A DNA stretch of 64,000 bases from Gallaecimonas mangrovi (GTDB lineage Bacteria; Pseudomonadota; Gammaproteobacteria; Enterobacterales; Gallaecimonadaceae), in contig NZ_CP031416.1 of the NCBI RefSeq assembly GCF_003367375.1, forward strand, positions 3,789,501 to 3,853,500, in the 5' to 3' direction. The position numbers and the translations under genes are program-made. The stretch's first letter is position 1, and every line of letters starts with the position of its first letter. A model generated the notes under the pieces. That model saw only the letters and a list, made by a program, of their open reading frames with translations. It was not told the DNA's origin and did not search any database. Shown here piece by piece: positions 1-64,000 of this stretch.

Positions 1-151
1 TTTCATCAATCTTATTAAGCGCTTGGCTATGCTCGATAACGTGGCCATTACCCTTGATGTCGTTATCACCCCACCAGGATGCATAGGCACCACCAGACAC
101 GGTGCTCAACAGTAAAACAGCGGTGGCTACCACTAAATGTTTGGGTTTCAT
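1..151 (-). CDS. GIN-domain (DUF2807-like) secreted protein, 3' part cut off
   Basis: The gene runs off the left edge; only the first 50 codons are present. It starts at the ATG at 149-151 on the minus strand. The first 21 or so residues form a signal peptide (MKPKH, then a hydrophobic core, then a GAYA cleavage site), so the product is exported. After it comes the sequence DIKGNGHVIEHSQALNKID, which matches the usual opening of GIN-domain proteins (a GNG-x-V motif followed by a short linker). The family forms a beta-helix-like domain of unclear function at the cell envelope. The assignment rests on this short stretch only. Confidence 0.55.
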   Translation of the reverse strand, partial: MKPKHLVVATAVLLLSTVSGGAYASWWGDNDIKGNGHVIEHSQALNKIDE

Positions 152-225
152 TGCAGTAAATCCTTGGTTTTGTTTTTCCTGCAATGACTTTAGCAACCCC
201 TGTGCCAACCACAGGGGCCGCATTT

Positions 226-1452
226 TTAGTGGGCTTGCGGCGGGGTCTCAATAACCGGGGTAGCCGTTTTCGCCAAAGACTGGCTAACTTCACCAACTCG
301 GCGCGCCTGCCACCAGGCCAACACAGCAAACAGTGTTAACAAGGCGCCGAGCGGCAAGGCATCATGTTGCGGAATAAAGCTCGACAGCGCCGCCGCCATA
401 CCCGCTGCCAGGTTTTGTAAACCGCCAAGCAGCGCCCCGGCCGTACCAGCGCCTTTGCTGAAATCAGCAAGGGCGCCACTGGTAGCCACCGGCCCCAAGA
501 TCCCGGCCGCCATAAAATAAAGCGATACCGGTGCCAGCAGCGTCCAGGCCGATAACGGCAACAACCACGCCAGCAATAACTGCGAAAGGGCCGCGGTTAG
601 CAACAAGCTGGTGCCTAACTGCAGCAGTTTTTTGTGGCGCCAGCGGTGCGCGAGACTCGCGGCCATAAAGGAGCCCAAAATGTAGGGCGGCAGTGGCACA
701 ATATAAAGCCAGCTTACCAGCCAAGCGGGCAGTCCCAGCCGTTCACCCAGTAGCACCCCGGCCACAGCCTCAAACACCACCACCCCGCTAAACACCGCCA
801 ACAGCGGCCATAAGTGGTGGCGAAAATGCGCATTACGCCAGGTGCTGCGGTAACGCACCCAAACCGGCGCTTTCGGCTCTAGATCTTCCGGCCGCGTTTC
901 TTTAAAGGCCAGCGCTTGCAGCAGTAGCACCACAGCCCCGAGCCCCAGCAAAAAGAGGTAACAGGCGCGCCAGTCAAAACTGGACACCAAAACGCCGCCC
1001 AGCACAGGAGCCAGCATTGGCGACAAAATAAGCGCCATGCTCAGCAAGCTATTAACGCGGGTCAGCGCCGCACCTTGGTAACAGTCGCGCGGTACGGTGC
1101 GCACCATCACCCCGGCCACACCGGCCCCCAACCCCTGAATAAGGGCGCCCGCCAGCAGGCTTGCAAAACTGGCGGCATGCCAGGCCAGCAAGCTGCCGGC
1201 TAAAAACAGCACCAGGCCGGCCAGAATAATGGGCCGACGGCCCAAACTGTCGGATAAAGGCCCGTAGAAAAACTGCGACAGGCCATACATGGCCAGATAG
1301 GCCGCCATAATGCCTTGGGTCAGGCCCGGGCTAATACCAAAGCTTTGGGCGATACCACCCTGGCCCGGTACAAATAAGGTTTGAGACATCTGGCCAACAG
1401 CGGCCAGGGCAACCATAAGCAACAAAAACAGTCGCAAAGACGGCGAACGCAT
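226..1452 (-). CDS. emrD: Multidrug efflux MFS transporter EmrD
   Basis: 408-residue inner-membrane protein of the major facilitator superfamily, predicted to export hydrophobic drugs and uncouplers with proton motive force. The N-terminal helix reads VGQMSQTLFVPG, close to E. coli EmrD, and the family loop YGPLSDSLGRRP follows helix 2. GVMVRTVPRDCY, SPMLAPVLGG and GTAGALLGGLQN later in the chain also match EmrD. I chose the ATG at 1452 because AAGGTG lies six bases upstream; the GTG three codons earlier falls inside that ribosome-binding site. It is a single gene with its own roughly 140-base upstream region. Confidence 0.9.
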   Translation of the reverse strand: MRSPSLRLFLLLMVALAAVGQMSQTLFVPGQGGIAQSFGISPGLTQGIMAAYLAMYGLSQFFYGPLSDSLGRRPIILAGLVLFLAGSLLAWHAASFASLLAGALIQGLGAGVAGVMVRTVPRDCYQGAALTRVNSLLSMALILSPMLAPVLGGVLVSSFDWRACYLFLLGLGAVVLLLQALAFKETRPEDLEPKAPVWVRYRSTWRNAHFRHHLWPLLAVFSGVVVFEAVAGVLLGERLGLPAWLVSWLYIVPLPPYILGSFMAASLAHRWRHKKLLQLGTSLLLTAALSQLLLAWLLPLSAWTLLAPVSLYFMAAGILGPVATSGALADFSKGAGTAGALLGGLQNLAAGMAAALSSFIPQHDALPLGALLTLFAVLAWWQARRVGEVSQSLAKTATPVIETPPQAH

Positions 1453-1591
1453 CACGCACACCTTAAAAAAGTGAGAAAAGGGCTAATTGGTCGGCTCCCT
1501 GCCGACGGCGCGCAATCTACCAGCGCCACATGACAAAGTCAGTAACGGTTGCTGGCTTTTTCGACAGGTTTTTTGTGAACTTCGTCAACTT

Positions 1592-2746
1592 TTATTGACG
1601 GCGTAACAGCGCCATGTAAAAGCCGTCGGTGTCGGTGGTGACGGGGCTTAAGGTGCACTCACTTTCCAGCACAAATTGCCCTTGGGAACGCTCAATAAAA
1701 TCAGCAATTTGCAGTTGGTTTTCTTGCGGTAACAGCGAGCAGGTGCCGTACACCAGCTTGCCGCCGGGTTTGAGCATTCTTGGGTAGCTGTCGAGGATAT
1801 CGCGCTGAATTCCTATCAGTTTGTCGATATGCTCCGGGGCAATGCTCCATTTCGCATCAGGATTACGGCGCAGCACCCCCAGGCCAGAGCACGGCACATC
1901 CAACAGCAAGCGGTCGGCTTTACCTTTTAAACGCTTGATGGTGGCAGCACCTTCAATAACGCGGGTTTCAAGGTTATGCACCCCGGCGCGGCGCGCCCTT
2001 TTACGCTGCGCTTGTAACTTGCCTTCAAAAATATCCATTGCCAGCAAACGCCCTTTGTTTTGCATTTGCGCCGCCAGGGCCAGGGTTTTACCGCCAGCGC
2101 CGGAGCAAGCATCAATCACCGTCATCCCCGGCTCGGCACCAACCAGGGCGGCAATTTGCTGCGAGCCCCAATCTTGCTGCTCAAAAAGACCGTCTTTAAA
2201 GGCCTGGGTACGAAACACATTGGCAAAACGTTTGAGTTTAAGGCAGCTATCGGCCACCACCTCAGTGGCTACCTGCTCTTGGCTGAGGCGTTTCTTTAAA
2301 TGGCGGGCATCACCATGCAGGGTATTTACCCGCAAGTATTGCGCGGGCGGCTGGTTAAGGGCCACCGCTAAGGCGGGCCAGGCATCACCTAGGCGTTCAC
2401 TCAGCAACTGATAAAGCCAGTCGGGGTAGCTTTCCCAAACGGCGGCATCCGCCTGCACCTGGCTTAGTAAGGCGTTATCCAGCTTGAACGGCTTGAGTTT
2501 TAGCGGCAGCTGCGGCGAGGTTAATGCCGCCCAGGCGGCGAGCATTGCTGGTAAGTCGTGCTCGGCTACCGGCCAGGGGCGGCCCGCAAGCACCGCATAA
2601 CGGCGCGCATAGCGCACCAAATGCTGCGCCGCTTGCACGGCTTCAGATTTATAACGGCCAGACAGTTCGGTACGGGCCAGGGCTTTATCTAACGGATGGC
2701 CGCCAATCAGTACCGAATGCAGAATACTCAGAAGTGCTTTTTGCAT
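1592..2746 (-). CDS. RsmB/NOP-family RNA cytosine-C5 methyltransferase
   Basis: SAM-dependent enzyme that makes 5-methylcytosine in RNA, probably 16S rRNA. The C-terminal two thirds carry the family core: GAGGKTLALAAQ (SAM site), LLDVPCSGLGVLRRNP with one catalytic cysteine near residue 286, and YGTCSLLPQEN with the second near residue 334. At about 384 residues it is shorter than RsmB: the N-terminus lacks a clear NusB domain, so it is a paralogue rather than RsmB proper. AAGGA lies just upstream of a double ATG (2749/2746), and spacing favours the second. The exact target base cannot be told from sequence. Confidence 0.85.
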   Translation of the reverse strand: MQKALLSILHSVLIGGHPLDKALARTELSGRYKSEAVQAAQHLVRYARRYAVLAGRPWPVAEHDLPAMLAAWAALTSPQLPLKLKPFKLDNALLSQVQADAAVWESYPDWLYQLLSERLGDAWPALAVALNQPPAQYLRVNTLHGDARHLKKRLSQEQVATEVVADSCLKLKRFANVFRTQAFKDGLFEQQDWGSQQIAALVGAEPGMTVIDACSGAGGKTLALAAQMQNKGRLLAMDIFEGKLQAQRKRARRAGVHNLETRVIEGAATIKRLKGKADRLLLDVPCSGLGVLRRNPDAKWSIAPEHIDKLIGIQRDILDSYPRMLKPGGKLVYGTCSLLPQENQLQIADFIERSQGQFVLESECTLSPVTTDTDGFYMALLRRQ

Positions 2747-2804
2747 CATATCCTTGCTTAGGGCTCTTACCCTGCTGTTGCCGTGATAATGCCCTTGCCT
2801 TAAA

Positions 2805-2833
2805 ACGCAAAAGCCCCGCCAAAGAGGCAGGGC
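2805..2833 (-). terminator. Rho-independent terminator
   Basis: On the minus strand GCCCTGCC, a five-base loop and GGCGGGGC are followed by TTTTGCGTTTT. It ends the transcript of the DUF4382 lipoprotein gene just upstream of the methyltransferase. Confidence 0.8.
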
Positions 2834-2863
2834 ATGCTAGGGCATAGCCCCTATTTGAGCAAG

Positions 2864-3808
2864 TTAGTCGTTGCTGATGTCTTGCACAAGGCTTTGGCCT
2901 TCGCTCAAAGCCAGCTCATAACTCAGCCCGGCCGGGTTAGGAATGGTTAACCCCTCGTAGGTTTCTGGCTCGTCATTAATGCCGTCGCAGGAAAAGGCCA
3001 AGGTGTAGTCGCCAGCCGGAATAAGCCCAAACTGATAGCCGTAGCTGGCGTCGGTGTCGTCACTTAAGGTAACCGCCACCGAAGCAACCGGCGCGGTGGC
3101 GCCATCTGGCGCGCCGCTGGCACCACTGTCAAAGTCGTCAGCAAGGGTGGTAAGGCTATGACCGCTATAAAGGTAAACAAAGCCGTAATTAACGCTGTCG
3201 GTACTGGTATTGCAGCTTTCAGCCAGAGTGGCGGTAACGGTACCGCTAATGCCGCCTAAAATGGCGCTTTCCACCAGGCTGATACCACGCGGTTTAATAA
3301 TGTAGCGCTGCGGCCCGGGGTTGTAGGTCATGGCCCGGCGCAGGTTAAAGTCCAGGGTAAAAGCCAGTTGGCCGCCGGCCGTGGCGGTAAAGCCGCCCAG
3401 TTTTAATTCGTCCGACGGCACTTTTAGCGTAAAAATGCCGTCGCCGGTTTCAACATAACTGAGACTGGTGTCTTCGTCTTCAATGCCTAAGCGCACGTCA
3501 CTGTATGTACCGGCCGGAATGCTGGCGCTGTCGATAGCCAGGTAGGTATCGCCACCTTGATAGTCGAGTAAATCCAGGGTGACCGGGTCGCCGTTGGCAT
3601 CGGTAACCGCTAACACCACATCGTCGCCGCTGTCGCGTTTTAAGGTAATGCTGTCGATGGTGATCACTACCTTGTCGGCACCGTCCACCGGTGCATCACC
3701 AATATCGAGAGACAAATTAGCGGTTTGGTTTTCATCGTCACCACCGCCGCCACAAGCCCCCAGCCAAAGGGAGCAAAAAATAAGAACAGCAAGCTTAATT
3801 GCCTTCAT
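2864..3808 (-). CDS. DUF4382 domain lipoprotein
   Basis: 314-residue lipoprotein. The signal peptide ends in the lipobox LGAC at about residues 17-20, followed by a GGGGDDE linker typical of surface or outer-membrane lipoproteins in marine gammaproteobacteria. Residues 30-175 carry the DUF4382 signature: LSLDIGDAPVDGADKVVITI, then TLDLLDYQGG and IPAGTYSDVRL. This is a beta-sandwich domain of unknown function. The C-terminal 130 residues look like a second beta domain with LIPAGDYTLAFSC. Single gene with a strong terminator behind it; no function can be assigned. Confidence 0.8.
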   Translation of the reverse strand: MKAIKLAVLIFCSLWLGACGGGGDDENQTANLSLDIGDAPVDGADKVVITIDSITLKRDSGDDVVLAVTDANGDPVTLDLLDYQGGDTYLAIDSASIPAGTYSDVRLGIEDEDTSLSYVETGDGIFTLKVPSDELKLGGFTATAGGQLAFTLDFNLRRAMTYNPGPQRYIIKPRGISLVESAILGGISGTVTATLAESCNTSTDSVNYGFVYLYSGHSLTTLADDFDSGASGAPDGATAPVASVAVTLSDDTDASYGYQFGLIPAGDYTLAFSCDGINDEPETYEGLTIPNPAGLSYELALSEGQSLVQDISND

Positions 3809-3888
3809 GCCAGCGTCTCTTGGTAAGTGGTTGCTGACTAAGTATGGTTGCTTGCTGTTAACCCTTTCTTAACGATTTAATTGCAACA

Positions 3889-4449
3889 TTACTGGTCTTT
3901 CCAGCCCAACAATGGCGGTATGGGTTGGGCAAAACGGCCTTGCACTTGCTCATAAAATTGCTGCACCTGGGCTAGGTCGGCCTTGATGTCGTCGCTAGGA
4001 TAGATAGGGTCTGCCACCAGAAAGCGGCGGCGCGGGTAATCGATACCCACCAGCACATAGGGAACCTTGGCGGCCTTGGCGATGTAATAGAACCCTAGCT
4101 TCCAGCGCGTCACCGGGCTGCGCGTGCCTTCGGGGGTTACACACAGCACAAAAGACGGCAGGCTGCGGTAGTATGCGGCAACCTGCTCAACCAGGTTATT
4201 GGCTTTGTCGCGGCGTACCGCAAAGCCGCCCATGGCCCGAAAAAGATAACCCAAAGGAAAGCGAAACAGCTGGTGTTTGGCGAGAAAACGAATGCGAACG
4301 CCTAGGGCACTACGGGCCAATACCCCCCAGACAAAATCCCAATTGGAGGTATGGGGGGCAACCACAATCAGGTATTTATCCTGCGCGGGTAGCTGCCCTT
4401 CAACGCGCCAGCCAAGGCGGCGCATTAATCCATTTGCCAGTTTTCCCAT
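3889..4449 (-). CDS. PlsC-like 1-acyl-glycerol-3-phosphate acyltransferase family protein
   Basis: 186-residue acyltransferase. The HX4D catalytic motif is seen as HTSNWD near residue 33, and the glycerophosphate-binding motif as TPEGTRSP near residue 105. These are the hallmarks of the LPLAT/PlsC superfamily, which acylates lysophospholipids or related acceptors at the inner membrane. It is shorter than PlsC itself (about 245 residues) and lacks an obvious N-terminal membrane helix. It belongs to the compact subgroup with the HTSNWD motif whose acceptor is not settled. It lies 14 bases downstream of the TPR gene and is probably co-transcribed with it. Confidence 0.8.
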   Translation of the reverse strand: MGKLANGLMRRLGWRVEGQLPAQDKYLIVVAPHTSNWDFVWGVLARSALGVRIRFLAKHQLFRFPLGYLFRAMGGFAVRRDKANNLVEQVAAYYRSLPSFVLCVTPEGTRSPVTRWKLGFYYIAKAAKVPYVLVGIDYPRRRFLVADPIYPSDDIKADLAQVQQFYEQVQGRFAQPIPPLLGWKDQ

Positions 4450-4463
4450 AACAAGAGCCTTGC

Positions 4464-6428
4464 TTAAACCGTTTCTGCCAGCAAAGCCCAGTCAGGTTCC
4501 AAGGTCAAGTCGCTGCCGCCAGTGCTGACTTTGATATAGCCCTTTTGCAGCTCATTTAGCAGCGCTTGGCGCACATTGTCTGCCCGCATGGCGGGCGCGG
4601 CCACCGGCAACGGATTGATGCTGACCCAACTGTCAGCGCCCGCTTCATCAGCAAGCTGCAAGCCCAATAGCAACAGCTCGCAAAGGGGCTCAACGTCGGT
4701 TGTGCGACTGATTTGCGGGAAACAGGGGAAAGCCAGGGTAGCCATTTGCAAGCCGCTGACCGGCACGTCCAGCTCAGCAAGGCACCCCTTTAACTGGGCA
4801 AATACCTGCTCCGCCGGGCCGCTTTTTTGGCCAGATCCCGCCTCTAACGCCAATAAGTAGTGGAAGGTATCGGGTTCCCCCAACAACAAGGCATCAGGAA
4901 AAGCCGCACGCAACTTGTCGGCCAGTAACTTTTGCTGGCGGCTGCCAAGGCGATAACCGGCCTGATAAAAGGGGTGACGGCTAAAGCGGGGCCGAAAATA
5001 ATACAGCTGGCAGCGGCGCCCTTGGCCAAGTAACTGGCTAAGCCACTGCATACTGGCGCGGTGATGAGGCAGCTGCGAATGCAGCCTTAACCCAGCGTCA
5101 ACGAGCGTTTGCGATTGCTGCCGCCGCCGGTATTTCAATAAGGTGCGAACCAGCAAAATCAGCAGTAAGCCAATGGCAAAATAAACTGCCAAATGCCAGT
5201 AGGCTTTAAGCTCTTTGTTGGTGGTGCTGGCCTTGTTTTGGCGCTTAATAAGGTCCAGCGACAAATTACGCTCGGCCTGGCTTTTGGCCTTTTCAACCAA
5301 CGCCAGGCGGTCGTCCATGACCTTGGCATAGTGCTGCCAGTACTGTTGCTGGACATCACCATCACTGAGCGCCGCCAGTTGCTTTAAGGCGCGCGCGGCA
5401 AGTTCATTTTGGCGCATGCTATCGGTGGTTTCCTGCGCTGCCACTACCTGTTGTAACAAGGTTTTCTGGCGAACCTTATCACCTTGCTTTTCGGCAATTT
5501 TGGACGCAGTCAGCAGCGCTGACATGCGCTGATGAATAAGGTTCGCCTTGGCCATTTTATTAAGGGCGATCTGGATATAAAAATTGGCCTTATCAAGCTG
5601 GCCAAGGGCCAGGTAAATTTCGGCCAGATTACTGGCCATGGTGCCCTGCCAGCCAATGCTGGCGTGCTTTTCTACGTCGGCATACACCGCCAGCAAGGCA
5701 TCAAGGGCCTCGGAGTAATGTCCGCCCTCATATTGCAACTTGGCCAATGACGCAGCAGCGCGGGCCTTATCGCTAATATCCGGGGAGCTTTGTGCCAAGG
5801 CATTGGTCTCCATGGCCAGTTGCAAATAGGGCTGGCCAAGGTCGCGGCGCACCAAGGCTAAATCGGAGCTGGAACCCAGTTCGACAGAAAGGTCGCCCGT
5901 TTCTTTGGCAAGCTCGATAGCCTTTTCAATGATCGGCAACGCATGGGCGTCCATCTGCATCAGCCGATAGCTGTAACCCTGGTCGCTCAAGGCCTCGGCT
6001 TGGCCTTTTTTATCACCCAGTTTCAGCGCTACCTGTTCAGCCTTATTGGCAATGGCCAGGGTCACTGGCAAGTTACCGGCCCAAGATTGCGCCTGGTAGT
6101 AAACCAGCATGCATCGAAGCAGCTCCGGGCTTGGCGGAAACCTTTCCAACAAGGCGATACCGCTTTGATACATCGGCAACGACCCTTTTAAATCACGGTC
6201 AATGCGCGACGCCATTTCTGCCTTTACACACAGATAGCGGCCATGGTCAAAATTCGAGAAATGGCTAACAGCCTTTGCAGGAATTTGCGACAGCAGCTTG
6301 TTGGCCGACGCATAGTCAGCTTGCTTGGAGGCATGTTCCGCTTGCGTAAGTAGGGGGGCGAGGTCCGTTTCTGCCCGGGTGCCAAATGACAACAGGCACC
6401 CTAAGAAGAGCAGAAAACAGCTTTTCAT
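4464..6428 (-). CDS. Periplasmic TPR protein with one membrane helix and a degenerate GGDEF-like C-terminus
   Basis: 654-residue protein. A signal peptide (MKSCFLLFLGCLLSFGTRA) is followed by TPR-type helical repeats over about residues 25-350. A coiled segment leads to one transmembrane helix near 410-430 (HLAVYFAIGLLLILLV) and a cytosolic C-terminal domain of about 220 residues. The architecture copies TPR-TM-GGDEF receptors. The C-terminal domain keeps parts of that fold (ATLAFPCFP where SIGIA is usual, and an AD-containing final helix) but has no GGDEF motif, so cyclase activity is not expected. ATG 6428 is preferred to the upstream GTG 6434 because it starts a clean signal peptide. Confidence 0.65.
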   Translation of the reverse strand: MKSCFLLFLGCLLSFGTRAETDLAPLLTQAEHASKQADYASANKLLSQIPAKAVSHFSNFDHGRYLCVKAEMASRIDRDLKGSLPMYQSGIALLERFPPSPELLRCMLVYYQAQSWAGNLPVTLAIANKAEQVALKLGDKKGQAEALSDQGYSYRLMQMDAHALPIIEKAIELAKETGDLSVELGSSSDLALVRRDLGQPYLQLAMETNALAQSSPDISDKARAAASLAKLQYEGGHYSEALDALLAVYADVEKHASIGWQGTMASNLAEIYLALGQLDKANFYIQIALNKMAKANLIHQRMSALLTASKIAEKQGDKVRQKTLLQQVVAAQETTDSMRQNELAARALKQLAALSDGDVQQQYWQHYAKVMDDRLALVEKAKSQAERNLSLDLIKRQNKASTTNKELKAYWHLAVYFAIGLLLILLVRTLLKYRRRQQSQTLVDAGLRLHSQLPHHRASMQWLSQLLGQGRRCQLYYFRPRFSRHPFYQAGYRLGSRQQKLLADKLRAAFPDALLLGEPDTFHYLLALEAGSGQKSGPAEQVFAQLKGCLAELDVPVSGLQMATLAFPCFPQISRTTDVEPLCELLLLGLQLADEAGADSWVSINPLPVAAPAMRADNVRQALLNELQKGYIKVSTGGSDLTLEPDWALLAETV

Positions 6429-6555
6429 AGTCACATCTCGGGGCTAGTGCTAGGCATCTTATCGGCTAACGGCAATGCTGTCAGCCTCCTTTTGTCATTG
6501 CTGCGACCAAGGTCCAATGCTAGTGTCAAAGTGTAACTAATATCAGAGAGTTAGC

Positions 6556-6942
6556 GTGGATTATCTGCTGGTAAAACAGCTTCACCAAGCCTTGGCGCTG
6601 GTAACGGTGCTGTTCTTTATTGGGCGAGTGCTGCATGGCCTCGTCGCCCCAAGCCCGGCACCGCGCTGGCTGAAGGTGGCGCCTCATATCATCGACACTG
6701 CATTATTGGCCGTCGGTGTATGGCTTGCCTGGCAGTTAGGGCAATACCCATTTAAAGACAACTGGTTGACCGCTAAGGTAGTAGCATTGGTGCTGTATAT
6801 CGCACTGGGCACTATTGCGATAAAGCGCGGTCGAACAGCCCAAACCAGGGTATTGGCAGCCATTGGCGCTGTGTTGGTGTTTCTCTATATCGTCGGGGTG
6901 GCGGTGTATAAATCCCCTTGGTCCTGGTTACTCGCGGTTTAA
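6556..6942 (+). CDS. SirB2 family membrane protein
   Basis: 128-residue integral membrane protein with four predicted helices. Family features are the opening YLLVKQLHQALALVTVLFFIGR with its conserved histidine, RWLKVAPHIIDTALL, and the ending VGVAVYKSPW. SirB2 proteins resemble small haem- or quinone-linked membrane proteins, but their role is not established. It starts at GTG 6556 behind AGAGAG and is followed after nine bases by fpr, so a link to redox chemistry is plausible but only inferred. Confidence 0.85.
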   Translation: MDYLLVKQLHQALALVTVLFFIGRVLHGLVAPSPAPRWLKVAPHIIDTALLAVGVWLAWQLGQYPFKDNWLTAKVVALVLYIALGTIAIKRGRTAQTRVLAAIGAVLVFLYIVGVAVYKSPWSWLLAV

Positions 6943-6951
6943 GGAGGTCCT

Positions 6952-7692
6952 ATGGCTCAATGGTTAGATGCACAGGTGCTGGAAAACCACCGCTGGAACC
7001 CTACGCTTTTTAGCCTGCGCTTAAAGGCGCCGCCTTTTGATTTTGTTGCCGGTCAGTTTGTGCGGTTGGGCTTGGAAGGCCCTGATGGGCGAGTACAGCG
7101 CGCCTATTCTTTGGTTAATAGCCCGTCCGACCCCACCCTGGATTTTTTAGTCACCGCCGTACCGGGCGGAAAATTGTCACCTTCCCTTGATAACCTGCAG
7201 GCAGGTGACAGCATTCAGGTCAGCCAACCGGCCAGCGGCTTTTTTGTGCTGGACGAAGTGCCAGACGGCAACAGCTTATGGCTGTTGGCAACCGGTACAG
7301 GATTGGGGCCTTATCTTTCTATTTTGGGCACCGAATCACCCTGGCAGCGTTTTCAGCACATTAAGTTGGTGCATGGGGTGCGATTTGCTAGCGATTTAGC
7401 GTACCGTGAACGCCTTGAGCAAATGCAAAAAGACAACCCCGGTCGCTTTCAGTATTTACCGGTGGTTACCCGGGAAAAGGTAGCGGGGGCATTGCAAGGC
7501 CGCCTGCCTGACTTGCTGGCCAGCGGCGAGCTTGAAAATGCCACCAACGAAACACTTAGTCACGATTGCCAGATGATGCTGTGCGGCAATCCAGATATGA
7601 TCCGAGATGGCCTTAAGGTATTGGCCGAAAAGGGATTACAGAAGAACCTGCGCCGTCAGCCAGGTCATGTCACAGTTGAGCAGTATTGGTAA
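6952..7692 (+). CDS. fpr: Ferredoxin/flavodoxin--NADP+ reductase
   Basis: 246-residue flavoenzyme that moves electrons between NADPH and ferredoxin or flavodoxin in the cytosol. FAD binding is shown by RAYSLVNSP near residue 50 and GGKLSPSL near residue 80; NADP binding by ATGTGLGPYLSIL near 112-124 and MLCGNPDMI near 202. The C-terminus, HVTVEQYW, ends in an aromatic residue as in bacterial Fpr. Length equals E. coli Fpr. A perfect AAGGAGG precedes the ATG. It lies in an operon with sirB2 upstream and the DUF3014 gene ten bases downstream. Confidence 0.93.
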   Translation: MAQWLDAQVLENHRWNPTLFSLRLKAPPFDFVAGQFVRLGLEGPDGRVQRAYSLVNSPSDPTLDFLVTAVPGGKLSPSLDNLQAGDSIQVSQPASGFFVLDEVPDGNSLWLLATGTGLGPYLSILGTESPWQRFQHIKLVHGVRFASDLAYRERLEQMQKDNPGRFQYLPVVTREKVAGALQGRLPDLLASGELENATNETLSHDCQMMLCGNPDMIRDGLKVLAEKGLQKNLRRQPGHVTVEQYW

Positions 7693-7701
7693 GGAGCCAA
7701 G

Positions 7702-8568
7702 ATGCAAGCCGATCCGCAAACTCAGCCGCCCAAATCCGGCAATTCCAAGCTTATCCCCATTGTCGTCATCGTGGTGATTGTGGTGATTGGCATTCTGGCC
7801 TGGGCGTTCTGGCCCAAGCCTGCAGGCCCCAGCGTTGCCGAAAGCGCCCCACCACCGGCGCAAACGCAGCCCCAGCCAGAGCCTCAAGCACAAGCACCGG
7901 CCGAGACCACCCCGGCGCCAGAGCCTGAGCCTGCGCCAGAACCGGCGCCGCAACCAGAACCTGCCGCCCCCCCGGCACCGAAATTGCCCCCCCTCAACGA
8001 CAGTGACAGCGTGGTGCGTGACGACCTTAACGCCATGCTGCCGGCGGAGCATCAGCAGCTTAAAACCCAAGAATCTGGCCTTATCACCAAAATCACCCAG
8101 ATGGTGGCAACCGCGGTTGAAGGTTATTTGCCAGAACGCCAGCGTTTGATTGCATCGCCTTCCCAGGCCTTTAGCGTTATTCGCGACGGTGACACCATCT
8201 ACCTCGATAGCGACAGCTACAGCCGTTACGACCCTTACGTGAAGATCTTCGTCGGTCTTGATAACCAAAAGCTGCTGGCATTCTTGCAAAAATACCAGCC
8301 GCTCTTTAGCGAGGCCTACGGCCAGTTAGGCCTTAATGGCAATGACTTCCAGCCAAACCTTGGCCAAATCATTGACTTAGCATTGGCAACTCCAGACCCG
8401 GCAGAGCCCATTAAGCTCAAACAGCCCAAGGTGTTGTACCAGTTTGCTGACCCGGCCCTTGAAAACCTCAAGCCAATACAAAAGATCCTTATTCGCATGG
8501 GGCCCACCAATCGCGCCAAGGTGAAAGCCAAACTGACCGAGCTGAAAAAGCTACTGGATGCTCAATAA
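7702..8568 (+). CDS. DUF3014 domain membrane-anchored protein
   Basis: 288-residue protein with one N-terminal transmembrane helix (about residues 17-38, LIPIVVIVVIVVIGILAWAF). A 70-residue linker of repeated proline, glutamate, glutamine and alanine follows, then a globular domain of about 180 residues matching DUF3014 (PPLNDSDSVVRDDL, YDPYVKIFVGL). The layout suggests an inner-membrane protein with a periplasmic domain on a stiff spacer. Function unknown. TAAGGAGC precedes the ATG and the gene ends the fpr operon. Confidence 0.8.
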   Translation: MQADPQTQPPKSGNSKLIPIVVIVVIVVIGILAWAFWPKPAGPSVAESAPPPAQTQPQPEPQAQAPAETTPAPEPEPAPEPAPQPEPAAPPAPKLPPLNDSDSVVRDDLNAMLPAEHQQLKTQESGLITKITQMVATAVEGYLPERQRLIASPSQAFSVIRDGDTIYLDSDSYSRYDPYVKIFVGLDNQKLLAFLQKYQPLFSEAYGQLGLNGNDFQPNLGQIIDLALATPDPAEPIKLKQPKVLYQFADPALENLKPIQKILIRMGPTNRAKVKAKLTELKKLLDAQ

Positions 8569-8659
8569 CAACGACTTATGTCGTCGATAAAAATGTTTTG
8601 TTTTACCCGCCTCCAAGCTTGGCTAATACTCCGGCCTGAAAGCGCCTTGGAGGTGGGTT

Positions 8660-9022
8660 ATGAATCAAAGCTTTGTCAGTACAAAACGCTTTTTCGACCA
8701 AAAACACTTTCCCCATGGATTTGCCCGCAGTGGTGACTTCACTAAAGCCGAAGCCACCTTGCTGGAAAATCATGGACAAGCCCTGCAAGCCTTGGCCAGC
8801 GGCTTGGTTAGCCCGGCCAGTGCCGAAGAATTCCAGTTTCTGGAATGCTGCCAAGGCACTCGCCAGGCCAGCACCGGCTTGGAAAAGGTGTGGGCCAAGT
8901 ATCAAAAGATCCTGGACCACAAAAAACGGGTCTTTACTGTTTGTGGTGACTGGCATCAGGCACGCAGTGCCAATACCAGCCGCTACGACAGCGAACCCGA
9001 CGACCCGGTCGACGAAGACTAA
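8660..9022 (+). CDS. maoP: MaoP (DUF413), Ori-macrodomain organisation protein
   Basis: 120-residue cytosolic protein. TTKRFFDQKHFPHGF-like opening, RSGDFTKAEATLLENHG and VWAKYQKILDHKKR match E. coli MaoP (YifE). MaoP acts with its site maoS to keep the Ori macrodomain of the chromosome together. A maoS site could not be identified by eye. GGAGGT precedes the ATG. It has its own terminator immediately downstream. Confidence 0.88.
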   Translation: MNQSFVSTKRFFDQKHFPHGFARSGDFTKAEATLLENHGQALQALASGLVSPASAEEFQFLECCQGTRQASTGLEKVWAKYQKILDHKKRVFTVCGDWHQARSANTSRYDSEPDDPVDED

Positions 9023-9028
9023 TTGCCA

Positions 9029-9060
9029 AAGGGGCAGCCACGTTCTGCCCCTTATTTATT
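9029..9060 (+). terminator. Rho-independent terminator after maoP
   Basis: AAGGGGCAG and CTGCCCCTT form a nine-pair stem with a seven-base loop, followed by ATTTATT. The T tract is interrupted, and rimK starts only 13 bases later, so some read-through is possible. Confidence 0.65.
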
Positions 9061-9072
9061 GCGGAGCGCACC

Positions 9073-9969
9073 ATGCGCCTTGCCATACTGTCAGCGAAAA
9101 CTGAGCTGCACTCCACCCAGCGCCTGCTGGCCGCCGCCCATCAGCGCGACATCGACGCCCAGGTGATAAACCCGCTGCATTGCAGCTTAAGCCTTACCGC
9201 CGAAGGCCCGGTTTTTTATTACCAAAACCAGCCCCTGGCACCCTTTGCGGCGGCGCTGCCCCGGGTTGGCCATGAACTCACCTTTGCCGGCAGCACCGTG
9301 CTACGCCAACTCGAAGCGCAAGGCACTTACAGCCCCACCTCAGCCGCCGCCTTACTGCGCTCGCGCGATAAGCTGCAAGCCATGCAAGCGTTAATTGGCC
9401 AGGTGCCAATGCCAACCACCGCCTTTGCCAACACCAGCGAGGCCATCAGCCGCATGGTGGCTGAAGTCGGCGGCACGCCATTGGTCATCAAAGTGCTGGA
9501 AGGCTCGCAAGGCATTGGCGTGACCCTGGCCGAAACCCCACAAAGCGCCCGCGCCACCCTGGAAGCCTTTATGGGTGCCAGGGTTAATGTGCTGGTACAG
9601 GAATTTATTCGCGAAGCCGCCGGCCAAGACTTGCGGCTATTGGTGGTAGGTACCCGCGTGGTGGCCGCCATGGAAAGGCGCTCACAAAGCGGCGATTTTC
9701 GCGCCAACCTGCACTGCGGCGGTAAAGCCCTGGCCCTAGAGCCTAGCGAAGAAGAATGCGCCCTTGCCATTAAAGCCGCCCAAATCCTCGGCCTTGGCAT
9801 TGCCGGGGTTGATCTGCTGCGCTCCCACCGCGGCCCGCTGCTGTTGGAAGTCAACTCCTCCCCCGGCCTTGAAGGTATCGAAAACGCCACCGGCGTGGAT
9901 GTCGCAGGCGCGATTATGGATTTTATTGTTGCGCAGTGTGCAGCTCACCCAAGCCGCAGTCTTTTTTAA
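9073..9969 (+). CDS. rimK: Ribosomal protein S6--L-glutamate ligase RimK
   Basis: 298-residue ATP-grasp ligase that adds glutamates to the C-terminus of ribosomal protein S6. Visible marks are the N-terminal MRLAILSAK, LRSRDKLQAMQAL near residue 98, VIKVLEGSQGIGV (ATP-grasp loop) near 137, and VLVQEFIREAAGQDLR. The metal/ATP-binding ending LLLEVNSSPGLEGIE lies near 258-270. Length agrees with E. coli RimK (300). GGAG lies seven bases before the ATG. A structured repeat begins just after its stop codon. Confidence 0.92.
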   Translation: MRLAILSAKTELHSTQRLLAAAHQRDIDAQVINPLHCSLSLTAEGPVFYYQNQPLAPFAAALPRVGHELTFAGSTVLRQLEAQGTYSPTSAAALLRSRDKLQAMQALIGQVPMPTTAFANTSEAISRMVAEVGGTPLVIKVLEGSQGIGVTLAETPQSARATLEAFMGARVNVLVQEFIREAAGQDLRLLVVGTRVVAAMERRSQSGDFRANLHCGGKALALEPSEEECALAIKAAQILGLGIAGVDLLRSHRGPLLLEVNSSPGLEGIENATGVDVAGAIMDFIVAQCAAHPSRSLF

Positions 9970-10053
9970 TAGCCAACAATAACTGCTACTCGTTCTGCTA
10001 TCCGCCGGTTCGCGCACCGGCGGGCGCCCTACTTTTGTTTCGCCAAAAGTAGG
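9962..10053 (-). repeat. Structured intergenic repeat, copy A
   Basis: Contains two strong hairpins: CCGCCGGT/ACCGGCGG at 10002-10023 and CCTACTTTTG/CAAAAGTAGG at 10028-10053. Read on the minus strand, the order is the AAAGTAG hairpin, the CCGG hairpin, then GGCGGATA-AGAACG and a tail ending TTGGCTATTAAAAAA. Copy B at 10565-10920 has the same order on the plus strand. The 16 bases at 9962-9977 (TTTTTTAATAGCCAAC) recur exactly at 10565-10580. It looks like a dispersed extragenic repeat family; the edges are estimates. Confidence 0.55.
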
Positions 10054-10137
10054 CGAGGCAAGCCACCAACTCCTTCCCCAACATTAAAAGAGGTATATTT
10101 CCATTAAAAATCAATTGGTAATAAAAAAGGACAGTAA

Positions 10138-10548
10138 ATGTTGGCAACGATGTTGTTAATGACAGCCTTGAGCAGTAGCGCAGGAAAAACCAGCTGTTAC
10201 AGCTATGGACCGCAAGTGGCGCTACTGGGCACGCTGATACGTAGCACCTTTGCTGGCACACCTAACTATGAAAGTATTACTCAAGGTGATTCCCCAGAAA
10301 CGGTCTTCGTTTTACATCTCACCGGCCCAATTTGTACCTCTGCCACTCACGCTGATCCCCTTAGTCGTTCGGTAAAAGCTACATCTGACCTACAACTGGT
10401 TTTTCCAAATGATGCCGCCGTGTTTTACCAACAGCTGGCACCCAAACTCGGGCAGACGGTTAAGTGTAAGGGAACCTTGTTTTCACAAATCTCCGGACAT
10501 CACCACACCCCGGTTCTGATGAATGTTCAACGCTGTCAAACGCCCTGA
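10138..10548 (+). CDS. DUF4431 domain exported protein
   Basis: 136-residue protein with a short signal peptide (MLATMLLMTALSSSAG). CYSYGPQVALLGTLIRSTF, GTPNYESITQGDSPET and FVLHLTGPICT match the DUF4431 family of small secreted proteins of unknown function. Four cysteines could form two disulfides. AAAGGA lies upstream of the ATG. The gene sits alone between the two copies of the structured repeat, which raises the possibility of movement or recombination, but base composition is not unusual. Confidence 0.7.
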   Translation: MLATMLLMTALSSSAGKTSCYSYGPQVALLGTLIRSTFAGTPNYESITQGDSPETVFVLHLTGPICTSATHADPLSRSVKATSDLQLVFPNDAAVFYQQLAPKLGQTVKCKGTLFSQISGHHHTPVLMNVQRCQTP

Positions 10549-10564
10549 GGATAAAGCTAAGGCG

Positions 10565-10920
10565 TTTTTTAATAGCCAACCGTACTAACGACACCTGATT
10601 TTGTCCGTTAAGTGAAGCGCTTGGCTGGCGAGAGTGTAGGGGCAGCTGAGACAGGGAAGTCGAAGCAGGTGAATACGTGCCGGGAGCGCGTATGAGCCGG
10701 TGACCCGGGAACGACCAGAAGCGAAAATGAAGCGATAAAATCGCCAGGAGCGATTTTGAACATCGGAGCACCGCGACGATGGCCAGAAGGGCGAGGACAA
10801 GGACGGTCCAAGTAAACGTGGGCGGTGCCTTTGGTTGGGCAGCCCCGCTGACTTTGTGCGAAAACAAAGTAGGCCGGCTGCCGGGCCGGGACCCGGCGGA
10901 TAAAAGAACGTATAACGACT
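10565..10920 (+). repeat. Hairpin array with GGA loops, structured repeat copy B
   Basis: This gene-free stretch is a string of hairpins: TACGTGC/GCGCGTA with loop CGGGA (10674-10692), AAAATCGC/GCGATTTT with loop CAGGA (10737-10757), CATCG/CGATG (10761-10781), ACTTTGT/ACAAAGT (10851-10870), and GCCGGG/CCCGGC with loop CCGGGA (10880-10897). Several loops contain GGA, the core of CsrA-binding sites. Open frames on the minus strand here have no ribosome-binding site or recognisable product. It may be an extragenic repeat, a structured RNA, or both. Confidence 0.5.
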
Positions 10921-10997
10921 GACAGATTGGCCATCACAGATACCCCAACATTTAATTCATGGCATAAAGTCCCTGCAACACCGAAGAATCAAACCCT

Positions 10998-11040
10998 CCA
11001 AAACCGGACACCCCGGACAACGGACACCAAAACCGGACAC
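10998..11040 (+). promoter_or_regulatory. Probable activator-binding repeats upstream of the sigma-54 promoter
   Basis: Four copies of GGACA at 11006, 11015, 11022 and 11035, two of them inside an exact 14-base repeat CCAAAACCGGACAC at 10998-11011 and 11027-11040. They lie about 55-95 bases before the -24 element, the usual place for enhancer sites of sigma-54 activators. The regulator encoded in the operon is the natural candidate to bind here; this is inference. Confidence 0.55.
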
Positions 11041-11092
11041 TTCCCACATAGACCAACCCAAAAATAACCATATAAATCAATAAAATAAAAAC

Positions 11093-11108
11093 TGGCACGC
11101 CCCTTGAT
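11093..11108 (+). promoter_or_regulatory. Sigma-54 (-24/-12) promoter
   Basis: TGGCACG, four bases, then TTGAT: a full match to the -24 element and TTG of the -12 element, with correct spacing; only the C of the consensus TTGC is changed. It lies 30 bases before the adaptor start codon, in an operon that encodes its own sigma-54 activator. Confidence 0.75.
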
Positions 11109-11137
11109 AAGACTTCTGCAACGCAAGGAGTTTTTTC

Positions 11138-12406
11138 ATGATCAGAGACACCTCGGGGCAAGACGTTGTTGTTAGCCAGCGCCGTCCTTACCGAAAATGG
11201 TTAGTAATAGGCAGCGGTTTACTGCTGGTAACCGCTCTTGGCTGGGCTTATAGCAGTTGGCAGCAAAGTGCCGGCACCGACAGCACAGTGTCGCGCCAGG
11301 CCTTGGCGTTCGGCACCGCCCGAGTTGGCGATATCAAACGTGACATCAGTGTGCAGGGCCGGGTGGTGGCGGCCAACAGCCCCACGCTTTACAGCCCGGC
11401 GCAAGGCATTGTCAGTTATCTCATCAAGGCGGGCGACAGCGTCAAAAAGGGCCAGGTGCTGGCCACGGTGAAAAGCCCAACCTTGACCAACCAGCTTAAG
11501 CAGGAGCAGGCCAACCTGGCTCGCATGCAAGGCGAAGCGGACCGCCAGCAAATTCAGGCCAAGCGTGACGCTGTTGAAAACCAGCAAGCGGCGGATTTGG
11601 CCAAGGTTGACTTAACTGCCGCCGACCGGGAAATGCGCCGCGCCGAGCAGTCCTGGCAAAAACGGGTAATAAGCGAGCTTGATTATGAAAAGGCCAAAGA
11701 CGAGTTGGCCCGCGCCAAACTGCGCTCACACCAGGCCAAAGAAAACGCCCGCCTGGCCATACAAATGGCCACTGTTGAAACCAAAAATCTGAAATTGCAG
11801 GTGCAGCGCCAAGCCCTGCTGGTAGCCGACTTGCAGCGCCAAGCCGATGAGCTAAGGGTCACCTCGCCGGTCAACGGCATGGTGGGCAGCCTGGCCCTTA
11901 ACCAACAGTCCGCGGTCAGTGCTTACCAGGCACTACTCACGGTGGTGGACTTGTCCAGCTTTGAAGTAGAGGCGATGGTGCCAGAAAGCTACTCAGACGA
12001 TTTGGGCCTTAAAATGCCAGTGGCGGTGAATGTAAACGGCCATGACTGGCAAGGCGAAGTGGCCGCTATTAGCCCGGAAATTAAAGACAACCAAGTGGTG
12101 GCAAGGCTGCGCTTTAAAGACAAAAGCCCTGAGAACCTGCGCCAAAACCAGCGCCTGACCGCCCGCATTCTTTTAGAAAACCTTAACCATGTACTGGCCG
12201 TTCCGCGCGGCGCCTTTATTGACTCAGGCCAGGGCCGCAGCGCCTTTGTGGTCAGGGGCGATAAAGCCATCCGCACCGCCATCACCTTAGGGGCAGTGGG
12301 CAGCCAGAACGCACAAGTACTAAGTGGCCTTAAAGCCGGCGACCAAATCATTACCTCTGATACCAGTCGCTTTAAAGACCAAAACACCCTACTTATCACC
12401 CATTAA
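11138..12406 (+). CDS. HlyD/MacA-type periplasmic adaptor subunit
   Basis: 422-residue membrane-fusion protein. One N-terminal transmembrane helix (about 23-42) is followed by a lipoyl/barrel-sandwich half-motif (GRVVAANSPTLYSPAQGIV, DSVKKGQVLATV). A long coiled-coil hairpin (about 110-240), the second lipoyl half (VTSPVNGMVGSLALN) and a beta-barrel plus membrane-proximal domain follow. It should link the inner-membrane ABC exporter encoded next to an outer-membrane channel such as TolC, for which no gene is present here. AAGGAG precedes the ATG. First gene of a six-gene operon under the sigma-54 promoter. Confidence 0.88.
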   Translation: MIRDTSGQDVVVSQRRPYRKWLVIGSGLLLVTALGWAYSSWQQSAGTDSTVSRQALAFGTARVGDIKRDISVQGRVVAANSPTLYSPAQGIVSYLIKAGDSVKKGQVLATVKSPTLTNQLKQEQANLARMQGEADRQQIQAKRDAVENQQAADLAKVDLTAADREMRRAEQSWQKRVISELDYEKAKDELARAKLRSHQAKENARLAIQMATVETKNLKLQVQRQALLVADLQRQADELRVTSPVNGMVGSLALNQQSAVSAYQALLTVVDLSSFEVEAMVPESYSDDLGLKMPVAVNVNGHDWQGEVAAISPEIKDNQVVARLRFKDKSPENLRQNQRLTARILLENLNHVLAVPRGAFIDSGQGRSAFVVRGDKAIRTAITLGAVGSQNAQVLSGLKAGDQIITSDTSRFKDQNTLLITH

Positions 12407-12417
12407 GGACCGCCAAG

Positions 12418-13107
12418 ATGCTGACTATGGAAAATATCGCCAAGGTGTACCGCACCGAAACCGTCGCAACCCATGCACTACGCGATTTCAGCCTACACGT
12501 AAGGGAAGGCGAATTTGTGGCGGTCACCGGCCCTTCGGGCTCCGGTAAAACCACCTTTTTGAATATCGCCGGCCTTTTGGAAAGCTTTGAAGAAGGCCAA
12601 TACCTGTTAGACGGCGTTAACGTGCAGGGCCTTTCTGACAGCAAGCGATCAAAACTGCGAAACGAAAAAATCGGCTTTATCTTCCAGGGGTTTAACCTCA
12701 TTCCCGACTTATCGCTGTTTGACAATGTTGATGTGCCACTGCGCTACCGGGGGTTAAGTGCCAAGGAACGCAAAAGCCGCATTGACGAAGCCTTGGAAAA
12801 AGTGGGCCTAGCGGCACGCCGCCACCATTTGCCGTCACAGTTATCGGGTGGCCAACAGCAGCGGGTGGCTATTGCCCGGGCCCTGGCCGGCAAGCCCGCC
12901 TTTTTACTGGCGGATGAGCCCACCGGTAACCTTGATTCCTTAATGGCCCGGCAAGTGATGGAGCTGCTGGAAAGCATTAACCAGGAAGGCACCACCATCG
13001 TCATGGTTACCCACGACCCAGACCTTGCCCGCCGCGCCCAGCGCAATATCCAAGTGGTTGACGGCCAGGTCTCTGATTTTGACTTCAGCCAAAGCCGCCG
13101 CGCCTAA
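12418..13107 (+). CDS. ABC transporter ATP-binding protein (MacB/LolD type)
   Basis: 229-residue ATPase of a MacB-like exporter. Walker A GPSGSGKTT near residue 40, Q-loop FIFQGFNL, signature LSGGQQQRVAIARAL near 142, Walker B FLLADEPTGNLD near 163 and H-switch VTHDP near 199 are all intact. It is a stand-alone ATPase, unlike E. coli MacB where ATPase and permease are fused. Gaps to its neighbours are ten bases or so, each with an AAGGA-type ribosome-binding site, so the four transport genes are made together. Confidence 0.92.
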   Translation: MLTMENIAKVYRTETVATHALRDFSLHVREGEFVAVTGPSGSGKTTFLNIAGLLESFEEGQYLLDGVNVQGLSDSKRSKLRNEKIGFIFQGFNLIPDLSLFDNVDVPLRYRGLSAKERKSRIDEALEKVGLAARRHHLPSQLSGGQQQRVAIARALAGKPAFLLADEPTGNLDSLMARQVMELLESINQEGTTIVMVTHDPDLARRAQRNIQVVDGQVSDFDFSQSRRA

Positions 13108-13116
13108 GGAGCCAGC

Positions 13117-14445
13117 ATGTTTAGCTATTACCTGCGCCTGGCCTGGCTGTCGTTTAAAAGTACCCCGGTGATGTCGCTGCTGATGGTGCTGGCCATTGCC
13201 GTGGGGGTAGGGGTGGCCATGAGCACCCTGACCCTGCAGCACGTCATGGCATCTAACGCCCTGGCTGATAAAAACAGCCAACTTTATTACGTGCAGCTCA
13301 ACAGCCATCCGCTGGGCGACCATTACCCGTCTAAGGCCCGCAATGGCCTGCCGGATCAAATTGCCTATAAAGATGCCGAAGCGCTGCTGCAGTCGAACAT
13401 CCCCACCTATCAGGTGGCCATGCACCAGTGGGGCGGCACCATTGAGTCGCCCAACCCTGATATTCACCCGATGATGGTGAACATCAGGGTGACCACCCGC
13501 GACTTTTTCCCGCTCTTTAACGTGTCCTTTATCTACGGCAATGGCTGGGATAAAAGCGCAGATAGCCAAGCGCAATACCAGGTGGTGCTGGGCAAAAAAA
13601 TGAACGAAGACTTGTTTGGCGGCCAAAACTCGGTGGGTAAAACGGTGCAGATAAACGGCCACCCATACCAAGTGGTGGGCGTGGTGAAAGACTTTAAGCC
13701 GGTGCCGTCGGTAGAGGACTTAAGCACCGGCAGCTTTGGTGGTAATAGCGACATTTACCTGCCCTTTGGCCTGCACCGCCCCCTGGAAATGATGCCTTAT
13801 GGCCAAATGAGCTGCTTTAGCAACAGCGATGCCGGCTCGCCTGAAGGCTACGAGGGCTTGTTGCAATCAAACTGTATTTGGCTGCAATACTGGGTGCAGT
13901 TAGACAGCGCCGAGCAAAAAGCCCGCTACACGCAATTTTTAAACAACTACTACCAGGACCAGAAACAACAGGGCCGTTTCCAGCGTGACAACGGCGTCGT
14001 CTTATCAACCCCTTCCCAGTGGCTTTACCAGAACAATGTGGTGGGCAACGACACCCGCTTACTCACTTGGCTGGCCTTTGCCTTCTTGCTGGTGTGCATT
14101 ATCAACACCATTGCCTTGCTGATGGCGAAATTGCTGCGCAAAGCCCCCGAAGCCGGAGTACGCCGCGCTTTAGGTGCCAGCCGCGGCGCCGTTTTTACCC
14201 AGCATCTGGTTGAAAGCCTGCTGGTGGGCGGTATTGGCGGCTTACTGGGTATTGTGCTGGCGTTGCTGAGCCTAGGTGCTATTCGCCACTTGGTGGTGCA
14301 TAGCATGGCCAGCATTGTGCACATGGATTTACTGATGGCCGTGGTCACTGTCGGCTTAGCCATGCTGGCAAGCCTGTTGGCAGGGGTTTACCCGGCCTGG
14401 CGCATCAGTACCACCAACCCTGCCCATTACTTAAAAACGCAATAG
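13117..14445 (+). CDS. MacB/FtsX-type ABC transporter permease, first subunit
   Basis: 442-residue permease: an N-terminal transmembrane helix (about 20-42), a large periplasmic MacB-PCD domain (about 45-300; VNIRVTTRDFFPLF, VVLGKKMNEDLFGG, VGVVKDF), and three C-terminal helices of the FtsX domain with VRRALGASRGAVF. This fold couples ATP hydrolysis to periplasmic movement rather than to classic import. It pairs with the following permease as a heterodimer. TAAGGAGC precedes the ATG. The substrate is not evident; peptides or toxic amphiphiles are typical for the family. Confidence 0.88.
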   Translation: MFSYYLRLAWLSFKSTPVMSLLMVLAIAVGVGVAMSTLTLQHVMASNALADKNSQLYYVQLNSHPLGDHYPSKARNGLPDQIAYKDAEALLQSNIPTYQVAMHQWGGTIESPNPDIHPMMVNIRVTTRDFFPLFNVSFIYGNGWDKSADSQAQYQVVLGKKMNEDLFGGQNSVGKTVQINGHPYQVVGVVKDFKPVPSVEDLSTGSFGGNSDIYLPFGLHRPLEMMPYGQMSCFSNSDAGSPEGYEGLLQSNCIWLQYWVQLDSAEQKARYTQFLNNYYQDQKQQGRFQRDNGVVLSTPSQWLYQNNVVGNDTRLLTWLAFAFLLVCIINTIALLMAKLLRKAPEAGVRRALGASRGAVFTQHLVESLLVGGIGGLLGIVLALLSLGAIRHLVVHSMASIVHMDLLMAVVTVGLAMLASLLAGVYPAWRISTTNPAHYLKTQ

Positions 14446-14454
14446 GAGCGCACC

Positions 14455-15666
14455 ATGTTTGAATTCGGCCCCATACTGCGCACCCTGTGGCGCAACAAAA
14501 CCAGCGCCTTGCTGATCATGCTGCAAATGGCCCTGACCCTAGCCATTGTGGTTAACGCCGCTTTTGTGATTAACCAGCGCCAAAGCGCGGTTAACCGCCC
14601 CACAGGCATTGATGACCAAAACCTGTTTGGGGTGTCGGTGATCCCCACCCACGCCGGTTTAAAAAATTATGGCGATGTGCAACGCGACCTTGATGCCATC
14701 AAGCAACTACCGGGGGTCATTGACGCCAGTATCACCAACAGCGTGCCGCTGTCAGGCTCGGGGAATACCTCCACCATACGAGCTGGCAATAACCCTTCAG
14801 GGGTGGGGGAAGTTGACGCCAATGTGTTCAGCACTGACCCTTCAGCCATCCACACCATGGGGTTAAAGCTCCTTGATGGCCGCAACTTTACCGACAGCGA
14901 CATGGTGGTGACCACCAGTTTGTCCAGTGCCGTCCCGCAGGTCGTCATCGTTACCCGCCAGCTGGCCGACATTGTGTTCGGTAAAGGGGTTAACCCAGTT
15001 GGAAAATTGATTAATTTTGGTACCAGTAAAGTGCAGGTGATAGGCGTGATGTCGGCCAACCTGGGCACCTTTGTCCATTCCGATATCACTGGTAACGTTG
15101 CCCTGGTGCCGCTTTTTAACCGCGACTACAGCCTGCGTTATATGGTGCGCGCCAAGCCAGGGCAGCTGGATGCCATGATGAAAAAGGTGCCACAGCTACT
15201 GAACCAGTTAGACAGCCAAAGGGTGATAACCGGCGTGCGCAGCTTTAAAACGCTCAAAAGCAACGCCTACCGCAGCGACAACGCCACCATTACCATGCTG
15301 TCTACCACCATAGTGCTAATAAGCCTGGTAACGGGGCTTGGTATTGTTGGCCTGACCTTGCTGTGGGTAAACCAGCGCCGCAAACAAATTGGTACCCGCC
15401 GCGCTTTGGGTGCCACCAAAACCGCCATCATCCGGTATTTTATGGTGGAAAATGGCCTGGTAACGGCTCTGGGCATTGTGGTGGGTATCTTTCTAACCTT
15501 GGCAGCTAACCATTTGATGGTGCAGCATTACCAAATGAAAGCATTGGCACCGAGCTATTTAGTTATTGGCGTGATTATGGTTTGGCTGCTGGGTATGTTA
15601 GCCGCCTTGGTGCCGGCCTGGCGCGCCGCCCAAATATCCCCAGCGCTTGCCACCCGCAGCGTTTAA
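14455..15666 (+). CDS. MacB/FtsX-type ABC transporter permease, second subunit
   Basis: 403-residue permease with the same plan as its neighbour: helix at about 18-40, a periplasmic domain of about 230 residues (GVSVIPTHAG, HTMGLKLLDGRNF, IVTRQLADIVFG), and three C-terminal helices with IGTRRALGATKTAI. The two permeases differ clearly in sequence, so they are probably two halves of a heterodimer rather than a recent duplication. TAGGAG lies before the ATG and only nine bases separate the two genes. Confidence 0.88.
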   Translation: MFEFGPILRTLWRNKTSALLIMLQMALTLAIVVNAAFVINQRQSAVNRPTGIDDQNLFGVSVIPTHAGLKNYGDVQRDLDAIKQLPGVIDASITNSVPLSGSGNTSTIRAGNNPSGVGEVDANVFSTDPSAIHTMGLKLLDGRNFTDSDMVVTTSLSSAVPQVVIVTRQLADIVFGKGVNPVGKLINFGTSKVQVIGVMSANLGTFVHSDITGNVALVPLFNRDYSLRYMVRAKPGQLDAMMKKVPQLLNQLDSQRVITGVRSFKTLKSNAYRSDNATITMLSTTIVLISLVTGLGIVGLTLLWVNQRRKQIGTRRALGATKTAIIRYFMVENGLVTALGIVVGIFLTLAANHLMVQHYQMKALAPSYLVIGVIMVWLLGMLAALVPAWRAAQISPALATRSV

Positions 15667-15687
15667 CCGGCACACAAAAAGGACGTT

Positions 15688-17019
15688 ATGGATAAGATCC
15701 TGGTGATTGATGACAACAGCGCCGTTGGCCAAGCGCTAACGGTGTTGTTTACGTTGCATGGTTTTGAAACCGCCACCGCGCTCACCCCCCAGGCTGGCCT
15801 TAACCGGCTGGCCGAAGGGGATATAAGCCTGGTGGTGCAAGACATGAACTTTAGCGCCGACACCACCAGCGGCGAAGAAGGCAAGGCGCTGTTTTTTGCC
15901 ATTCGCGAACGCTTTGCCGACTTACCCATTATTCTGCTCACCGCCTGGACCGAGCTAGAAACCGCCGTTGAGCTAGTAAAAGCAGGTGCCGCCGACTATT
16001 TGGCCAAGCCCTGGGACGATGCCAAGCTGATTGCCACCGTCAAAAACCTGTTAGAACTGGCCGAGCTTAATGCCAAGCAGCAAATTCGCGCCAGCGAACG
16101 CCATCAGCGCCGCCAAGCCATTGCCGACAAGTTCGACTTGGGCGGCTTGGTATACCAGTCAGACGCCATGCAACAGTTACTGGAAATGGCGCTGCAAGTG
16201 GCCAAGGCCGAGGTGTCGGTGCTAATAACCGGCCCCAACGGCGCCGGTAAGGAAAAAATTGCCGACATCATTCAGCGCAACTCCAGTGTCGCCAAAGGCC
16301 CTTTTATTCGGGTCAATGCCGGTGCCTTACCCATTGAACTGATGGAAGCCGAGCTCTTTGGCGCCGAACCCGGCGCCTTTACAGGCCTTAATAAAACCCG
16401 CATTGGCCGCTTTGAGGCGGCCGACGGCGGCACCCTGTTTTTGGATGAAATCGGTAACCTTTCGCTGGCCGGGCAAATGAAACTGCTACGGGTGCTGCAA
16501 ACCGGCGAGTTTGAACGGCTGGGCTCCACCCAAACCCGCAAGGTTAATGTCAGGCTCATTTCCGCCACCAACAGCGACCTGCCTGGCGCCATTGCCGCTG
16601 GCGATTTTCGTGAAGATCTTTACTACCGCCTCAACGTGATTGAGCTGACCCTAGCACCGCTCAAAAACCGCGCCGAAGATATTTTACCCCTGGCCCGCCA
16701 TTTTTTAGCCGGCCGGCCCTTAACCCTGGAAGCCTGCCGGGCCCTGGAAAACCACGACTGGCCGGGCAACGTACGGGAGCTGGAAAACTGCCTCAAGCGC
16801 GCCGCCTTACTGGCCAGCAATGAGCGCATCGACGTGGGCGACTTAAACCTGCCGCCGCAGGCAATGCGGCGCCCGCGCCCCGCCTTTGAGCCTGACGAGC
16901 AGCAACTGCGCGAGGTGCTGGCCAGGGCGCCCAGCATCAGCGAAGCCGCCCGGCTGTTAGGTTTGTCACGCCAGGCGCTTTACCGACGCTTAGAGAAATA
17001 CGGAATAACACCACCATGA
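15688..17019 (+). CDS. Sigma-54-dependent response regulator of the exporter operon
   Basis: 443-residue NtrC-family regulator. A receiver domain (1-125) has acidic D8/D9, phosphorylation site D52 (VVQDMNF) and a lysine in LAKPWDD. The AAA+ domain has Walker A GPNGAGKEK near 182-190 and LFLDEIGNL. A Fis-type helix-turn-helix ends the chain (SEAARLLGLSRQALYRRL). The sigma-54 contact loop reads GAFTGL instead of GAFTGA, near residue 229, and Walker A differs from the usual GETGTGKE. It probably activates the sigma-54 promoter of its own operon. Its last four bases overlap the kinase start (ATGA). Confidence 0.9.
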   Translation: MDKILVIDDNSAVGQALTVLFTLHGFETATALTPQAGLNRLAEGDISLVVQDMNFSADTTSGEEGKALFFAIRERFADLPIILLTAWTELETAVELVKAGAADYLAKPWDDAKLIATVKNLLELAELNAKQQIRASERHQRRQAIADKFDLGGLVYQSDAMQQLLEMALQVAKAEVSVLITGPNGAGKEKIADIIQRNSSVAKGPFIRVNAGALPIELMEAELFGAEPGAFTGLNKTRIGRFEAADGGTLFLDEIGNLSLAGQMKLLRVLQTGEFERLGSTQTRKVNVRLISATNSDLPGAIAAGDFREDLYYRLNVIELTLAPLKNRAEDILPLARHFLAGRPLTLEACRALENHDWPGNVRELENCLKRAALLASNERIDVGDLNLPPQAMRRPRPAFEPDEQQLREVLARAPSISEAARLLGLSRQALYRRLEKYGITPP

Positions 17020-18323
17020 GTATTGAAGGCAAGCTCGCCGCCGTATTGGCACTGAGCCTTTTTTTGCTGGTGACCCTGGCGGGCTTTTTACTTCACCTTG
17101 GGGTAGGCGTTTGGCTGGCACTGCAAATTGCCTTGTTGGTAGCCCTTACTTGCGGCCTGGCCTTTGGCCGCCTGTTTACCCGCCGCCTAAACCGCGGCTT
17201 GGACGCGCTTACCACCGGCCTTTTAAACTTTAAAGACAACGACTTTTCGGTATCTTTAACCCGTAGCGGCAACGACGAACTGGCTAAGCTGGCGGCGCTT
17301 TACAACGATGCGGCGCAAAAGCTGCGCGGTGAAAGAGCCCATATTTATCAGCGCGAATTGATGCTCGACACCGTGCTGCAAAGCTCACCGGTGGCAATGC
17401 TGCTATGTAACCAGAACCAGCACATTCTCTACGCCAACCCGGCGGCGCGACAGCTGTTAGCTGACGGCCATGCCATTAACGGCCTGCTGCTACCCGAACT
17501 GCAGCAACAGCTGCCACAAGCCATAAAAGACGCCCTGGAAGCCGGGCAAGACGGCCTTTTTACCTTAGACAGCGGCGCCGAACCACAAATTTGGCACTTG
17601 TCACACAGCCACTTCCAATTAAACAGCCAGCGCCATCAGCTGTATTTATTCAAGCAACTTACCCGCGAACTCAACCGCGCTGAAGTCAGTACCTGGAAGA
17701 AGGTTATTCGCGTTATCAGCCATGAGCTCAACAACTCGCTGGCCCCCATTGCCTCAATGGCCCACTCCGGCCAGCAGTTAGTGAATAAACCCGACCCGGC
17801 GCTGCTAACCCAGATTTTTGACACCATCAGTGAACGGGCCAACCACCTTAGCCAGTTTTTGCATGGCTATGCGCGGTTTGCCCGCCTGCCGCAGCCACAA
17901 TGCCAAGCCATTGACTGGCGCGAGCTGCTGCAAAAGCTGTCGGGAGTGGTTGAGTTTCGGCTACGGCAAACCCTGCCAGAGAGCCCCGGCTGGGGCGATC
18001 CGGCGCAGTTGTCGCAGGTGCTGGTGAATTTGTTGAAAAACGCCATTGAGGCGGGCAGCCAAGCCAAGGAAATTGAGCTGGCCATTCACAGCCAACCGGG
18101 CTGGCACTGCCTGGAAGTGGTGGACCGGGGCAGCGGCATGAACGAGCAGGTGCTAACCCAGGCACTGCTGCCGTTCTACTCCACCAAAAAAGAGGGCACC
18201 GGCCTTGGCCTGGCACTGTGCCGGGAAATAATCGACGCCCACGGCGGCCGCCTGCATTTGGAAAACCGCCCATCGGGCGGCCTTCGGGTACGCATTTGGC
18301 TGCCGCTGGCGGCCAAGGTTTAG
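17016..18323 (+). CDS. NtrY-like sensor histidine kinase, partner of the upstream regulator
   Basis: 435-residue membrane kinase. Two N-terminal helices (about 7-50) have almost no periplasmic loop, then a HAMP-like region and a PAS-like domain (about 115-200; LQSSPVAMLLCNQNQ). The H-box ISHELNNSLAPI has its phosphorylated histidine at about residue 236. The ATPase domain has N-box LVNLLKNAIEAG, DRGSGM and GTGLGLALCREII. The tiny periplasmic loop suggests it senses the membrane or the transporter itself. ATGA overlap with the regulator gene shows translational coupling. Confidence 0.9.
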   Translation: MSIEGKLAAVLALSLFLLVTLAGFLLHLGVGVWLALQIALLVALTCGLAFGRLFTRRLNRGLDALTTGLLNFKDNDFSVSLTRSGNDELAKLAALYNDAAQKLRGERAHIYQRELMLDTVLQSSPVAMLLCNQNQHILYANPAARQLLADGHAINGLLLPELQQQLPQAIKDALEAGQDGLFTLDSGAEPQIWHLSHSHFQLNSQRHQLYLFKQLTRELNRAEVSTWKKVIRVISHELNNSLAPIASMAHSGQQLVNKPDPALLTQIFDTISERANHLSQFLHGYARFARLPQPQCQAIDWRELLQKLSGVVEFRLRQTLPESPGWGDPAQLSQVLVNLLKNAIEAGSQAKEIELAIHSQPGWHCLEVVDRGSGMNEQVLTQALLPFYSTKKEGTGLGLALCREIIDAHGGRLHLENRPSGGLRVRIWLPLAAKV

Positions 18324-19594
18324 CCTGGCCTTACCGCCAGATAAATGGCCGGCAAGCCTTGTTGGTTTTTCATGGTAAACACTAAAAAGTCGTGGCCATC
18401 AATGGACACCGGCGCCGGAAGTCTGGCGTCGTGCTCGGGCACAATTTTACTGACTTCATCCCGATTAATGTCGTATTGCCAAATGCAGGCTACCGCACCC
18501 TGGTTGGCAAAATAGGCATAGGGCTGGTGCCGGGCCATGACCAGGCCACTGATATTCCAGCTGCTGCCGGGCGAAATGTGTGGGTCTTGCACCACTTGGT
18601 TGTCGCGGTCGTACAGCACAAAGGCGCTAGCTGAATGCTGCTTACGCACGTCATAGCGCTGGCGAAAGCCGTCAAGGTTATGAAAGATGTCGTAACGGGT
18701 GGGGTAATAAAGCGGCGCAGTATAAATAGCGAGCCATGGGCCGTCTTCATTAACGCTAAAGCTGTTACCAGCATCGAGAATGCGGCTGTAACGCTGTTGC
18801 TGCTGCGCGGTCATCGGCTGTGGTTTTTCACCGCTGCCCACCGGGTAAATCATCAACTGTGGTTCCGGATTTTGCGGAAATCTCAGCTCCTGCTGGTTGC
18901 CCCCCGGCACAAAAAACAGCAGGCCTTTTTTCACTTGCAGTGGCTGGCCAAGGGTGGTCCAGTACTTGGCGTGGAAAAGCAGCCGGGTCTGGTTGCTGGC
19001 CATGTTCAGCTCATACAAGCTGCCGCCTTTATCGTCACTGCTGACGGCGTAATACACATAAAGGGTACCGTTTTTATAAACCGCGGTTAGCCCGGCAACG
19101 CTTTGGCCTTTGGCCAAATGCAGCAAAGGCCGCCGCGGCCACGGCTGATAGTTTTCAGCGGCAAGAGCATTTTTGGAGGTGTTGTCCAGCTCCGACTCAC
19201 GGGGAAATTGCATGCCTTTAATTAAGGCAGCAAGAGCCTGTGTGGGCTGTGACACCAGCGGCTGCTGGTCGGCGTAATAGCGCTTTTTTAGCCACGCTAT
19301 GGCACTGATGTAAGCCGCTTCACAGCGCGCCGGTTCAGCGCCTGCCCGGCAGTCGTCATTGCTGATATGCCACCAGTCCAGTTGCTGCTTTTTCACTTCC
19401 ACCGGATCGCGCGCATATTGGTGCGCCCGCTGGTACATGGCGCTTAGCAGCTCGTCCATCTGGCTGATAATAGGGTGGCTACAAATGTATTTTTCCCTTT
19501 CGGAATGGGCTTTCTGGCAATCGAAACTGGCCGCAGTTGCCACAAAAGGCAGCAGCAAGCTGACAGCGAAAATGAAAAGTGTTCGGCGGTACAT
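18320..19594 (-). CDS. Secreted protein with LprI-like N-terminal domain and unknown C-terminal domain
   Basis: 424-residue protein with a signal peptide (cleavage after VATAA, about residue 22). Residues 24-100 match the lysozyme-inhibitor LprI/DUF1311 domain: FDCQKAHSEREKYICSHP, LLSAMYQRA, DDCRAG and RCEAAYISAI, with cysteines for two or three disulfides. The following 320 residues are rich in beta strands and aromatics and look like a propeller or WD-type fold (YAVSSDDKGGSLYEL, GPWLAIYTAP), but I recognise no family. It converges on the kinase gene and shares four bases with it. Lysozyme inhibition is a guess for the N-terminal part only. Confidence 0.65.
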   Translation of the reverse strand: MYRRTLFIFAVSLLLPFVATAASFDCQKAHSEREKYICSHPIISQMDELLSAMYQRAHQYARDPVEVKKQQLDWWHISNDDCRAGAEPARCEAAYISAIAWLKKRYYADQQPLVSQPTQALAALIKGMQFPRESELDNTSKNALAAENYQPWPRRPLLHLAKGQSVAGLTAVYKNGTLYVYYAVSSDDKGGSLYELNMASNQTRLLFHAKYWTTLGQPLQVKKGLLFFVPGGNQQELRFPQNPEPQLMIYPVGSGEKPQPMTAQQQQRYSRILDAGNSFSVNEDGPWLAIYTAPLYYPTRYDIFHNLDGFRQRYDVRKQHSASAFVLYDRDNQVVQDPHISPGSSWNISGLVMARHQPYAYFANQGAVACIWQYDINRDEVSKIVPEHDARLPAPVSIDGHDFLVFTMKNQQGLPAIYLAVRPG

Positions 19595-19609
19595 AAGATT
19601 ATTCCAGCA

Positions 19610-20266
19610 TCAGGTATCGGTAGAAATGTGGTCCCAGTCTTGGCGCAGATAACCGGTTAGCCAGTTAAAGGCGTAGTGTCTTTCCATCACCACACTGCCG
19701 TTAACCTCTTGGGGACTGGCTTCCCCCTTGATGCGCGCATCAACTACCGCCCAGTGATAGCGGTATATGAGGTCGTTTTCATCAAGCAATTGCGGCAAGG
19801 CTCTTAATTTTGCGTCGTCAATAAATTGCTCGCGGCTGCGCGCTTGCATAAAGGTTACGGCGGCAGGAACGTCACAAATATCGGTGGGTTCACCCAGGTT
19901 GTCGACATACCCAAGCGCCCACAGCAGCACCCAGGCCGCCTCATAGCGCCAAACAAATTGGGTTTTGTCATACTCGCTGGGCGCCGGGTTTTCAATAAAA
20001 CGCCGCTCTGCCTCGGTAAAAGCGCCTTGCAGTTGGTACTGGCCGATAACATCGTCGAGGATGTCTTGCTCTAAACCCTCGCCTTTTACCGCCACCATCA
20101 AGAGTGCCATGGCCCGCAGCGCCACTTCTTGCGTGGAACGCGTCAGCGCTTGGCTGCTATCGTCGATAACCGGTAAATGGGCAATGGTGGGGATATGACG
20201 CGCCGTTAACAGCGCAATAGAACGGGACCTTCTGTCTAAGGCCTCTTGAGAAACAACATCTTCCAT
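19610..20266 (-). CDS. DUF4272 domain protein
   Basis: 218-residue cytosolic protein. RRSRSIALLTARHIPTIAHLPVI, ALMVAVKGEGL-type helix (LLMVAVKGEG) and WRYEAAWVLLWALGYV match DUF4272, an all-helical family of unknown role found in many bacteria. It lies 15 bases upstream of the LprI-like gene on the same strand, so both may share a transcript. AAGGAAAG lies upstream of the ATG at a rather long distance. Confidence 0.75.
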   Translation of the reverse strand: MEDVVSQEALDRRSRSIALLTARHIPTIAHLPVIDDSSQALTRSTQEVALRAMALLMVAVKGEGLEQDILDDVIGQYQLQGAFTEAERRFIENPAPSEYDKTQFVWRYEAAWVLLWALGYVDNLGEPTDICDVPAAVTFMQARSREQFIDDAKLRALPQLLDENDLIYRYHWAVVDARIKGEASPQEVNGSVVMERHYAFNWLTGYLRQDWDHISTDT

Positions 20267-20601
20267 GAGTACAACTTTCCTTGTTTAGCATTTATCCATG
20301 CCAAAAAGCGCGAATATCGAGCCGGCGATTTTACACAGCCCGTATTTTAAATTCGACAAGGTGCTCATTTTTATCAAATTACCGTTACAACTTCGTTGTG
20401 TTTTTATCTGGCAACAAACCCCTGGGCTTGGGTAATAAAGCCTCTCGGCGAGCTAAAAACAGGTTTTCTTACAGTCTGTTAGCGCCTTAACCGACCAATA
20501 GTTAAGGGTTTAGGTTAAACGGCAGTAAAAACCGTTAACGATCACAGTCGCCAGCGCTGACTTCTGGCAGTCTGGTGCAAAATAACTGACAGGTCTGACC
20601 C
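20267..20601. other. Intergenic stretch without a recognised gene
   Basis: 335 bases between two divergent genes. It should hold both promoters. A short hairpin ACAAC-TTC-GTTGT at about 20389-20401 is followed by a T run but has no upstream plus-strand gene to end. The final 100 bases contain several TTAAC/GTTAA words (for example GCCTTAACC and GGGTTTAGG), which may be a regulator site for the glycosidase. Nothing firmer is seen. Confidence 0.4.
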
Positions 20602-21771
20602 GTGCGCGCTCTGATTTTATTCACTTTTCTCGCTCTTCTTAGCGGCTGTGCCGACCAGCAGCCTGCCCCCAAAATGGGCTGGGCTCTGCCATTAAGCACC
20701 AAAGGCGCCAGCATTGTTGATAACAATGGCCACAGCGTGGTGCTTAAAGGAGTGAACTGGTTTGGCGCCGAGTCGGGCGAATTTGTGGTGGGCGGCTTGG
20801 ATAAACAGCCGGTGGGAAAAATTGCCGATTTAGTGAAAGCTGGAGGCTTTAATGTGGTGCGCCTGCCTTGGAGCAACGAGCTGGTTGAGCGTAACCCCAA
20901 GGTAGCGGCCCAGTACCTTACCGCTAACCCGTGGCTTAAAGGCAAAAGTGCCTTGGCGGTTTTGGATGCGGTAGTCACTGCCCTTACCGAGCGTGGCATT
21001 GCAGTGATTTTGGATAACCACCGCAGCCGCGGCGACTGGTGCTGTGACGGTGACCACGGCGACGGCCTTTGGCACACCCCCGCTTACCCCGAACAAAAGT
21101 GGATGGCCGATTGGCTGACCATGGCCAAGCGTTACCAGCACAACCCGCTGGTGGTGGGCTATGAGCTGCGCAATGAAATTCGCTCGGACCACCAGCTGAA
21201 ATTAAAACCAAGCTGGGGCGACGGCAATGCCAGCACCGACTGGCGCCTGGCCGCGAATAAAATGGGTAATGCGCTGCAACAGCTCAACCCCAAGGCGCTG
21301 ATTATCGTTGGCGGCATTGATTATCAAGGCAATCTTAACGGCCTGCCGCAACACCCAGTGACCTTAAATCAGCCCAATAAACTGGTATACGCGGTGCACG
21401 ATTATTCGTCCTGGCACGATGCCGACGCTTATACCTCGGATGCCGCTTTTGCTAAAAGCATCGAACCGCGCTTTGGCTTTTTATTTACAGCGCATTACCC
21501 GGTACCGGTAATGGTGACCGAATGGGGCGGCTGCACCCAAAAAGACGAAAACGGTAAGGCCTGTAGCCAAGACCGGATCCAGTTTCCGTTGATGTTCGCC
21601 CACTACCTAAATGCGCACCACTTAAGCTGGATTTGGTGGCCACTTAACGGCACCCAATCGGGCGGTTATAACCGCCATCACGGCGCGGTGGAAACCTACG
21701 GGATTTTAAATCCGTCCTGGACCGGTTTTGCCAACCCCAAGCTGATGAAGGTGATGCAACACACGCAATAA
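20602..21771 (+). CDS. Glycoside hydrolase family 5 lipoprotein
   Basis: 389-residue lipoprotein with signal peptide and lipobox LLSGC (about residues 12-16), so it is anchored in an outer or inner membrane. The catalytic domain shows LKGVNWFGAES, NVVRLPWSNELV and VILDNHRSRGDWCC. The acid/base glutamate lies in ELRNEIR (about E192) and the nucleophile in VTEWGG (about E307). This is a (beta/alpha)8 endoglucanase-type enzyme cutting beta-1,4 glucans or mannans; the exact substrate is open. Translation starts at GTG 20602, which opens the lipoprotein signal peptide directly. A terminator follows. Confidence 0.85.
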   Translation: MRALILFTFLALLSGCADQQPAPKMGWALPLSTKGASIVDNNGHSVVLKGVNWFGAESGEFVVGGLDKQPVGKIADLVKAGGFNVVRLPWSNELVERNPKVAAQYLTANPWLKGKSALAVLDAVVTALTERGIAVILDNHRSRGDWCCDGDHGDGLWHTPAYPEQKWMADWLTMAKRYQHNPLVVGYELRNEIRSDHQLKLKPSWGDGNASTDWRLAANKMGNALQQLNPKALIIVGGIDYQGNLNGLPQHPVTLNQPNKLVYAVHDYSSWHDADAYTSDAAFAKSIEPRFGFLFTAHYPVPVMVTEWGGCTQKDENGKACSQDRIQFPLMFAHYLNAHHLSWIWWPLNGTQSGGYNRHHGAVETYGILNPSWTGFANPKLMKVMQHTQ

Positions 21772-21783
21772 AAAGCCTTGCAA

Positions 21784-21806
21784 GGCCGCTGCTGGCGGCC
21801 TTTTTT
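21784..21806 (+). terminator. Rho-independent terminator after the GH5 gene
   Basis: GGCCGC, loop TGCTG, GCGGCC, then six T. Confidence 0.85.
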
Positions 21807-21839
21807 AAGGCCGGGAAAAAAACCGGGTGAAGCGGTAAT

Positions 21840-21858
21840 CAAACTGATTCTTATTTGT
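21840..21858 (+). promoter_or_regulatory. Weak Fur-box-like sequence upstream of the ferritin gene
   Basis: CAAACTGATTCTTATTTGT matches the 19-base Fur consensus at about ten positions, centred about 95 bases before the ferritin start codon. It would make sense for an iron-storage gene but is too weak to rely on. Confidence 0.25.
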
Positions 21859-21945
21859 CGATAACAAGCTGTTATTTCAATAGATTTTTTTGCATTTAGA
21901 CGTTTTCTGCTGCATCCTTTTTGGATAGGTAAAGGAGCGATAGAT

Positions 21946-22413
21946 ATGCAGGGCAATCCAGAGGTTATTGATTACTTGAACATGCTGATCGGCGGCGAGC
22001 TGGCGGCCAGAGATCAGTACCTAATTCATTCCCGCATGTATGAAGACTGGGGCCTGCCCCGGCTTTATGAGCGTATCGACCATGAAATGCAGGAAGAAGC
22101 CAGCCACGCCGACACCATTATTCGCCGGGTACTGTTTTTAGAAGCCACCCCGAACATGGACCGCGACGACTTGGACGTGGGCACTGACGTGGTGTCTTGC
22201 CTCAAGGCCGACCTGAAACTTGAGTACAAGGTGCGTGAGCACCTGGCCAAAGGCATTGAACTTTGTGAGAAAAAGGGCGATTACATTAGCCGCGACATGT
22301 TGCGTGCCCAACTCTCCGACACCGAAGAAGACCATACCTACTGGCTGGAAAAGCAAATTCGCCTTATCGATATGGTAGGGCTGGAAAATTACATTCAGTC
22401 GCAAATGAAGTAA
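21946..22413 (+). CDS. bfr: Bacterioferritin-family ferritin lacking the haem-ligand methionine
   Basis: 155-residue iron-storage protein forming a 24-subunit shell. Ferroxidase ligands are present: E18, E51, H54, E94 and the EEDH segment near 126-129. The first 30 residues follow bacterioferritin exactly in spacing. Met52, the haem ligand of E. coli Bfr, is alanine here ([11 protein letters not shown]). The sequence closely follows Pseudomonas aeruginosa PA4235, once called BfrA and later treated as the haem-free ferritin FtnA. No bfd gene is adjacent. AAAGGAG lies seven bases before the ATG. Confidence 0.88.
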
Positions 22414-22414
22414 C

Positions 22415-22438
22415 AAAGGCCGCACTAATGCGGCCTTT
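22415..22438. terminator. Bidirectional terminator between the ferritin and regulator genes
   Basis: AAAGGCCGCA and TGCGGCCTTT form a ten-pair stem with loop CTAA between two convergent genes. Confidence 0.8.
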
Positions 22439-22439
22439 C

Positions 22440-23216
22440 TTATGCCCCCGGCACCGGCATTAAACACACCAGCTTGCAGTCAGGCTGGGCCGCCGGAATA
22501 AGGGTGTTTTGTATAAAGCGTTGGCGGCCATTCGCGGTGTTAAATAGCCGTTCGCCCCCTTCCCGGTACTGCACCGATTGCGCCTGCCAGCACTGGCTAA
22601 AATCAAGGCTTTTGGCCATTAAGTCGTCTACCAAGGCTTGCAACTGGCTGTCCCCCGGATGGCGCGAGAAGTCACTTCGAAACTCAGCAACCAAACGTTC
22701 GGCTCTTACCGGCCAGTCCGCAATCAGTTGCCGGGCCAGCGGCGTTAAAAACACAAAGGCCAGCAGGTTGTGGCCCGCCTCGCCGTTATCAAGCCAGCCT
22801 TTAAAAAGCGCCTCGGCGCCGCTGTTCCAGGCTTGCATATACCAACAGCGGTCTAGCAGATAGGCGGGCATGGCCATGACCTTTGGCAAAGCCAGCAGCT
22901 CATCACTGACGGCTTTTGCCGGGGCGTCGGGCTGTTCTGGGTCACGCTTGGCGGCCAGTTCAAACAAGGTGGCCCTTTCGGCAAGACTGAGCTGTAACGC
23001 CTCGGCCAGCCGTACCAAGGCCGCAGCCGAGGCGCTAACTTGCCGGCCCTGTTCTAAAAAGGTAACCCAAGTAACGCTCACCCCAGCGGCATCGGCCAGC
23101 TCTTCGCGGCGCCAGCCGGGTGTACGGCGGCGGCCAAACGCTCTGGCAGGTGGCGTTAAACGTTCGCGATGGGCACGAATAAACTGGCCTAAAAGCCGTG
23201 GCGCATCAGTGTTCAT
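22440..23216 (-). CDS. XRE-type regulator with MmyB-like ligand-binding domain
   Basis: 258-residue regulator. An N-terminal helix-turn-helix (RRRTPGWRREELADAAGVSVTW and YLEQGR-like FLEQGRQVSAS) occupies about residues 28-75. A PAS-like MmyB domain follows (PAYLLDRCWYMQAWNSGAEALF, HNLLAFVFL, FRSDFSRHPGD). Proteins of this type in actinobacteria bind fatty acids and control a neighbouring oxidoreductase or methyltransferase. Here it is divergent from a methyltransferase gene, and two direct repeats lie in the 93-base interval, so control of both genes is likely. Confidence 0.85.
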   Translation of the reverse strand: MNTDAPRLLGQFIRAHRERLTPPARAFGRRRTPGWRREELADAAGVSVTWVTFLEQGRQVSASAAALVRLAEALQLSLAERATLFELAAKRDPEQPDAPAKAVSDELLALPKVMAMPAYLLDRCWYMQAWNSGAEALFKGWLDNGEAGHNLLAFVFLTPLARQLIADWPVRAERLVAEFRSDFSRHPGDSQLQALVDDLMAKSLDFSQCWQAQSVQYREGGERLFNTANGRQRFIQNTLIPAAQPDCKLVCLMPVPGA

Positions 23217-23224
23217 GGCAGTTT

Positions 23225-23257
23225 TTGTACCAGTATAAAAACCTATCTTGTACCAGT
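23225..23257 (+). promoter_or_regulatory. Direct repeats, probable operator of the XRE regulator
   Basis: TTGTACCAGT occurs at 23225-23234 and again at 23248-23257, 23 bases apart (about two helix turns), followed by TATA and TTATA respectively. They lie between the divergent regulator and methyltransferase genes. Confidence 0.5.
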
Positions 23258-23309
23258 TTATAGGCTGCTCAACAATGGCGATACGTTGTCGCTTCGAAGG
23301 AAAATTACC

Positions 23310-24077
23310 ATGTCAAAACAAGACCATAACGCTGTTGTTAGCCGCCAGTTTAGCCCCCAGGCCGAGGCCTACCTGCAAAGTGCCACCCATGCCAGCGGTA
23401 AGGACTTAGCACTGCTGGCAGCAGCCGTTGGCCAACAGCCACAGGCTCGGGTGCTGGACATGGGCTGCGGTGGCGGCCACGTCAGCTTCACCTTGGCACC
23501 GCAGGTGGCCGAAGTGGTGGCCTGCGATCTGTCCAGTGACATGCTGGCGGTGGTGGCAGCCGAGGCGCAAAAACGTCAGCTAACCAATATTGTTACCACC
23601 GCCAGCGCTGCCGAAGCGCTGCCCTTTGCTGATGCCAGCTTCGACGTGGTGGCCACGCGATACAGCTGCCACCACTGGCAGGATATGGCGGCAGGCATAA
23701 AAGAAATGAACCGCGTGCTAAAACCCGGCGGCCTGGGCATTTTTGTCGATGTGGTCAGCCCTGGCAAACCGCTGTTAGATACCTGGCTGCAAAGCATTGA
23801 ACTGCTGCGAGACCCCAGCCATGTGCAAGATGCCTCGCCGGCCATATGGCAGCAACGGCTGCAAGCCGCCGGTTTTACCGTGACCGAAGAGCATGCCTTT
23901 AAACTGCCGCTAAACTTTGCCGCTTGGGTAGCGCGCATGCAAACCCCAGAGCTGCAAGTGGCCGCCATTCGCGCCCTGCAGCGCCAGGCAGGCGGCGAAG
24001 TAGCGAGCTATTTTGGCTTCGCTGACGACGGCAGCTTTACGGTGGACACCCGCCTGATGTTTGCGCGTCGCCATTAA
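23310..24077 (+). CDS. Class I SAM-dependent methyltransferase (UbiE-like fold)
   Basis: 255-residue methyltransferase of the Methyltransf_11 type. Motif I is VLDMGCGGGHVSF near residue 45, the acidic motif VACDLSSDML near 66, and the post-motif FDVVATRYSCHHWQD near 108, then MNRVLKPGGLGIFVDVV. It probably methylates a small molecule; E. coli YafE is a similar protein. The ATG at 23310 has GAAGGA at the right distance; the in-frame TTG eight codons earlier has none. Divergent from the XRE/MmyB regulator, which likely controls it. Confidence 0.85.
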   Translation: MSKQDHNAVVSRQFSPQAEAYLQSATHASGKDLALLAAAVGQQPQARVLDMGCGGGHVSFTLAPQVAEVVACDLSSDMLAVVAAEAQKRQLTNIVTTASAAEALPFADASFDVVATRYSCHHWQDMAAGIKEMNRVLKPGGLGIFVDVVSPGKPLLDTWLQSIELLRDPSHVQDASPAIWQQRLQAAGFTVTEEHAFKLPLNFAAWVARMQTPELQVAAIRALQRQAGGEVASYFGFADDGSFTVDTRLMFARRH

Positions 24078-24106
24078 AAAGAGCGGCCCGCACACATTTA
24101 TATTCT

Positions 24107-24123
24107 CTTAAGGTTCTCCTAAG
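24107..24123 (+). promoter_or_regulatory. PmrA/QseB-like direct-repeat box upstream of dgkA
   Basis: CTTAAG, five bases, CCTAAG; extended, it is TCTCTTAAG-GT-TCTCCTAAG, two nine-base half-sites on an 11-base period. This is the layout of PmrA-type response-regulator sites (YTTAAG-N5-YTTAAG). It lies about 40 bases before the dgkA start codon. I see no convincing -10 hexamer after it. Confidence 0.5.
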
Positions 24124-24163
24124 ATGAGGGCGCCAAGCTCGTTGCCTTGTTGTGGAGTACTGA

Positions 24164-24547
24164 ATGAAACCTGGACATACCGGCGTTAAGCGCCTTTGGC
24201 TTGCCGGCCGATATTCCTGGCAGGGGCTGCGCGCCGCTTGGCGCAGTGAAGCCGCCGTTCGCCAGGAAATGGTACTCATTGCGGTAGCGGTACCTGCTTC
24301 CTTCCTATTGCCGGTGTCCGGTTTGGAACGGGCCCTGATGATAGCGTCAGTGATGCTGGTACTGGTGGTGGAATTACTCAACTCTGCCATTGAAGCCGTA
24401 GTAGACCGTATCGGTACCGAACACCATGAATTGTCCGGGCGAGCCAAAGACATTGGTTCCGCAGCAGTGCTTGTTACTCTCTTACTGGCAGGACTGGTAT
24501 GGCTAAGTATTCTGTGGGACTCGTTTTCGGTTGGTTCATTGCTCTGA
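24164..24547 (+). CDS. dgkA: Diacylglycerol kinase DgkA
   Basis: 127-residue inner-membrane kinase with three helices that phosphorylates diacylglycerol for recycling to phosphatidic acid. The active-site stretch VELLNSAIEAVVDRIG near residues 68-83 and the N-terminal AWRSEAAVRQE match E. coli DgkA. The gene overlaps the following PAP2 phosphatase by 49 bases in another frame, so the two are made together. A PmrA-like box upstream suggests induction by envelope stress, where diacylglycerol is released during lipid A modification; this is inference. Confidence 0.93.
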   Translation: MKPGHTGVKRLWLAGRYSWQGLRAAWRSEAAVRQEMVLIAVAVPASFLLPVSGLERALMIASVMLVLVVELLNSAIEAVVDRIGTEHHELSGRAKDIGSAAVLVTLLLAGLVWLSILWDSFSVGSLL

Positions 24548-25191
24548 GCTTGAGCATTTGGCATGGGCCTGACTTTGCCCTGGCCCATTTTTGGTATCAG
24601 TTGGAAGGCGGCCAATGGGCGCTGCAAGAAAACTGGTTTACCAAAAATCTTATTCACGACGGTGGTAAGAAGTTATCGGCACTGATGCTCATCATTGTCT
24701 TCATTGGCCTGGCCGTTAACTGGAAAAAACCCTCACGCCGCCGCTGGGCTTACCTGGCCATTACCGCGCCGCTTATCGTTATCACCGTTGGCACCATCAA
24801 ACATCTGGTACCGATGGACTGCCCCTGGAGCCTGAGCGTTTTCGGCGGTAAAGAACCCTTTATTCCCCTGTTTGCTGACCGCCCGGCCGGCATGCCGTCC
24901 AGCCAGTGTTTCCCGGCGGGCCATGCCAGCAGTGGTTACGCTTGGCTAGCGCTGTATTTTGCCATTCCCGGCCGTAAAAAGTGGGCTCTGCTGCCTGGCG
25001 CGTTATTGGGGCTGACCTTTGGTATCGACCAGCAGCTGCGCGGCGCCCACTTTTTGTCGCACGACGCCTGGACCATCATGCTCAGCCTGACCATCAGTGC
25101 CCTAGTAGCGCGGCTGATGCTTCCCACAACAGTTGGATCGCCAGTAGTGTCAGCACCACTTGAAACAGTCGGTGAAAACGGGCCTCGCTGA
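24499..25191 (+). CDS. PAP2-family membrane phosphatase (lipid A/isoprenoid phosphatase type)
   Basis: 230-residue protein with about six helices. The phosphatase motifs are KHLVPMDCPW (in place of KX6RP), FPAGHASSG (PSGH motif with A for S) and RGAHFLSHD (SRX5HX3D type). The CFPAGHASSGYAW subgroup is found next to eptA and dgkA in many gammaproteobacteria, where these enzymes act on lipid A or undecaprenyl pyrophosphate. It starts inside dgkA. Its 3' end overlaps the convergent TauE/SafE gene by 98 bases, and the last 25 residues are the overlapped, unconserved-looking tail. Confidence 0.82.
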   Translation: MAKYSVGLVFGWFIALSLSIWHGPDFALAHFWYQLEGGQWALQENWFTKNLIHDGGKKLSALMLIIVFIGLAVNWKKPSRRRWAYLAITAPLIVITVGTIKHLVPMDCPWSLSVFGGKEPFIPLFADRPAGMPSSQCFPAGHASSGYAWLALYFAIPGRKKWALLPGALLGLTFGIDQQLRGAHFLSHDAWTIMLSLTISALVARLMLPTTVGSPVVSAPLETVGENGPR

Positions 25192-25831
25192 TCCTGCCCA
25201 GCAGTTTAAGCCCTAGCCAATTGCCAAAGATGGAAGCCAGGAACATGGCAAAGATCAGCGGCCACCAGGGCTTAAACACAAAACCTGCCACGCCAAAAGC
25301 CACCCCTTTAGCCGCATGCTGGCAGCTCATGGTGGCAGCAAAGGTTGCTATCGACTGAAAGCGGTCTTTGCTGCGCGGCTTGATAAAGGCCGCCACCAAA
25401 GGCCCCGACGCCCCCACAAACAGGCTGATAAAACCGGTACCTAAGCCGCCCAAGCCAAGCCCGGCATTGCCGGCAACCACTTTGGGCATCGCCGGCCCCC
25501 AGCACAGGTAAAGCACAAAAACGGCGATCGCCAGTTGTAGCACTTCACTGGGTAGCTGCACCAAAAACAAACTCGCCAGCCAGGCCCCGATAAAACTAAA
25601 AGGCACGAATACCGCCAGCAGCTTCCAGTTGATATGCCGCCACGACAACAGCGCCCGGCCGATGTTTGAACCCAGCTGCACCAAGCCATGCACCGGAATA
25701 ACAGCTGCCGGCGGCAAGATAAGCGCCATGACGGCAATTAAAATGGCACCGCCACCGGCGCCCATACAAGCGGTAATAAAAGAGGTAAAGGCCGACAATA
25801 CCGTCAGCCCGAAAAAGGTAGTGTCCAGCAT
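25094..25831 (-). CDS. TauE/SafE family sulfite/anion exporter
   Basis: 245-residue membrane protein with eight helices in two related halves. The halves show the family pattern: GAGGGAILIAVMALILPPAAVIPVH near residue 24 and GLGGLGTGFISLFVGASGPLVAAF near residue 125, each a GGG or GxG loop followed by a proline. Members export sulfite, sulfoacetate or other organosulfonates; the substrate here is unknown. AGGAG precedes the ATG. Its C-terminal 98 bases overlap the convergent phosphatase gene. Confidence 0.87.
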   Translation of the reverse strand: MLDTTFFGLTVLSAFTSFITACMGAGGGAILIAVMALILPPAAVIPVHGLVQLGSNIGRALLSWRHINWKLLAVFVPFSFIGAWLASLFLVQLPSEVLQLAIAVFVLYLCWGPAMPKVVAGNAGLGLGGLGTGFISLFVGASGPLVAAFIKPRSKDRFQSIATFAATMSCQHAAKGVAFGVAGFVFKPWWPLIFAMFLASIFGNWLGLKLLGRISEARFHRLFQVVLTLLAIQLLWEASAALLGH

Positions 25832-25899
25832 GACGGCTCCTGATGCCGGATAAAACGATAAGCCGATACTACCATCAACATCGCCACCAACCGGCGCGA

Positions 25900-26379
25900 T
25901 TAACCCACCAGATAAGTGCCGGTGCCAAAGGCAATGTGGTCGCCGTTTTCGTTGTGCAGTTCCATGCGCGTAACCGCCACCTTGTTACCGGCCCGAATAA
26001 TGGCAGCGGTGGCCACAAATTCATTGCCGCGGCCCGGACGCAGGTAATCGACACGCATGTCAATGGTGCCCATTTTGCCGAATTTCTCAGCCAGGGTTTT
26101 GGCGCTGGCACCGTCAAACTTGTCGGTGACCGAGGCGATAGCGGCCAGGCCGCCCACCACATCCAACACCGAGGCGGTAACGCCACCATGCAAAATGTTC
26201 TGCACCGGATTGCCCAGTAAGTCTTTTTTCATCGCAAAGCGCACCTCAACCACATCGGCTTGGTATTGGGTTACTTTCAAGCCCAGCACCTTGTTAAAAG
26301 GCATTTGCTCGGTGAAAAGTTCGCCAACCATCGCCAAGATCTCGCTGCGGTTTAGGGGCATGTCGGTCAATGATGTCAT
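25900..26379 (-). CDS. yigI: YigI/PaaI-family thioesterase
   Basis: 159-residue hot-dog-fold thioesterase. [22 protein letters not shown], then the active-site helix [21 protein letters not shown] and the strand [10 protein letters not shown] match YigI, an acyl-CoA thioesterase family. I chose ATG 26379 because GGAAGG lies just upstream; a longer frame back to 26469 has no ribosome-binding site and would enter the recQ promoter. The yigI/recQ neighbourhood is also found in E. coli, where pldA lies between them; pldA is absent here. Confidence 0.85.
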
Positions 26380-26488
26380 TTCCTTCCAACCCAGTTGTTT
26401 GATTCTGCTGACTTTTATTTTTAATAGCCGGATTATCACGGCCCACTTGAAAGACAAGGCTGCCTCCATCTATTACAATGGCGCCGCT

Positions 26489-28318
26489 ATGAGCATGTCC
26501 CAAGCCCCCGTCTTTGTGAAGTCCTCCGATGAGTCGCCGCAATCTGTGCTGGCGTCGGTGTTCGGCTATGACGCCTTCAGGCCCGGCCAACAAGCGGTGG
26601 TAGAGGCCGTTTTGGCCGGACGTGACGCCTTGGTGATCATGCCCACCGGTGGCGGTAAATCGCTGTGTTACCAAGTACCGGCCTTGGTGCTGCCCGGTAC
26701 CGCCATTGTGATTTCGCCGCTTATTTCCTTGATGAAAGACCAGGTCGACCAGCTACTGGCGATGGGCGTGCGGGCAGCCTATTTAAATTCGGCGTTGCCA
26801 AGGGACCGGCAAATTCAGGTGCTAAACCAGCTGCACCACGGCGAGTTGGACCTGCTGTATGTATCGCCCGAAAGGCTGAGCCACCCGGATTTTCAGCAGC
26901 GGCTGTTGGACATTCCCATTAGCCTCTTTGCCGTTGACGAGGCGCACTGCATTTCTGCATGGGGCCACGATTTTCGCCCCGAATACATGGCCTTAGGCCA
27001 ACTTAAGCAGCACTTTCCACAGGTGCCGTTGATGGCGCTCACCGCCACCGCCGACAAAGCCACCCGCCAAGACATCGAGCAGCGGCTGAACCTGGATAAT
27101 CCTTACTTTAATTTGTCCAGTTTCGACCGGCCCAACATTCGCTACCTGGTGGTGGAAAAGTTCAAACCCATCAACCAGTTGCTGCAATATCTGCAAGGGC
27201 AAAAGGGCCAGAGCGGTATCATTTACGCCGGGTCGCGCAAACGGGTAGACGACATTGCCCAAAAGCTTCGCGGCCAAGGCTTTAACGCTGCTGGCTACCA
27301 CGCGGGGCTGTCCAGCGACGAGCGCCAGTTTGTGCAGGAAGCCTTCCAAAAAGACGAAGTGGATATTGTGGTGGCAACGGTGGCCTTTGGCATGGGCATC
27401 AACAAACCCGACGTGCGCTTTGTGGTGCATTTTGACTTGCCAAAAAACATCGAGTCTTACTACCAGGAAACCGGCCGCGCTGGCCGTGACGGCCTTCCAT
27501 CAGAAGCCTGGATGCTGTTCGAGCCGGGCGATGTATCAAGGGTGCGCAGCCTAATTGAGCTTTCGGAAAACGAGGCTCAGCAAAAAGTGGAGCTGATGAA
27601 GCTTAATGCCATGGCAGGCTTTGCCGAGGGGCTCACCTGCCGCCGCCAGGTACTTCTAAACTACTTCGGCCAGTACAGCGGCGAGCGCTGCGGTAACTGC
27701 GATATTTGCCTGGACCCACCACAAACCCTGGACGGCACTGAACTGGCGCAAAAGGCCATGAGCTGCATTTACCGCACCGGCCAGCGCTTCGGGGTGGGGC
27801 ATATTGTTGAAGTGCTGCGCGGTGGCCAAACCGCTCGCATCAAGGAGCTGGGCCACGACAAGCTCAGCACCTGGGGCATTGGCAAAGATCACAGTCACGA
27901 TTATTGGGTCAGCGTTATCCGCCAGCTCATTCACCACGGCCTGGTGATGCAGGACATCACCCGCCAAAGCGCGCTGGTGCTGACCGAGGCAGCCCGGCCG
28001 GTATTAAAAGGCGAACGCCCCTTGATGCTGGCCGTGCCAAGGCTGGTCACCCGGGTTAAACAGACCCGCGCCACCGATAACAGCGCCGCCGACAAGGTGC
28101 TGTTTGCCCGCCTTAAAAAGCTCAGAAAGCAATTGGCCGACGAATTTGAAGTGCCACCCTATGTGGTATTCAACGACGCCACCCTGGCGGAGATGGCCAG
28201 CCATTTCCCCACCTCGGACGCCGAACTTTTGGCCATCAGCGGCGTTGGCCAAACCAAGCTGTCACGCTACGGCGAGCCCTTCCTGGGCCTGATTACCGAT
28301 TACCTCAATAAAAGCTAA
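26489..28318 (+). CDS. recQ: ATP-dependent DNA helicase RecQ
   Basis: 609-residue 3'-5' helicase for recombination and stalled-fork repair. The helicase core has [12 protein letters not shown] (Walker A), [17 protein letters not shown] and [22 protein letters not shown] marks motif VI. A zinc site ([18 protein letters not shown]), a winged helix, and a C-terminal HRDC domain (about 530-605) follow. The start is set at ATG 26489 (MSMSQAP), giving exactly the length of E. coli RecQ. The frame stays open 144 codons further upstream, but that part is the antisense of yigI. Confidence 0.95.
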
Positions 28319-28375
28319 AGCGCTGGCCATTAACTGCTGCTTCTGCCTCTTTGGTTAAAAGGACTCAACCCCACT

Positions 28376-28972
28376 ATGCAGAACCCCTTACGCCGTCATG
28401 GCGGCATTTTCATCGCCGGCCTACTGATACTGGTGACAGCTATTGCAGCGCTCTGGTACTGGCAGCGGCCGGTGGCGGTGGTCAATCGCACCAGCATAAA
28501 AACGCTATATGCCGTGAGCCTGCTCGATTTATGGTCGGCGCGCACCCATGCCCTTCCCAGCACCGATGAAATCAACGCCAAAGTCGCCCAAGCATTACAG
28601 CAGCACCAAATACAGGGCGAGCTGACCGTTGGCGACATTCTCAGCCATGCCAAGGACATCGAAAAAATCAGAACCCGTGTCACCAGTGGCAGCAGTCTCA
28701 TTAATGGCGTTAAACGCAATGCCAAGCTGGTGGAAATCAGTTTTTATGAGCGCAAGCGAAAGGTGCTTTACATCCTCTATTTCGCAACCTATCACCCTTA
28801 CTGGTTACCGTTAAAAACCGAGGTGTTCTATGCCTACGGCTTTCGTACCCATCAGATAAAAAAGTACGGCAAGTGGCATCAAGCCCACCGCACTCCCAGA
28901 CAGGTTTTAGAACAAGTTTATAAAGAGCAATTTGAGACGATCAGCGACTTATGGCACGGCGAAAATGACTAA
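28376..28972 (+). CDS. Uncharacterised membrane-anchored protein
   Basis: 198-residue protein of unknown family. One N-terminal transmembrane helix (about 10-28, GIFIAGLLILVTAIAALWYW) anchors a globular domain of about 165 residues, predicted to be periplasmic. The second half is rich in tyrosine, lysine and arginine (FYERKRKVLYILYFATYHPYW), which suggests a basic surface. AAGGA lies 12 bases before the ATG. It follows recQ by 57 bases and may be expressed with it. Codon use resembles its neighbours. No motif supports a function. Confidence 0.55.
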   Translation: MQNPLRRHGGIFIAGLLILVTAIAALWYWQRPVAVVNRTSIKTLYAVSLLDLWSARTHALPSTDEINAKVAQALQQHQIQGELTVGDILSHAKDIEKIRTRVTSGSSLINGVKRNAKLVEISFYERKRKVLYILYFATYHPYWLPLKTEVFYAYGFRTHQIKKYGKWHQAHRTPRQVLEQVYKEQFETISDLWHGEND

Positions 28973-28981
28973 GCGCAAACG

Positions 28982-29059
28982 GCAAGATAACAATCTGGAT
29001 GCGCTTAACTGCATGCTTTCAAATGCTTACTCTCCGGCGTAGAGTCAATTGTATCTTGC
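28982..29059. repeat. Inverted repeat between two genes
   Basis: GCAAGATAACAAT (28982-28994) faces ATTGTATCTTGC (29048-29059), 12 pairs with one bulge, around a 53-base centre. It fills the gap before the permuted oxidase gene. It may be a regulatory cruciform or a remnant element. Confidence 0.3.
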
Positions 29060-29077
29060 GTTATCAGGTTTACGGTT

Positions 29078-30148
29078 ATGGCAAATGCCGCGTCTTTTAC
29101 TCCCATTAAAGCTGACCCTAAGGCTATTTTTACCATCAATGCCTGTACCCGCCCTTTTCGCTTAACAGGGCCCCGGTTAGAACTCGAAAAGCGCGGGCCG
29201 CTTAACCTTATCCATAACTATGGCCATGGTGGCAGTGGCTGGTCATTATCTTGGGGCGCGGCGGCGCAGGCGGTGACGCTTGCCAAAGCCACTGGCGCAA
29301 CGTCATTGGCAGTTGTGGGCTGTGGCGCCATTGGCATCACAACCGCCATAGCCGCCCAGCAGGCCGGTTTTCAGGTCAGCATTTATGCCAAAGCGGCGTT
29401 GCCGGGGGCCAATTCTGCCTTTGCTACCGGTATTTGGTCGCCCGATTCACGCATTGTGGCCAAGCCTTATGCCAGCGATTTTGCGCCGCGCTGGGAGCAA
29501 ATGGCGCGCTACGCCTTCGCCCGCTTTGTGAGCTTGCTGGATGAGCCTAGTAAACCGGTGCAATGGCTACCGGTTTATAACCTTTCCAGCCATCCTTTTG
29601 GTGAAAGTAGTCGCCACGCCCTACCTGGCGAACCGGAGTATCCGCACTTTGAACAGCAGCTTTTAACCGACTTAACCCCGCAGCCCGAAGATTTGGTAGC
29701 AGGTAGCACGCCTTTTGCGCATCTGCATGTGCGCCGCGAACGGTTGCTGATGTTTAACCTCAGCCAGTATGCCGACTATTTAATGCAGCAATTTAAAGAG
29801 GGTGGCGGGCAAGTGATTTATGCTGAGCTTCAAAGCGGCGAAGACTTTGCCGCCCTGGGCCATGGCACGGTAATTAATTGCACCGGCTTTGGCGCCAAAG
29901 CGTTATTGGGCGACCAGCAGTTAGTACCGGTACGTGGCCAAACCTGCCGTTTACCGGCCCAGGCCGCGGTGCATTACGGCATCCGAGATTGGGATACCGG
30001 TATTGCCGCTTACCCACGCCGCGATGGCCTGTTAGTGCAAGCCCAGGCAGCAACCGACTTTAATAACCCTGATGCCAGCATTGTTGAGGCAGAATCGGTA
30101 ACCGCGGTTAAGCACTTGGCGCACCTGGCTGCCAGCATGCGGCGATAA
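29078..30148 (+). CDS. Circularly permuted D-amino-acid-oxidase-like FAD enzyme
   Basis: 356-residue FAD-dependent oxidoreductase. The nucleotide-binding GxGxxG motif (VVGCGAIGITTA, residues 79-90) is followed by the DAO core: STAFATGIWSP-type FAD loop (SAFATGIWSPDS), INCTGFGAKALL and VPVRGQTCRL, then YPRRDGLLVQ. In normal D-amino-acid oxidases the last 60 residues contain GFRPVRP...RLE and HNYGHGG-GxxLxWG. Here those blocks, CTRPFRLTGPRLELE (23-37) and HNYGHGGSGWSLSWG (46-60), stand before the GxGxxG motif, and the C-terminus stops early. The order is therefore permuted while all parts are present. Substrate unknown; cytosolic by appearance. Confidence 0.75.
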   Translation: MANAASFTPIKADPKAIFTINACTRPFRLTGPRLELEKRGPLNLIHNYGHGGSGWSLSWGAAAQAVTLAKATGATSLAVVGCGAIGITTAIAAQQAGFQVSIYAKAALPGANSAFATGIWSPDSRIVAKPYASDFAPRWEQMARYAFARFVSLLDEPSKPVQWLPVYNLSSHPFGESSRHALPGEPEYPHFEQQLLTDLTPQPEDLVAGSTPFAHLHVRRERLLMFNLSQYADYLMQQFKEGGGQVIYAELQSGEDFAALGHGTVINCTGFGAKALLGDQQLVPVRGQTCRLPAQAAVHYGIRDWDTGIAAYPRRDGLLVQAQAATDFNNPDASIVEAESVTAVKHLAHLAASMRR

Positions 30149-30149
30149 A

Positions 30150-30177
30150 AAAACGGCAACCCACAGGCTGCCGTTTT
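30150..30177. terminator. Bidirectional terminator between oxidase and pirin genes
   Basis: AAAACGGCA and TGCCGTTTT form a nine-pair stem around a ten-base loop between two convergent genes. Confidence 0.75.
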
Positions 30178-30194
30178 CAACTGCTTAAAGGCCA

Positions 30195-30875
30195 TTACGC
30201 CGGTACATCAAAGGCCAAAAAGCGGGTGCCATCTTCGGCAACAAAGGCCTTTTCTTCACCGGCGCTCAGTTCCAGGCCGTCGCCCGCACTCAGGGTTAAG
30301 TCACCTCCACGAATAGCACCGTCAATCACGTGCAGGTAACGTTTGCGGCGGCTTTGCGCCTTAAAACTCACCTCGTCGCCACCATCAAGCCGGTACTGCG
30401 CCAGTTCGGCGTTTTGGTTGATGGCAAGCAAGCCACCAACACCTGCCAAAATCACCTTGCCTTTTTGTTCCGGCACATTGGCTTCTTGGTAACTCGGCGC
30501 CAGACCCTGGGTATGAGGCGCAATCCAGATTTGCAGGAAGTGCACCGTGTCGGTGTCAGAACCGTTGTATTCAGAATGACGAATACCAGTGCCGGCCGAC
30601 ATGCGTTGCACCATGCCTGGCAGCAAGTGACCAACATTGCCTTCGGAGTCTTGGTGGGTCAGTTTGCCGTCCAGCACCACCGAGATAATTTCCATATCAC
30701 GGTGGGGATGGGTGCCAAAACCGGCGCCGGGGGCAACGGTGTCGTCATTAATCACCAGCAAGGCGCCACTGCCGGTCCATTTCGGATCGTAATGGTGACC
30801 AAACGAATAGGTGTGTTTGGAGTTGAGCCAGCCGATGTTGGTTGGCAACCGCTCTTGGGCTTTACGAATACGCAT
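30195..30875 (-). CDS. Pirin family protein (YhhW/quercetinase-like)
   Basis: 226-residue bicupin. The metal site is visible as THPHRDMEIISVVLDG (two histidines), HQDSEGN and RHSEYN (further histidine and glutamate), as in E. coli YhhW, which has quercetin 2,3-dioxygenase activity. The second cupin is degenerate. The start is the ATG at 30875, which has the very strong AAGGAGG seven bases upstream; the frame continues 44 codons further upstream without a ribosome-binding site. The natural substrate of pirins in bacteria is not settled. Confidence 0.88.
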   Translation of the reverse strand: MRIRKAQERLPTNIGWLNSKHTYSFGHHYDPKWTGSGALLVINDDTVAPGAGFGTHPHRDMEIISVVLDGKLTHQDSEGNVGHLLPGMVQRMSAGTGIRHSEYNGSDTDTVHFLQIWIAPHTQGLAPSYQEANVPEQKGKVILAGVGGLLAINQNAELAQYRLDGGDEVSFKAQSRRKRYLHVIDGAIRGGDLTLSAGDGLELSAGEEKAFVAEDGTRFLAFDVPA

Positions 30876-31036
30876 AGCAACCTCCTTAATTTGATGCTGA
30901 CAGCATGGCTTAAAGATAATCGAACAAAAAGCGCTTAAAATTGACACAATCTTTCGATTAAGTTGATTTAATGCCGATTCAAACGCTGTGGGACAATAAA
31001 GGCACATTCAGCCATCGCTTTTGTTCGGGAGGCCCC

Positions 31037-32470
31037 TTGGCATTGACCTTCGACAACCGTTTCGCGCGGGACTTTCCAAGCCTTTATAGCGCCCAGCCGG
31101 TGCAGGGGTTTCAACAGCCCGAGTTATTGCTGGTTAACCGTGACCTGGCCCAGCAGTTTGACCTGGACGCAACCGATGCCGAGCTTGCCGACTGGTTTGG
31201 TGGCCAAGGGGCCTTGCCGGGCGGCGCGCCACTGGCGCAAAAATACGCGGGCCACCAGTTTGGTGTTTACAACCCCTTTTTGGGTGACGGCCGCGGTTTG
31301 CTGCTAGGGGAAATCAAAGACAACCAGCAACAGTTTTGGGACCTGCACCTTAAAGGCGCCGGGCCCACGCCCTATGCGCGCCAGGGCGATGGCCGGGCGG
31401 TGTTACGCTCATCCATTCGCGAATTTTTAGCATCGGAAGCCTTATACCATTTAGGGGTGCCGACCACCCGGGCACTGTGCCTGGTCGCGGGGGAACTACC
31501 GGTACGGCGCGAGCAAGTGGAGCGCGGCGCCATGGTGACCCGCGCGGCACGCAGCCATATTCGTTTTGGCCATTTCGAGCATTGTTTTCATAAGGGCCTT
31601 CAGAGCGAATTAAAAGCCCTGAAAGACTACGTAGTAGAGCGCCATTGGCCCGACTTGGCAGACCAGCCCGATAAGGTCTTTTTCGAGCGAGTGGTGCATA
31701 AAACCGCGCAGATGATTGCCCACTGGCAGGCTTACGGCTTTGCCCACGGGGTAATGAACACCGATAACTTTTCTATTTTGGGTGACACCTTTGATTTTGG
31801 CCCCTATGCCTTTATGGACGACTACCAGCCGGGGCTAATTTGTAACCACTCCGACGATACCGGCCGCTACGCCTTTGATGCCCAGCCCAGCATTGCACTT
31901 TGGAACCTGAACTGCCTGGCCATGGCGCTAAGTCCGTTAATTGCTTCCGACGACCTGATTGCCGCCCTTAAGCAGTTTCAGCCAGCATTGGCCGGGCATT
32001 ACTTAAAGCTGATGGGCAAACGCCTGGGCTTAGCGGCAGCCAGCAAAGACGACGCCCCTCTTATTAACAGCTTTTTGGAGCTACTGGCTGGCGAAAAGCA
32101 AGACTATAACTTGGCGTTTCGCTGGCTTAGCGACGCTGAAAAGGGCGCAAGTAAGCTGGCATGCCGTGACCATTACCTAGACCCTTCCCGTTTTGATAGC
32201 TGGGCCGAGCGCTACCTTCAGCGCCTAGCGGCTGATAGCGCCGATGACGCAACCCGCAAAGCCGTCATGGATGCCGTGAACCCTTTGTATACACTGCGCA
32301 ATTACCTGGCACAAAACGCCATTAGTGCCAGTGAAAATGGCGACCATAGCGAACTGGCGCGGCTCTATAAGCTGCTTAAAAACCCCTTTACCGAACAGCT
32401 TGGTATGAGCGACTACGCCAAACGGCCACCAGACTGGGGCAAACATTTAGCTGTGTCTTGTTCCAGCTAA
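31037..32470 (+). CDS. selO: Protein adenylyltransferase SelO (YdiU)
   Basis: 477-residue pseudokinase-fold enzyme that transfers AMP to protein hydroxyls in redox homeostasis. LAQKYAGHQFGVYN, LGDGRGLLLGE, DLHLKGAGPTPYARQGDGRAV and AHGVMNTDNFSILG match SelO throughout. The C-terminus is AVSCSS, ending in serines rather than the selenocysteine of eukaryotes. I place the start at TTG 31037: GGGAGG lies four bases upstream, and alignment with E. coli SelO begins here. An in-frame ATG at 30971 has no ribosome-binding site, and a TTGACA box at 30941 lies only 30 bases before it. Confidence 0.9.
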   Translation: MALTFDNRFARDFPSLYSAQPVQGFQQPELLLVNRDLAQQFDLDATDAELADWFGGQGALPGGAPLAQKYAGHQFGVYNPFLGDGRGLLLGEIKDNQQQFWDLHLKGAGPTPYARQGDGRAVLRSSIREFLASEALYHLGVPTTRALCLVAGELPVRREQVERGAMVTRAARSHIRFGHFEHCFHKGLQSELKALKDYVVERHWPDLADQPDKVFFERVVHKTAQMIAHWQAYGFAHGVMNTDNFSILGDTFDFGPYAFMDDYQPGLICNHSDDTGRYAFDAQPSIALWNLNCLAMALSPLIASDDLIAALKQFQPALAGHYLKLMGKRLGLAAASKDDAPLINSFLELLAGEKQDYNLAFRWLSDAEKGASKLACRDHYLDPSRFDSWAERYLQRLAADSADDATRKAVMDAVNPLYTLRNYLAQNAISASENGDHSELARLYKLLKNPFTEQLGMSDYAKRPPDWGKHLAVSCSS

Positions 32471-32493
32471 CCCGCTACCTAAAAGAGACAAAC

Positions 32494-32766
32494 ATGGCCT
32501 TTGATGCACAAAATGGCAGCTTGATGTTGCCCCTTAAAACCCGCTGGGAAAGCTTTGCTGAGGATGTTCAGCCCTGGCTGCAACGGCTTGAACTTAAAGT
32601 CGTTAAACAGGAAACTGGCGCCGACCGCCACCAGTGGTTCGTGGAATTTGAGGGTACCAAGCTACGCTTGGAATACGAAGATTTAGCCGATGCCACCTGG
32701 CTTGCCGCCGATGACGACGAAGGCCTCGAAGTATTAGCTTTTCTAGCGGGTTGGGCCGGGCTTTAA
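32494..32766 (+). CDS. DUF3630 family protein
   Basis: 90-residue acidic cytosolic protein. WESFAEDVQPWLQRLELKVV, GADRHQWFVEFEG and LRLEYEDLADATWL match DUF3630, a small family found in Shewanella and Vibrio without known function. The ATG at 32494 has AAAGAGA upstream; an earlier in-frame ATG at 32458 lies inside selO. It follows selO by 23 bases and is probably its operon partner. Confidence 0.75.
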   Translation: MAFDAQNGSLMLPLKTRWESFAEDVQPWLQRLELKVVKQETGADRHQWFVEFEGTKLRLEYEDLADATWLAADDDEGLEVLAFLAGWAGL

Positions 32767-32838
32767 TCCCGCCGGGAATTTGCGTTTTTGATAGCACCGA
32801 CTACATAAGGAGATAGCCAAGTAACCTGAGGGACTAAG

Positions 32839-35274
32839 GTGCACCAGTCAGCCAAAATTCTTGTTGTGGACGACGAAGCCATCATCGCCATGGATGTGGC
32901 CGAGCAGTTGGAGGAATTCGGGTATCAGGTGGTCGGCATTGCCCACTCTGGCGAACAGGCCATTAAGCTGATCAAAGAAATGCAGCCCGACTTGGTGTTA
33001 ATGGACATCGTACTCGGCGCCGGTATCGACGGCATTCAAACAGCCGCCAAGGCCAAACAGGATGCCAATATCCCCTTTATTTTCCTAAGCGCCTTCAGCG
33101 ATTTAGAAACCGTTACCCGCGCTGCCAATACCGCCCCTTACGGTTATCTCACCAAACCCTACCAAGCCAATGAGTTAAGAGCTGCCATTGAAGTGGCGCT
33201 AACCAAGGTGCAGTTAGAACAGGCACTGGTGGAATCAGAGGCCTGGTTTTCCAATATTTTAAAAGCCGTAGACGACGGCATTATTGCCGTCGCGCCCGAC
33301 TGCGGCGTCAGTTTCACCAACCCCACCGCCAGCAAAATGCTGGCCTTGGACAGCAAAGACATTAAGGCCCAAAAAGCCCAGCAGCTTTTTAGCCTAAGCC
33401 CCAGCGCCAATGCAGACCACGCACTGCACCCACTGGAGCAGGCGATGAAGCTCGACCAGGTGCTTCCCATTGTCTTTGGCGGTTACCTGAGCTGTGTTTC
33501 CGGCGTAAAAATGCGGGTGGATTACACCGCTGCCCCCATTCGCGGCAATAACGGCGACAACAGGGGGGCAGTAATGGTACTGCGTGACGCCGGGCCGCGT
33601 CTGGCCATGGAAGCGGCCCTTAAAAACAGTGAAGAACGCTTCCAACAGGCGTTTATGCATTCGGCCGTCGGGCTGGCGTTGGTCACCATGGACGGGCGGG
33701 TCATGCAAACCAACCCGGCTTTTGAAGGCCTGTTGCAAGTGCGCAAGGAAGACAACGTGCACCTGAGCCGCTACTTAGTATCTAACCTAGACCGGGACCA
33801 GCTCACCGGTAAATTGCACCAACTGCTGGGCGGGCGTGTACCGGCGGTGCAAATGGAAATGCGCTTTAAAAACCCCAAAGGTGGGGTGAAATGGATGCTT
33901 ACCACTATCTCCCTTATTCATGATGAGCACGCCGAACCCTGCTACTTCATCTACCAGTTGAACGACCTTACCGAGCGAAAAGAGGTTGAGCTGGAACTGC
34001 ACCAGTTGGCTAACTTTGACGACTTAACCGGGCTAATGAATAGGCCCAAGTTGCTAAAAGAGCTGAATCAGCTGATCGTCAGCAGCGCCATTAATGACGA
34101 GTCATTTGCAGTGGTTTTTATCGACCTTGATCACTTCAAAGACATTAATGATTCTTTAGGCCATGCCATTGGCGACAAGTTATTAGCCGAGGTTGCCAGA
34201 AGCATGCATTCAGGTACGCGCAGCAGCGACATTCTGGCCCGTTTAGGTGGCGACGAGTTTGTGGTGTTAGTGCCGCATATTCGCGGCCCTGAAACCGTGC
34301 AACGGGTTGCCAACATCTTGGTCAAGCGCCTCAGTCAGCCTTTTGATATTGACGGCAAGGAGCTGCAAATTGGCGCCAGTGTTGGCATTAGCATGTTCCC
34401 CACCGACGGCGATAACAGTGAATTGCTGCTGCAACACGCCGATGCGGCGCTTTATACCGCCAAAACCGAGGGCCGTGGTTTGGTCCGCTTTTACGACCCC
34501 ACCATCACCCAGCAACTGAATAAACGTTTGGCGATGGAATCGGCCCTGCGCCATGCCATGGAAGATGGCGAGCTTTATCTGCACTATCAGCCCATTGCCG
34601 CCCTTCCCGACCTTAACGTTATTGGTGTAGAGGCGCTGCTGCGCTGGCAATACAAGGGCCAGCAGATATCGCCTTGCGACTTCATTCCGTTGGCTGAAAA
34701 GACCCAGTTAATTAACCCTATTGGCAGCTGGGTGTTAGAACAGTCCTGCAAGGAAGTGAAGCAATGGCATAAGGCCGGGCATCGGCTTAGCCTGTCGGTG
34801 AATGTGTCACCGGTGCAGTTTCGCGACCCAAGATTTCTTGAACAGGTCAGCCTAGCCCTTGAGTACAGCGGCCTGGAATCGCGTTACTTGGTGTTGGAAA
34901 TTACCGAAAGCGCCTTGTCAGATCCCAAATTGGCATTAACGGTCATGGCCAGTTTGAAAGCGCTGGGAGTAGGGGTTGCCGTGGATGATTTTGGCACAGG
35001 TTATTCATCGCTTTCTTATCTCAAGCTTTACAGCCCGCACATTTTAAAAATTGACCAAAGCTTTGTACGGGATCTGGAAAAGGACAGCAACGACGCCGCC
35101 ATTGTTAATGCCACTATTGCCATGGGCAAACAACTGGGCATGAAAATTGTGGCCGAAGGGGTAGAAACCGAAGGCCAACTGCAACACCTGCTCCAGCAAA
35201 AATGCGACCGGGTGCAGGGCTACCTGTTAGGTAAGCCGATGAGCGGCAATGACTTGTTGAGTTCTTTGTTATGA
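32839..35274 (+). CDS. Response regulator with PAS, GGDEF and EAL domains
   Basis: 811-residue signalling protein, starting at GTG 32839 behind GAGGGA. Domains in order: receiver (1-125; VDDEAIIA, DLVLMDIVLG with the acceptor aspartate, TKPYQ), two PAS-like domains (about 135-390), GGDEF (about 395-560) and EAL (about 570-811). The cyclase motif ARLGGDEF is intact, with an RSSD inhibitory I-site five residues before it. The phosphodiesterase motif GVEALLRW, DDFGTGYSSL and KIDQSFV are also intact, so it could both make and break cyclic-di-GMP. Its stop overlaps the kinase start by four bases. Confidence 0.92.
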   Translation: MHQSAKILVVDDEAIIAMDVAEQLEEFGYQVVGIAHSGEQAIKLIKEMQPDLVLMDIVLGAGIDGIQTAAKAKQDANIPFIFLSAFSDLETVTRAANTAPYGYLTKPYQANELRAAIEVALTKVQLEQALVESEAWFSNILKAVDDGIIAVAPDCGVSFTNPTASKMLALDSKDIKAQKAQQLFSLSPSANADHALHPLEQAMKLDQVLPIVFGGYLSCVSGVKMRVDYTAAPIRGNNGDNRGAVMVLRDAGPRLAMEAALKNSEERFQQAFMHSAVGLALVTMDGRVMQTNPAFEGLLQVRKEDNVHLSRYLVSNLDRDQLTGKLHQLLGGRVPAVQMEMRFKNPKGGVKWMLTTISLIHDEHAEPCYFIYQLNDLTERKEVELELHQLANFDDLTGLMNRPKLLKELNQLIVSSAINDESFAVVFIDLDHFKDINDSLGHAIGDKLLAEVARSMHSGTRSSDILARLGGDEFVVLVPHIRGPETVQRVANILVKRLSQPFDIDGKELQIGASVGISMFPTDGDNSELLLQHADAALYTAKTEGRGLVRFYDPTITQQLNKRLAMESALRHAMEDGELYLHYQPIAALPDLNVIGVEALLRWQYKGQQISPCDFIPLAEKTQLINPIGSWVLEQSCKEVKQWHKAGHRLSLSVNVSPVQFRDPRFLEQVSLALEYSGLESRYLVLEITESALSDPKLALTVMASLKALGVGVAVDDFGTGYSSLSYLKLYSPHILKIDQSFVRDLEKDSNDAAIVNATIAMGKQLGMKIVAEGVETEGQLQHLLQQKCDRVQGYLLGKPMSGNDLLSSLL

Positions 35275-36494
35275 GTAAAGCTCCCCGCTCTTGGCTGCCG
35301 CTACTGCTGTTAGTGGCAATGGTGGTAACCGGGCTGATGCTGCCTCGCCATAACCATTCTTGGGCGCTTACCGTCGTATTTTTGGTCACCACCTTGCTGC
35401 TATTTGGCTGGGTGTATTACCAGCAAAAAGCCTTTGCCGCCGCTAACCGGCAACTACAAGCGTCGGAAAGTCACTACCGTTCTCTTTTGGAGTTAGCCCC
35501 TGAGGCCGTTGTTTTAGCCGATGCCAGCGGCACCATTCGCTACGTTAACCAGCGCACCATGGACCTGTTTCGCGGCAACTTCGACGACTTTGTCGGCCAG
35601 CAGGTGGAGCTGTTGATCCCCGAGCACTTGCACCAACGCCACCGCCATAGCCGTAGCCAATTTGCTAAAACCCCCAAACTGCGCGATATGGGCTCGGGGC
35701 TTGAGCTAAAAGGCCGGCGTTTAGACGGCGAAGAATTTCCTATCGATGTGATGCTAAGCCCCATGGACCGCGATGGCGACTTACACGTAATGGCCATGGT
35801 TAGAGACGTGTCAGACAAAAAAGCGGCAGAGCACCTTATCAAAGTGAGCCTGGCGGAAAAAGACGTGTTACTTAAAGAGGTCTATCACCGGGTAAAAAAC
35901 AATATGCAGGTGATTGCCAGCCTGATGCGCATGCAGGCGCGTAGTGCGAAAAACGATGAGGTAAGGGCAGGCCTTACTGATGCAGCCAGCCGGGTAAGGG
36001 CAATGGCGCTAGTGCATGAAAAGCTCTACCAGTCGAAAAGCTTAAGCCAGGTAAGCTTTGATATTTACGCCGACAGCCTCATTGATGATTTGCAAAGTAC
36101 CTTTGGCCGCGAGGGAATTAAGGTAAAAACCGAACTTGCGAAGTTGGAACTGCACCCGGAGGTGTTGATCCCACTGGGGCTTATCATCAATGAGCTGATT
36201 GCCAACAGTTACAAGCATGGTTTAAGTGAAAGCGAAGAAGGCCTTATTACCCTGCTTTTTGCCAAGCAGGGCGAGCAGTACCGGTTAACACTGCAAGACT
36301 CCGGGAAGGGCTTGCCCGCCAACTTTTCACCACAAAGTAGCCGTTCTTTAGGCATGAAACTGGTCACCACCTTAGTCGCGCAGCTACAAGGTGAATTGAC
36401 ATGGCACAACGACAATGGCGCCTGCTTTGAGGTGCTGATACCGGCTGACCAGCTTCCCCAAGCCAGCCCAATGCAGCGCCAATATTCAGGCTAG
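35271..36494 (+). CDS. HisKA_2-type sensor histidine kinase with PAS domain
   Basis: 407-residue membrane kinase. Two N-terminal helices (about 9-25 and 32-48) are joined by a very short loop, then come a PAS domain (about 68-185) and the HisKA_2 phosphorylation helix LLKEVYHRVKNNMQVIASLM near residue 205. The ATPase domain has LGLIINELIANSYKHG and SGKGL, SLGMKLV. Kinases of this class often pair with receiver domains that have effector outputs. The ATGA overlap with the upstream REC-GGDEF-EAL gene makes that protein its likely partner. Confidence 0.9.
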   Translation: MSKAPRSWLPLLLLVAMVVTGLMLPRHNHSWALTVVFLVTTLLLFGWVYYQQKAFAAANRQLQASESHYRSLLELAPEAVVLADASGTIRYVNQRTMDLFRGNFDDFVGQQVELLIPEHLHQRHRHSRSQFAKTPKLRDMGSGLELKGRRLDGEEFPIDVMLSPMDRDGDLHVMAMVRDVSDKKAAEHLIKVSLAEKDVLLKEVYHRVKNNMQVIASLMRMQARSAKNDEVRAGLTDAASRVRAMALVHEKLYQSKSLSQVSFDIYADSLIDDLQSTFGREGIKVKTELAKLELHPEVLIPLGLIINELIANSYKHGLSESEEGLITLLFAKQGEQYRLTLQDSGKGLPANFSPQSSRSLGMKLVTTLVAQLQGELTWHNDNGACFEVLIPADQLPQASPMQRQYSG

Positions 36495-37430
36495 GCAGAT
36501 GGTATTGCGGCCAGCACTTTTGGCGCGGTACAGCGCATCATCCGCCGCCTTTATCCATTGCTGGGCATCTTGCATATCATCGGTCAATTCAGCGATACCG
36601 GCGCTGATGGTAATGCGAATGGCTTTATCACCGATAACCGCTGGCTGTTCTGCCAAAGCATTGGTGAGCCGGTCCGCCAGCTGGCTGGCCTGCGCCGCGT
36701 CGGTATCCACCAGCAGCAGTGCAAACTCCTCACCACCATAGCGCCCCGCCTTATCGGTGGTGCGCAAACTGCCATTAAGTAGCTCAGCGGTATGCTGCAA
36801 CACCTTATCGCCCACCGGGTGGCCGTAGGTATCGTTAACCTGCTTGAAGTGGTCGATATCGAACATCATCAAGGTACTGGTGTAATTAGAGCGGCGACAG
36901 CGGGCAAACTCTTCGGCCAGCGCCAGCTCCCAGGACCGCCGGTTAAGTAACCCGGTCAAAGGGTCGGTACGCGACAATACCGATAAACGCTGATTGGTAT
37001 CTTCAAGGGCTAGGCGGTTATTGGCCGCTTCGGTAACGTCGTAAACAATGATGGCCATTTTATCGACCTTACCGCCGCTGCTGATGGGCATAAACGTCAG
37101 GTTTTGATACATGGCAGAAGAGCGACCGGTGAGCGCCCGATAAGAATAAAACGGAAAGAGGTGCGGGCGTTGTTCCCAGGTTGAAAAGGCCAGGGTTTCC
37201 AAGGCAATAACGGTTTCGGTTTTTTGCTTTAACCAGTCTTGGGGAAGGTTGGAAAACACATCAAACAGCGATTTACCGGCAACCTCTTCGGCTGATTTAT
37301 TGGCATGGTTAGCCATAAAATCATTCCAAAAGTGCACCTTGTACTGGCGGTCGAGGATCACCAAGCCAACATCCATGGTTTGCAGGACATCCAGCAATTG
37401 CTGTAATTCAACCAACGACAGGCTCATCAT
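36486..37430 (-). CDS. PAS-GGDEF diguanylate cyclase
   Basis: 314-residue soluble protein. A PAS domain (about 10-130; LQTMDVGLVILDRQYKVHFWNDF) is followed by a complete GGDEF domain: DPLTGLLNRRSWELAL, FDIDHFKQVNDTYGH, and active-site GRYGGEEFALLL, then ISAGIAEL. No RxxD I-site precedes the GGEEF motif at the usual spacing (RTTDKAGRYGGEEF has RTTD five residues before it, so a site may in fact be present). It begins one base after the stop of the REC-CheC gene, so the two are translationally coupled. It converges on the kinase gene with a nine-base overlap. Confidence 0.9.
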   Translation of the reverse strand: MMSLSLVELQQLLDVLQTMDVGLVILDRQYKVHFWNDFMANHANKSAEEVAGKSLFDVFSNLPQDWLKQKTETVIALETLAFSTWEQRPHLFPFYSYRALTGRSSAMYQNLTFMPISSGGKVDKMAIIVYDVTEAANNRLALEDTNQRLSVLSRTDPLTGLLNRRSWELALAEEFARCRRSNYTSTLMMFDIDHFKQVNDTYGHPVGDKVLQHTAELLNGSLRTTDKAGRYGGEEFALLLVDTDAAQASQLADRLTNALAEQPAVIGDKAIRITISAGIAELTDDMQDAQQWIKAADDALYRAKSAGRNTICLA

Positions 37431-37431
37431 G

Positions 37432-38415
37432 TTAATTCACCAGTTGGTAGAGCCGCTTTTCGAGCATCGGCAGCGAAGCGGGGGTGATCAGCAACACCAA
37501 TTGCTGGTTAAGATGATGTTCGGGTATTTGATAACCAAAGCGAATACATAAGATGGCTTTGTCACCCAACTCGTCCAGTAACCGCTGTTCCCCCTGGGCG
37601 AGTAAAATGGGGTGGCCATGGCTGAATGCCAGCTCCAGCTGCGAGGCGATGCCCTTAAGGCAAACGCCAATCAAAATGGACGACATTTCAATCAACAGTG
37701 CCTGGCTATTGCCCTGGTTACCTTCTTGCCCCATTAAATGCGCCATGGAAATGGCTTCTTCACCAGACAATTCCACCAAGACTTCACCGCAGATCCCCGC
37801 GCCCACAAAGCCTTGACTGATCACCTGGTGGCCAGGTTGGCTTTGCCACTGCTCTATTAGCATTTGTACTTCGGTGGCAGGCATGGCCTGAATACGCGGT
37901 ACCGGGATCTGCACAAACACATTAAAAATGCCGGCCATGGTACCTGCTGCGCGGCCCATGGCCACATTAGCCACTTCCCGCAGCACTTCGATACGGTCGA
38001 TGCTGGACTCTTCTTCAAGCTCGGCGCTGGGTAACTGCAGCGTCTCTGTCTCGATGAGCCCTAGCGCCAACAGCTCGCTGAGCAATTGTTCACGACTTAA
38101 TGGCTTGGGCAGAAAGGAAAGGGCGCCAAGCGCTTTGACTTTTTCACGGGCCTTGGGCTGTACATCACCTGAGATAACAATGACCTGGCAGTCTGCTTGC
38201 TGAGCACGCAACTGCGCCAGCACCTGATAACCATCCAGGTCTGGCATATTCAGATCTAAAAACAACAAATTCCCTTTGCCTTGCTCAATCAGCTCTAGGG
38301 CTTCTTTGCCACTTTCAGCAAAGTGCTGCTGCTCAGCAAAACCGCTAGGGAGCGAACGGGCCAGAAAATTTCTGGCAAGGCGGGAATCGTCACACAGGAT
38401 GACTTGGTATCCCAA
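37432..38415 (-). CDS. Response regulator fused to a CheC/CheX-like domain
   Basis: 327-residue protein. A receiver domain (1-120; CDDSRLAR, LLFLDLNMPDLDGY with the acceptor aspartate, PKPLS) is joined to a CheC-like phosphatase domain (about 140-327). The first CheC helix keeps the catalytic pair as EVANVAMGRAAG; the equivalent second helix reads EMSSILIG, with the asparagine lost. CheC/CheX domains remove phosphate from CheY-type receivers. With a diguanylate cyclase immediately downstream, it may adjust a signalling output rather than flagella. The start is TTG, the only start between the upstream stop and the domain; AGGAA lies about ten bases before it. Confidence 0.82.
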   Translation of the reverse strand: MGYQVILCDDSRLARNFLARSLPSGFAEQQHFAESGKEALELIEQGKGNLLFLDLNMPDLDGYQVLAQLRAQQADCQVIVISGDVQPKAREKVKALGALSFLPKPLSREQLLSELLALGLIETETLQLPSAELEEESSIDRIEVLREVANVAMGRAAGTMAGIFNVFVQIPVPRIQAMPATEVQMLIEQWQSQPGHQVISQGFVGAGICGEVLVELSGEEAISMAHLMGQEGNQGNSQALLIEMSSILIGVCLKGIASQLELAFSHGHPILLAQGEQRLLDELGDKAILCIRFGYQIPEHHLNQQLVLLITPASLPMLEKRLYQLVN

Positions 38416-38518
38416 GGCCGACTATTCCTAATCAAAAAACGCGCGATAGTGTCGTTTCTTTAGTCAGCAATAGTCAACCTCAAAAAAGCATTTGCGTTAG
38501 AAACATTTCACATTTTGC

Positions 38519-39202
38519 CTAGGAAACAGCCTTTCCGTTACCCAGTCTGAGTGCTGGCCAAATCAATAAACAGGATAAAACGATGGATAACAGCAAATCG
38601 CTAGGCCAGTGCATGCCCAGCAGCAGCCGCGAGCCCATCACCACCAGCGCCCAGGCCAACACCAGCAATAAACTGCCCCATGCCCCGGCTAACCACAGTA
38701 AAACGCCGGCATAAAGTGCCAAGGAGGCGGCAAACTGGCTGTGTCCCGAGGGTAAAGAATAGCCACGCTCAGCGCGCCAATGCCGTTTTAACCATTGCGG
38801 AATAGGCGACTTATCAATAAGTTGGCGCTGCCGCGTGGCACTGTCTTGGTAGAAATCAGCGTTATGGGTTTTATCAAGATATTGCACATAGGGCCGTGCT
38901 TCTTTGAAGTGCCACTTCAGGTAAGACTTCACCCCTGCGCCAGCCAATAACGCCAGTAACAAACAGGCACCGTGGCGCAGTAATTGTTGACGGCTCCATT
39001 TGAGCCGCCAATGTAAAAATAACAGGGCGGCGGCAGTGGTTAATAACGCAAAGGGAAAGGAGCCGGTCAGGGTTAACCAAAACCAGGGCTGGCGTTCACC
39101 TAAGCTCTGGCTTATCTGCCAATGCCAGCCAAAAACCCATACTGATATTGGCAGCAGCGCCAATAACATGGCCAGGCATAGCAGTCTTACAACAAGGGAC
39201 AT
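38519..39202 (-). CDS. PAP2/PgpB-type phosphatase
   Basis: 227-residue membrane phosphatase with about six helices. All three catalytic motifs are intact: KWHFKEARP (KX6RP), SLPSGHSQFA (PSGH) and SRLLLGMHWPSD (SRX5HX3D). PgpB-like enzymes dephosphorylate phosphatidylglycerol phosphate and undecaprenyl pyrophosphate on the periplasmic side. GGAG lies seven bases before ATG 39202; a longer frame to 39235 has none. It is distinct from the PAP2 enzyme beside dgkA, which has an AGH motif. Confidence 0.88.
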   Translation of the reverse strand: MSLVVRLLCLAMLLALLPISVWVFGWHWQISQSLGERQPWFWLTLTGSFPFALLTTAAALLFLHWRLKWSRQQLLRHGACLLLALLAGAGVKSYLKWHFKEARPYVQYLDKTHNADFYQDSATRQRQLIDKSPIPQWLKRHWRAERGYSLPSGHSQFAASLALYAGVLLWLAGAWGSLLLVLAWALVVMGSRLLLGMHWPSDLLLSIVLSCLLIWPALRLGNGKAVS

Positions 39203-39301
39203 CTTGATCTCCACGATTACAGGCTCTATTCTCACGGCCCGTCAGAATAGACGGTCAACTGTAACCCGGGTTCCCTCACCCCGACATCAAAAAGGTATGC
39301 C

Positions 39302-39943
39302 ATGTTTAGTCATTCTAAAGCCCGCGCATTGGCCTGGCTTATCGGCTTTCATATTCTGGTGATCGCCGCATCCAATTACTTGGTTCAAATCCCCTTTAGT
39401 CTTTTTGGCTTGCACACCACCTGGGGCGCTTTTACCTTTCCCTTTATCTTCTTAGCCACCGACTTAACGGTTCGGTTGCTGGGCGCGGAGCCAGCCAGGC
39501 GGGTGATCTTCTGGGTTATGCTGCCAGCCCTTTTCATTAGCTACGGGGTAAGTGTGGTATTTCCCCATGGCCACTTTGCAGGCCCATCGGCGTTAAGCAC
39601 CCTCAATACCTTTGTGGCGCGTATCGCCTTAGCCTCTTTTCTGGCCTATGTATTGGGGCAGGTTTTGGATGTGCAGGTTTTTAATCGGTTACGGCGGTTA
39701 GGCCCGTGGTGGCTGGCACCTGCCGCTTCAACGGTATTGGGTAACTTGTTTGACACCTTGGTCTTTTTCGGCGGCGCTTTTTATCAAAGTACAGATCCCT
39801 TCATGGCCAGTCACTGGCTGCAAATCGCCTGGATGGACTACGCCTTTAAGCTGCTCGTTAGTCTGGCTTTCTTCCTGCCACTTTATGGGATGCTGTTAAA
39901 TGGCCTGTTGAAGTGGCAGCGTTATCAGCCAACCACTGCCTAA
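39302..39943 (+). CDS. yhhQ: YhhQ queuosine-precursor transporter
   Basis: 213-residue inner-membrane protein with six helices, importing 7-cyano- or 7-aminomethyl-7-deazaguanine for tRNA queuosine synthesis. NYLVQIPFSLFGLHTTWGAFTFPFIFLATDLTVR and LGNLFDTLVFFGGAF-type segments identify the family (the quoted first part is the most diagnostic). The GALTF..F..TD.T.. core is complete. Its last 86 bases overlap the convergent EAL gene. No preQ1 riboswitch is seen upstream. Confidence 0.9.
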   Translation: MFSHSKARALAWLIGFHILVIAASNYLVQIPFSLFGLHTTWGAFTFPFIFLATDLTVRLLGAEPARRVIFWVMLPALFISYGVSVVFPHGHFAGPSALSTLNTFVARIALASFLAYVLGQVLDVQVFNRLRRLGPWWLAPAASTVLGNLFDTLVFFGGAFYQSTDPFMASHWLQIAWMDYAFKLLVSLAFFLPLYGMLLNGLLKWQRYQPTTA

Positions 39944-41447
39944 ACGCCGCCATCGGCATGGGCCGGGCAAAGAGATACCCCTGGCCCATTTCTACCTCAT
40001 GGGCGTTTAAAAACTCATATTGGCGCTGCGTTTCGATGCCTTCGGCAACCAGTGTTAACCCCAATTTGTGGCCCAGCTGCATGATGGCTTCCAACACTGG
40101 CGCTTGTACCGAACCACTGTCGAGGGCCGAGACAAAACTTTTGTCTATCTTCAGGTAATCCAGTGGTAGTACTTGCAGGTAGGCCAACGAGCTATGGCCG
40201 GTACCAAAATCATCCACGGCAATTTGAATACCAGCCGCCCGGCAATCTTTAAGCTGGGTAATCACCATTGCTTGGCTGTCAATTAGCTGCCTTTCCGTCA
40301 GTTCCGCAACCAACTGCAATGACGGCCCTAACCGTTGCTGTAAATGTAATAAATCCGACGTTAAGAGCCCTTGCTGCAAATGAGCAGAAGCGATGTTGAT
40401 TCCCACCTTTAAAGGCCCTTGTGACCAATGCGCAAAATCGTTGCACAACAGCTCAAAGAGGTGGCGCGTCAATGGCACTATCAGGCCCGTTTCTTCGGCG
40501 GTACGAATAAAGATATCGGGCGAGATAAGCCCTTGTACCGGGTGGCGCCAACGCATGAGCACTTCCACCCCAACAGGCTGTTTGCGGCTGAGAGCAAACA
40601 CCGGTTGATACATTAAGAAGAACTCGTCGTTCTTCATCGCCTTTTTAAGTTCGCTGCCCAAACCTTGTTTTCGATTGAACAGCAGATAGCTCAACAGGCC
40701 CAACACCACTGACATCAGCAGTGAAATCAACAAAACCCAACCGTGGTAGAAGGAGGTACCGACAAAACCGGCCGCTTCCACCCGAAAGCCCAGCGAGCTG
40801 GTGGCTTGGCCAAAAGGTTGTTTGTGAGGCTGGTAAGGGACCAGGCGGTCAGGATTGGTGAGCATCACCATATCGCCAACCACCAGTGACATGCGCTCTC
40901 GTGGCACGCGCTGCATTTGATTCAGTAAATCAAACAGATGCTGGCCATCAATAACAGCCATGATGCCTTGGGAAAGATCCGGTTTACCGCGCCAAACCAC
41001 CAAACCTATATGCCCCGGTGCCAGAGAGCTGCCCGGGATCAACGTCAGCAGTTGCTTACCCATATTGTGAGGGGCCCATTGCTGCAGGCCATTTTGAGGA
41101 ATGCTGCCCTTGAATGAATGACAAATGCGGTTGGGATAGGCCATGGCAATGGCACGTACATACACATCTAAGGCGGCTGTTTTGGCCAGCTGATTGCGAA
41201 GGCGGCTACATGGTAGGTTTTGCATGGACTCGAGCGGGCCGAACTGGTCAATAATGGGCCTGACCATTTCTTCAACCAAGCGCTGGGTGTAATGGGCGGT
41301 GAGGTTCGCTTGCTCTTTCTGCTCGCTACGCCAAGCAACTTCAAGCCCCCAAGACAGCGCAATAAACACCACCAGCGCAATAGATGCGCTTATTAGCCAG
41401 GCTCTTTGCCGTCCTAGTGAGGCGGGATCTTTTAGCTGAGTCGCCAT
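39858..41447 (-). CDS. CSS-motif EAL cyclic-di-GMP phosphodiesterase
   Basis: 529-residue membrane protein. Helix at about 16-38, a periplasmic sensor domain (40-240) with the CSS-type NLPCSRLR and a second cysteine in NRICHSF, a second helix (about 242-262), then a cytosolic EAL domain. The signature reads EVLMRW instead of EALLRW, with glutamate kept. LVAELTERQLI, DDFGTGHSSLAYL, KIDKSFV and AEGIET complete the catalytic set, so activity is expected. In E. coli, CSS phosphodiesterases respond to periplasmic disulfide redox state. The 3' end overlaps yhhQ. Confidence 0.9.
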   Translation of the reverse strand: MATQLKDPASLGRQRAWLISASIALVVFIALSWGLEVAWRSEQKEQANLTAHYTQRLVEEMVRPIIDQFGPLESMQNLPCSRLRNQLAKTAALDVYVRAIAMAYPNRICHSFKGSIPQNGLQQWAPHNMGKQLLTLIPGSSLAPGHIGLVVWRGKPDLSQGIMAVIDGQHLFDLLNQMQRVPRERMSLVVGDMVMLTNPDRLVPYQPHKQPFGQATSSLGFRVEAAGFVGTSFYHGWVLLISLLMSVVLGLLSYLLFNRKQGLGSELKKAMKNDEFFLMYQPVFALSRKQPVGVEVLMRWRHPVQGLISPDIFIRTAEETGLIVPLTRHLFELLCNDFAHWSQGPLKVGINIASAHLQQGLLTSDLLHLQQRLGPSLQLVAELTERQLIDSQAMVITQLKDCRAAGIQIAVDDFGTGHSSLAYLQVLPLDYLKIDKSFVSALDSGSVQAPVLEAIMQLGHKLGLTLVAEGIETQRQYEFLNAHEVEMGQGYLFARPMPMAAFRQWLADNAATSTGHLTASHKVAGRKPD

Positions 41448-41469
41448 GGATAGCTTACCGACGCAATAC

Positions 41470-42093
41470 TTAGACCCGCGCTTGGATCAGGTAAACACAG
41501 CGGCGCCCTTCCGACAGAAGGTGTTCTTGTCTTTCGATTTTGGCTTGCTCACCCAAGCATTGGCTAAACAGCGATAGCTCTGAGCGGCAAAACTGCTGGC
41601 ACTGCTGAGCGGCAGTGCAAATAGGGCAGTGATTTTCTATTAGCAGCCATTGGCCTTGACCATCGTATTCAACTTCAGCCATATAACCCTCCGCAGAACG
41701 TAACTGCGCCAACCGGTTAATTTTGGCTTCCAAACTCCCTTCGTTAGCCAATGCCAATTGATAAGCCTCGCGCATTTGCCCCTCGCGATGCTCAATCAGA
41801 GCTTCAAGACCTTGTTCGCCAAAGACACTTTTCACTCCGTCTATTAGTGTAAGTGTCAAATCTGCATGGCGCTCCGGAAAACGCGCATGTCCGGCATCCG
41901 TCAACCGCCACACCCGGGCGGGCCGACCGATACTGCGCTTTTCCATTGAGCTCTCTACCAGCCCTTGCTGCTCGGCTAACAACAGATGCTGACGCGCTCC
42001 CATGGCGGTCATATCCAAGTCAGCCGCCAACGACTGCGCTGTTTGGGCGCCACGGGTTTTCAGAAGATAAAGTATACGATTAATACTGAGCAT
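41470..42093 (-). CDS. Winged-helix repressor with four-cysteine (SufR-like) metal or Fe-S site
   Basis: 207-residue regulator. An N-terminal winged helix (NRILYLLKTRGAQTAQSLAADLDM, ARQHLLLAEQQGLV, GRPARVWRLTDAG) is followed by a C-terminal domain. The cysteines form the pattern C-x2-C-x5-C-x3-C (ENHCPICTAAQQCQQFCR; C156, C159, C165, C169). This resembles SufR-type Fe-S sensing repressors, though the spacing is not the cyanobacterial one. I prefer ATG 42093, which starts the DNA-binding domain; an ATG at 42135 is also possible. It is divergent from ryhB, and the same Fur box lies between them, so iron control of this gene is likely. Confidence 0.75.
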   Translation of the reverse strand: MLSINRILYLLKTRGAQTAQSLAADLDMTAMGARQHLLLAEQQGLVESSMEKRSIGRPARVWRLTDAGHARFPERHADLTLTLIDGVKSVFGEQGLEALIEHREGQMREAYQLALANEGSLEAKINRLAQLRSAEGYMAEVEYDGQGQWLLIENHCPICTAAQQCQQFCRSELSLFSQCLGEQAKIERQEHLLSEGRRCVYLIQARV

Positions 42094-42167
42094 AGGCTCA
42101 TTATGTGCGGGAATAGCGATAAGACTCAACGACATTGAAACCGTGGTGAGAAATTAAACACATCGGC

Positions 42168-42195
42168 TTGACATTTAAATGATAATTATTACTAT
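42168..42195 (+). promoter_or_regulatory. ryhB promoter
   Basis: TTGACA at 42168-42173 and TACTAT at 42190-42195 with a 16-base spacer; transcription should begin at about 42202. Confidence 0.7.
42175..42193. promoter_or_regulatory. Fur box over the ryhB promoter
   Basis: TTAAATGATAATTATTACT matches the 19-base Fur consensus at 13 positions. In the 7-1-7 form it is TGATAAT-T-ATTACTA, 12 of 14. It covers the spacer and -10 region of the ryhB promoter, so Fur with iron would block transcription, and it lies about 80 bases from the divergent regulator start. Confidence 0.8.
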
Positions 42196-42201
42196 TTGAA
42201 T

Positions 42202-42315
42202 GGCGTTTTAAATAACGCACTGATGCAGTCCAGACGCTTTGGCAGCATCGCACGACATTGCTCACATTGCTTCCAATTGGAAAAGGCCGGCTATTTTTTA
42301 GCCGGCTATTTTTTT
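42202..42315 (+). ncRNA. ryhB: RyhB iron-stress small RNA
   Basis: RNA of about 110 bases. The 26 bases at 42250-42275 are, as far as I can recall the sequence, identical to the conserved core of E. coli RyhB (from GCACGACATTG to ATTGCTTCCA), the part that pairs with target mRNAs. A 5' hairpin GCGTT/AACGC (42203-42218) precedes it. A rho-independent terminator GCCGGCTA/TAGCCGGC (42286-42306) with a T tract follows it, as in enterobacterial RyhB. With Hfq it would repress iron-using proteins during iron shortage. The T tract touches the stop codon of the convergent cyclase gene. Confidence 0.92.
42286..42315 (+). terminator. ryhB terminator
   Basis: GCCGGCTA, a five-T loop, TAGCCGGC, then TATTTTTTT. 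The poly-U tail is the expected Hfq site. Confidence 0.88.
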
Positions 42316-44854
42316 AGGAAACATAGCTGCTAGCCTCAAAACGGTTACGCCCTTGGTGCTTGGCGCGATATAACGCCTTGTCGGCCAAATCTAACAGCTG
42401 TTGCGGTTCGCCTATTTGATGGGGAGCACCTGAGGCAATACCAATAGAGACGGTAACTAGTTTATCGATAGGTGAATCAGGGTGGGTAATGGCCGCTTTG
42501 GCCAAGGCCTCCTGAATACTTATCGCCATGGTGCGGGCTTGGTCTAAGTCAGAGCCCGGCAAAATAATGGCAAACTCTTCACCACCAAATCGGGCCGCTA
42601 TCTCACCACTGCGCTTAACCACGTCATGCAAAATGCCGGCAAGTTGTTGCAAACAGCGATCGCCGGCCAAATGTCCCGCGGCGTCATTAAAACGCTTGAA
42701 AAAATCCACATCGAGCATCATTAGCGTTAGCGGCTGCTGGTGGCGAGCGCAGCGCAGCCACTCTTTGTGGAGTTCTTCATCGAAGGTACGGCGGTTAAAA
42801 AGCTGGGTGAGGCCGTCGATACGGGAAAGGGCTTCCAAGCGATCGTTGGCGGCGGCCAACTCTTGGTTACGTTCTGAAAGGGCAACCGTCAGTTCTTGCT
42901 CTCTCGCTTCACTTTGCAGTCGTTCAGTGATGTCTTCTCTGAGAATCAGGAGAAAGCTGTTGTGAAGGCTATCTTCAATAACCGGCACCCTTAAGGTCTT
43001 AAACCAGCGGGGGCCTTGCGGCGTTTGCAAGCACTCTTGGCTGGTTAGTGATGGCTCAGCGCTGTTGAGTGCGGCTTCATCATCCCGGTGCAGCCCCCGG
43101 GCGGTATTTTTATCCATCAAACTAAAATCGTCTTTGCCTTCAATGTCCTGTCGTGAACGGCCAAATAACTTTTCCGATGCCGTGTTAATCCGCCGGTATA
43201 ACAGGTGCGAGGCATCTTTCACCGCCAGGCTCAAAGGCAAGTTTTCAACCAACGAATTAAGAAAATGTTCCCGCTCGCCCAGTTGCTGATTTGCCGCTTC
43301 CAACTCTTGGGTGCGTTTTAGCACCTCTTGGCCCACCACGATGGTTTGCCCTGTAACCAGCAGCACGGTGAACCCCACCAGAGACACCAACAGCAAACCC
43401 CCAACTTCAACTATCCATAGCCCTTCATTGCTCTGCGCCAACACAAAGTGTTCGGGATAATGAAAACGCAGCAGCCAGTCACGCTCACCCACCATGACAT
43501 GGCGCTCAGCCCAAAGCCCGGAACGCTGGCCACGTTCATTGGCCAGTGGCCCTAAAAAATAACTACCGGTTTCGTTATCAAGGGCGGAAATTTCCAAAGA
43601 AGACGCGTTAAAGACCCCAGTAAGCACACGCACTTCGAAGTCAGCATCGATAACCGCCATGATGTAACCCATTAACTGATGCTGAGTGTCACGCACCGCG
43701 CGAAAGGCAAAGAAGTCTTGGTGCTTGCCATCAAGATAGTGAAAACGCGACGGTAGCCCTGCCAGCACTGACTTGTACTGATGACTGGCTTTATTCATTG
43801 CCGTCGCCAGCATTGGGTTTTCTTCTGGCAGTCCGCCTTTGGGAAAGGGAAATTCGCCCTGCGAGGCCATGTATAAAACGGGGTAATAACGCTGCGCGTT
43901 AGGGGCTGCAACCCACTGGCCTGCTTTGTTTTTTATAGAAAACTGATAAGGCCGTCCTAGCTCCTTACCGGCTACGGCTTCGACATTGGCCCGTTGCGCC
44001 TGCGTGACCAAGGGCAGCCATGCCAGGGCATGTAACCCCGGCATGTCTCGCAGCAATTCGTCGGTAACCCGGTGAAACTCCTCACGGGAGACAAAATCGG
44101 ACGCCTGGAATACCTGAGCAAGACTAAACAGCGATTGCAGATAGTGTTCGGCTTTCGCACTCAATGCCGCGCTGGCCACGTCTGACTGGCGGGCCAACTC
44201 CTGCACAACCTGTTTGCGCTGATTGGTGGCCATATTTTGAATGCTCCACTGCAAGGCTGTTAGCAGTGTCAGCATAATAACGGCAGTCCACACAATGCGA
44301 TTGCGCGCAGCATCGTTGAACCACAGCAAACTTAAAGGCGCTATCAGCGCCACCCCTAGCGCATCTCCTGTCCACCAGGTTAACCATCCGGCTGCTGTGG
44401 TACCGCTAGGGTTGATATTCGCAAGGAACAAGGTGAGCTGACCAATGCTGGCAGCAATGATGGTGCTAACCAGCGCCCCTTTGACGATAAAGTGGAGTAT
44501 TTCTTTAAAATCAAGTAGCTGCCAGTCTCGCCGAAAACAAAGCAGCCAGCCGCCACCCACAGCCTGTAAGCTGGCCCCAATGCCAATGGCAAGGGGCACC
44601 AGCCACGAACGGACATTGCCGTCCAGTAACGCCTGCGGTTCACCCACAATCAAGGCGTTGGTAAGAAAAGACCCCACCAAAACCCCGAGCCACATGCTCG
44701 GACCCCACCACAATACGGCAACCAAAGCCACGCCAGCGGCGGGCCAAACAGGGCTGGCATAGCCAGGGGGCTGAGCCACTTGCAGCCCTAGCCAGCCCAT
44801 CAAAAAATAAGCCAGGGCGACCGTTAATAAACGCTGTAAAAGCGTACTGTTCAA
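42314..44854 (-). CDS. MASE1-CHASE-PAS-GGDEF diguanylate cyclase
   Basis: 846-residue membrane receptor. MASE1 membrane domain (1-220; SPVWPAAGVALVAVLWWGP), periplasmic CHASE domain (about 255-470; LPLVTQAQR, FPFPKGGLPEENPM), a further helix, a PAS domain (about 535-660), a short coiled coil and a GGDEF domain. The GGDEF part has LTQLFNRRTFDEEL, LDVDFFKRFND and an intact ARFGGEEFAIIL, with RSGE at the I-site position instead of RxxD. CHASE domains bind small extracellular ligands. The start is TTG 44854 with AGAGGA six bases upstream. It converges on ryhB. Confidence 0.9.
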   Translation of the reverse strand: MNSTLLQRLLTVALAYFLMGWLGLQVAQPPGYASPVWPAAGVALVAVLWWGPSMWLGVLVGSFLTNALIVGEPQALLDGNVRSWLVPLAIGIGASLQAVGGGWLLCFRRDWQLLDFKEILHFIVKGALVSTIIAASIGQLTLFLANINPSGTTAAGWLTWWTGDALGVALIAPLSLLWFNDAARNRIVWTAVIMLTLLTALQWSIQNMATNQRKQVVQELARQSDVASAALSAKAEHYLQSLFSLAQVFQASDFVSREEFHRVTDELLRDMPGLHALAWLPLVTQAQRANVEAVAGKELGRPYQFSIKNKAGQWVAAPNAQRYYPVLYMASQGEFPFPKGGLPEENPMLATAMNKASHQYKSVLAGLPSRFHYLDGKHQDFFAFRAVRDTQHQLMGYIMAVIDADFEVRVLTGVFNASSLEISALDNETGSYFLGPLANERGQRSGLWAERHVMVGERDWLLRFHYPEHFVLAQSNEGLWIVEVGGLLLVSLVGFTVLLVTGQTIVVGQEVLKRTQELEAANQQLGEREHFLNSLVENLPLSLAVKDASHLLYRRINTASEKLFGRSRQDIEGKDDFSLMDKNTARGLHRDDEAALNSAEPSLTSQECLQTPQGPRWFKTLRVPVIEDSLHNSFLLILREDITERLQSEAREQELTVALSERNQELAAANDRLEALSRIDGLTQLFNRRTFDEELHKEWLRCARHQQPLTLMMLDVDFFKRFNDAAGHLAGDRCLQQLAGILHDVVKRSGEIAARFGGEEFAIILPGSDLDQARTMAISIQEALAKAAITHPDSPIDKLVTVSIGIASGAPHQIGEPQQLLDLADKALYRAKHQGRNRFEASSYVS

Positions 44855-44874
44855 ATGGGATCCTCTAATGAGCC

Positions 44875-45525
44875 TTAAGCGCGAGCAAGTACCGCTTTCA
44901 CTAGCTTATCGATACCACTTTTTGCCTCCAGAATGGACGAGGCCAGCATGTAGGCAGGGGTAGAAATCACCTTAAACTGCTCATCAATGCAGATCTCGTC
45001 CACCGCGCAAATTTGGTGCTCTCCACCCATGGCATTAAAAGCACTCGCCGTATCAGCATCGTTACCAATAGTACCTTTTACCCCCTTGCCATAAACCTTA
45101 GGAAGCATGGCTGGTGCAATACAGATATACCCGGCGACCTTATGTTTGCTCGCAAAAGCCTGACAAGCCTTCAACACATCGGCTTGCACCTGGCAGTCGG
45201 CACCCTGGAATGCAAAATCAGAGAGGTTTTTGGCAGCACCAAAGCCGCCCGGTAAAATAAGCGCATCAAAATCGTCGGCATTTAGTTGCGCCACATTTTT
45301 GATATCGCCACGGCAAATACGAGCAGCTTCCACTAACACATTACGCGATTGCGCTAGTGGCTCGCCGGAAATGTGATTGAGTACGTGGTGTTGTTCAACA
45401 TCAGGCGCAAAGCACTGCACCTTGGCTCCGGCCTCCGCTAGCGCCAGCAGCGTCAGTACTGACTCATAAATTTCAGCGCCATCGAAAACACCACAACCAC
45501 TTAAAATAACGGCAACTTTCTTCAT
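44875..45525 (-). CDS. elbB: ElbB glyoxalase (DJ-1/PfpI superfamily)
   Basis: 216-residue cytosolic protein. KKVAVILSGCGVFDGAEIYE at the start, DFDALILPGGFGAAKNLSDFA, and the nucleophile-elbow cysteine in AGYICIAPAML match ElbB, called an isoprenoid biosynthesis protein and shown in E. coli to have glyoxalase activity. Length is the same as in E. coli. A strong AAAGGAGG lies six bases before the ATG. It stands 20 bases upstream of the MASE1 cyclase gene on the same strand and may be co-transcribed with it. Confidence 0.92.
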   Translation of the reverse strand: MKKVAVILSGCGVFDGAEIYESVLTLLALAEAGAKVQCFAPDVEQHHVLNHISGEPLAQSRNVLVEAARICRGDIKNVAQLNADDFDALILPGGFGAAKNLSDFAFQGADCQVQADVLKACQAFASKHKVAGYICIAPAMLPKVYGKGVKGTIGNDADTASAFNAMGGEHQICAVDEICIDEQFKVISTPAYMLASSILEAKSGIDKLVKAVLARA

Positions 45526-45688
45526 CTTAGCCTCCTTTCGCTACGCGTCCATGGTAGCGGCTGACGGCGAGCACTGTCACCAACAGCAAAGTTTTCTAAA
45601 ACGCTATTGCACATCTTTTGCTCGGTGTTAGACTGAACTCTTGTTGTCGCGTCACCAAAAACAACAAAAAAGACCTGAGGGAACGAGG

Positions 45689-45697
45689 TTATTCACA
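45689..45697 (+). promoter_or_regulatory. DnaA box 1 upstream of polA
   Basis: TTATTCACA, a perfect match to the TTATNCACA consensus, 224 bases before the polA start codon. Confidence 0.6.
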
Positions 45698-45833
45698 AGC
45701 CAGAAGCGGCTGTCCACACTTCTTAGCTCTCGTCCAGGCATCGCTGCAGGCCAGTATCTATGCAGCTTCATCAATTCGTACAGATTTTAGACACTGCTTT
45801 GCCGGTGGATACACCTGTACTTATTCAACAGAC

Positions 45834-45842
45834 TTATCCACA
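45834..45842 (+). promoter_or_regulatory. DnaA box 2 upstream of polA
   Basis: TTATCCACA, the high-affinity R1-type box, 79 bases before the polA start codon and in the same orientation as box 1. Confidence 0.65.
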
Positions 45843-45920
45843 GCTTTGTGTCATCCATTCCGTTTCTTCCCACCCGAGGCTATGGCATCCTTGGCGCAAA
45901 CAAGGAATCTGGATCTCATC

Positions 45921-48698
45921 ATGGCAAGCATCCCCGAAAATCCTCTTATTCTGGTTGACGGCTCATCCTATCTTTACCGCGCTTATTACGCGCCGCCGCA
46001 TCTAACCAATTCCCAAGGCGAACCCACGGGGGCGGTGTATGGCGTAATTAACATGCTCAAAAGCTTGCTACGCCAATTTAAACCAACAGAAATGGCTGTG
46101 GTTTTTGATGCCAAAGGCAAAACCTTTCGGGACGAACTTTTCGAGCAATACAAAGCCCATCGCCCTTCCATGCCTGACGATCTTCGCAGTCAAGTAGCAC
46201 CGCTTCATGCGTTAGTAAAAGCCATGGGTCTGCCCCTTATCATTATCGAAGGGGTCGAGGCCGATGACGTCATTGGCACCCTTGCCAAAAAAGCCTCCGC
46301 CGACGGCCGCCACGTGCTTATCTCTACCGGAGATAAAGATATGGCACAGCTGGTGGACGATAAGGTGACCTTGATCAATACCATGACTAATACCGTGCTG
46401 GACCCAGCCGGTGTTGCTGAAAAATTTGGCGTGGGGCCAGAGCTTATCATCGACTTTTTGGCGCTGATGGGAGACAAGGTTGACAACATCCCAGGTGTTC
46501 CCGGGGTTGGCGAAAAAACCGCTCTGGGCTTACTGCAGGGCCTTGGCGGTATCGATACGCTTTATCAAAACCTCGATAAAGTGGCGACCTTAGATTTTCG
46601 TGGTGCCAAAACCATGGGTAAAAAGCTGGCCGACAATGAAGAACAGGCCCGGCTTTCTTACTTGTTGGCCACCATCAAAACAGACGTTGATTTAAGTGAA
46701 GAACAACTCGACCTGGCCATTAAACCTGAGGACACAGATGCCTTAGTCGAGTGGTACGGCAAGATGGAGTTTCGCCGCTGGCTAGCCGACGTACTGGATG
46801 GCAAAGCACCAGAGCAAGCTGCAGGCCCAGCCAACGCGGCAAAAGATGAAGCACAAGACGCGGTTGCAGACCCTGCCGGCATTGACCGTAGTGACTACGA
46901 GTTGGTCACCACAGAGAAGGCACTGCTTGGCTGGGTAGAAAAACTCAAAAAGGCAGCGCTTTTTTCCTTCGATACCGAAACCACTGCGCTTGATTATATG
47001 GTGGCCGACCTGGTGGGCTTTTCAGTGGCGCTTGATGATGGCCAAGCGGCCTATATTCCCTTTGGTCACAGTCCATTAGATGAAATTGAACAGCTACCCC
47101 GCGACACCGTGCTGGATGCCTTTCGGGATTTACTGCAAAGCGAAAAGCACCTAAAGGTTGGGCAGAACCTCAAATATGACATGAGCGTATTAGCCAATCA
47201 CGGTATTACCTTGGCCGGTATCGCTTTTGACACCATGTTGGAAAGTTACATTTTCAACTCTGTGGCAGGCCGCCACGACATGGACAGCTTGTCTTTGAAG
47301 TATTTGGCCCATAAAGCCATCAGCTTTGAAGACATTGCCGGCAAAGGCGCCAAACAAATTACCTTCGACCAGGTGGCCATTAAAGATGCCGCCGTTTACG
47401 CCGCCGAAGATGCCGACGTCACCATGAAACTGCATCAGGTGCTGTGGCCAAAACTGGAAGCGGAGGCGCCACTTAAAAAGGTATTCCAAGAGATTGAATT
47501 ACCGCTGGTACCGGTGCTGTCACGTATGGAGCGCAGCGGCGTGTTAATAGACAAGACTCTGCTTGGCAAACAAAGCGAGGAGCTAGCCACACGCATTGCT
47601 GAGCTGGAGAAAAAGGCCTTTGATATTGCGGGCGAAGAATTCAACCTCGGCAGCCCCAAACAACTACAGGCTATTTTGTTTGAAAAAATGGGCATTAAAC
47701 CGCTGAAAAAAACACCTTCAGGGGTACCTTCAGTGGCAGAGGAAGTACTGCAAGAACTGGCCCACGACTACCCGCTGCCGAAAGTCATTATTGAGTATCG
47801 TGGCCTTGCCAAGCTGAAATCCACCTACACCGATAAGCTGCCACAGCTTATTCATGGGAAAACCGGCAGAGTGCATACCAGCTATCACCAAGCAGTGACA
47901 GCAACCGGCCGCTTATCTTCATCCGACCCAAACCTGCAAAATATCCCGGTACGTACCGAAGAAGGCAGGCGTATTCGCCAAGCCTTTATCGCCCCTAAAG
48001 GCCGGGTGCTACTGGCCGCTGACTATAGCCAAATTGAACTTAGGATCATGGCCCATTTGTCCAGTGATAAAGGCTTGTTGGCTGCCTTTGCCGAAGGCAA
48101 AGACATCCACGCCGCCACCGCCGCCGAAGTCTTTGGCGTCAAACTGGATGCGGTAACCAATGAACAGCGCCGCCGTGCCAAGGCCATTAACTTTGGGCTT
48201 ATCTACGGCATGTCAGCCTTCGGCTTGGCCCGCCAGCTCGACATTGGCCGCAATGAAGCCCAAGGCTATATGAACACCTACTTTGAACGCTATCCAGGCG
48301 TTCTGGAATATATGGAAAGCACCCGTCAAAAGGCAGAAGAGAAAGGTTACGTTGAAACGCTCTTTGGCCGCCGCCTATATCTGCCCGAGATCACCGCCCG
48401 CAACCAGGCCCGTAAAAAGGCCGCCGAAAGGGCCGCCATCAATGCCCCCATGCAAGGTACCGCTGCCGATATCATCAAAAAGGCGATGATTGCCGTTGAT
48501 GAATGGATCACCACGCAAGCGGCCGACAAGGTGACGCTATTGATGCAGGTGCACGATGAATTGGTGCTGGAAGTTGATGAAAACTATGCCAAAGAAGCGG
48601 CGGCTAAGATCAGTGAACTGATGCAAAACGCCGCTGACTTAAAGGTGCCGTTAGTGGTTGATCCCGGCATGGGCATGACTTGGGACGAAGCTCATTAA
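45921..48698 (+). CDS. polA: DNA polymerase I
   Basis: 925-residue repair and Okazaki-fragment polymerase. 5'-nuclease domain (1-320; [54 protein letters not shown]). A 3'-5' exonuclease domain follows with all acidic residues kept ([25 protein letters not shown]). The polymerase domain has motif [17 protein letters not shown], motif [17 protein letters not shown] and motif [11 protein letters not shown]. The start at ATG 45921 ([14 protein letters not shown]) matches E. coli [14 protein letters not shown] and gives the usual length. DnaA boxes lie upstream and Spot 42 follows, as in enterobacteria. Confidence 0.96.
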
Positions 48699-48755
48699 CT
48701 TACTTCTAACTGTAATATTTTTACCTTATGAGCATTAAAGGGCTGTATGAGCAAC

Positions 48756-48785
48756 AAAAAAGTGCATGAACCCATGCATTTTTGA
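48756..48785 (+). terminator. polA terminator (or overlapping regulator site)
   Basis: AAAAAGTGCATG, loop AACC, CATGCATTTTTG. The same bases form TGCAT-N6-ATGCA, centred 70 bases before the spf start, a possible but poor CRP-type site. Termination is the simpler reading. Confidence 0.6.
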
Positions 48786-48805
48786 AAAAAAATTACAGCG
48801 AGTGC

Positions 48806-48834
48806 TTTTAATCTGAGCAGCAGGCCATTACACT
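48806..48834 (+). promoter_or_regulatory. spf promoter
   Basis: TTTTAA (48806-48811), 17 bases, TACACT (48829-48834), ending six bases before the Spot 42 5' end. Confidence 0.6.
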
Positions 48835-48840
48835 GACGGC

Positions 48841-48939
48841 GTAGGGTACAAAAGACGCTTTCCTAGCAAAGTGTCTTTGTTTCACGTAGTGGATTTGGCT
48901 ACATAGCCGCCTCGCTCACAGCAGCGGGGCGTTTTTTTT
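48841..48939 (+). ncRNA. spf: Spot 42 small RNA
   Basis: About 99 bases. The 5' end GTAGGGTACA is identical to E. coli Spot 42. The middle has TTTCACGTAGTGGATTTGGCT, close to the E. coli segment with TTCACGTAATCGGATTTGGC, and TAGCCGCC follows. The terminator CGCCTCGCT/AGCGGGGCG with eight T ends it. The position between polA and engB is the classical one. Spot 42 works with Hfq to repress secondary-carbon and TCA-related genes and is itself repressed by cAMP-CRP. The unstructured target-pairing regions differ partly, so the target set may differ from E. coli. Confidence 0.93.
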
Positions 48940-49074
48940 GCCCGATATCAAACTCCCGCCTTTCATCTTTCTGAACACTTTTTGAAACAGATCCCGGTAA
49001 AGCAATTTTTTTAGAGCAAATACTTCAAATAGCCGAAAAACTGTTGTACCTTGAAGTTGCTGCATAACCTCAAT

Positions 49075-49176
49075 GCTTGCTTATGCAAGCTTGTGGTGAT
49101 TTTCTGCTGACATATTAGCTTCTCCCCCAATAAGCTAATATTTCTCACCGGTGGCTTCGGCCACCGGATTTTTTTT
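49075..49176 (+). ncRNA. Probable small RNA downstream of Spot 42
   Basis: Three hairpins stand in a row. GCTTGC-TTAT-GCAAGC is at 49075-49090. ATATTAGCTT/AAGCTAATAT with the C-rich loop CTCCCCCAAT is at 49112-49141. The terminator CCGGTGGC-TTCG-GCCACCGG with a long T tract is at 49148-49176. No gene upstream needs this terminator, since Spot 42 ends in its own at 48939. A C-rich loop facing out is typical of small RNAs that pair with ribosome-binding sites. I recall a second small RNA reported at this place in Aliivibrio (VSsrna24). The 5' end is not fixed; no clear promoter was found. Confidence 0.6.
49148..49176 (+). terminator. Terminator of the probable small RNA
   Basis: CCGGTGGC, tetraloop TTCG, GCCACCGG, then ATTTTTTTT. 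Confidence 0.88.
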
Positions 49177-49201
49177 GCCTAAAATCCAGCACCTTATAAC
49201 G

Positions 49202-49226
49202 AAAAAAGCCCCTAAGGGGCTTTTTT
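49202..49226. terminator. Bidirectional terminator after engB
   Basis: AAAAAAGCCCC, loop TAAG, GGGCTTTTTT: symmetric stem ending the minus-strand engB transcript. Confidence 0.85.
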
Positions 49227-49247
49227 GTTTGCAGCAATAACGCCTCT

Positions 49248-49907
49248 TCAGGCTTCTGGTGAGTCGTCTTCTGGCTCATCCATCTCTGCTACCAGAGGAT
49301 CTTCTAGCCAGGCTGCTAAATATCGACGCACCTCTGGTACGCCAAGGCCTTTGAGGGCCGATATAGTCATCACCGTCACATCCCCTCCAAACGCCAGCGC
49401 CGCTTCTTTGCATTGCAGCAAGGTATTTTTACGGGCACCACTTTTTAACTTGTCCGCTTTGGTAAGCAGCGCCAACACCGGTAAGCCAGACTCAACCGCC
49501 CAGTAGATAAGGTCTTGGTCAATGTCCTTAAAAGGGTGACGAATGTCCATTAACACCACCAGGCCACGTAGCGACTCACGCTTTTCCAGATACTCAGAAA
49601 GGCTGGCCTGCCACTTTTCCTTCATTTCCAGCGGCACTTTGGCAAAACCGTATCCCGGTAAATCCACCAGGCAATGACGCGGGTCGGCCAAGCTAAACAG
49701 GTTAATTAGCTGAGTACGGCCAGGGGTTTTCGAGGTCCGCGCCAGCTGCTTTTGGCCGGTGATGGCATTCAAAGCACTGGACTTGCCGGCATTCGAACGG
49801 CCAGCAAAGGCGATTTCAACCCCGTCGTTACGTGGCAGATGACGAATGTCAGGTGCAGAGGTAATAAATCTGGCTTGGCGAAAGTCGATTTCAGGGGTGG
49901 AGTTCAT
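49248..49907 (-). CDS. engB: Ribosome-biogenesis GTPase EngB (YihA/YsxC)
   Basis: 219-residue essential GTPase for 50S subunit assembly. G1 [18 protein letters not shown]2 region [13 protein letters not shown]3 DLPGYGFA and G4 LTKADK are intact. The start is ATG 49907 ([14 protein letters not shown]), with GGGAG six bases upstream; the frame continues 20 codons further without support. The C-terminal tail is acidic ([12 protein letters not shown]). Convergent with Spot 42 and divergent from cytochrome c4, an arrangement common in gammaproteobacteria. Confidence 0.94.
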
Positions 49908-50110
49908 CAAAGCTCCCACTTTGGGCGTTAAAGACATCGATAAAAATTTGTGTACACTGACTGGCAACTCTGATGTTGATCAGGGTGTTAGCGGCCTTTA
50001 AGCGCAAAACATTCGCTATTTACAGCAGCGGCCGAAGTCGCAATTCTAACATGGCCAGGTATTAAAAAGCGCCTTATTGATACCGGCCACGCGCAATGCT
50101 TTGGAGTATC

Positions 50111-50737
50111 ATGAAAAACATCGTCGTCGCAGTCGCGATACTTCTCACCAGTATCTCATTTTCGTCTTTTGCCAAGGGTGACATCACTGCTGGCAAAGCC
50201 AAATCAGCCGTTTGTAGTGCCTGCCACGGTCCGGATGGCAATAGCCCTGTCAGTATGTATCCCCGTATCGCGGGGCAACATGCTCGTTACATAATTAAAG
50301 AACTCAAAGACTTAAAATTGGGTATGAGTTCAGGTGGTAAAGACGGCCGCTTTAACCCAGTGATGAGCGCAATGGCATCACCGCTATCTGACCAAGACAT
50401 GGCAGATTTAGCGGCTTACTTTGCCGCCCAAAAGCCGGTTATAGGTACCACTCCTGCAAAAGATGCCGCAGCAGGTCAAAAGCTTTACATGGGCGGGGAT
50501 ACCAAAAGAGGCATTACCGCTTGTAGCGCCTGTCACGGCCCGAAAGGCAACGGTTTGGGGCTGGCGAAATATCCCGACATTTCCGGGCAATACCCGCAAT
50601 ATATTAAGGCGCAACTAGAAGCCTTTCGCGCCGGCAAACGTCATAACGACCCCAATCACATGATGCGAGATGTCGCCGCTAAGCTGAGCGATGCTGACAT
50701 CAATTTGCTGGCAAATTACCTTGCCGGGCTCCATTAA
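50111..50737 (+). CDS. Dihaem cytochrome c4
   Basis: 208-residue exported protein with a signal peptide (KNIVVAVAILLTSISFSSFAKG, cleavage near residue 21) and two haem-attachment sites, CSACH near residues 36-40 and 138-142, in two similar halves. Methionine ligands are expected in the MSAMASPLS and MMRDVAAKLS segments. Cytochrome c4 passes electrons from the bc1 complex to terminal oxidases at the periplasmic membrane face. ATG 50111 has GGAG four bases upstream. Divergent from engB. Confidence 0.92.
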   Translation: MKNIVVAVAILLTSISFSSFAKGDITAGKAKSAVCSACHGPDGNSPVSMYPRIAGQHARYIIKELKDLKLGMSSGGKDGRFNPVMSAMASPLSDQDMADLAAYFAAQKPVIGTTPAKDAAAGQKLYMGGDTKRGITACSACHGPKGNGLGLAKYPDISGQYPQYIKAQLEAFRAGKRHNDPNHMMRDVAAKLSDADINLLANYLAGLH

Positions 50738-51178
50738 GCCATTTACGAGATGATGAAAAGACAACCTTTGGCGACACTTTTGATAACTGTGATCGAGCAC
50801 GAAAATTTGGCATTGCTTTAACAATAACCCCCGAGCAAGGGTTGCACCCCTCATGCGCTGACGGTAACTTCAACCGCGTCGCAAGGTTTGAGGGTTGCCC
50901 ACGGCACGGGCGCCCAAGCGAAGGAAACGGTAATAAGGTCAGGACGATCAACATCGACAAACCTGTGGGAAAAGCGCTAATCAACCGAGAAAAAGAGGTA
51001 AGGTGGCCACGACGGCCCTAAGCCTCCAGGGATGAAATAGAAAGCGCCAGGAGCGGCGTAAAAAGAATAACCATGCAGGGAAAGCTGGCAAAAAAAAGAT
51101 GGACACCCGTTAGACCGAAAAATAAAAGCAACGGTCAAACACAATGGGAAAGGTGTCAATATTCGACACAAGGGATAA
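50738..51178 (+). other. Noncoding purine-rich stretch, possible CsrC-like RNA
   Basis: This gene-free stretch is rich in GGA words (CAGGGATG at 51028, CAGGAGC at 51048, GCAGGGAAAGC at 51075, TGGGAAAGG at 51145, AAGGGATAAGG at 51170) and ends in a strong terminator. In E. coli the CsrA-binding RNA csrC lies at this place, between yihA (engB) and yihI. A weak promoter (TCGACA 50954, GCTAAT 50976) would give a 220-base RNA. Few of the GGA words sit in clear hairpin loops, and no GacA/UvrY box was found, so the assignment is tentative. Confidence 0.35.
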
Positions 51179-51209
51179 GGCGATAGCGTAAAGCATCGCC
51201 TTTTTCTTT
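51179..51209 (+). terminator. Strong terminator ahead of the methyltransferase gene
   Basis: GGCGAT, ten-base loop, ATCGCC, then TTTTTCTTT; an outer GGATAA/TTATCC can also pair. No protein gene within 440 bases upstream ends here, which suggests that a noncoding transcript does. Confidence 0.75.
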
Positions 51210-51235
51210 ATCCGCCACTCCCGTAAAATACCCCC

Positions 51236-51868
51236 ATGCTTGAATGTCCCCTCTGCCAAAGCGCAGTTCACGACTTTGCTCGTGACCGTCAGCGCCAATA
51301 TTTTCAATGTGCAAACTGTGCCCTGGTCAGTGCTGACCCGGCCTGTCACTTGAATGCGGCAGAGGAAAAGGCGCTCTATGACATTCACGACAACCACGTG
51401 GATGACCCAGGCTATCGGCGCTTTTTAACTCGGCTAAGTGCGCCGTTGCTGCAAAAGCTGGCCGTAGGAGCACAAGGCTTGGATTTTGGCTGTGGGCCAG
51501 GGCCAGCACTGGCGGCTATGTTACAAGAGGCGGGCATGGTAATGACGCTTTTCGACCCATACTATGCACCGCAACAGAAAGCGCTTAGGCGCCAATATGA
51601 TTTTGTAACCTGCACCGAGGTGGTGGAACATTTTAACCACCCCCTTGCAAGCTGGACCCAGTTAACCTCGCTGGTAAAACCCGGAGGCTGGCTGGGAGTA
51701 ATGACTAAGCTGGTGATAAACCAGGCCCGTTTTGCCAACTGGCATTACAAAAATGACCCCACCCATGTGAGCTTCCACAGTGAAGCGACCTTTGACTGGC
51801 TAGCCAAACATTTTGGCTTTGTCTGGCAACGGGTGGATACCGATGTGATCCTGCTGCAAAAAAGGTAA
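51236..51868 (+). CDS. Class I methyltransferase with N-terminal zinc ribbon
   Basis: 210-residue protein. A zinc ribbon at the N-terminus (CPLCQSAVHDF and CANCALV: CxxC, then CxxC 20 residues later) is followed by a Methyltransf_23-type domain. Its motif I is LDFGCGPGPALAAML near residue 83, then TLFDPYY, FVTCTEVVEHF and LVKPGGWLGVMT. The zinc ribbon suggests a nucleic acid or protein target, but this is not established. No good ribosome-binding site precedes the ATG, which lies 26 bases after a strong terminator. Confidence 0.85.
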   Translation: MLECPLCQSAVHDFARDRQRQYFQCANCALVSADPACHLNAAEEKALYDIHDNHVDDPGYRRFLTRLSAPLLQKLAVGAQGLDFGCGPGPALAAMLQEAGMVMTLFDPYYAPQQKALRRQYDFVTCTEVVEHFNHPLASWTQLTSLVKPGGWLGVMTKLVINQARFANWHYKNDPTHVSFHSEATFDWLAKHFGFVWQRVDTDVILLQKR

Positions 51869-51875
51869 GGCAGAG

Positions 51876-52385
51876 ATGACCCGAATGAAGAAAACCCGCG
51901 CCCCGGGTAAATTGGGTACCGCCAAGAAAGTGGATACTGGCAATACCCAGTTAAGCACCAGTAAGGGTAAAAAACACAAGCTGGGCAATAAATCTGGCAG
52001 TCGTCATGCCGTCGCTACGGCTGGCAACAACGCCAAGCAAGCCAATGCCCAAAACAAAGATAAGCGTTTGGGCTCGACCAAACCGGTCACCTTGGTGAAA
52101 CCAGGTGCCAAAGCTGCGCCTAAAGCCAAGCCGGCTCCTGCAACGCCCAAACAAGACATGGCAGCCAAAGCGGCCCTGCTGGAAAGCCTCGAGAACGACA
52201 TTCGTCTGAACGATTTGCTCGACAGACTGGATGAAGACCAAGAGCTTGGTGCCGAAGAACTGGCTTACGTTGAAGAGATGACCGGTAAAATCGAGAAGCT
52301 GATGGCCGAGCTGGGCATCACTGACGATGAAGACGACGATTACACCGACGACATCGACTGGGATGACGAGGAAAAGCCGGCATGA
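51876..52385 (+). CDS. yihI: YihI, Der GTPase-activating protein
   Basis: 169-residue protein. The N-terminal half is basic and low-complexity (RAPGKLGTAKK, SKGKKHKLGNKSGSR), and the C-terminal half has helix LLESLENDIRLNDLLDRLDEDQ followed by an acidic tail (DDEDDDYTDDIDWDD). This is YihI, which stimulates the GTPase Der and slows ribosome assembly. Its last four bases overlap the start of the DUF2489 gene. Placement near engB and hemN is conserved. Confidence 0.9.
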   Translation: MTRMKKTRAPGKLGTAKKVDTGNTQLSTSKGKKHKLGNKSGSRHAVATAGNNAKQANAQNKDKRLGSTKPVTLVKPGAKAAPKAKPAPATPKQDMAAKAALLESLENDIRLNDLLDRLDEDQELGAEELAYVEEMTGKIEKLMAELGITDDEDDDYTDDIDWDDEEKPA

Positions 52386-52822
52386 GTTTTTGGACCATTG
52401 CCGCCATTGTTGGGGTTGTCATTATTATTGGCCTGGCCTTTTACGCTGGAAAGCTACTCTTTATGGTCAAAGCGCAGCGCCAAAAAGAAGAAGCCTTCCT
52501 AGCCGAGCACAATGAAAAGCTGCTGAAAAGTGTTCGCATTATTGCCGCCGCCATGGTGGAAGAGCAGTGTGATTTCTCGGAAGGGGCCATCCGCATTCGA
52601 GTATTAACCGACCACTTACTGCCTTATAAGGATTACCAGCCGCAGTTCCCGGCATTATTTGATCTTTATGACAGGGTCAAAGACATGCCGACCCACGACG
52701 CCCGTAAAACCATGGATAAAAAGGAACGCTTTAAACAGGACATGCAACGCGCCGCCTGGGAGCAAGAGCTGGGCGCCGCCATAAAACTGGAAGCCAAAAC
52801 GCTCAAAGAATTGACTCATTGA
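52382..52822 (+). CDS. DUF2489 domain protein
   Basis: 146-residue protein with one N-terminal helix (about 3-25, FWTIAAIVGVVIIIGLAFYAG) and a cytosolic helical domain (IIAAAMVEEQCDFSEGAIRIRVLTD-type segment, LYDRVKDMPTHDARK). It matches DUF2489, commonly coded between yihI and hemN in Shewanella and Vibrio. Function unknown. ATGA overlap with yihI shows coupled translation. A terminator hairpin follows. Confidence 0.82.
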   Translation: MSFWTIAAIVGVVIIIGLAFYAGKLLFMVKAQRQKEEAFLAEHNEKLLKSVRIIAAAMVEEQCDFSEGAIRIRVLTDHLLPYKDYQPQFPALFDLYDRVKDMPTHDARKTMDKKERFKQDMQRAAWEQELGAAIKLEAKTLKELTH

Positions 52823-52846
52823 GTCAGATCAAGCACCGCTTCGAAG

Positions 52847-52876
52847 GAGGGCACCATACTGGTGCCCTCTTGATTT
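52847..52876 (+). terminator. Terminator hairpin before hemN
   Basis: GAGGGCACCA, loop TAC, TGGTGCCCTC, ten pairs, followed by a short T-rich TTGATTTG. It ends the yihI operon or partly isolates hemN. Confidence 0.65.
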
Positions 52877-52890
52877 GAAGGAGCCGTGCT

Positions 52891-54249
52891 GTGTATTTCG
52901 ATCCTGAACTCATTCGCCGTTACGATATGGCCGCCCCCCGTTACACGTCTTACCCCACAGCACTGAGCTTTACCGAGCAGGTCAGAGGCGACCAATGGCG
53001 CACCGCCATTACGCAAGCGCCCTCGCGCAAGTTAAGCCTTTATGTCCACATCCCCTTCTGTCAGAAGATGTGCTACTACTGCGGCTGCAACAAAATAGTG
53101 ACTCGCCATAGCCATAAGGCCGACCTTTACCTTGACCACTTAGCCAGGGAAATTGCCTACCAAGCTGAGCTTTTTGGCGACTTTACCGTGCATCATTTGC
53201 ACCTGGGCGGCGGCACCCCAACCTTTTTAAACCAGCTGCAAATGCAGCGGCTATTGGCGATGCTGAAAGGCAACTTTCATTTTGCCAAAGACTTTGTTGG
53301 CAGCATTGAAATTGACCCCCGTGCCATCGAGGTCAGAGATCTGGCATGGTTAAGAGAGCTGGGCTTTAACCGCCTCTCCATGGGCGCCCAAGACTTTGAC
53401 CCGAAAGTGCAGGTGGCTATCAACCGGGTACAAAGTACCGACAAAATTGCCGCCCTGATGGACAAAGCCCGCCAGCTTGGCTTTAACTCCATCAACCTCG
53501 ACTTTATTTATGGCCTGCCCTTTCAAAACGCCGGTTCCTTTGGCCAAACCTTGCAAAAAGCGCTGCAACTGGCCCCCGACCGCTTCTCTATTTTTAACTA
53601 CGCACACCTGCCAGAGCGTTTCCCGGCGCAGCGCAAAATAAAAGAAGACACCATGCCGGGCGCACCAGAAAAGCTGCGAATGCTGGGCACCACCATCGAC
53701 ACCCTAACCGGCGCCGGATATCACTTTATTGGCATGGATCATTTTGCCAAGGCCGACGACGAACTCGCCGTTGCCCAGCAGCAAGGGCGCTTACACCGTA
53801 ACTTCCAGGGCTACACCACCGACGGCGACTGCGAATTACTGGCCCTTGGTGCCTCTGCTATTAGCAAAGTCGGCGGCCAGTATGTGCAGAACGAAAAAAG
53901 CATTGGCGACTACCAAAACGCCAGCGCCAGCCAAGGCCATGCCCGCTTAAAAGGCTACCTAATGAGCCAAGAAGACCACATCCGCGCCGCCGCCATTCAC
54001 AGCCTGCTTTGCCACTTCAATCTTAACTGGGCCAAACTCGACCAGCGCTTTGGCATTGATAGCAAAAGCTATTTTAAAGACGACCAAGCATTGTTGGCCC
54101 CCTTTATCAAAGACGGTTTGGTTGATACGCACAGTCAGGGCATAGACGTAACCGACAAGGGCCGCTTTTTGGTGCGCACCATCGCCACCGCCTTTGACGC
54201 CCACCTAAGAAAACAGGTGCAGCAGCACCGCTTTTCGCGGGTGATATAA
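52891..54249 (+). CDS. hemN: Oxygen-independent coproporphyrinogen III dehydrogenase HemN
   Basis: 452-residue radical-SAM enzyme of haem synthesis that works without oxygen. The 4Fe-4S motif is CQKMCYYCGCN near residues 59-69 (CxxxCxxC). LHLGGGTPTFL, NRLSMGAQDFDP and INLDFIYGLPFQ line the barrel, and the N-terminal YTSYPTALSF is typical. Length agrees with E. coli HemN (457). It starts at GTG 52891 with AAGGAG nine bases upstream. A bidirectional terminator separates it from add. Confidence 0.94.
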   Translation: MYFDPELIRRYDMAAPRYTSYPTALSFTEQVRGDQWRTAITQAPSRKLSLYVHIPFCQKMCYYCGCNKIVTRHSHKADLYLDHLAREIAYQAELFGDFTVHHLHLGGGTPTFLNQLQMQRLLAMLKGNFHFAKDFVGSIEIDPRAIEVRDLAWLRELGFNRLSMGAQDFDPKVQVAINRVQSTDKIAALMDKARQLGFNSINLDFIYGLPFQNAGSFGQTLQKALQLAPDRFSIFNYAHLPERFPAQRKIKEDTMPGAPEKLRMLGTTIDTLTGAGYHFIGMDHFAKADDELAVAQQQGRLHRNFQGYTTDGDCELLALGASAISKVGGQYVQNEKSIGDYQNASASQGHARLKGYLMSQEDHIRAAAIHSLLCHFNLNWAKLDQRFGIDSKSYFKDDQALLAPFIKDGLVDTHSQGIDVTDKGRFLVRTIATAFDAHLRKQVQQHRFSRVI

Positions 54250-54273
54250 AAAAGGGCCGCCAGGCCCTTTTTT
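54248..54273. terminator. Bidirectional terminator between hemN and add
   Basis: AAAAAAGGGCC, loop GCCA, GGCCCTTTTTT; it overlaps the last two bases of hemN and of add. Confidence 0.85.
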
Positions 54274-55267
54274 ATTGCTTGGCGGCTAGCAGCGCCTGTT
54301 TTTCCTTGTCACTTAGAAAGCTCATGGCCAAACCATGGCGCTGGCAGGCGCTAATTTGCGAAGGGCTTAACCCCGCCCTAGGCGCGGCAACCTCATATTC
54401 GTAATCAAGCTCAATGCCGCTCACCCCCGGGTCGTCGGTATTGAGGCTCACGGCAATGCCGTTCGCTAAGAAGGCGTTAATAGGGTGCTCGGCGTAGCTG
54501 GCAACCGTTGAGGTATGAATATTGGAGGTCAGGCAAGACTCGATGCCAATATTATGCTTTGCCATATAATCCAAAAGCTTAGGGTCTTGGGCGGCTTTCA
54601 CACCATGGCCAATGCGCACCGCACCCAGCGATTGCAGCGCATGCCAAACCGACTCAGGCCCAGCCGCTTCACCGGCATGCACTGTCACCTTAAGGCCAGC
54701 GTCCAGCACCTGCTTAAAGTGCGGCTCATAAAGCGGCCCTGGAAAACCGAGTTCATCACCGGCGAGGTCGACCGCAGCAATATGTTGGCTTTGGGCCAAA
54801 ATAGCGTCTAATTCCCGCTGGCATTGCGCCGTGCCAAAGGTGCGACTTAAGATGCCAATCAAATTGGTTTTCACCGCAAAGTCTCGGCTGCCGGCAGCAA
54901 CCCCGGCGACCACCGCTTCCACCACCGCTTGCGGGTCAAGGCCGTGGCTCATTGCCATATACCAGGGGCTAAAACGCAGCTCGGTATAATCAATACCAAC
55001 CTTGGCCGCGTCTTCAACGTTTTCGTACGCCACGCGGTAGCAGGCGTCCAAGTCCCCCAACACTTTTACACCCCAATCTAACTTGGCTAAAAAGGCCACC
55101 AGTGAGGCTTCGTTCTCAATAACCTGCGCATAGGGTTTCATGCCCGCTTCGTCCTGGGCCGGCAATGGCACGTTAAAACGCCTGGCTAAATCGATAATGG
55201 TGCCAAGGCGTACGTTGCCATCCAGATGCCGGTGGATATCCACCAGAGGAAAAGTCTTATCAATCAT
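54272..55267 (-). CDS. add: Adenosine deaminase
   Basis: 331-residue zinc hydrolase converting adenosine to inosine. Zinc and catalytic residues: DIHRHLDG (HxH), [10 protein letters not shown] (His and the catalytic Glu), RIGHGV, and [11 protein letters not shown] (Asp pair). [10 protein letters not shown] matches the family pattern. Single gene. I use ATG 55267; the GTG one codon upstream is a weaker choice. It is divergent from the Rmd1-family gene with about 40 bases between start codons. Confidence 0.94.
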
Positions 55268-55310
55268 CACGGGTATCCGCTTATGCTTGTGGTGGGTATT
55301 AGTGTAACGG

Positions 55311-56114
55311 ATGCGTTTTATGAGCCACAGCGCTTGCTTTAGCTATTGTTTGGGCGACAGGTTTAGTTTGGACGTTTTAAGGCCAATATTGGCCAAGCAC
55401 GGCCAGGCGCAAAGCCTGCGCGATGCTTTTATCCTGCCAATGCCTGCCGGCGAATGCATTATTTTTCACTACGGGGTGGTGGTTTGCTGGGGCATGGCCG
55501 AAGACAAGGCCAAGGCCTTTTGCCAAAGCCTTAGCGCCGCGGTTGAAGGGCCCATTAAAGCCACCCGTGATGAAATCAGCTTTGCCGAACTCGGCCAAAA
55601 CGAGCGGCTACACATCAAGCACGACCACTTTGTGTTTCCCGGCAACGACAGTTTAAGCAAACTGGCGGTTAGCCATGCTTTGGCGCAATCGGTGAAATTG
55701 GAAGCCTTTGAGGAACAGGTGGCGGCAACCATCAAGGAAACCTCGCCCATTCCCGAAACCCTGGCCAACCAAGGCAAAATTCGCCTGCCAAGGCGCAAAC
55801 TGGCGGTGTTGCGTGGGCGGCTGTATTTGGCCAAAAGCCAGGTTAACCTGCATTTTGACTTGTTGGATAAGCCCGATTTCTTTTGGGACCACCCGGAGCT
55901 CGACCCTTATTACGACTTAACCCGTGCTAACCAGGAATTAGACAGCCGCTTGGAGATCTTAAATAAGCGCCTGGAAGTGATAGGGGAGCTGCTGGAAATT
56001 TTGGCCGATGAGGAACATCATAAACATTCAAGCTTCTTGGAATGGATCATCATCTGGCTGATTAGCATCGAGATTCTTATCTTTATCTTTCACGACTACC
56101 TCGGTTGGATTTGA
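55311..56114 (+). CDS. RMD1/YagE (DUF155) family protein
   Basis: 267-residue protein of the DUF155 family known from yeast Rmd1 and mitochondrial RMND1. [55 protein letters not shown]-type core and [19 protein letters not shown] are diagnostic. A hydrophobic C-terminal helix ([18 protein letters not shown], about 247-264) anchors it in a membrane. The bacterial role is unknown. No strong ribosome-binding site precedes ATG 55311; ATG 55320 is an alternative. Confidence 0.85.
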
Positions 56115-56148
56115 TGGGTTATCTTGTGCCCCCCCAAGGAGGTCTCTG

Positions 56149-57129
56149 ATGCTCGACAACAACTGGCAGCCACAATGTTCCCTTGACGCCCTTAAGCGCC
56201 GGGCCCAGCTTTTTGCTGACATTCGCCGCTTTTTTGCACTCAGGCAGGTGTTGGAAGTCGACACCCCGATGTTGTCGCAGGGCAGTATTTCCGACCCGCA
56301 TATTGAGGTGATGACCAGTACCTACACTGGCCCTTTGGCGGCAAACGGCCTGACCCTGTATCTGCAAACCTCACCGGAATTTGCCATGAAGCGGTTACTG
56401 GCAGCTGGGGCCGGCGACATTTACCAACTGGGGAAAGTGTTTCGTAATGAGGAAGCCGGGCGCCGCCACAACAGCGAATTTTGCATGCTGGAGTGGTATC
56501 GGCTGGGCCTTGACCACCAACAGTTGATGGACGAGGTTGCAGAGCTGCTGGTGGCCGTTGCCGGCATTGATGCCGCCAGTATCGAAAAGGTGAGCTACCT
56601 TGAGGCATTCGAGCGATGCTTAAACGTCAACCCGCATACCATTAGCCACCACGCTTTACAGGCACTGGCCCAGCAGCATGCCGGGTATGGCGCCGAAGAA
56701 CCCGACCGCGACACCTTATTAAACTTGCTGGTGAGTTTTGTCATTGAGCCCAGCCTGGGTAAGGCTGGCCCAAGCTTTCTTTACGATTACCCCGCCAGCC
56801 AGGCAGCACTTGCCCGCACCTCGGTGGATAAATACGGCCACGGTGTCGCCAGTCGTTTTGAGCTTTTTATCAACGGGGTAGAGCTTGCCAACGGCTACCA
56901 CGAGCTAACCGATGCCGCCGAGCAGCGCCGCCGCCTGTTGGCAGATGGCCAAACCCGTTTGGAACTGGGCCGACCTTACAACAACCCCGATCTTCGCCTA
57001 GCCGATGCGCTGCAGGCAGGCATGCCCGATTGCGCCGGCGTGGCTCTGGGGGTAGACCGGTTATTAATGGTTATCCAGGGCGCGGGCCATATTCGCGAGG
57101 TGATGCCTTTCACCCTGGAAAGGGCTTAA
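56149..57129 (+). CDS. epmA: EF-P--(R)-beta-lysine ligase EpmA
   Basis: 326-residue class II lysyl-tRNA-synthetase paralogue that attaches beta-lysine to elongation factor P. Motif 2 is visible as VFRNEEAGRRHNSEFCMLEWYR, and motif 3 as GVALGVDRLLMV near the C-terminus. There is no tRNA-binding OB domain, as expected for EpmA. TSPEFAMKRLLAAG and ELFINGVELANGYHEL agree. AAGGAGG lies six bases before the ATG. Neither epmB nor efp is in the window. Its stop codon abuts the stop of convergent ytfK. Confidence 0.94.
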   Translation: MLDNNWQPQCSLDALKRRAQLFADIRRFFALRQVLEVDTPMLSQGSISDPHIEVMTSTYTGPLAANGLTLYLQTSPEFAMKRLLAAGAGDIYQLGKVFRNEEAGRRHNSEFCMLEWYRLGLDHQQLMDEVAELLVAVAGIDAASIEKVSYLEAFERCLNVNPHTISHHALQALAQQHAGYGAEEPDRDTLLNLLVSFVIEPSLGKAGPSFLYDYPASQAALARTSVDKYGHGVASRFELFINGVELANGYHELTDAAEQRRRLLADGQTRLELGRPYNNPDLRLADALQAGMPDCAGVALGVDRLLMVIQGAGHIREVMPFTLERA

Positions 57130-57333
57130 TTACGCGGCAGTACGCATTTCGCCAATGTGGCGATTCACTTCGGCAACCACCTTAAGTTTGTCGGTACTGG
57201 GCTTGCTGGGCGGCAATAACCTGCCGTCTTCAAAACGAAAGGCGCCCACACCTTTTATCCAAATAACGCCTTCAAAAAAACCGGCAACATGCTTAGCCAC
57301 TTGTTTTACGTGGTACTGAGGAAACCTACGCAC
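57130..57333 (-). CDS. ytfK: YtfK (DUF1107), stringent-response activator
   Basis: 67-residue protein. FPQYHVKQVAKHVAGFF, IWIKGVGAFRFEDGRLL and LKVVAEVNRHI follow E. coli YtfK, which binds SpoT and raises ppGpp during phosphate and fatty-acid starvation. The start is GTG 57333, eight bases after GGAG; this gives the family length (68 in E. coli). An open frame to 57411 adds 26 residues with no match and no ribosome-binding site. Convergent and abutting epmA. Confidence 0.85.
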   Translation of the reverse strand: MRRFPQYHVKQVAKHVAGFFEGVIWIKGVGAFRFEDGRLLPPSKPSTDKLKVVAEVNRHIGEMRTAA

Positions 57334-57452
57334 TTCCTTGCTCCTCGAAAAAAGACCGTCAAAGTCTAGTGCTGTTTGATGACAGAGATATGGACTTAAT
57401 GATCTCATCATCGGTTCCCAAGTGCTTACGCAAAACCCATGCCAGTCAGTTT

Positions 57453-58790
57453 TCAGTCATCCAGGGTGCCAGAACGCTGGCGTAGCTCAGTTGCTAAGGT
57501 TTTTTTCGGTTCAACACCCAGCTCTAGCAGCATCTCGGTTTGCCGCACTAGGTTTCCCCTGCCGGAAGCCAGTTTTCCCATAGCCTCGCCGTAACGCTTT
57601 TGGGTGTTATCAAGGGCGGCGCCGACTTTTTCCAAATCCTCAACGAAGCCGACAAATTTTTCGTAAAGGGCTGCGGCGCGGCTGGCGATGTCCTGGGCAT
57701 TGCGCGATTGCTGCTCGTAGCTCCAGACCCGTTTAATGGTGCGCAGCACCACCAGCAAATTGGTGGGGCTAACCACAAGAATGTTTTTCTGCAGTGCTTC
57801 GGTAAAGAGGTTGGGGTCGGCTTCCATAGCGGCGAAAAAGGCGCCTTCAATGGGAATAAACATCAGCACATAATCAAGGGCATTAACCCCAGAAAGCCGT
57901 TCGTAGTCTTTATTGCCAAGGCCTTTAATATGCTGGCGCAGCGCCTGCACATGGCCACGCAGCGCCGCTTCTTTTTGCAGGTCATTTTCGGCAGAAAAAT
58001 ACTTTTCGTAGTCCACCAGGGACACTTTCGAGTCAACAATAATGTCTTTGCTATCGGGCAGGTGCACCACTACATCGGGGATAAAACGCTCACCGGCGTC
58101 GTCTTTTAGTGCCACCTGCACGTCAAATTCATGGCCCTTTCTAAGCCCAGATTCTTCCAAAACCCGGTTCAGCACCATTTCCCCCCAGTTACCCTGCAGC
58201 TTTTTATCGCCTTTAAGGGCACGGGTCAGATTTTGGGTTTCTTCACTCATTTGCCGGTTAAGATCTTTAAGCACCTGTAGCTCGTTCATGAGCCCTTGGC
58301 GCTGCAGTCGTTCGTTGTCATAAACGGTGTCGACTTTTTTATGAAAGTCGCCCAACTGCTGGCGAAGTGGCGTCAGGATGCTTTGCAAACTCTCGTTGCT
58401 TTGCTTGGAAAGCGCTTCGGCTTTTTGCTCAAAAATACGCTGCGCCAAGTTTTGAAACTGTTCCGACAGGCGCTGTTCGGCATCTTGCAGCGCCGCCACT
58501 TTATCTGCGGCAGCTTTTTGCTGTTCTTCCAGCCGCGCTTGCAACTCGGCCCGGCTTTGCTGCTGCTGAGCAAGGGAGATACGGGTTTCTTCCAGTGTGT
58601 CTAAGGTGGCATCGCGTTCTGCTTGCAGCACGTCTAAACGTTCTGACTGCGCTTCATGGCGGCTTTGTAAACTCCCCAGCTCCAACGCCATTGTTTGTAG
58701 GCGCTGGCGACTTTGCCATAGCGCCAGGGCTAACAGCAGTACCAGCACCGCTAAAGTGCTCGCCGCGATTAACCATTGCAGTTCGGTCAT
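57453..58790 (-). CDS. rmuC: DNA recombination protein RmuC
   Basis: 445-residue protein with an N-terminal membrane helix (about 5-24), a long coiled coil (30-190) and the RmuC nuclease-like domain. That domain shows LQGNWGEMVLNRVLEESGL, PDVVVHLPDSKDIIVDSKVSLVDYEKY-type core and VLMFIPIEGAFFAA. The PD-(D/E)xK-related fold is thought to limit DNA inversions and repeat rearrangement. AAGGAAG precedes the ATG, and the start overlaps the stop of the upstream reductase-like gene by four bases. Confidence 0.93.
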   Translation of the reverse strand: MTELQWLIAASTLAVLVLLLALALWQSRQRLQTMALELGSLQSRHEAQSERLDVLQAERDATLDTLEETRISLAQQQQSRAELQARLEEQQKAAADKVAALQDAEQRLSEQFQNLAQRIFEQKAEALSKQSNESLQSILTPLRQQLGDFHKKVDTVYDNERLQRQGLMNELQVLKDLNRQMSEETQNLTRALKGDKKLQGNWGEMVLNRVLEESGLRKGHEFDVQVALKDDAGERFIPDVVVHLPDSKDIIVDSKVSLVDYEKYFSAENDLQKEAALRGHVQALRQHIKGLGNKDYERLSGVNALDYVLMFIPIEGAFFAAMEADPNLFTEALQKNILVVSPTNLLVVLRTIKRVWSYEQQSRNAQDIASRAAALYEKFVGFVEDLEKVGAALDNTQKRYGEAMGKLASGRGNLVRQTEMLLELGVEPKKTLATELRQRSGTLDD

Positions 58791-59320
58791 GCCGCTTCCT
58801 TGTGATAATGCAATTGCACCAGGCCGCTACCAAAGGTGCGCATACCGGCCAGCTTCCAGGGTTGTTGGCGGCCGGTGGGCAGGAATAAAGGATTACCTTC
58901 GCCTTTGGTGACAGGCAGCAGCGACAAGATAACTTCGTCGACCAAGCCATGATTTAAAAAGCCTTTCACCGTTTCACTGCCCCCCACTAACCACAGCTGC
59001 TGATGTTGCTGGCCAATTTGCGCCATCAATTCTTCACCCGTGCCAGTAAAAGGAATAACGCCATCGGCATTAATGTCGTCTTGGTCTGTTAATACATAAG
59101 CGGTTTTGCCGCTATAGGGCCAAACACCCAGGCTTAATACATCATCAAAGGTGTTGCGGCCCATAATCAGGCCATCCATGCGTGAAAAAAAGGCATTGTA
59201 ACCGTAGTCTTCGTCCGTTTTATTATCCTTAGACAACCACTCTAACTGGCCTTTGGGGCGAATGATAAAGCCGTCCAAACTAATGGCGATATAAAGCGTT
59301 ACTGTGGGGCGAGTCGACAT
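58787..59320 (-). CDS. Dihydrofolate-reductase-fold (RibD C-terminal-like) protein
   Basis: 177-residue enzyme with the DHFR/RibD-C fold. VTLYIAISLDGFIIRPKGQLEWL at the N-terminus, DGLIMGRNTFDDVL (NADPH-binding helix) and LWLVGGSETVKGFLNHGLVDEVILS are typical of YyaP/YwjB-type reductases. The physiological substrate is not known; it is not the main dihydrofolate reductase. It overlaps rmuC by four bases, so both come from one transcript. Divergent from the HIT gene. Confidence 0.85.
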   Translation of the reverse strand: MSTRPTVTLYIAISLDGFIIRPKGQLEWLSKDNKTDEDYGYNAFFSRMDGLIMGRNTFDDVLSLGVWPYSGKTAYVLTDQDDINADGVIPFTGTGEELMAQIGQQHQQLWLVGGSETVKGFLNHGLVDEVILSLLPVTKGEGNPLFLPTGRQQPWKLAGMRTFGSGLVQLHYHKEAA

Positions 59321-59362
59321 CTTTGCTATGCTCCAGGCATCAATAACTTAGGTCCTACTACG

Positions 59363-59767
59363 ATGTTCTCTTTGCATCCTCAGCTAAGCGCTGATACTCA
59401 CCAGGTCACTGACCTCACCCTTTGCCGCGTATTAATGAGCAAAGACGCGAATTATCCCTGGTTTTTACTGGTGCCCAAAAGGGATGGCATACGCGAGATC
59501 TATGAACTGGAAAAAAGCGAACAAAATCAGTTGTTACATGAATCGACTTTGCTTTCCAGAGCATTGATGGATCATTTCGAAGGCCACAAACTGAATGTGG
59601 CGACCCTGGGCAATATGGTGCCGCAGTTACATATTCACCATATCGTGCGCTTTAAAGAAGACTTGGCCTGGCCAAAACCGGTTTGGGGGCAAGTGCCCGC
59701 TAAGGCATTTAGCGATGATGAAGCACAACAGCGCATTGCCGCTATCGCTGCCCGCTTAAAAGCCTGA
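59363..59767 (+). CDS. HIT family nucleotide-binding protein
   Basis: 134-residue histidine-triad protein. YPWFLLVPKRDGIREIYEL, LNVATLGNMVPQLHIHHIVRF. The triad reads QLHIHHIV, so the second and third histidines are adjacent instead of the usual HxHxH; this form is shared by close relatives in Pseudomonas. HIT proteins hydrolyse nucleotide phosphoramidates or transfer nucleotides. The ribosome-binding site is weak (AGG nine bases upstream). Single gene. Confidence 0.85.
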   Translation: MFSLHPQLSADTHQVTDLTLCRVLMSKDANYPWFLLVPKRDGIREIYELEKSEQNQLLHESTLLSRALMDHFEGHKLNVATLGNMVPQLHIHHIVRFKEDLAWPKPVWGQVPAKAFSDDEAQQRIAAIAARLKA

Positions 59768-59849
59768 ACAGCAAGGTCTTTTAAGGTTGTTAGCCGCGCC
59801 GCACTGCTTTAGTTATTTGCCTTAACCAATCAAAGGAAGAGGAGCGCCA

Positions 59850-60098
59850 ATGGGCATTATCACCTGGATTATTTTAGGCTTGGTTGCGGGCATCTTAGCG
59901 AAATGGATCATGCCAGGCCGTGACGGTGGCGGCTGTGTTATTACGGTGCTGTTGGGCATTGCTGGCGCTTTTGTCGGCGGCTGGATAGGCACCTTTCTTG
60001 GTTTTGGCCCAGCCACCGGCTTTAACCTCGGCAGTATCTTCACCGCTGTGGTCGGCGCTTTGGTCTTGCTGGCTATCTACCGCGGCTTAAGCCGGTAA
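59850..60098 (+). CDS. GlsB/YeaQ/YmgE-family membrane protein
   Basis: 82-residue membrane protein with three helices and glycine-rich turns: GIITWIILGLVAGILAKWIMPG, then GGGCVITVLLGIAGAFVGGWIG. This is the transglycosylase-associated family, linked to general stress responses but without known activity. GAGGAG lies before the ATG. It is followed by another small membrane protein after 95 bases. Confidence 0.9.
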   Translation: MGIITWIILGLVAGILAKWIMPGRDGGGCVITVLLGIAGAFVGGWIGTFLGFGPATGFNLGSIFTAVVGALVLLAIYRGLSR

Positions 60099-60192
60099 GG
60101 TAGCGCTTAACCCGCCATTTTGTTGCGCCAGCGCAAAAAATCAGCAGCCATGAACTCGCACAATGCCGGTACCTTAAAACGGAGGTACCGAT

Positions 60193-60387
60193 ATGCCCAC
60201 TTGGTTAAACAAATTCAAACTGGATTACTTTGAAACCCTAGCGCTGGCTTCGATGAGTTTTGTGCTGCTGATCTTGGCCGTTTTTGAAGCAACCACTGCT
60301 GCCTGGCTACCCTTGGCCATTATCTTTGCCGCTAGCGGTTCTTGGTTTGCTTATCGTCACCTTCTTCGCCCTGGGCGCGCGCACTGA
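60193..60387 (+). CDS. Small two-helix membrane protein
   Basis: 64-residue protein with a short amphipathic N-terminus (MPTWLNKFKLDYFETL), two closely spaced hydrophobic helices (about 17-32 and 36-54) and a basic tail (RHLLRPGRAH). CGGAGG lies nine bases before the ATG, which supports real translation. I recognise no family. It ends 57 bases before yjaG and may be transcribed with it. Confidence 0.6.
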   Translation: MPTWLNKFKLDYFETLALASMSFVLLILAVFEATTAAWLPLAIIFAASGSWFAYRHLLRPGRAH

Positions 60388-60444
60388 CGACAACAGCCCT
60401 CGGCTCAGGCTACAATGGGCGGCGACTTCAATGAGCCCGGTTCC

Positions 60445-61014
60445 ATGGAAAAACAGCTTTCTCAACTTACCCCCTTGGCCCAGCGGGCCTTCGCCGCTGC
60501 CCTAGCCCAACGCATGATGCCTAATTTTGTGCTGTTTGCTGATATTACCGAACAGCTTGATAACGCCCATGCTTTGCAATCTGCCTTGGATACGGTTTGG
60601 GAAAAGCTGCTGACACCAAAAGCCAAAATCAACTTCGAAAAGCAGCAACTGAAAATTGCCGAACTCGAACCAGAACCCGATGCCCACGACTTTTTCGGTG
60701 TTTACCCGGCTCTTGATACCTACATGGCCGTGCTCGCCGTCTTAGCGGCAATGCAAGATAAGGACGAACAGCCAGCGCTGGACGTGAGCCGTTTGTCCCG
60801 TGGTTCGGTGCAGTTTTATTTAAATATCCAGGCTGAAACCACCCTTGATTACAGCCAGCTGGATGAAGAACCGCTGTGGCAAGAAGAGCGCGATTTTCAA
60901 GATAACTTGCTAGAGCTTCTTGCCGATGAGCCGGATCTTGAGTGTTTTCGCCAAGCGCGGCAGTTGGGGAAAAATGACGGAATTTCTAACCTTGGCATAG
61001 CCTTAGAAGATTAA
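60445..61014 (+). CDS. yjaG: YjaG family protein (DUF416)
   Basis: 189-residue cytosolic protein. FAAALAQRMMPNFVLFADI, DTVWEKLLTPKAKINFEKQ and FFGVYPALDTYMAVLAVL follow E. coli YjaG (196 residues). Function unknown. The ATG at 60445 starts the conserved region; an in-frame ATG ten codons earlier (60415) cannot be excluded. The ending NDGISNLGI matches the family C-terminus. Confidence 0.87.
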   Translation: MEKQLSQLTPLAQRAFAAALAQRMMPNFVLFADITEQLDNAHALQSALDTVWEKLLTPKAKINFEKQQLKIAELEPEPDAHDFFGVYPALDTYMAVLAVLAAMQDKDEQPALDVSRLSRGSVQFYLNIQAETTLDYSQLDEEPLWQEERDFQDNLLELLADEPDLECFRQARQLGKNDGISNLGIALED

Positions 61015-61119
61015 GCCGTAAAGGCTAGCGCCAAAAGATACAAAAAAGTTAAAAATGTTAAAGAAAACTCCCACGTTAGGCGCTATACATTAGCGACCTT
61101 TTAAGTAGTGGAGTTTTTG

Positions 61120-62295
61120 ATGAAAAGGCCCCTTGTTCTTTTGGCATCTCTTGCCAGTTTTAGCCTCTATGCCCAAGATGCCCGTATCCAGGCAATGGGC
61201 GGTGCCGGCACCGCCAACGCCGACTACTTGGCAGCTCCCTTTTACAACCCCGCCTTGTTGTCACATTTCGATGAAAGTGACGACTTTGGCCTGGAGCTCC
61301 CCAGCATTGCCGCCAGTTTTCAGGACAAGGACAGCCTGCTCGATAAAATCGATGATTTTCAAGACTTAAACGACCGCCTAGAAGCGGTGCAGCAAAACCC
61401 TAATGGCACCACCCAAGCCGAGGCCGAACAGCTTGTTGGCCAATGGCAAGACGCCCTTCGTAAAATGAACGGCAATAGCCTGGATGGGGAAATTGGCTTA
61501 GGCGCCGCCATGGCACTGCCCAATAAAACCCTCAGCAGTGCGTTTTTTATCGGTGTTACTGCCTATGTGCGCGGCATCGTCGACATTGACGAAAACGACC
61601 TTGATTGGACCGCCGCAGAGTTGCCAGACCAAGACCTAGACAACCTTAATTCCAACGTCAAAGCCGTTGGCATTGCCGTGGTTGATACTGGTCTTGCTTT
61701 TAGCCACGGCTTTACCCTTAACAACGGTGACCTGTTAATGGTGGGCGCCAGCCCCAAAGCCCAGCGCATCTACAGCTATTTTTACCAGGCAGACGTGAGC
61801 AACTTTGACGACAGCGATTGGGACGACAGCCAATATCGCCAAGATAAAAGCGCCTTTAACCTTGATTTAGGGCTTGCCTATCAACACGATAATTGGCGGC
61901 TTGGCTTGAGTGGGCAGAACCTTTTTAAGCAGCAGGTTGATTCAATCATCATCAACCAGCAGCAATTTCGCTACCAGTTAAAACCCCGTTTTACCTTGGG
62001 TGGCAGTTATGAAAATCATTGGTTTGCGGCCACCTTGGAAGCGGAGCTCACCAAAACCGAGCTGCCATCCTTTATTGGCGAAAAACAACAATGGGTGCGC
62101 GCCGGTGTTGAGTTTGATGCCTATCGCTGGGCACAGCTTCGGCTTGGCTACCGCCATGATCTGGAAGAGGGCCAAAATGTATTAACCGCCGGGGTAGGGT
62201 TTTCTCCCTTCGATACCGTGCACTTGGACTTCGCATTTGAGACCGGCCAAAACAGCCATACCGGTGGCGCACTCACCCTTGGCTTTACTTTCTAA
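61120..62295 (+). CDS. TraF-like outer-membrane beta-barrel protein
   Basis: 391-residue exported protein: signal peptide KRPLVLLASLASFSLYAQ, then an outer-membrane barrel with alternating strands and the C-terminal GGALTLGFTF ending in phenylalanine. RIQAMGGAGTANADYLAAPFYNPALL resembles FadL/OMPP1-type proteins and the family annotated as conjugal transfer protein TraF (TraF_2). No transfer genes are near, so a conjugation role is unlikely. ATG 61120 has TGGAG upstream; an in-frame GTG at 61108 has none. A strong terminator follows. Confidence 0.82.
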   Translation: MKRPLVLLASLASFSLYAQDARIQAMGGAGTANADYLAAPFYNPALLSHFDESDDFGLELPSIAASFQDKDSLLDKIDDFQDLNDRLEAVQQNPNGTTQAEAEQLVGQWQDALRKMNGNSLDGEIGLGAAMALPNKTLSSAFFIGVTAYVRGIVDIDENDLDWTAAELPDQDLDNLNSNVKAVGIAVVDTGLAFSHGFTLNNGDLLMVGASPKAQRIYSYFYQADVSNFDDSDWDDSQYRQDKSAFNLDLGLAYQHDNWRLGLSGQNLFKQQVDSIIINQQQFRYQLKPRFTLGGSYENHWFAATLEAELTKTELPSFIGEKQQWVRAGVEFDAYRWAQLRLGYRHDLEEGQNVLTAGVGFSPFDTVHLDFAFETGQNSHTGGALTLGFTF

Positions 62296-62298
62296 CAA

Positions 62299-62327
62299 AG
62301 CGCCCCGAACCAGGGGCGCTTTTTTTT
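62299..62327 (+). terminator. Terminator after the TraF-like gene
   Basis: AGCGCCCC, loop GAACCA, GGGGCGCT, then seven T. Confidence 0.9.
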
Positions 62328-62379
62328 AGGAATTCCTTTACCATTTGCCCAGCCCCATGCTTTGCAGGCCTAGGAATAC

Positions 62380-62967
62380 ATGGACTTTTTTTCTGCTGCC
62401 GTCACCTTATTTTTGATCATGGACCCCTTAGGCAACATGCCGGTGTTCATCTCCATTCTTAAACATCTACCCGCAAAACGCCGCCGGGCGATTTTGGTGC
62501 GTGAACTGTGCTTGGCACTGCTGATCATGCTGATGTTCTTATTTGGTGGCGACACCATCCTGCACTTTATGGGCCTCAAGCAAGAGTCGGTGTCCATTGC
62601 CGGTGGCATCATTCTGTTTTTAATCGCCATTAAAATGATCTTCCCAAGCCCCGGAGGCCTTACTGGCCTAGCCGTTGGTGAAGAACCCTTCTTAGTACCC
62701 ATGGCCATTCCCTTGATGGCGGGTCCTTCAATACTGGCGTCACTGATATTAATGTCGAACCAAGTGCCCAATCACTTAGGGCTATTAACCCTGGCACTGG
62801 TCGGTGCCTGGGTAGTGAATGCCGCTATTTTGTTGTGCTCAGAGGTATTGATGAAACTGCTAGGTGAACGCGGCCTGGCGGCAATGGAAAGGCTAATGGG
62901 GATGATTTTGGTGATGATCTCCGTGCAGATGTTCTTAAATGGCATTGGCCATTACTTCAAACTTTGA
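62380..62967 (+). CDS. yhgN: MarC-family membrane protein YhgN
   Basis: 195-residue inner-membrane protein with six helices. LFLIMDPLGNMPVFISIL at the N-terminus, GGIILFLIAIKMIFP and the central PMAIPLMAGPSILASLI are the family marks, each half with a proline-glycine break. MarC-family proteins are wrongly named after antibiotic resistance and have no settled function. TAGGAA lies five bases before the ATG. Confidence 0.9.
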   Translation: MDFFSAAVTLFLIMDPLGNMPVFISILKHLPAKRRRAILVRELCLALLIMLMFLFGGDTILHFMGLKQESVSIAGGIILFLIAIKMIFPSPGGLTGLAVGEEPFLVPMAIPLMAGPSILASLILMSNQVPNHLGLLTLALVGAWVVNAAILLCSEVLMKLLGERGLAAMERLMGMILVMISVQMFLNGIGHYFKL

Positions 62968-63120
62968 AGGAGTTAAGTTTTTGTAAATAAAAGTTAAGAC
63001 ATTAGTCACACAAAATCACATTAAGTTACATATTTGCTCAAACTTGTAATAGTTTGCGAACCAATGCGTCAAATAGTGCAAAAAAGATGCATGGAAAACC
63101 AACTATTTCAGGGAGCAAAA

Positions 63121-64000
63121 ATGAAGAACACTTTGCGCAAGAGTGTATTAGCACTCACTGTCAGTACCATTCTCTTTTCAGCCGCGCCTGTTTATGCAGA
63201 TGACCCTCAAGGTTCTTTGGTGGGGAAAGTCGAGCAAGCAAACGGTACAACCTTGGCTGGCACAACCATCACCATTACCAACATTGAAACGGGGCTAACC
63301 CGTACTGTGACCTCAACAGAACGCGGTGAGTATCGCTTTCCATTGCTGCCCATCGGTCACTATAAAATTACTGCCAGCAAGTCTGGTTTCGAGCAGGTGA
63401 TCGCCGACAAGGTTGCTATCAGCGTTGGCCAGCGTGCTAACGTTGACTTTACGCTCTATGAGCAAGGCGTTGAACGAATTGAAGTTTCAGGGGCAAGAAT
63501 TGCCGCTTTTGACGTGTCATCCAATACCAAAGGAATGGTGGTTGATGCCGAAACGTTAGACCGTATGCCCGTAGCCCGTAACCAAACAGCAGTTGCACTG
63601 CTGGCTCCTGGCACTACCAAAGGCGACAGCGCCTTCGGCAACCTCGCCTCTATTGGTGGTTCATCCGTTGCTGAGAACGCTTACTATGTTAACGGTTTGA
63701 ACATTACCGACTTCCGTAAAGGCCTCGGCAGCTCTGATGTACCTTTTGACTTTTATGAAACCTTCCAGGTAAAAACCGGCGGCTATAAAGCAGAATTTGG
63801 CCGTTCTACTGGTGGTGTTATTAATGCCACCACCAAAAAAGGCTCTAACGAATTTCACTTCGGTGCCAACACCTATTGGGAGCCTAAAGGGCTGCATGAA
63901 GACAGCCCGGATGTTGTGAACCGCAACGGCACTATTTATCAAAAGAAAAGCGATATCGGCGATTCATCGCTGGACGGAAATATCTGGGCATCTGGGCCAC
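63121..64000 (+). CDS. TonB-dependent receptor with carboxypeptidase-like N-terminal domain, 3' part cut off
   Basis: The gene runs off the right edge after 293 codons. Signal peptide (KNTLRKSVLALTVSTILFSA, cleavage near PVYADD, about residue 26). A carboxypeptidase-regulatory-like beta domain follows (about 30-110; GSLVGKVEQANGTTLAGTTI, RGEYRFPLLPIGHYKI). The TonB plug starts after a short TonB-box-like RIEVSG (NQTAVALLAPGTTKGDS, ENAYYVNGLNITDFRKG, TGGYKAEFGRSTGGVINATTK). This Oar-like architecture in marine bacteria takes up large substrates such as peptides or glycans. GGGAG lies before the ATG. No Fur box is seen upstream. Confidence 0.9.
   Translation, partial: MKNTLRKSVLALTVSTILFSAAPVYADDPQGSLVGKVEQANGTTLAGTTITITNIETGLTRTVTSTERGEYRFPLLPIGHYKITASKSGFEQVIADKVAISVGQRANVDFTLYEQGVERIEVSGARIAAFDVSSNTKGMVVDAETLDRMPVARNQTAVALLAPGTTKGDSAFGNLASIGGSSVAENAYYVNGLNITDFRKGLGSSDVPFDFYETFQVKTGGYKAEFGRSTGGVINATTKKGSNEFHFGANTYWEPKGLHEDSPDVVNRNGTIYQKKSDIGDSSLDGNIWASGP

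Follow-up and report, generated by a model that had tools for sequence, protein, structure and literature searches.

A RyhB-type small RNA gene with a Fur-box-like site on its promoter in Gallaecimonas mangrovi

The window analysed here, a stretch of 64,000 nucleotides of Gallaecimonas mangrovi (contig NZ_CP031416.1), contains a small RNA gene of the plus strand between two genes of the minus strand. Upstream and divergent from it lies a SufR-like regulator (41470-42135, minus strand), which matches TIGR02702 with 115 bits against a cut-off of 178.8, that is, below the level of a SufR equivalog. Downstream and convergent is a MASE1-CHASE-PAS-GGDEF diguanylate cyclase (42314-44854, minus strand), whose stop codon overlaps the U tail of the RNA by 2 bases. 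Farther out are yhhQ, coding for a queuosine precursor transporter (39302-39943, plus strand), on one side, and elbB (44875-45525, minus strand) and polA (45618-48698, plus strand; the start of the listed ORF is probably too long) on the other. As in Escherichia coli, a Spot 42 (spf)-like RNA is found downstream of polA (48831-48938, plus strand; 43.1 bits against an Rfam cut-off of 80, E 6.5e-5). It is not part of the ryhB finding, and the result is a cyclase-elbB-polA segment flanked by two metabolic small RNAs.

The promoter of the RNA (42168-42195, plus strand) is of the sigma-70 type and consists of a -35 box TTGACA (42168-42173), a 16-base spacer and a -10 box TACTAT (42190-42195), and its TTGAC is unchanged in the five genomes of the genus. 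Lying on this promoter, a Fur-box-like site, TGATAATTATTACTA (42180-42194, plus strand), shows 2 mismatches to TGATAATNATTATCA and is the best of the three sites with up to 3 mismatches in the 64 kb, where a mean of 1.07 is expected and three or more occurred in 11 of 100 shuffles. Against the 19-base consensus it matches 13 positions, and since ten places in the window, itself included, reach that level, the site is modest by itself. Its strength lies in its occurrence at one and the same alignment column in the five genomes of the genus, with 12-17 of 19 positions matched. On the minus strand, a promoter-like match (TTTAAA/AATAAT, 42185-42212) overlaps the Fur-like site, so that Fur might control the SufR-like regulator as well.

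The transcript would be about 114 nt long (42202-42315, plus strand), its 5′ end having been placed by eye through alignment to E. coli RyhB. From 5′ to 3′, and always on the plus strand, it comprises a first hairpin (GCGTT...AACGC, 42203-42218), a second one (GATGC...GCATC, 42222-42249) with an invariant stem and a variable loop in the five genomes, a 26-base core predicted to pair with mRNAs (42250-42275), a short hairpin TTCC-AATT-GGAA (42271-42282) that takes in the last bases of the core and keeps both arms invariant in the five genomes, and a Rho-independent terminator with a U tail (42285-42315, stem 42285-42307). The whole RNA folds with -38.4 kcal/mol (z -3.92), and none of 200 dinucleotide shuffles was equally stable. 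In the alignment of the genus, promoter, stems and core are conserved amid a changing region, the core being unbroken in four of five genomes and carrying a 2-base insertion in the remaining one (G060). Sequence changes among the five sequences of the genus lend weak support to the first hairpin, and, given that the 5′ stems hardly vary within the genus, covariation is little informative on either of them. A wider alignment was made of 24 chosen homologues of the order; it excludes the second copy of tandem pairs, loci whose 3′ part is long and some near-duplicates, and the stretch of the window was lengthened for it. In it, 94% of the cells of the terminator stem are paired, six of its seven pairs show double changes, and its covariation score was matched by none of 500 shuffles, while no variation is seen in 16 of the 26 columns of the core. 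A conserved peptide like the RyhP of E. coli was also considered and rejected, as the ATG of the second hairpin leads, by eye, to an early stop in G078 and to another frame in G060.

The longest stretch in common with the annotated ryhB of E. coli K-12 is exactly 26 bases, GCACGACATTGCTCACATTGCTTCCA (window 42250-42275, RyhB 34-59), so that the conserved mRNA-pairing core agrees in 26 of 26 bases. The Rfam model of RyhB, RF00057, gives the locus 48.8 bits, below its gathering cut-off of 55, with an E value of 5.5e-6 when the window is compared with 4227 families, and the gene was overlooked because this score is slightly short of what standard annotation requires. Each of the five genomes of this one-genus family has one RF00057 match, above the cut-off in one of them, so the gathering cut-off hides probable orthologues in the other four. 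Such a cut-off serves annotation and does not describe a biological property. A profile independent of the genus, model R2, was built from 19 homologues of other genera with the own genus left out; with it the window reaches 64.7 bits (E 5.2e-10), the scores of the four congeners range from 53.7 to 58.8, and the 504 kb searched, 464 kb of them from the own genome, yielded nothing further up to E 1.

PrrF is the pseudomonad counterpart of RyhB, and its model, RF00444, also matches the locus (42168-42314, 30.7 bits). Nevertheless, this match stems from the promoter/Fur site and the terminator, not from the RNA body, and stays far from its cut-off of 90 bits, with an E value of 0.31 over the window, whereas the 26-base core belongs to RyhB and the R2 score likewise speaks heavily against PrrF. 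The chance that the locus encodes a PrrF-like RNA instead of RyhB is therefore negligible. The sub-cut-off Rfam score, the imperfect Fur-like site and the core insertion of G060 could alternatively point to a decayed or unexpressed remnant of ryhB. This explanation is very improbable, as the promoter, the stems and the terminator are retained in the five species, and the unbroken core in four of them, while the flanks diverge, and as the complementary sites of the targets discussed below are retained too.

We hold that the positional, phylogenetic and target evidence outweighs the RF00057 score, and that the locus is a RyhB homologue and very probably an orthologue. The explanation that best accounts for all these data, and which we regard as highly probable, is a ryhB gene that would be repressed by Fur and would spare iron by the pairing of its core with iron-protein mRNAs. 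It is a real and functional-looking gene but an ordinary one, a local version of RyhB with a small, testable twist in its target sites. The initial annotation had claimed a RyhB homologue with its own Fur box, and the core, model R2 and the five genomes of the family bear it out, the box as a Fur-box-like site. The 26-base identity with E. coli RyhB, the TTGACA/TACTAT promoter with the overlapping Fur-like site, the terminator with its U tail and the two neighbours, the SufR-like regulator and the diguanylate cyclase, were all recovered, and its single 5′ hairpin became two. Its Rfam check, taken to the letter, would dismiss the identification on a score below threshold; the homology still holds.

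The gene order in the genus is yhhQ, an EAL protein gene (in the window and in G015), the SufR-like regulator, the RNA, the cyclase, elbB and polA. In G060, yhhQ, the regulator and the RNA are kept, a GST-family gene occupies the place of the cyclase, a homologue of the latter lies about 6.7 kb further on, and there is no elbB or polA within 10 kb of the RNA. The SufR-like gene adjoins the RNA in five of five loci of the genus and in none of 19 loci of other families (cited here by our own f numbers), and the cyclase in four of five and, again, none of 19. On the other hand, yhhQ and/or polA adjoin the RNA in 13 of these 19 loci (f2, f6, f11, f13, f16, f21 and f25): polA in f2, f11, f13, f16 (three of four loci), f21 and one of the two f25 loci, and yhhQ in f2, f6 and f25, with elbB as a neighbour in f16 (two of four) and f25. 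None of yhhQ, polA, elbB, the SufR-like gene or the cyclase was found within the fetched stretch at f5, f18, f27 and one f16 locus. In f3 (L171), RF00057 gives a weak match (E 0.0046), which is doubtful because the core search found no copy there. These counts indicate a locus common to several families, anchored by polA and including yhhQ, whereas the SufR-like and cyclase neighbours look lineage-specific. The position is not shared by the other six loci or by E. coli, whose ryhB lies between yhhX and yhhY. The recurrence of the yhhQ-RyhB-polA neighbourhood across the order makes it a useful guide beside the score, and a related observation is that the RyhB of Shewanella was found through synteny with Vibrio cholerae (PMC2964681, excerpt).

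The terminator does end at the stop codon of the convergent cyclase gene, as the initial annotation had noted, and the RNA overlaps the convergent ORF by 2 bases in four of the five genomes and by none in the fifth, whatever the neighbour. An RNA acting mainly in cis, either as an antisense or as a common terminator for the cyclase mRNA, would be compatible with this arrangement. However, the convergent gene of G060 is a GST-family gene, its cyclase homologue being about 6.7 kb away, and therefore the antisense pairing is not conserved; moreover, the core fits trans targets, and the two genes seem to abut because the U tail and the A that follows it make up a stop codon (TTA in reverse). A mainly cis-acting RNA is thus very unlikely, and the antisense interplay with the cyclase mRNA that had been suggested comes down to a 2-base overlap. 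The convergent mRNA may end at this terminator as well; the case for antisense control of the cyclase is weak, and a common terminator is the simpler view. The preferred reading, a RyhB that would pair with distant mRNAs, leads to the question of its targets.

Candidate mRNAs, among them the classical RyhB targets, were scored through the accessibility-corrected pairing of the core only with positions -70 to +35 of the start codons, a score used instead of unrestricted duplex prediction, which produced long uninformative helices. For the background, 464 kb of the own genome supplied 333 gene starts (own ribosome-site rule, frames of at least 120 aa), and five sdhD loci (L078-L082), a truncated ferritin locus (L090) and an extra LeuC-like gene of G015 (L144) were left out of the scoring. 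In the species of the window (G000), GAGCAATGTCGTG covers the Shine-Dalgarno and the GTG start of acnA, with 13 unbroken predicted pairs and -19.7 kcal/mol, and none of the 333 background starts was as good; the corresponding numbers in the other four genomes were 1, 8, 8 and 92, the last in G060. For the Fe-SOD gene, 7, 8, 10, 13 and 17 background starts were as good or better in the five genomes, and for sdhC 8, 8, 8, 8 and 10. The result for acnB was middling, with 1, 22, 22, 36 (G000) and 51 (G078), and its best-scoring site in the species of the window lies inside the coding start (+6 to +27). Other genes did not stand out among the 333: a second SOD (252 and 280 as good), LeuC (127-292), AcnD, first labelled AcnX (170-314), Bfr1 (63-329, six genes) and Bfr2 (218 and 267), although bfr is a classical target. 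Complementarity is hence found for the Fe-SOD and other iron-protein mRNAs, and not for the Bfr genes. E. coli likewise has the sdhC site, GTGGGC, and the acnB site, GTCGTGC at the start, and the encoded proteins are 70% (Fe-SOD, to SodB), 68% (AcnA), 81% (AcnB) and 68% (SdhC) identical to those of E. coli, the Fe-SOD scoring above the NCBIfam [Fe] cut-off and the second SOD best with [Mn], below its cut-off.

Mean energies over the genomes as low as those of the real core were reached by none of 60 shuffled cores for AcnA, Fe-SOD and Dps, by one for AcnB and by two for SdhC, as compared to 16 for Bfr1, 40 for LeuC, 41 for AcnD and 59 for the second SOD. The four-target set AcnA, AcnB, Fe-SOD and SdhC, assembled after some of the single results were known and without Bfr, has a mean of -13.4 against -8.2 (sd 1.0) for the 60 shuffled cores, none of them as low. 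The score was checked on E. coli, where acnA, sodB, sdhC, sdhD and acnB, taken as positive controls, gave -10.6 to -15.0 and five other genes 0 to -6.1. The top scorers of the background include unrelated genes, several with ATGAGC starts, so that a lone rank of 2-3% is weak evidence by itself. When the own genome was searched with a long anti-core pattern, 11 sites besides the gene itself came up, versus two for the reversed control, and by eye none of the 11 was at a convincing gene start. A Dps-like gene (L092-L096), with 7, 8, 10, 13 and 57 of the 333 starts as good, nearly equals the classical targets and, judging by its complementarity, is a possible extra target of RyhB. About 20 kb from the RNA, the window also contains a ferritin-family gene (about 21967-22374, plus strand; G000:C1:3811467-3811874), which is not a predicted target.

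The case of Fe-SOD has a peculiarity, as its site begins 35-51 nt ahead of the start codon, away from the ribosome site. In each of the five genomes the distance from a -10-like hexamer, TACAAT, to the beginning of this site is exactly 7 bases, and in the species of the window the hexamer forms a promoter-like match with TTCACA. By our own estimate, around two chance occurrences of the 11-mer GAGCAATGTCG are expected in a genome of this size. Because the site directly follows the promoter match, the RNA would pair with the 5′ end of the Fe-SOD mRNA. It can be tentatively proposed that RyhB in this genus keeps the control of the TCA cycle (acnA, sdhC and acnB) and silences Fe-SOD through the first 11-14 nucleotides of its transcript instead of the ribosome-binding site, a possibility that we consider rather less probable than its opposite. 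If true, a 5′-terminal site would imply either a block of ribosome standby or an altered decay dependent on the 5′ end, and its position at the 5′ end of the transcript is a testable statement.

In the relatives of E. coli, RyhB turns off iron-hungry enzymes under iron scarcity, and a similar pathway may be envisaged for this lineage, all five genomes of which contain hfq and genes with a FUR domain. Under high iron, Fur loaded with iron would sit on the promoter and repress the RNA, and upon iron loss the RNA of about 114 nt would be made. The core, with the help of Hfq, would then pair with the mRNAs of dispensable iron proteins. On acnA it would cover both the Shine-Dalgarno sequence and the GTG start codon, on sdhC and acnB the region of the start, and on the Fe-SOD transcript, if the promoter match is correct, the first bases. 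Finally, translation of the targets would halt and the messages would decay, with the consequent sparing of iron. The sequence, homology, synteny and pairing potential behind this pathway were obtained by computation; the expression of the RNA, its dependence on Fur and Hfq and the repression of its targets may be expected by analogy with the RyhB family.

Like RyhB of E. coli K-12, the RNA has the 26-base core, a Fur-box-like site on the promoter, a U-tailed terminator and pairing potential at the acnA, acnB, sdhC and Fe-SOD mRNAs. It differs in its length (about 114 nt, compared to 95 nt annotated in E. coli), in the second 5′ hairpin and the TTCC/GGAA hairpin after the core, in its yhhQ/polA instead of yhhX/yhhY locus, and in the Fe-SOD site, which lies in the leader (-40 to -30) and not across the start codon. 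The RyhB of Shewanella oneidensis, according to the excerpt of PMC2964681, was likewise missed by BLAST and by the Rfam model of 2010, was found by synteny and core, and has a Fur box. Its transcript is longer (168 nt), and its overexpression represses sodB. The same excerpt names bfr, sdh, acnA and sodB as targets of RyhB, and in Shewanella it describes acnA and sdhA as unaffected, with no likely pairing noted, whereas pairing with acnA and sdhC is predicted here. It is another testable statement that this lineage possesses the TCA branch of the RyhB regulon, which that work reports to be missing in Shewanella. V. cholerae RyhB shares the core and is 215 nt long (PMC2964681, excerpt), and the f21 loci, Vibrionaceae by inference, have polA just downstream, as at this locus. 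In the case of HrrF of Haemophilus influenzae, the title of PMC4144887 presents it as the Fur-regulated small RNA of that species.

A last question is related to the range of RyhB, which the initial annotation thought to be extended by this gene. This was overstated. Of the 295 genomes sampled from the order, probably the broad Enterobacterales of GTDB, 116 have an RF00057 match (E of 0.01 or less), above the cut-off in 79; the 116 belong to 29 of 99 genera, and the weakest matches may be chance. RyhB-type RNAs beyond enterobacteria and vibrios are in print for Shewanella (PMC2964681, excerpt) and, as HrrF, for Haemophilus (PMC4144887, excerpt). Within this range, the f18 family is closely related to E. 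coli: the best rows for its ryhB locus, L005, show about 80% identity to the E. coli yhhX-yhhY region over 76% of the query. In a draw from the class, RF00057 matched one of 368 other genomes, at least three of which belong to the same order, and that match (L065) lacks the core by reading. A further model, R1, had hits in four of these 368, of which one belongs to the same order: three share only a terminator, and the fourth has a core-like stretch in a 299-aa frame on the other strand and no terminator. Both class searches used strict filters, under which weak matches are lost, and with them no credible RyhB was found outside the order in the class sample. Regarding the literature, the titles retrieved for Gallaecimonas with RyhB comprised nothing but one on an E. 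coli overlapping gene, and none was found on RyhB homologs in Cellvibrionales. The core search gave no match in plasmids, and in a phage collection four records have only the 26-base core in common, two of them annotated RyhB in Salmonella contigs. The core also occurs in nine IMG/VR viral contigs (L052-L060), all of which contain RyhB-type RNAs, by reading of a single different 5′ architecture. In eight of the nine, no more than about 330 bases separate the RNA from one end of the fetched stretch, which would be the picture if proviruses abutted a ryhB gene. Two RyhB-type cores in tandem are present at seven loci (L163, L164, L170, L172, L175, L176 and L179; f13, f2, f6 and f16), and L050/L175 shows a run of short GACATTGCTATGCTCTCTAATAATTAGGGG-like copies.
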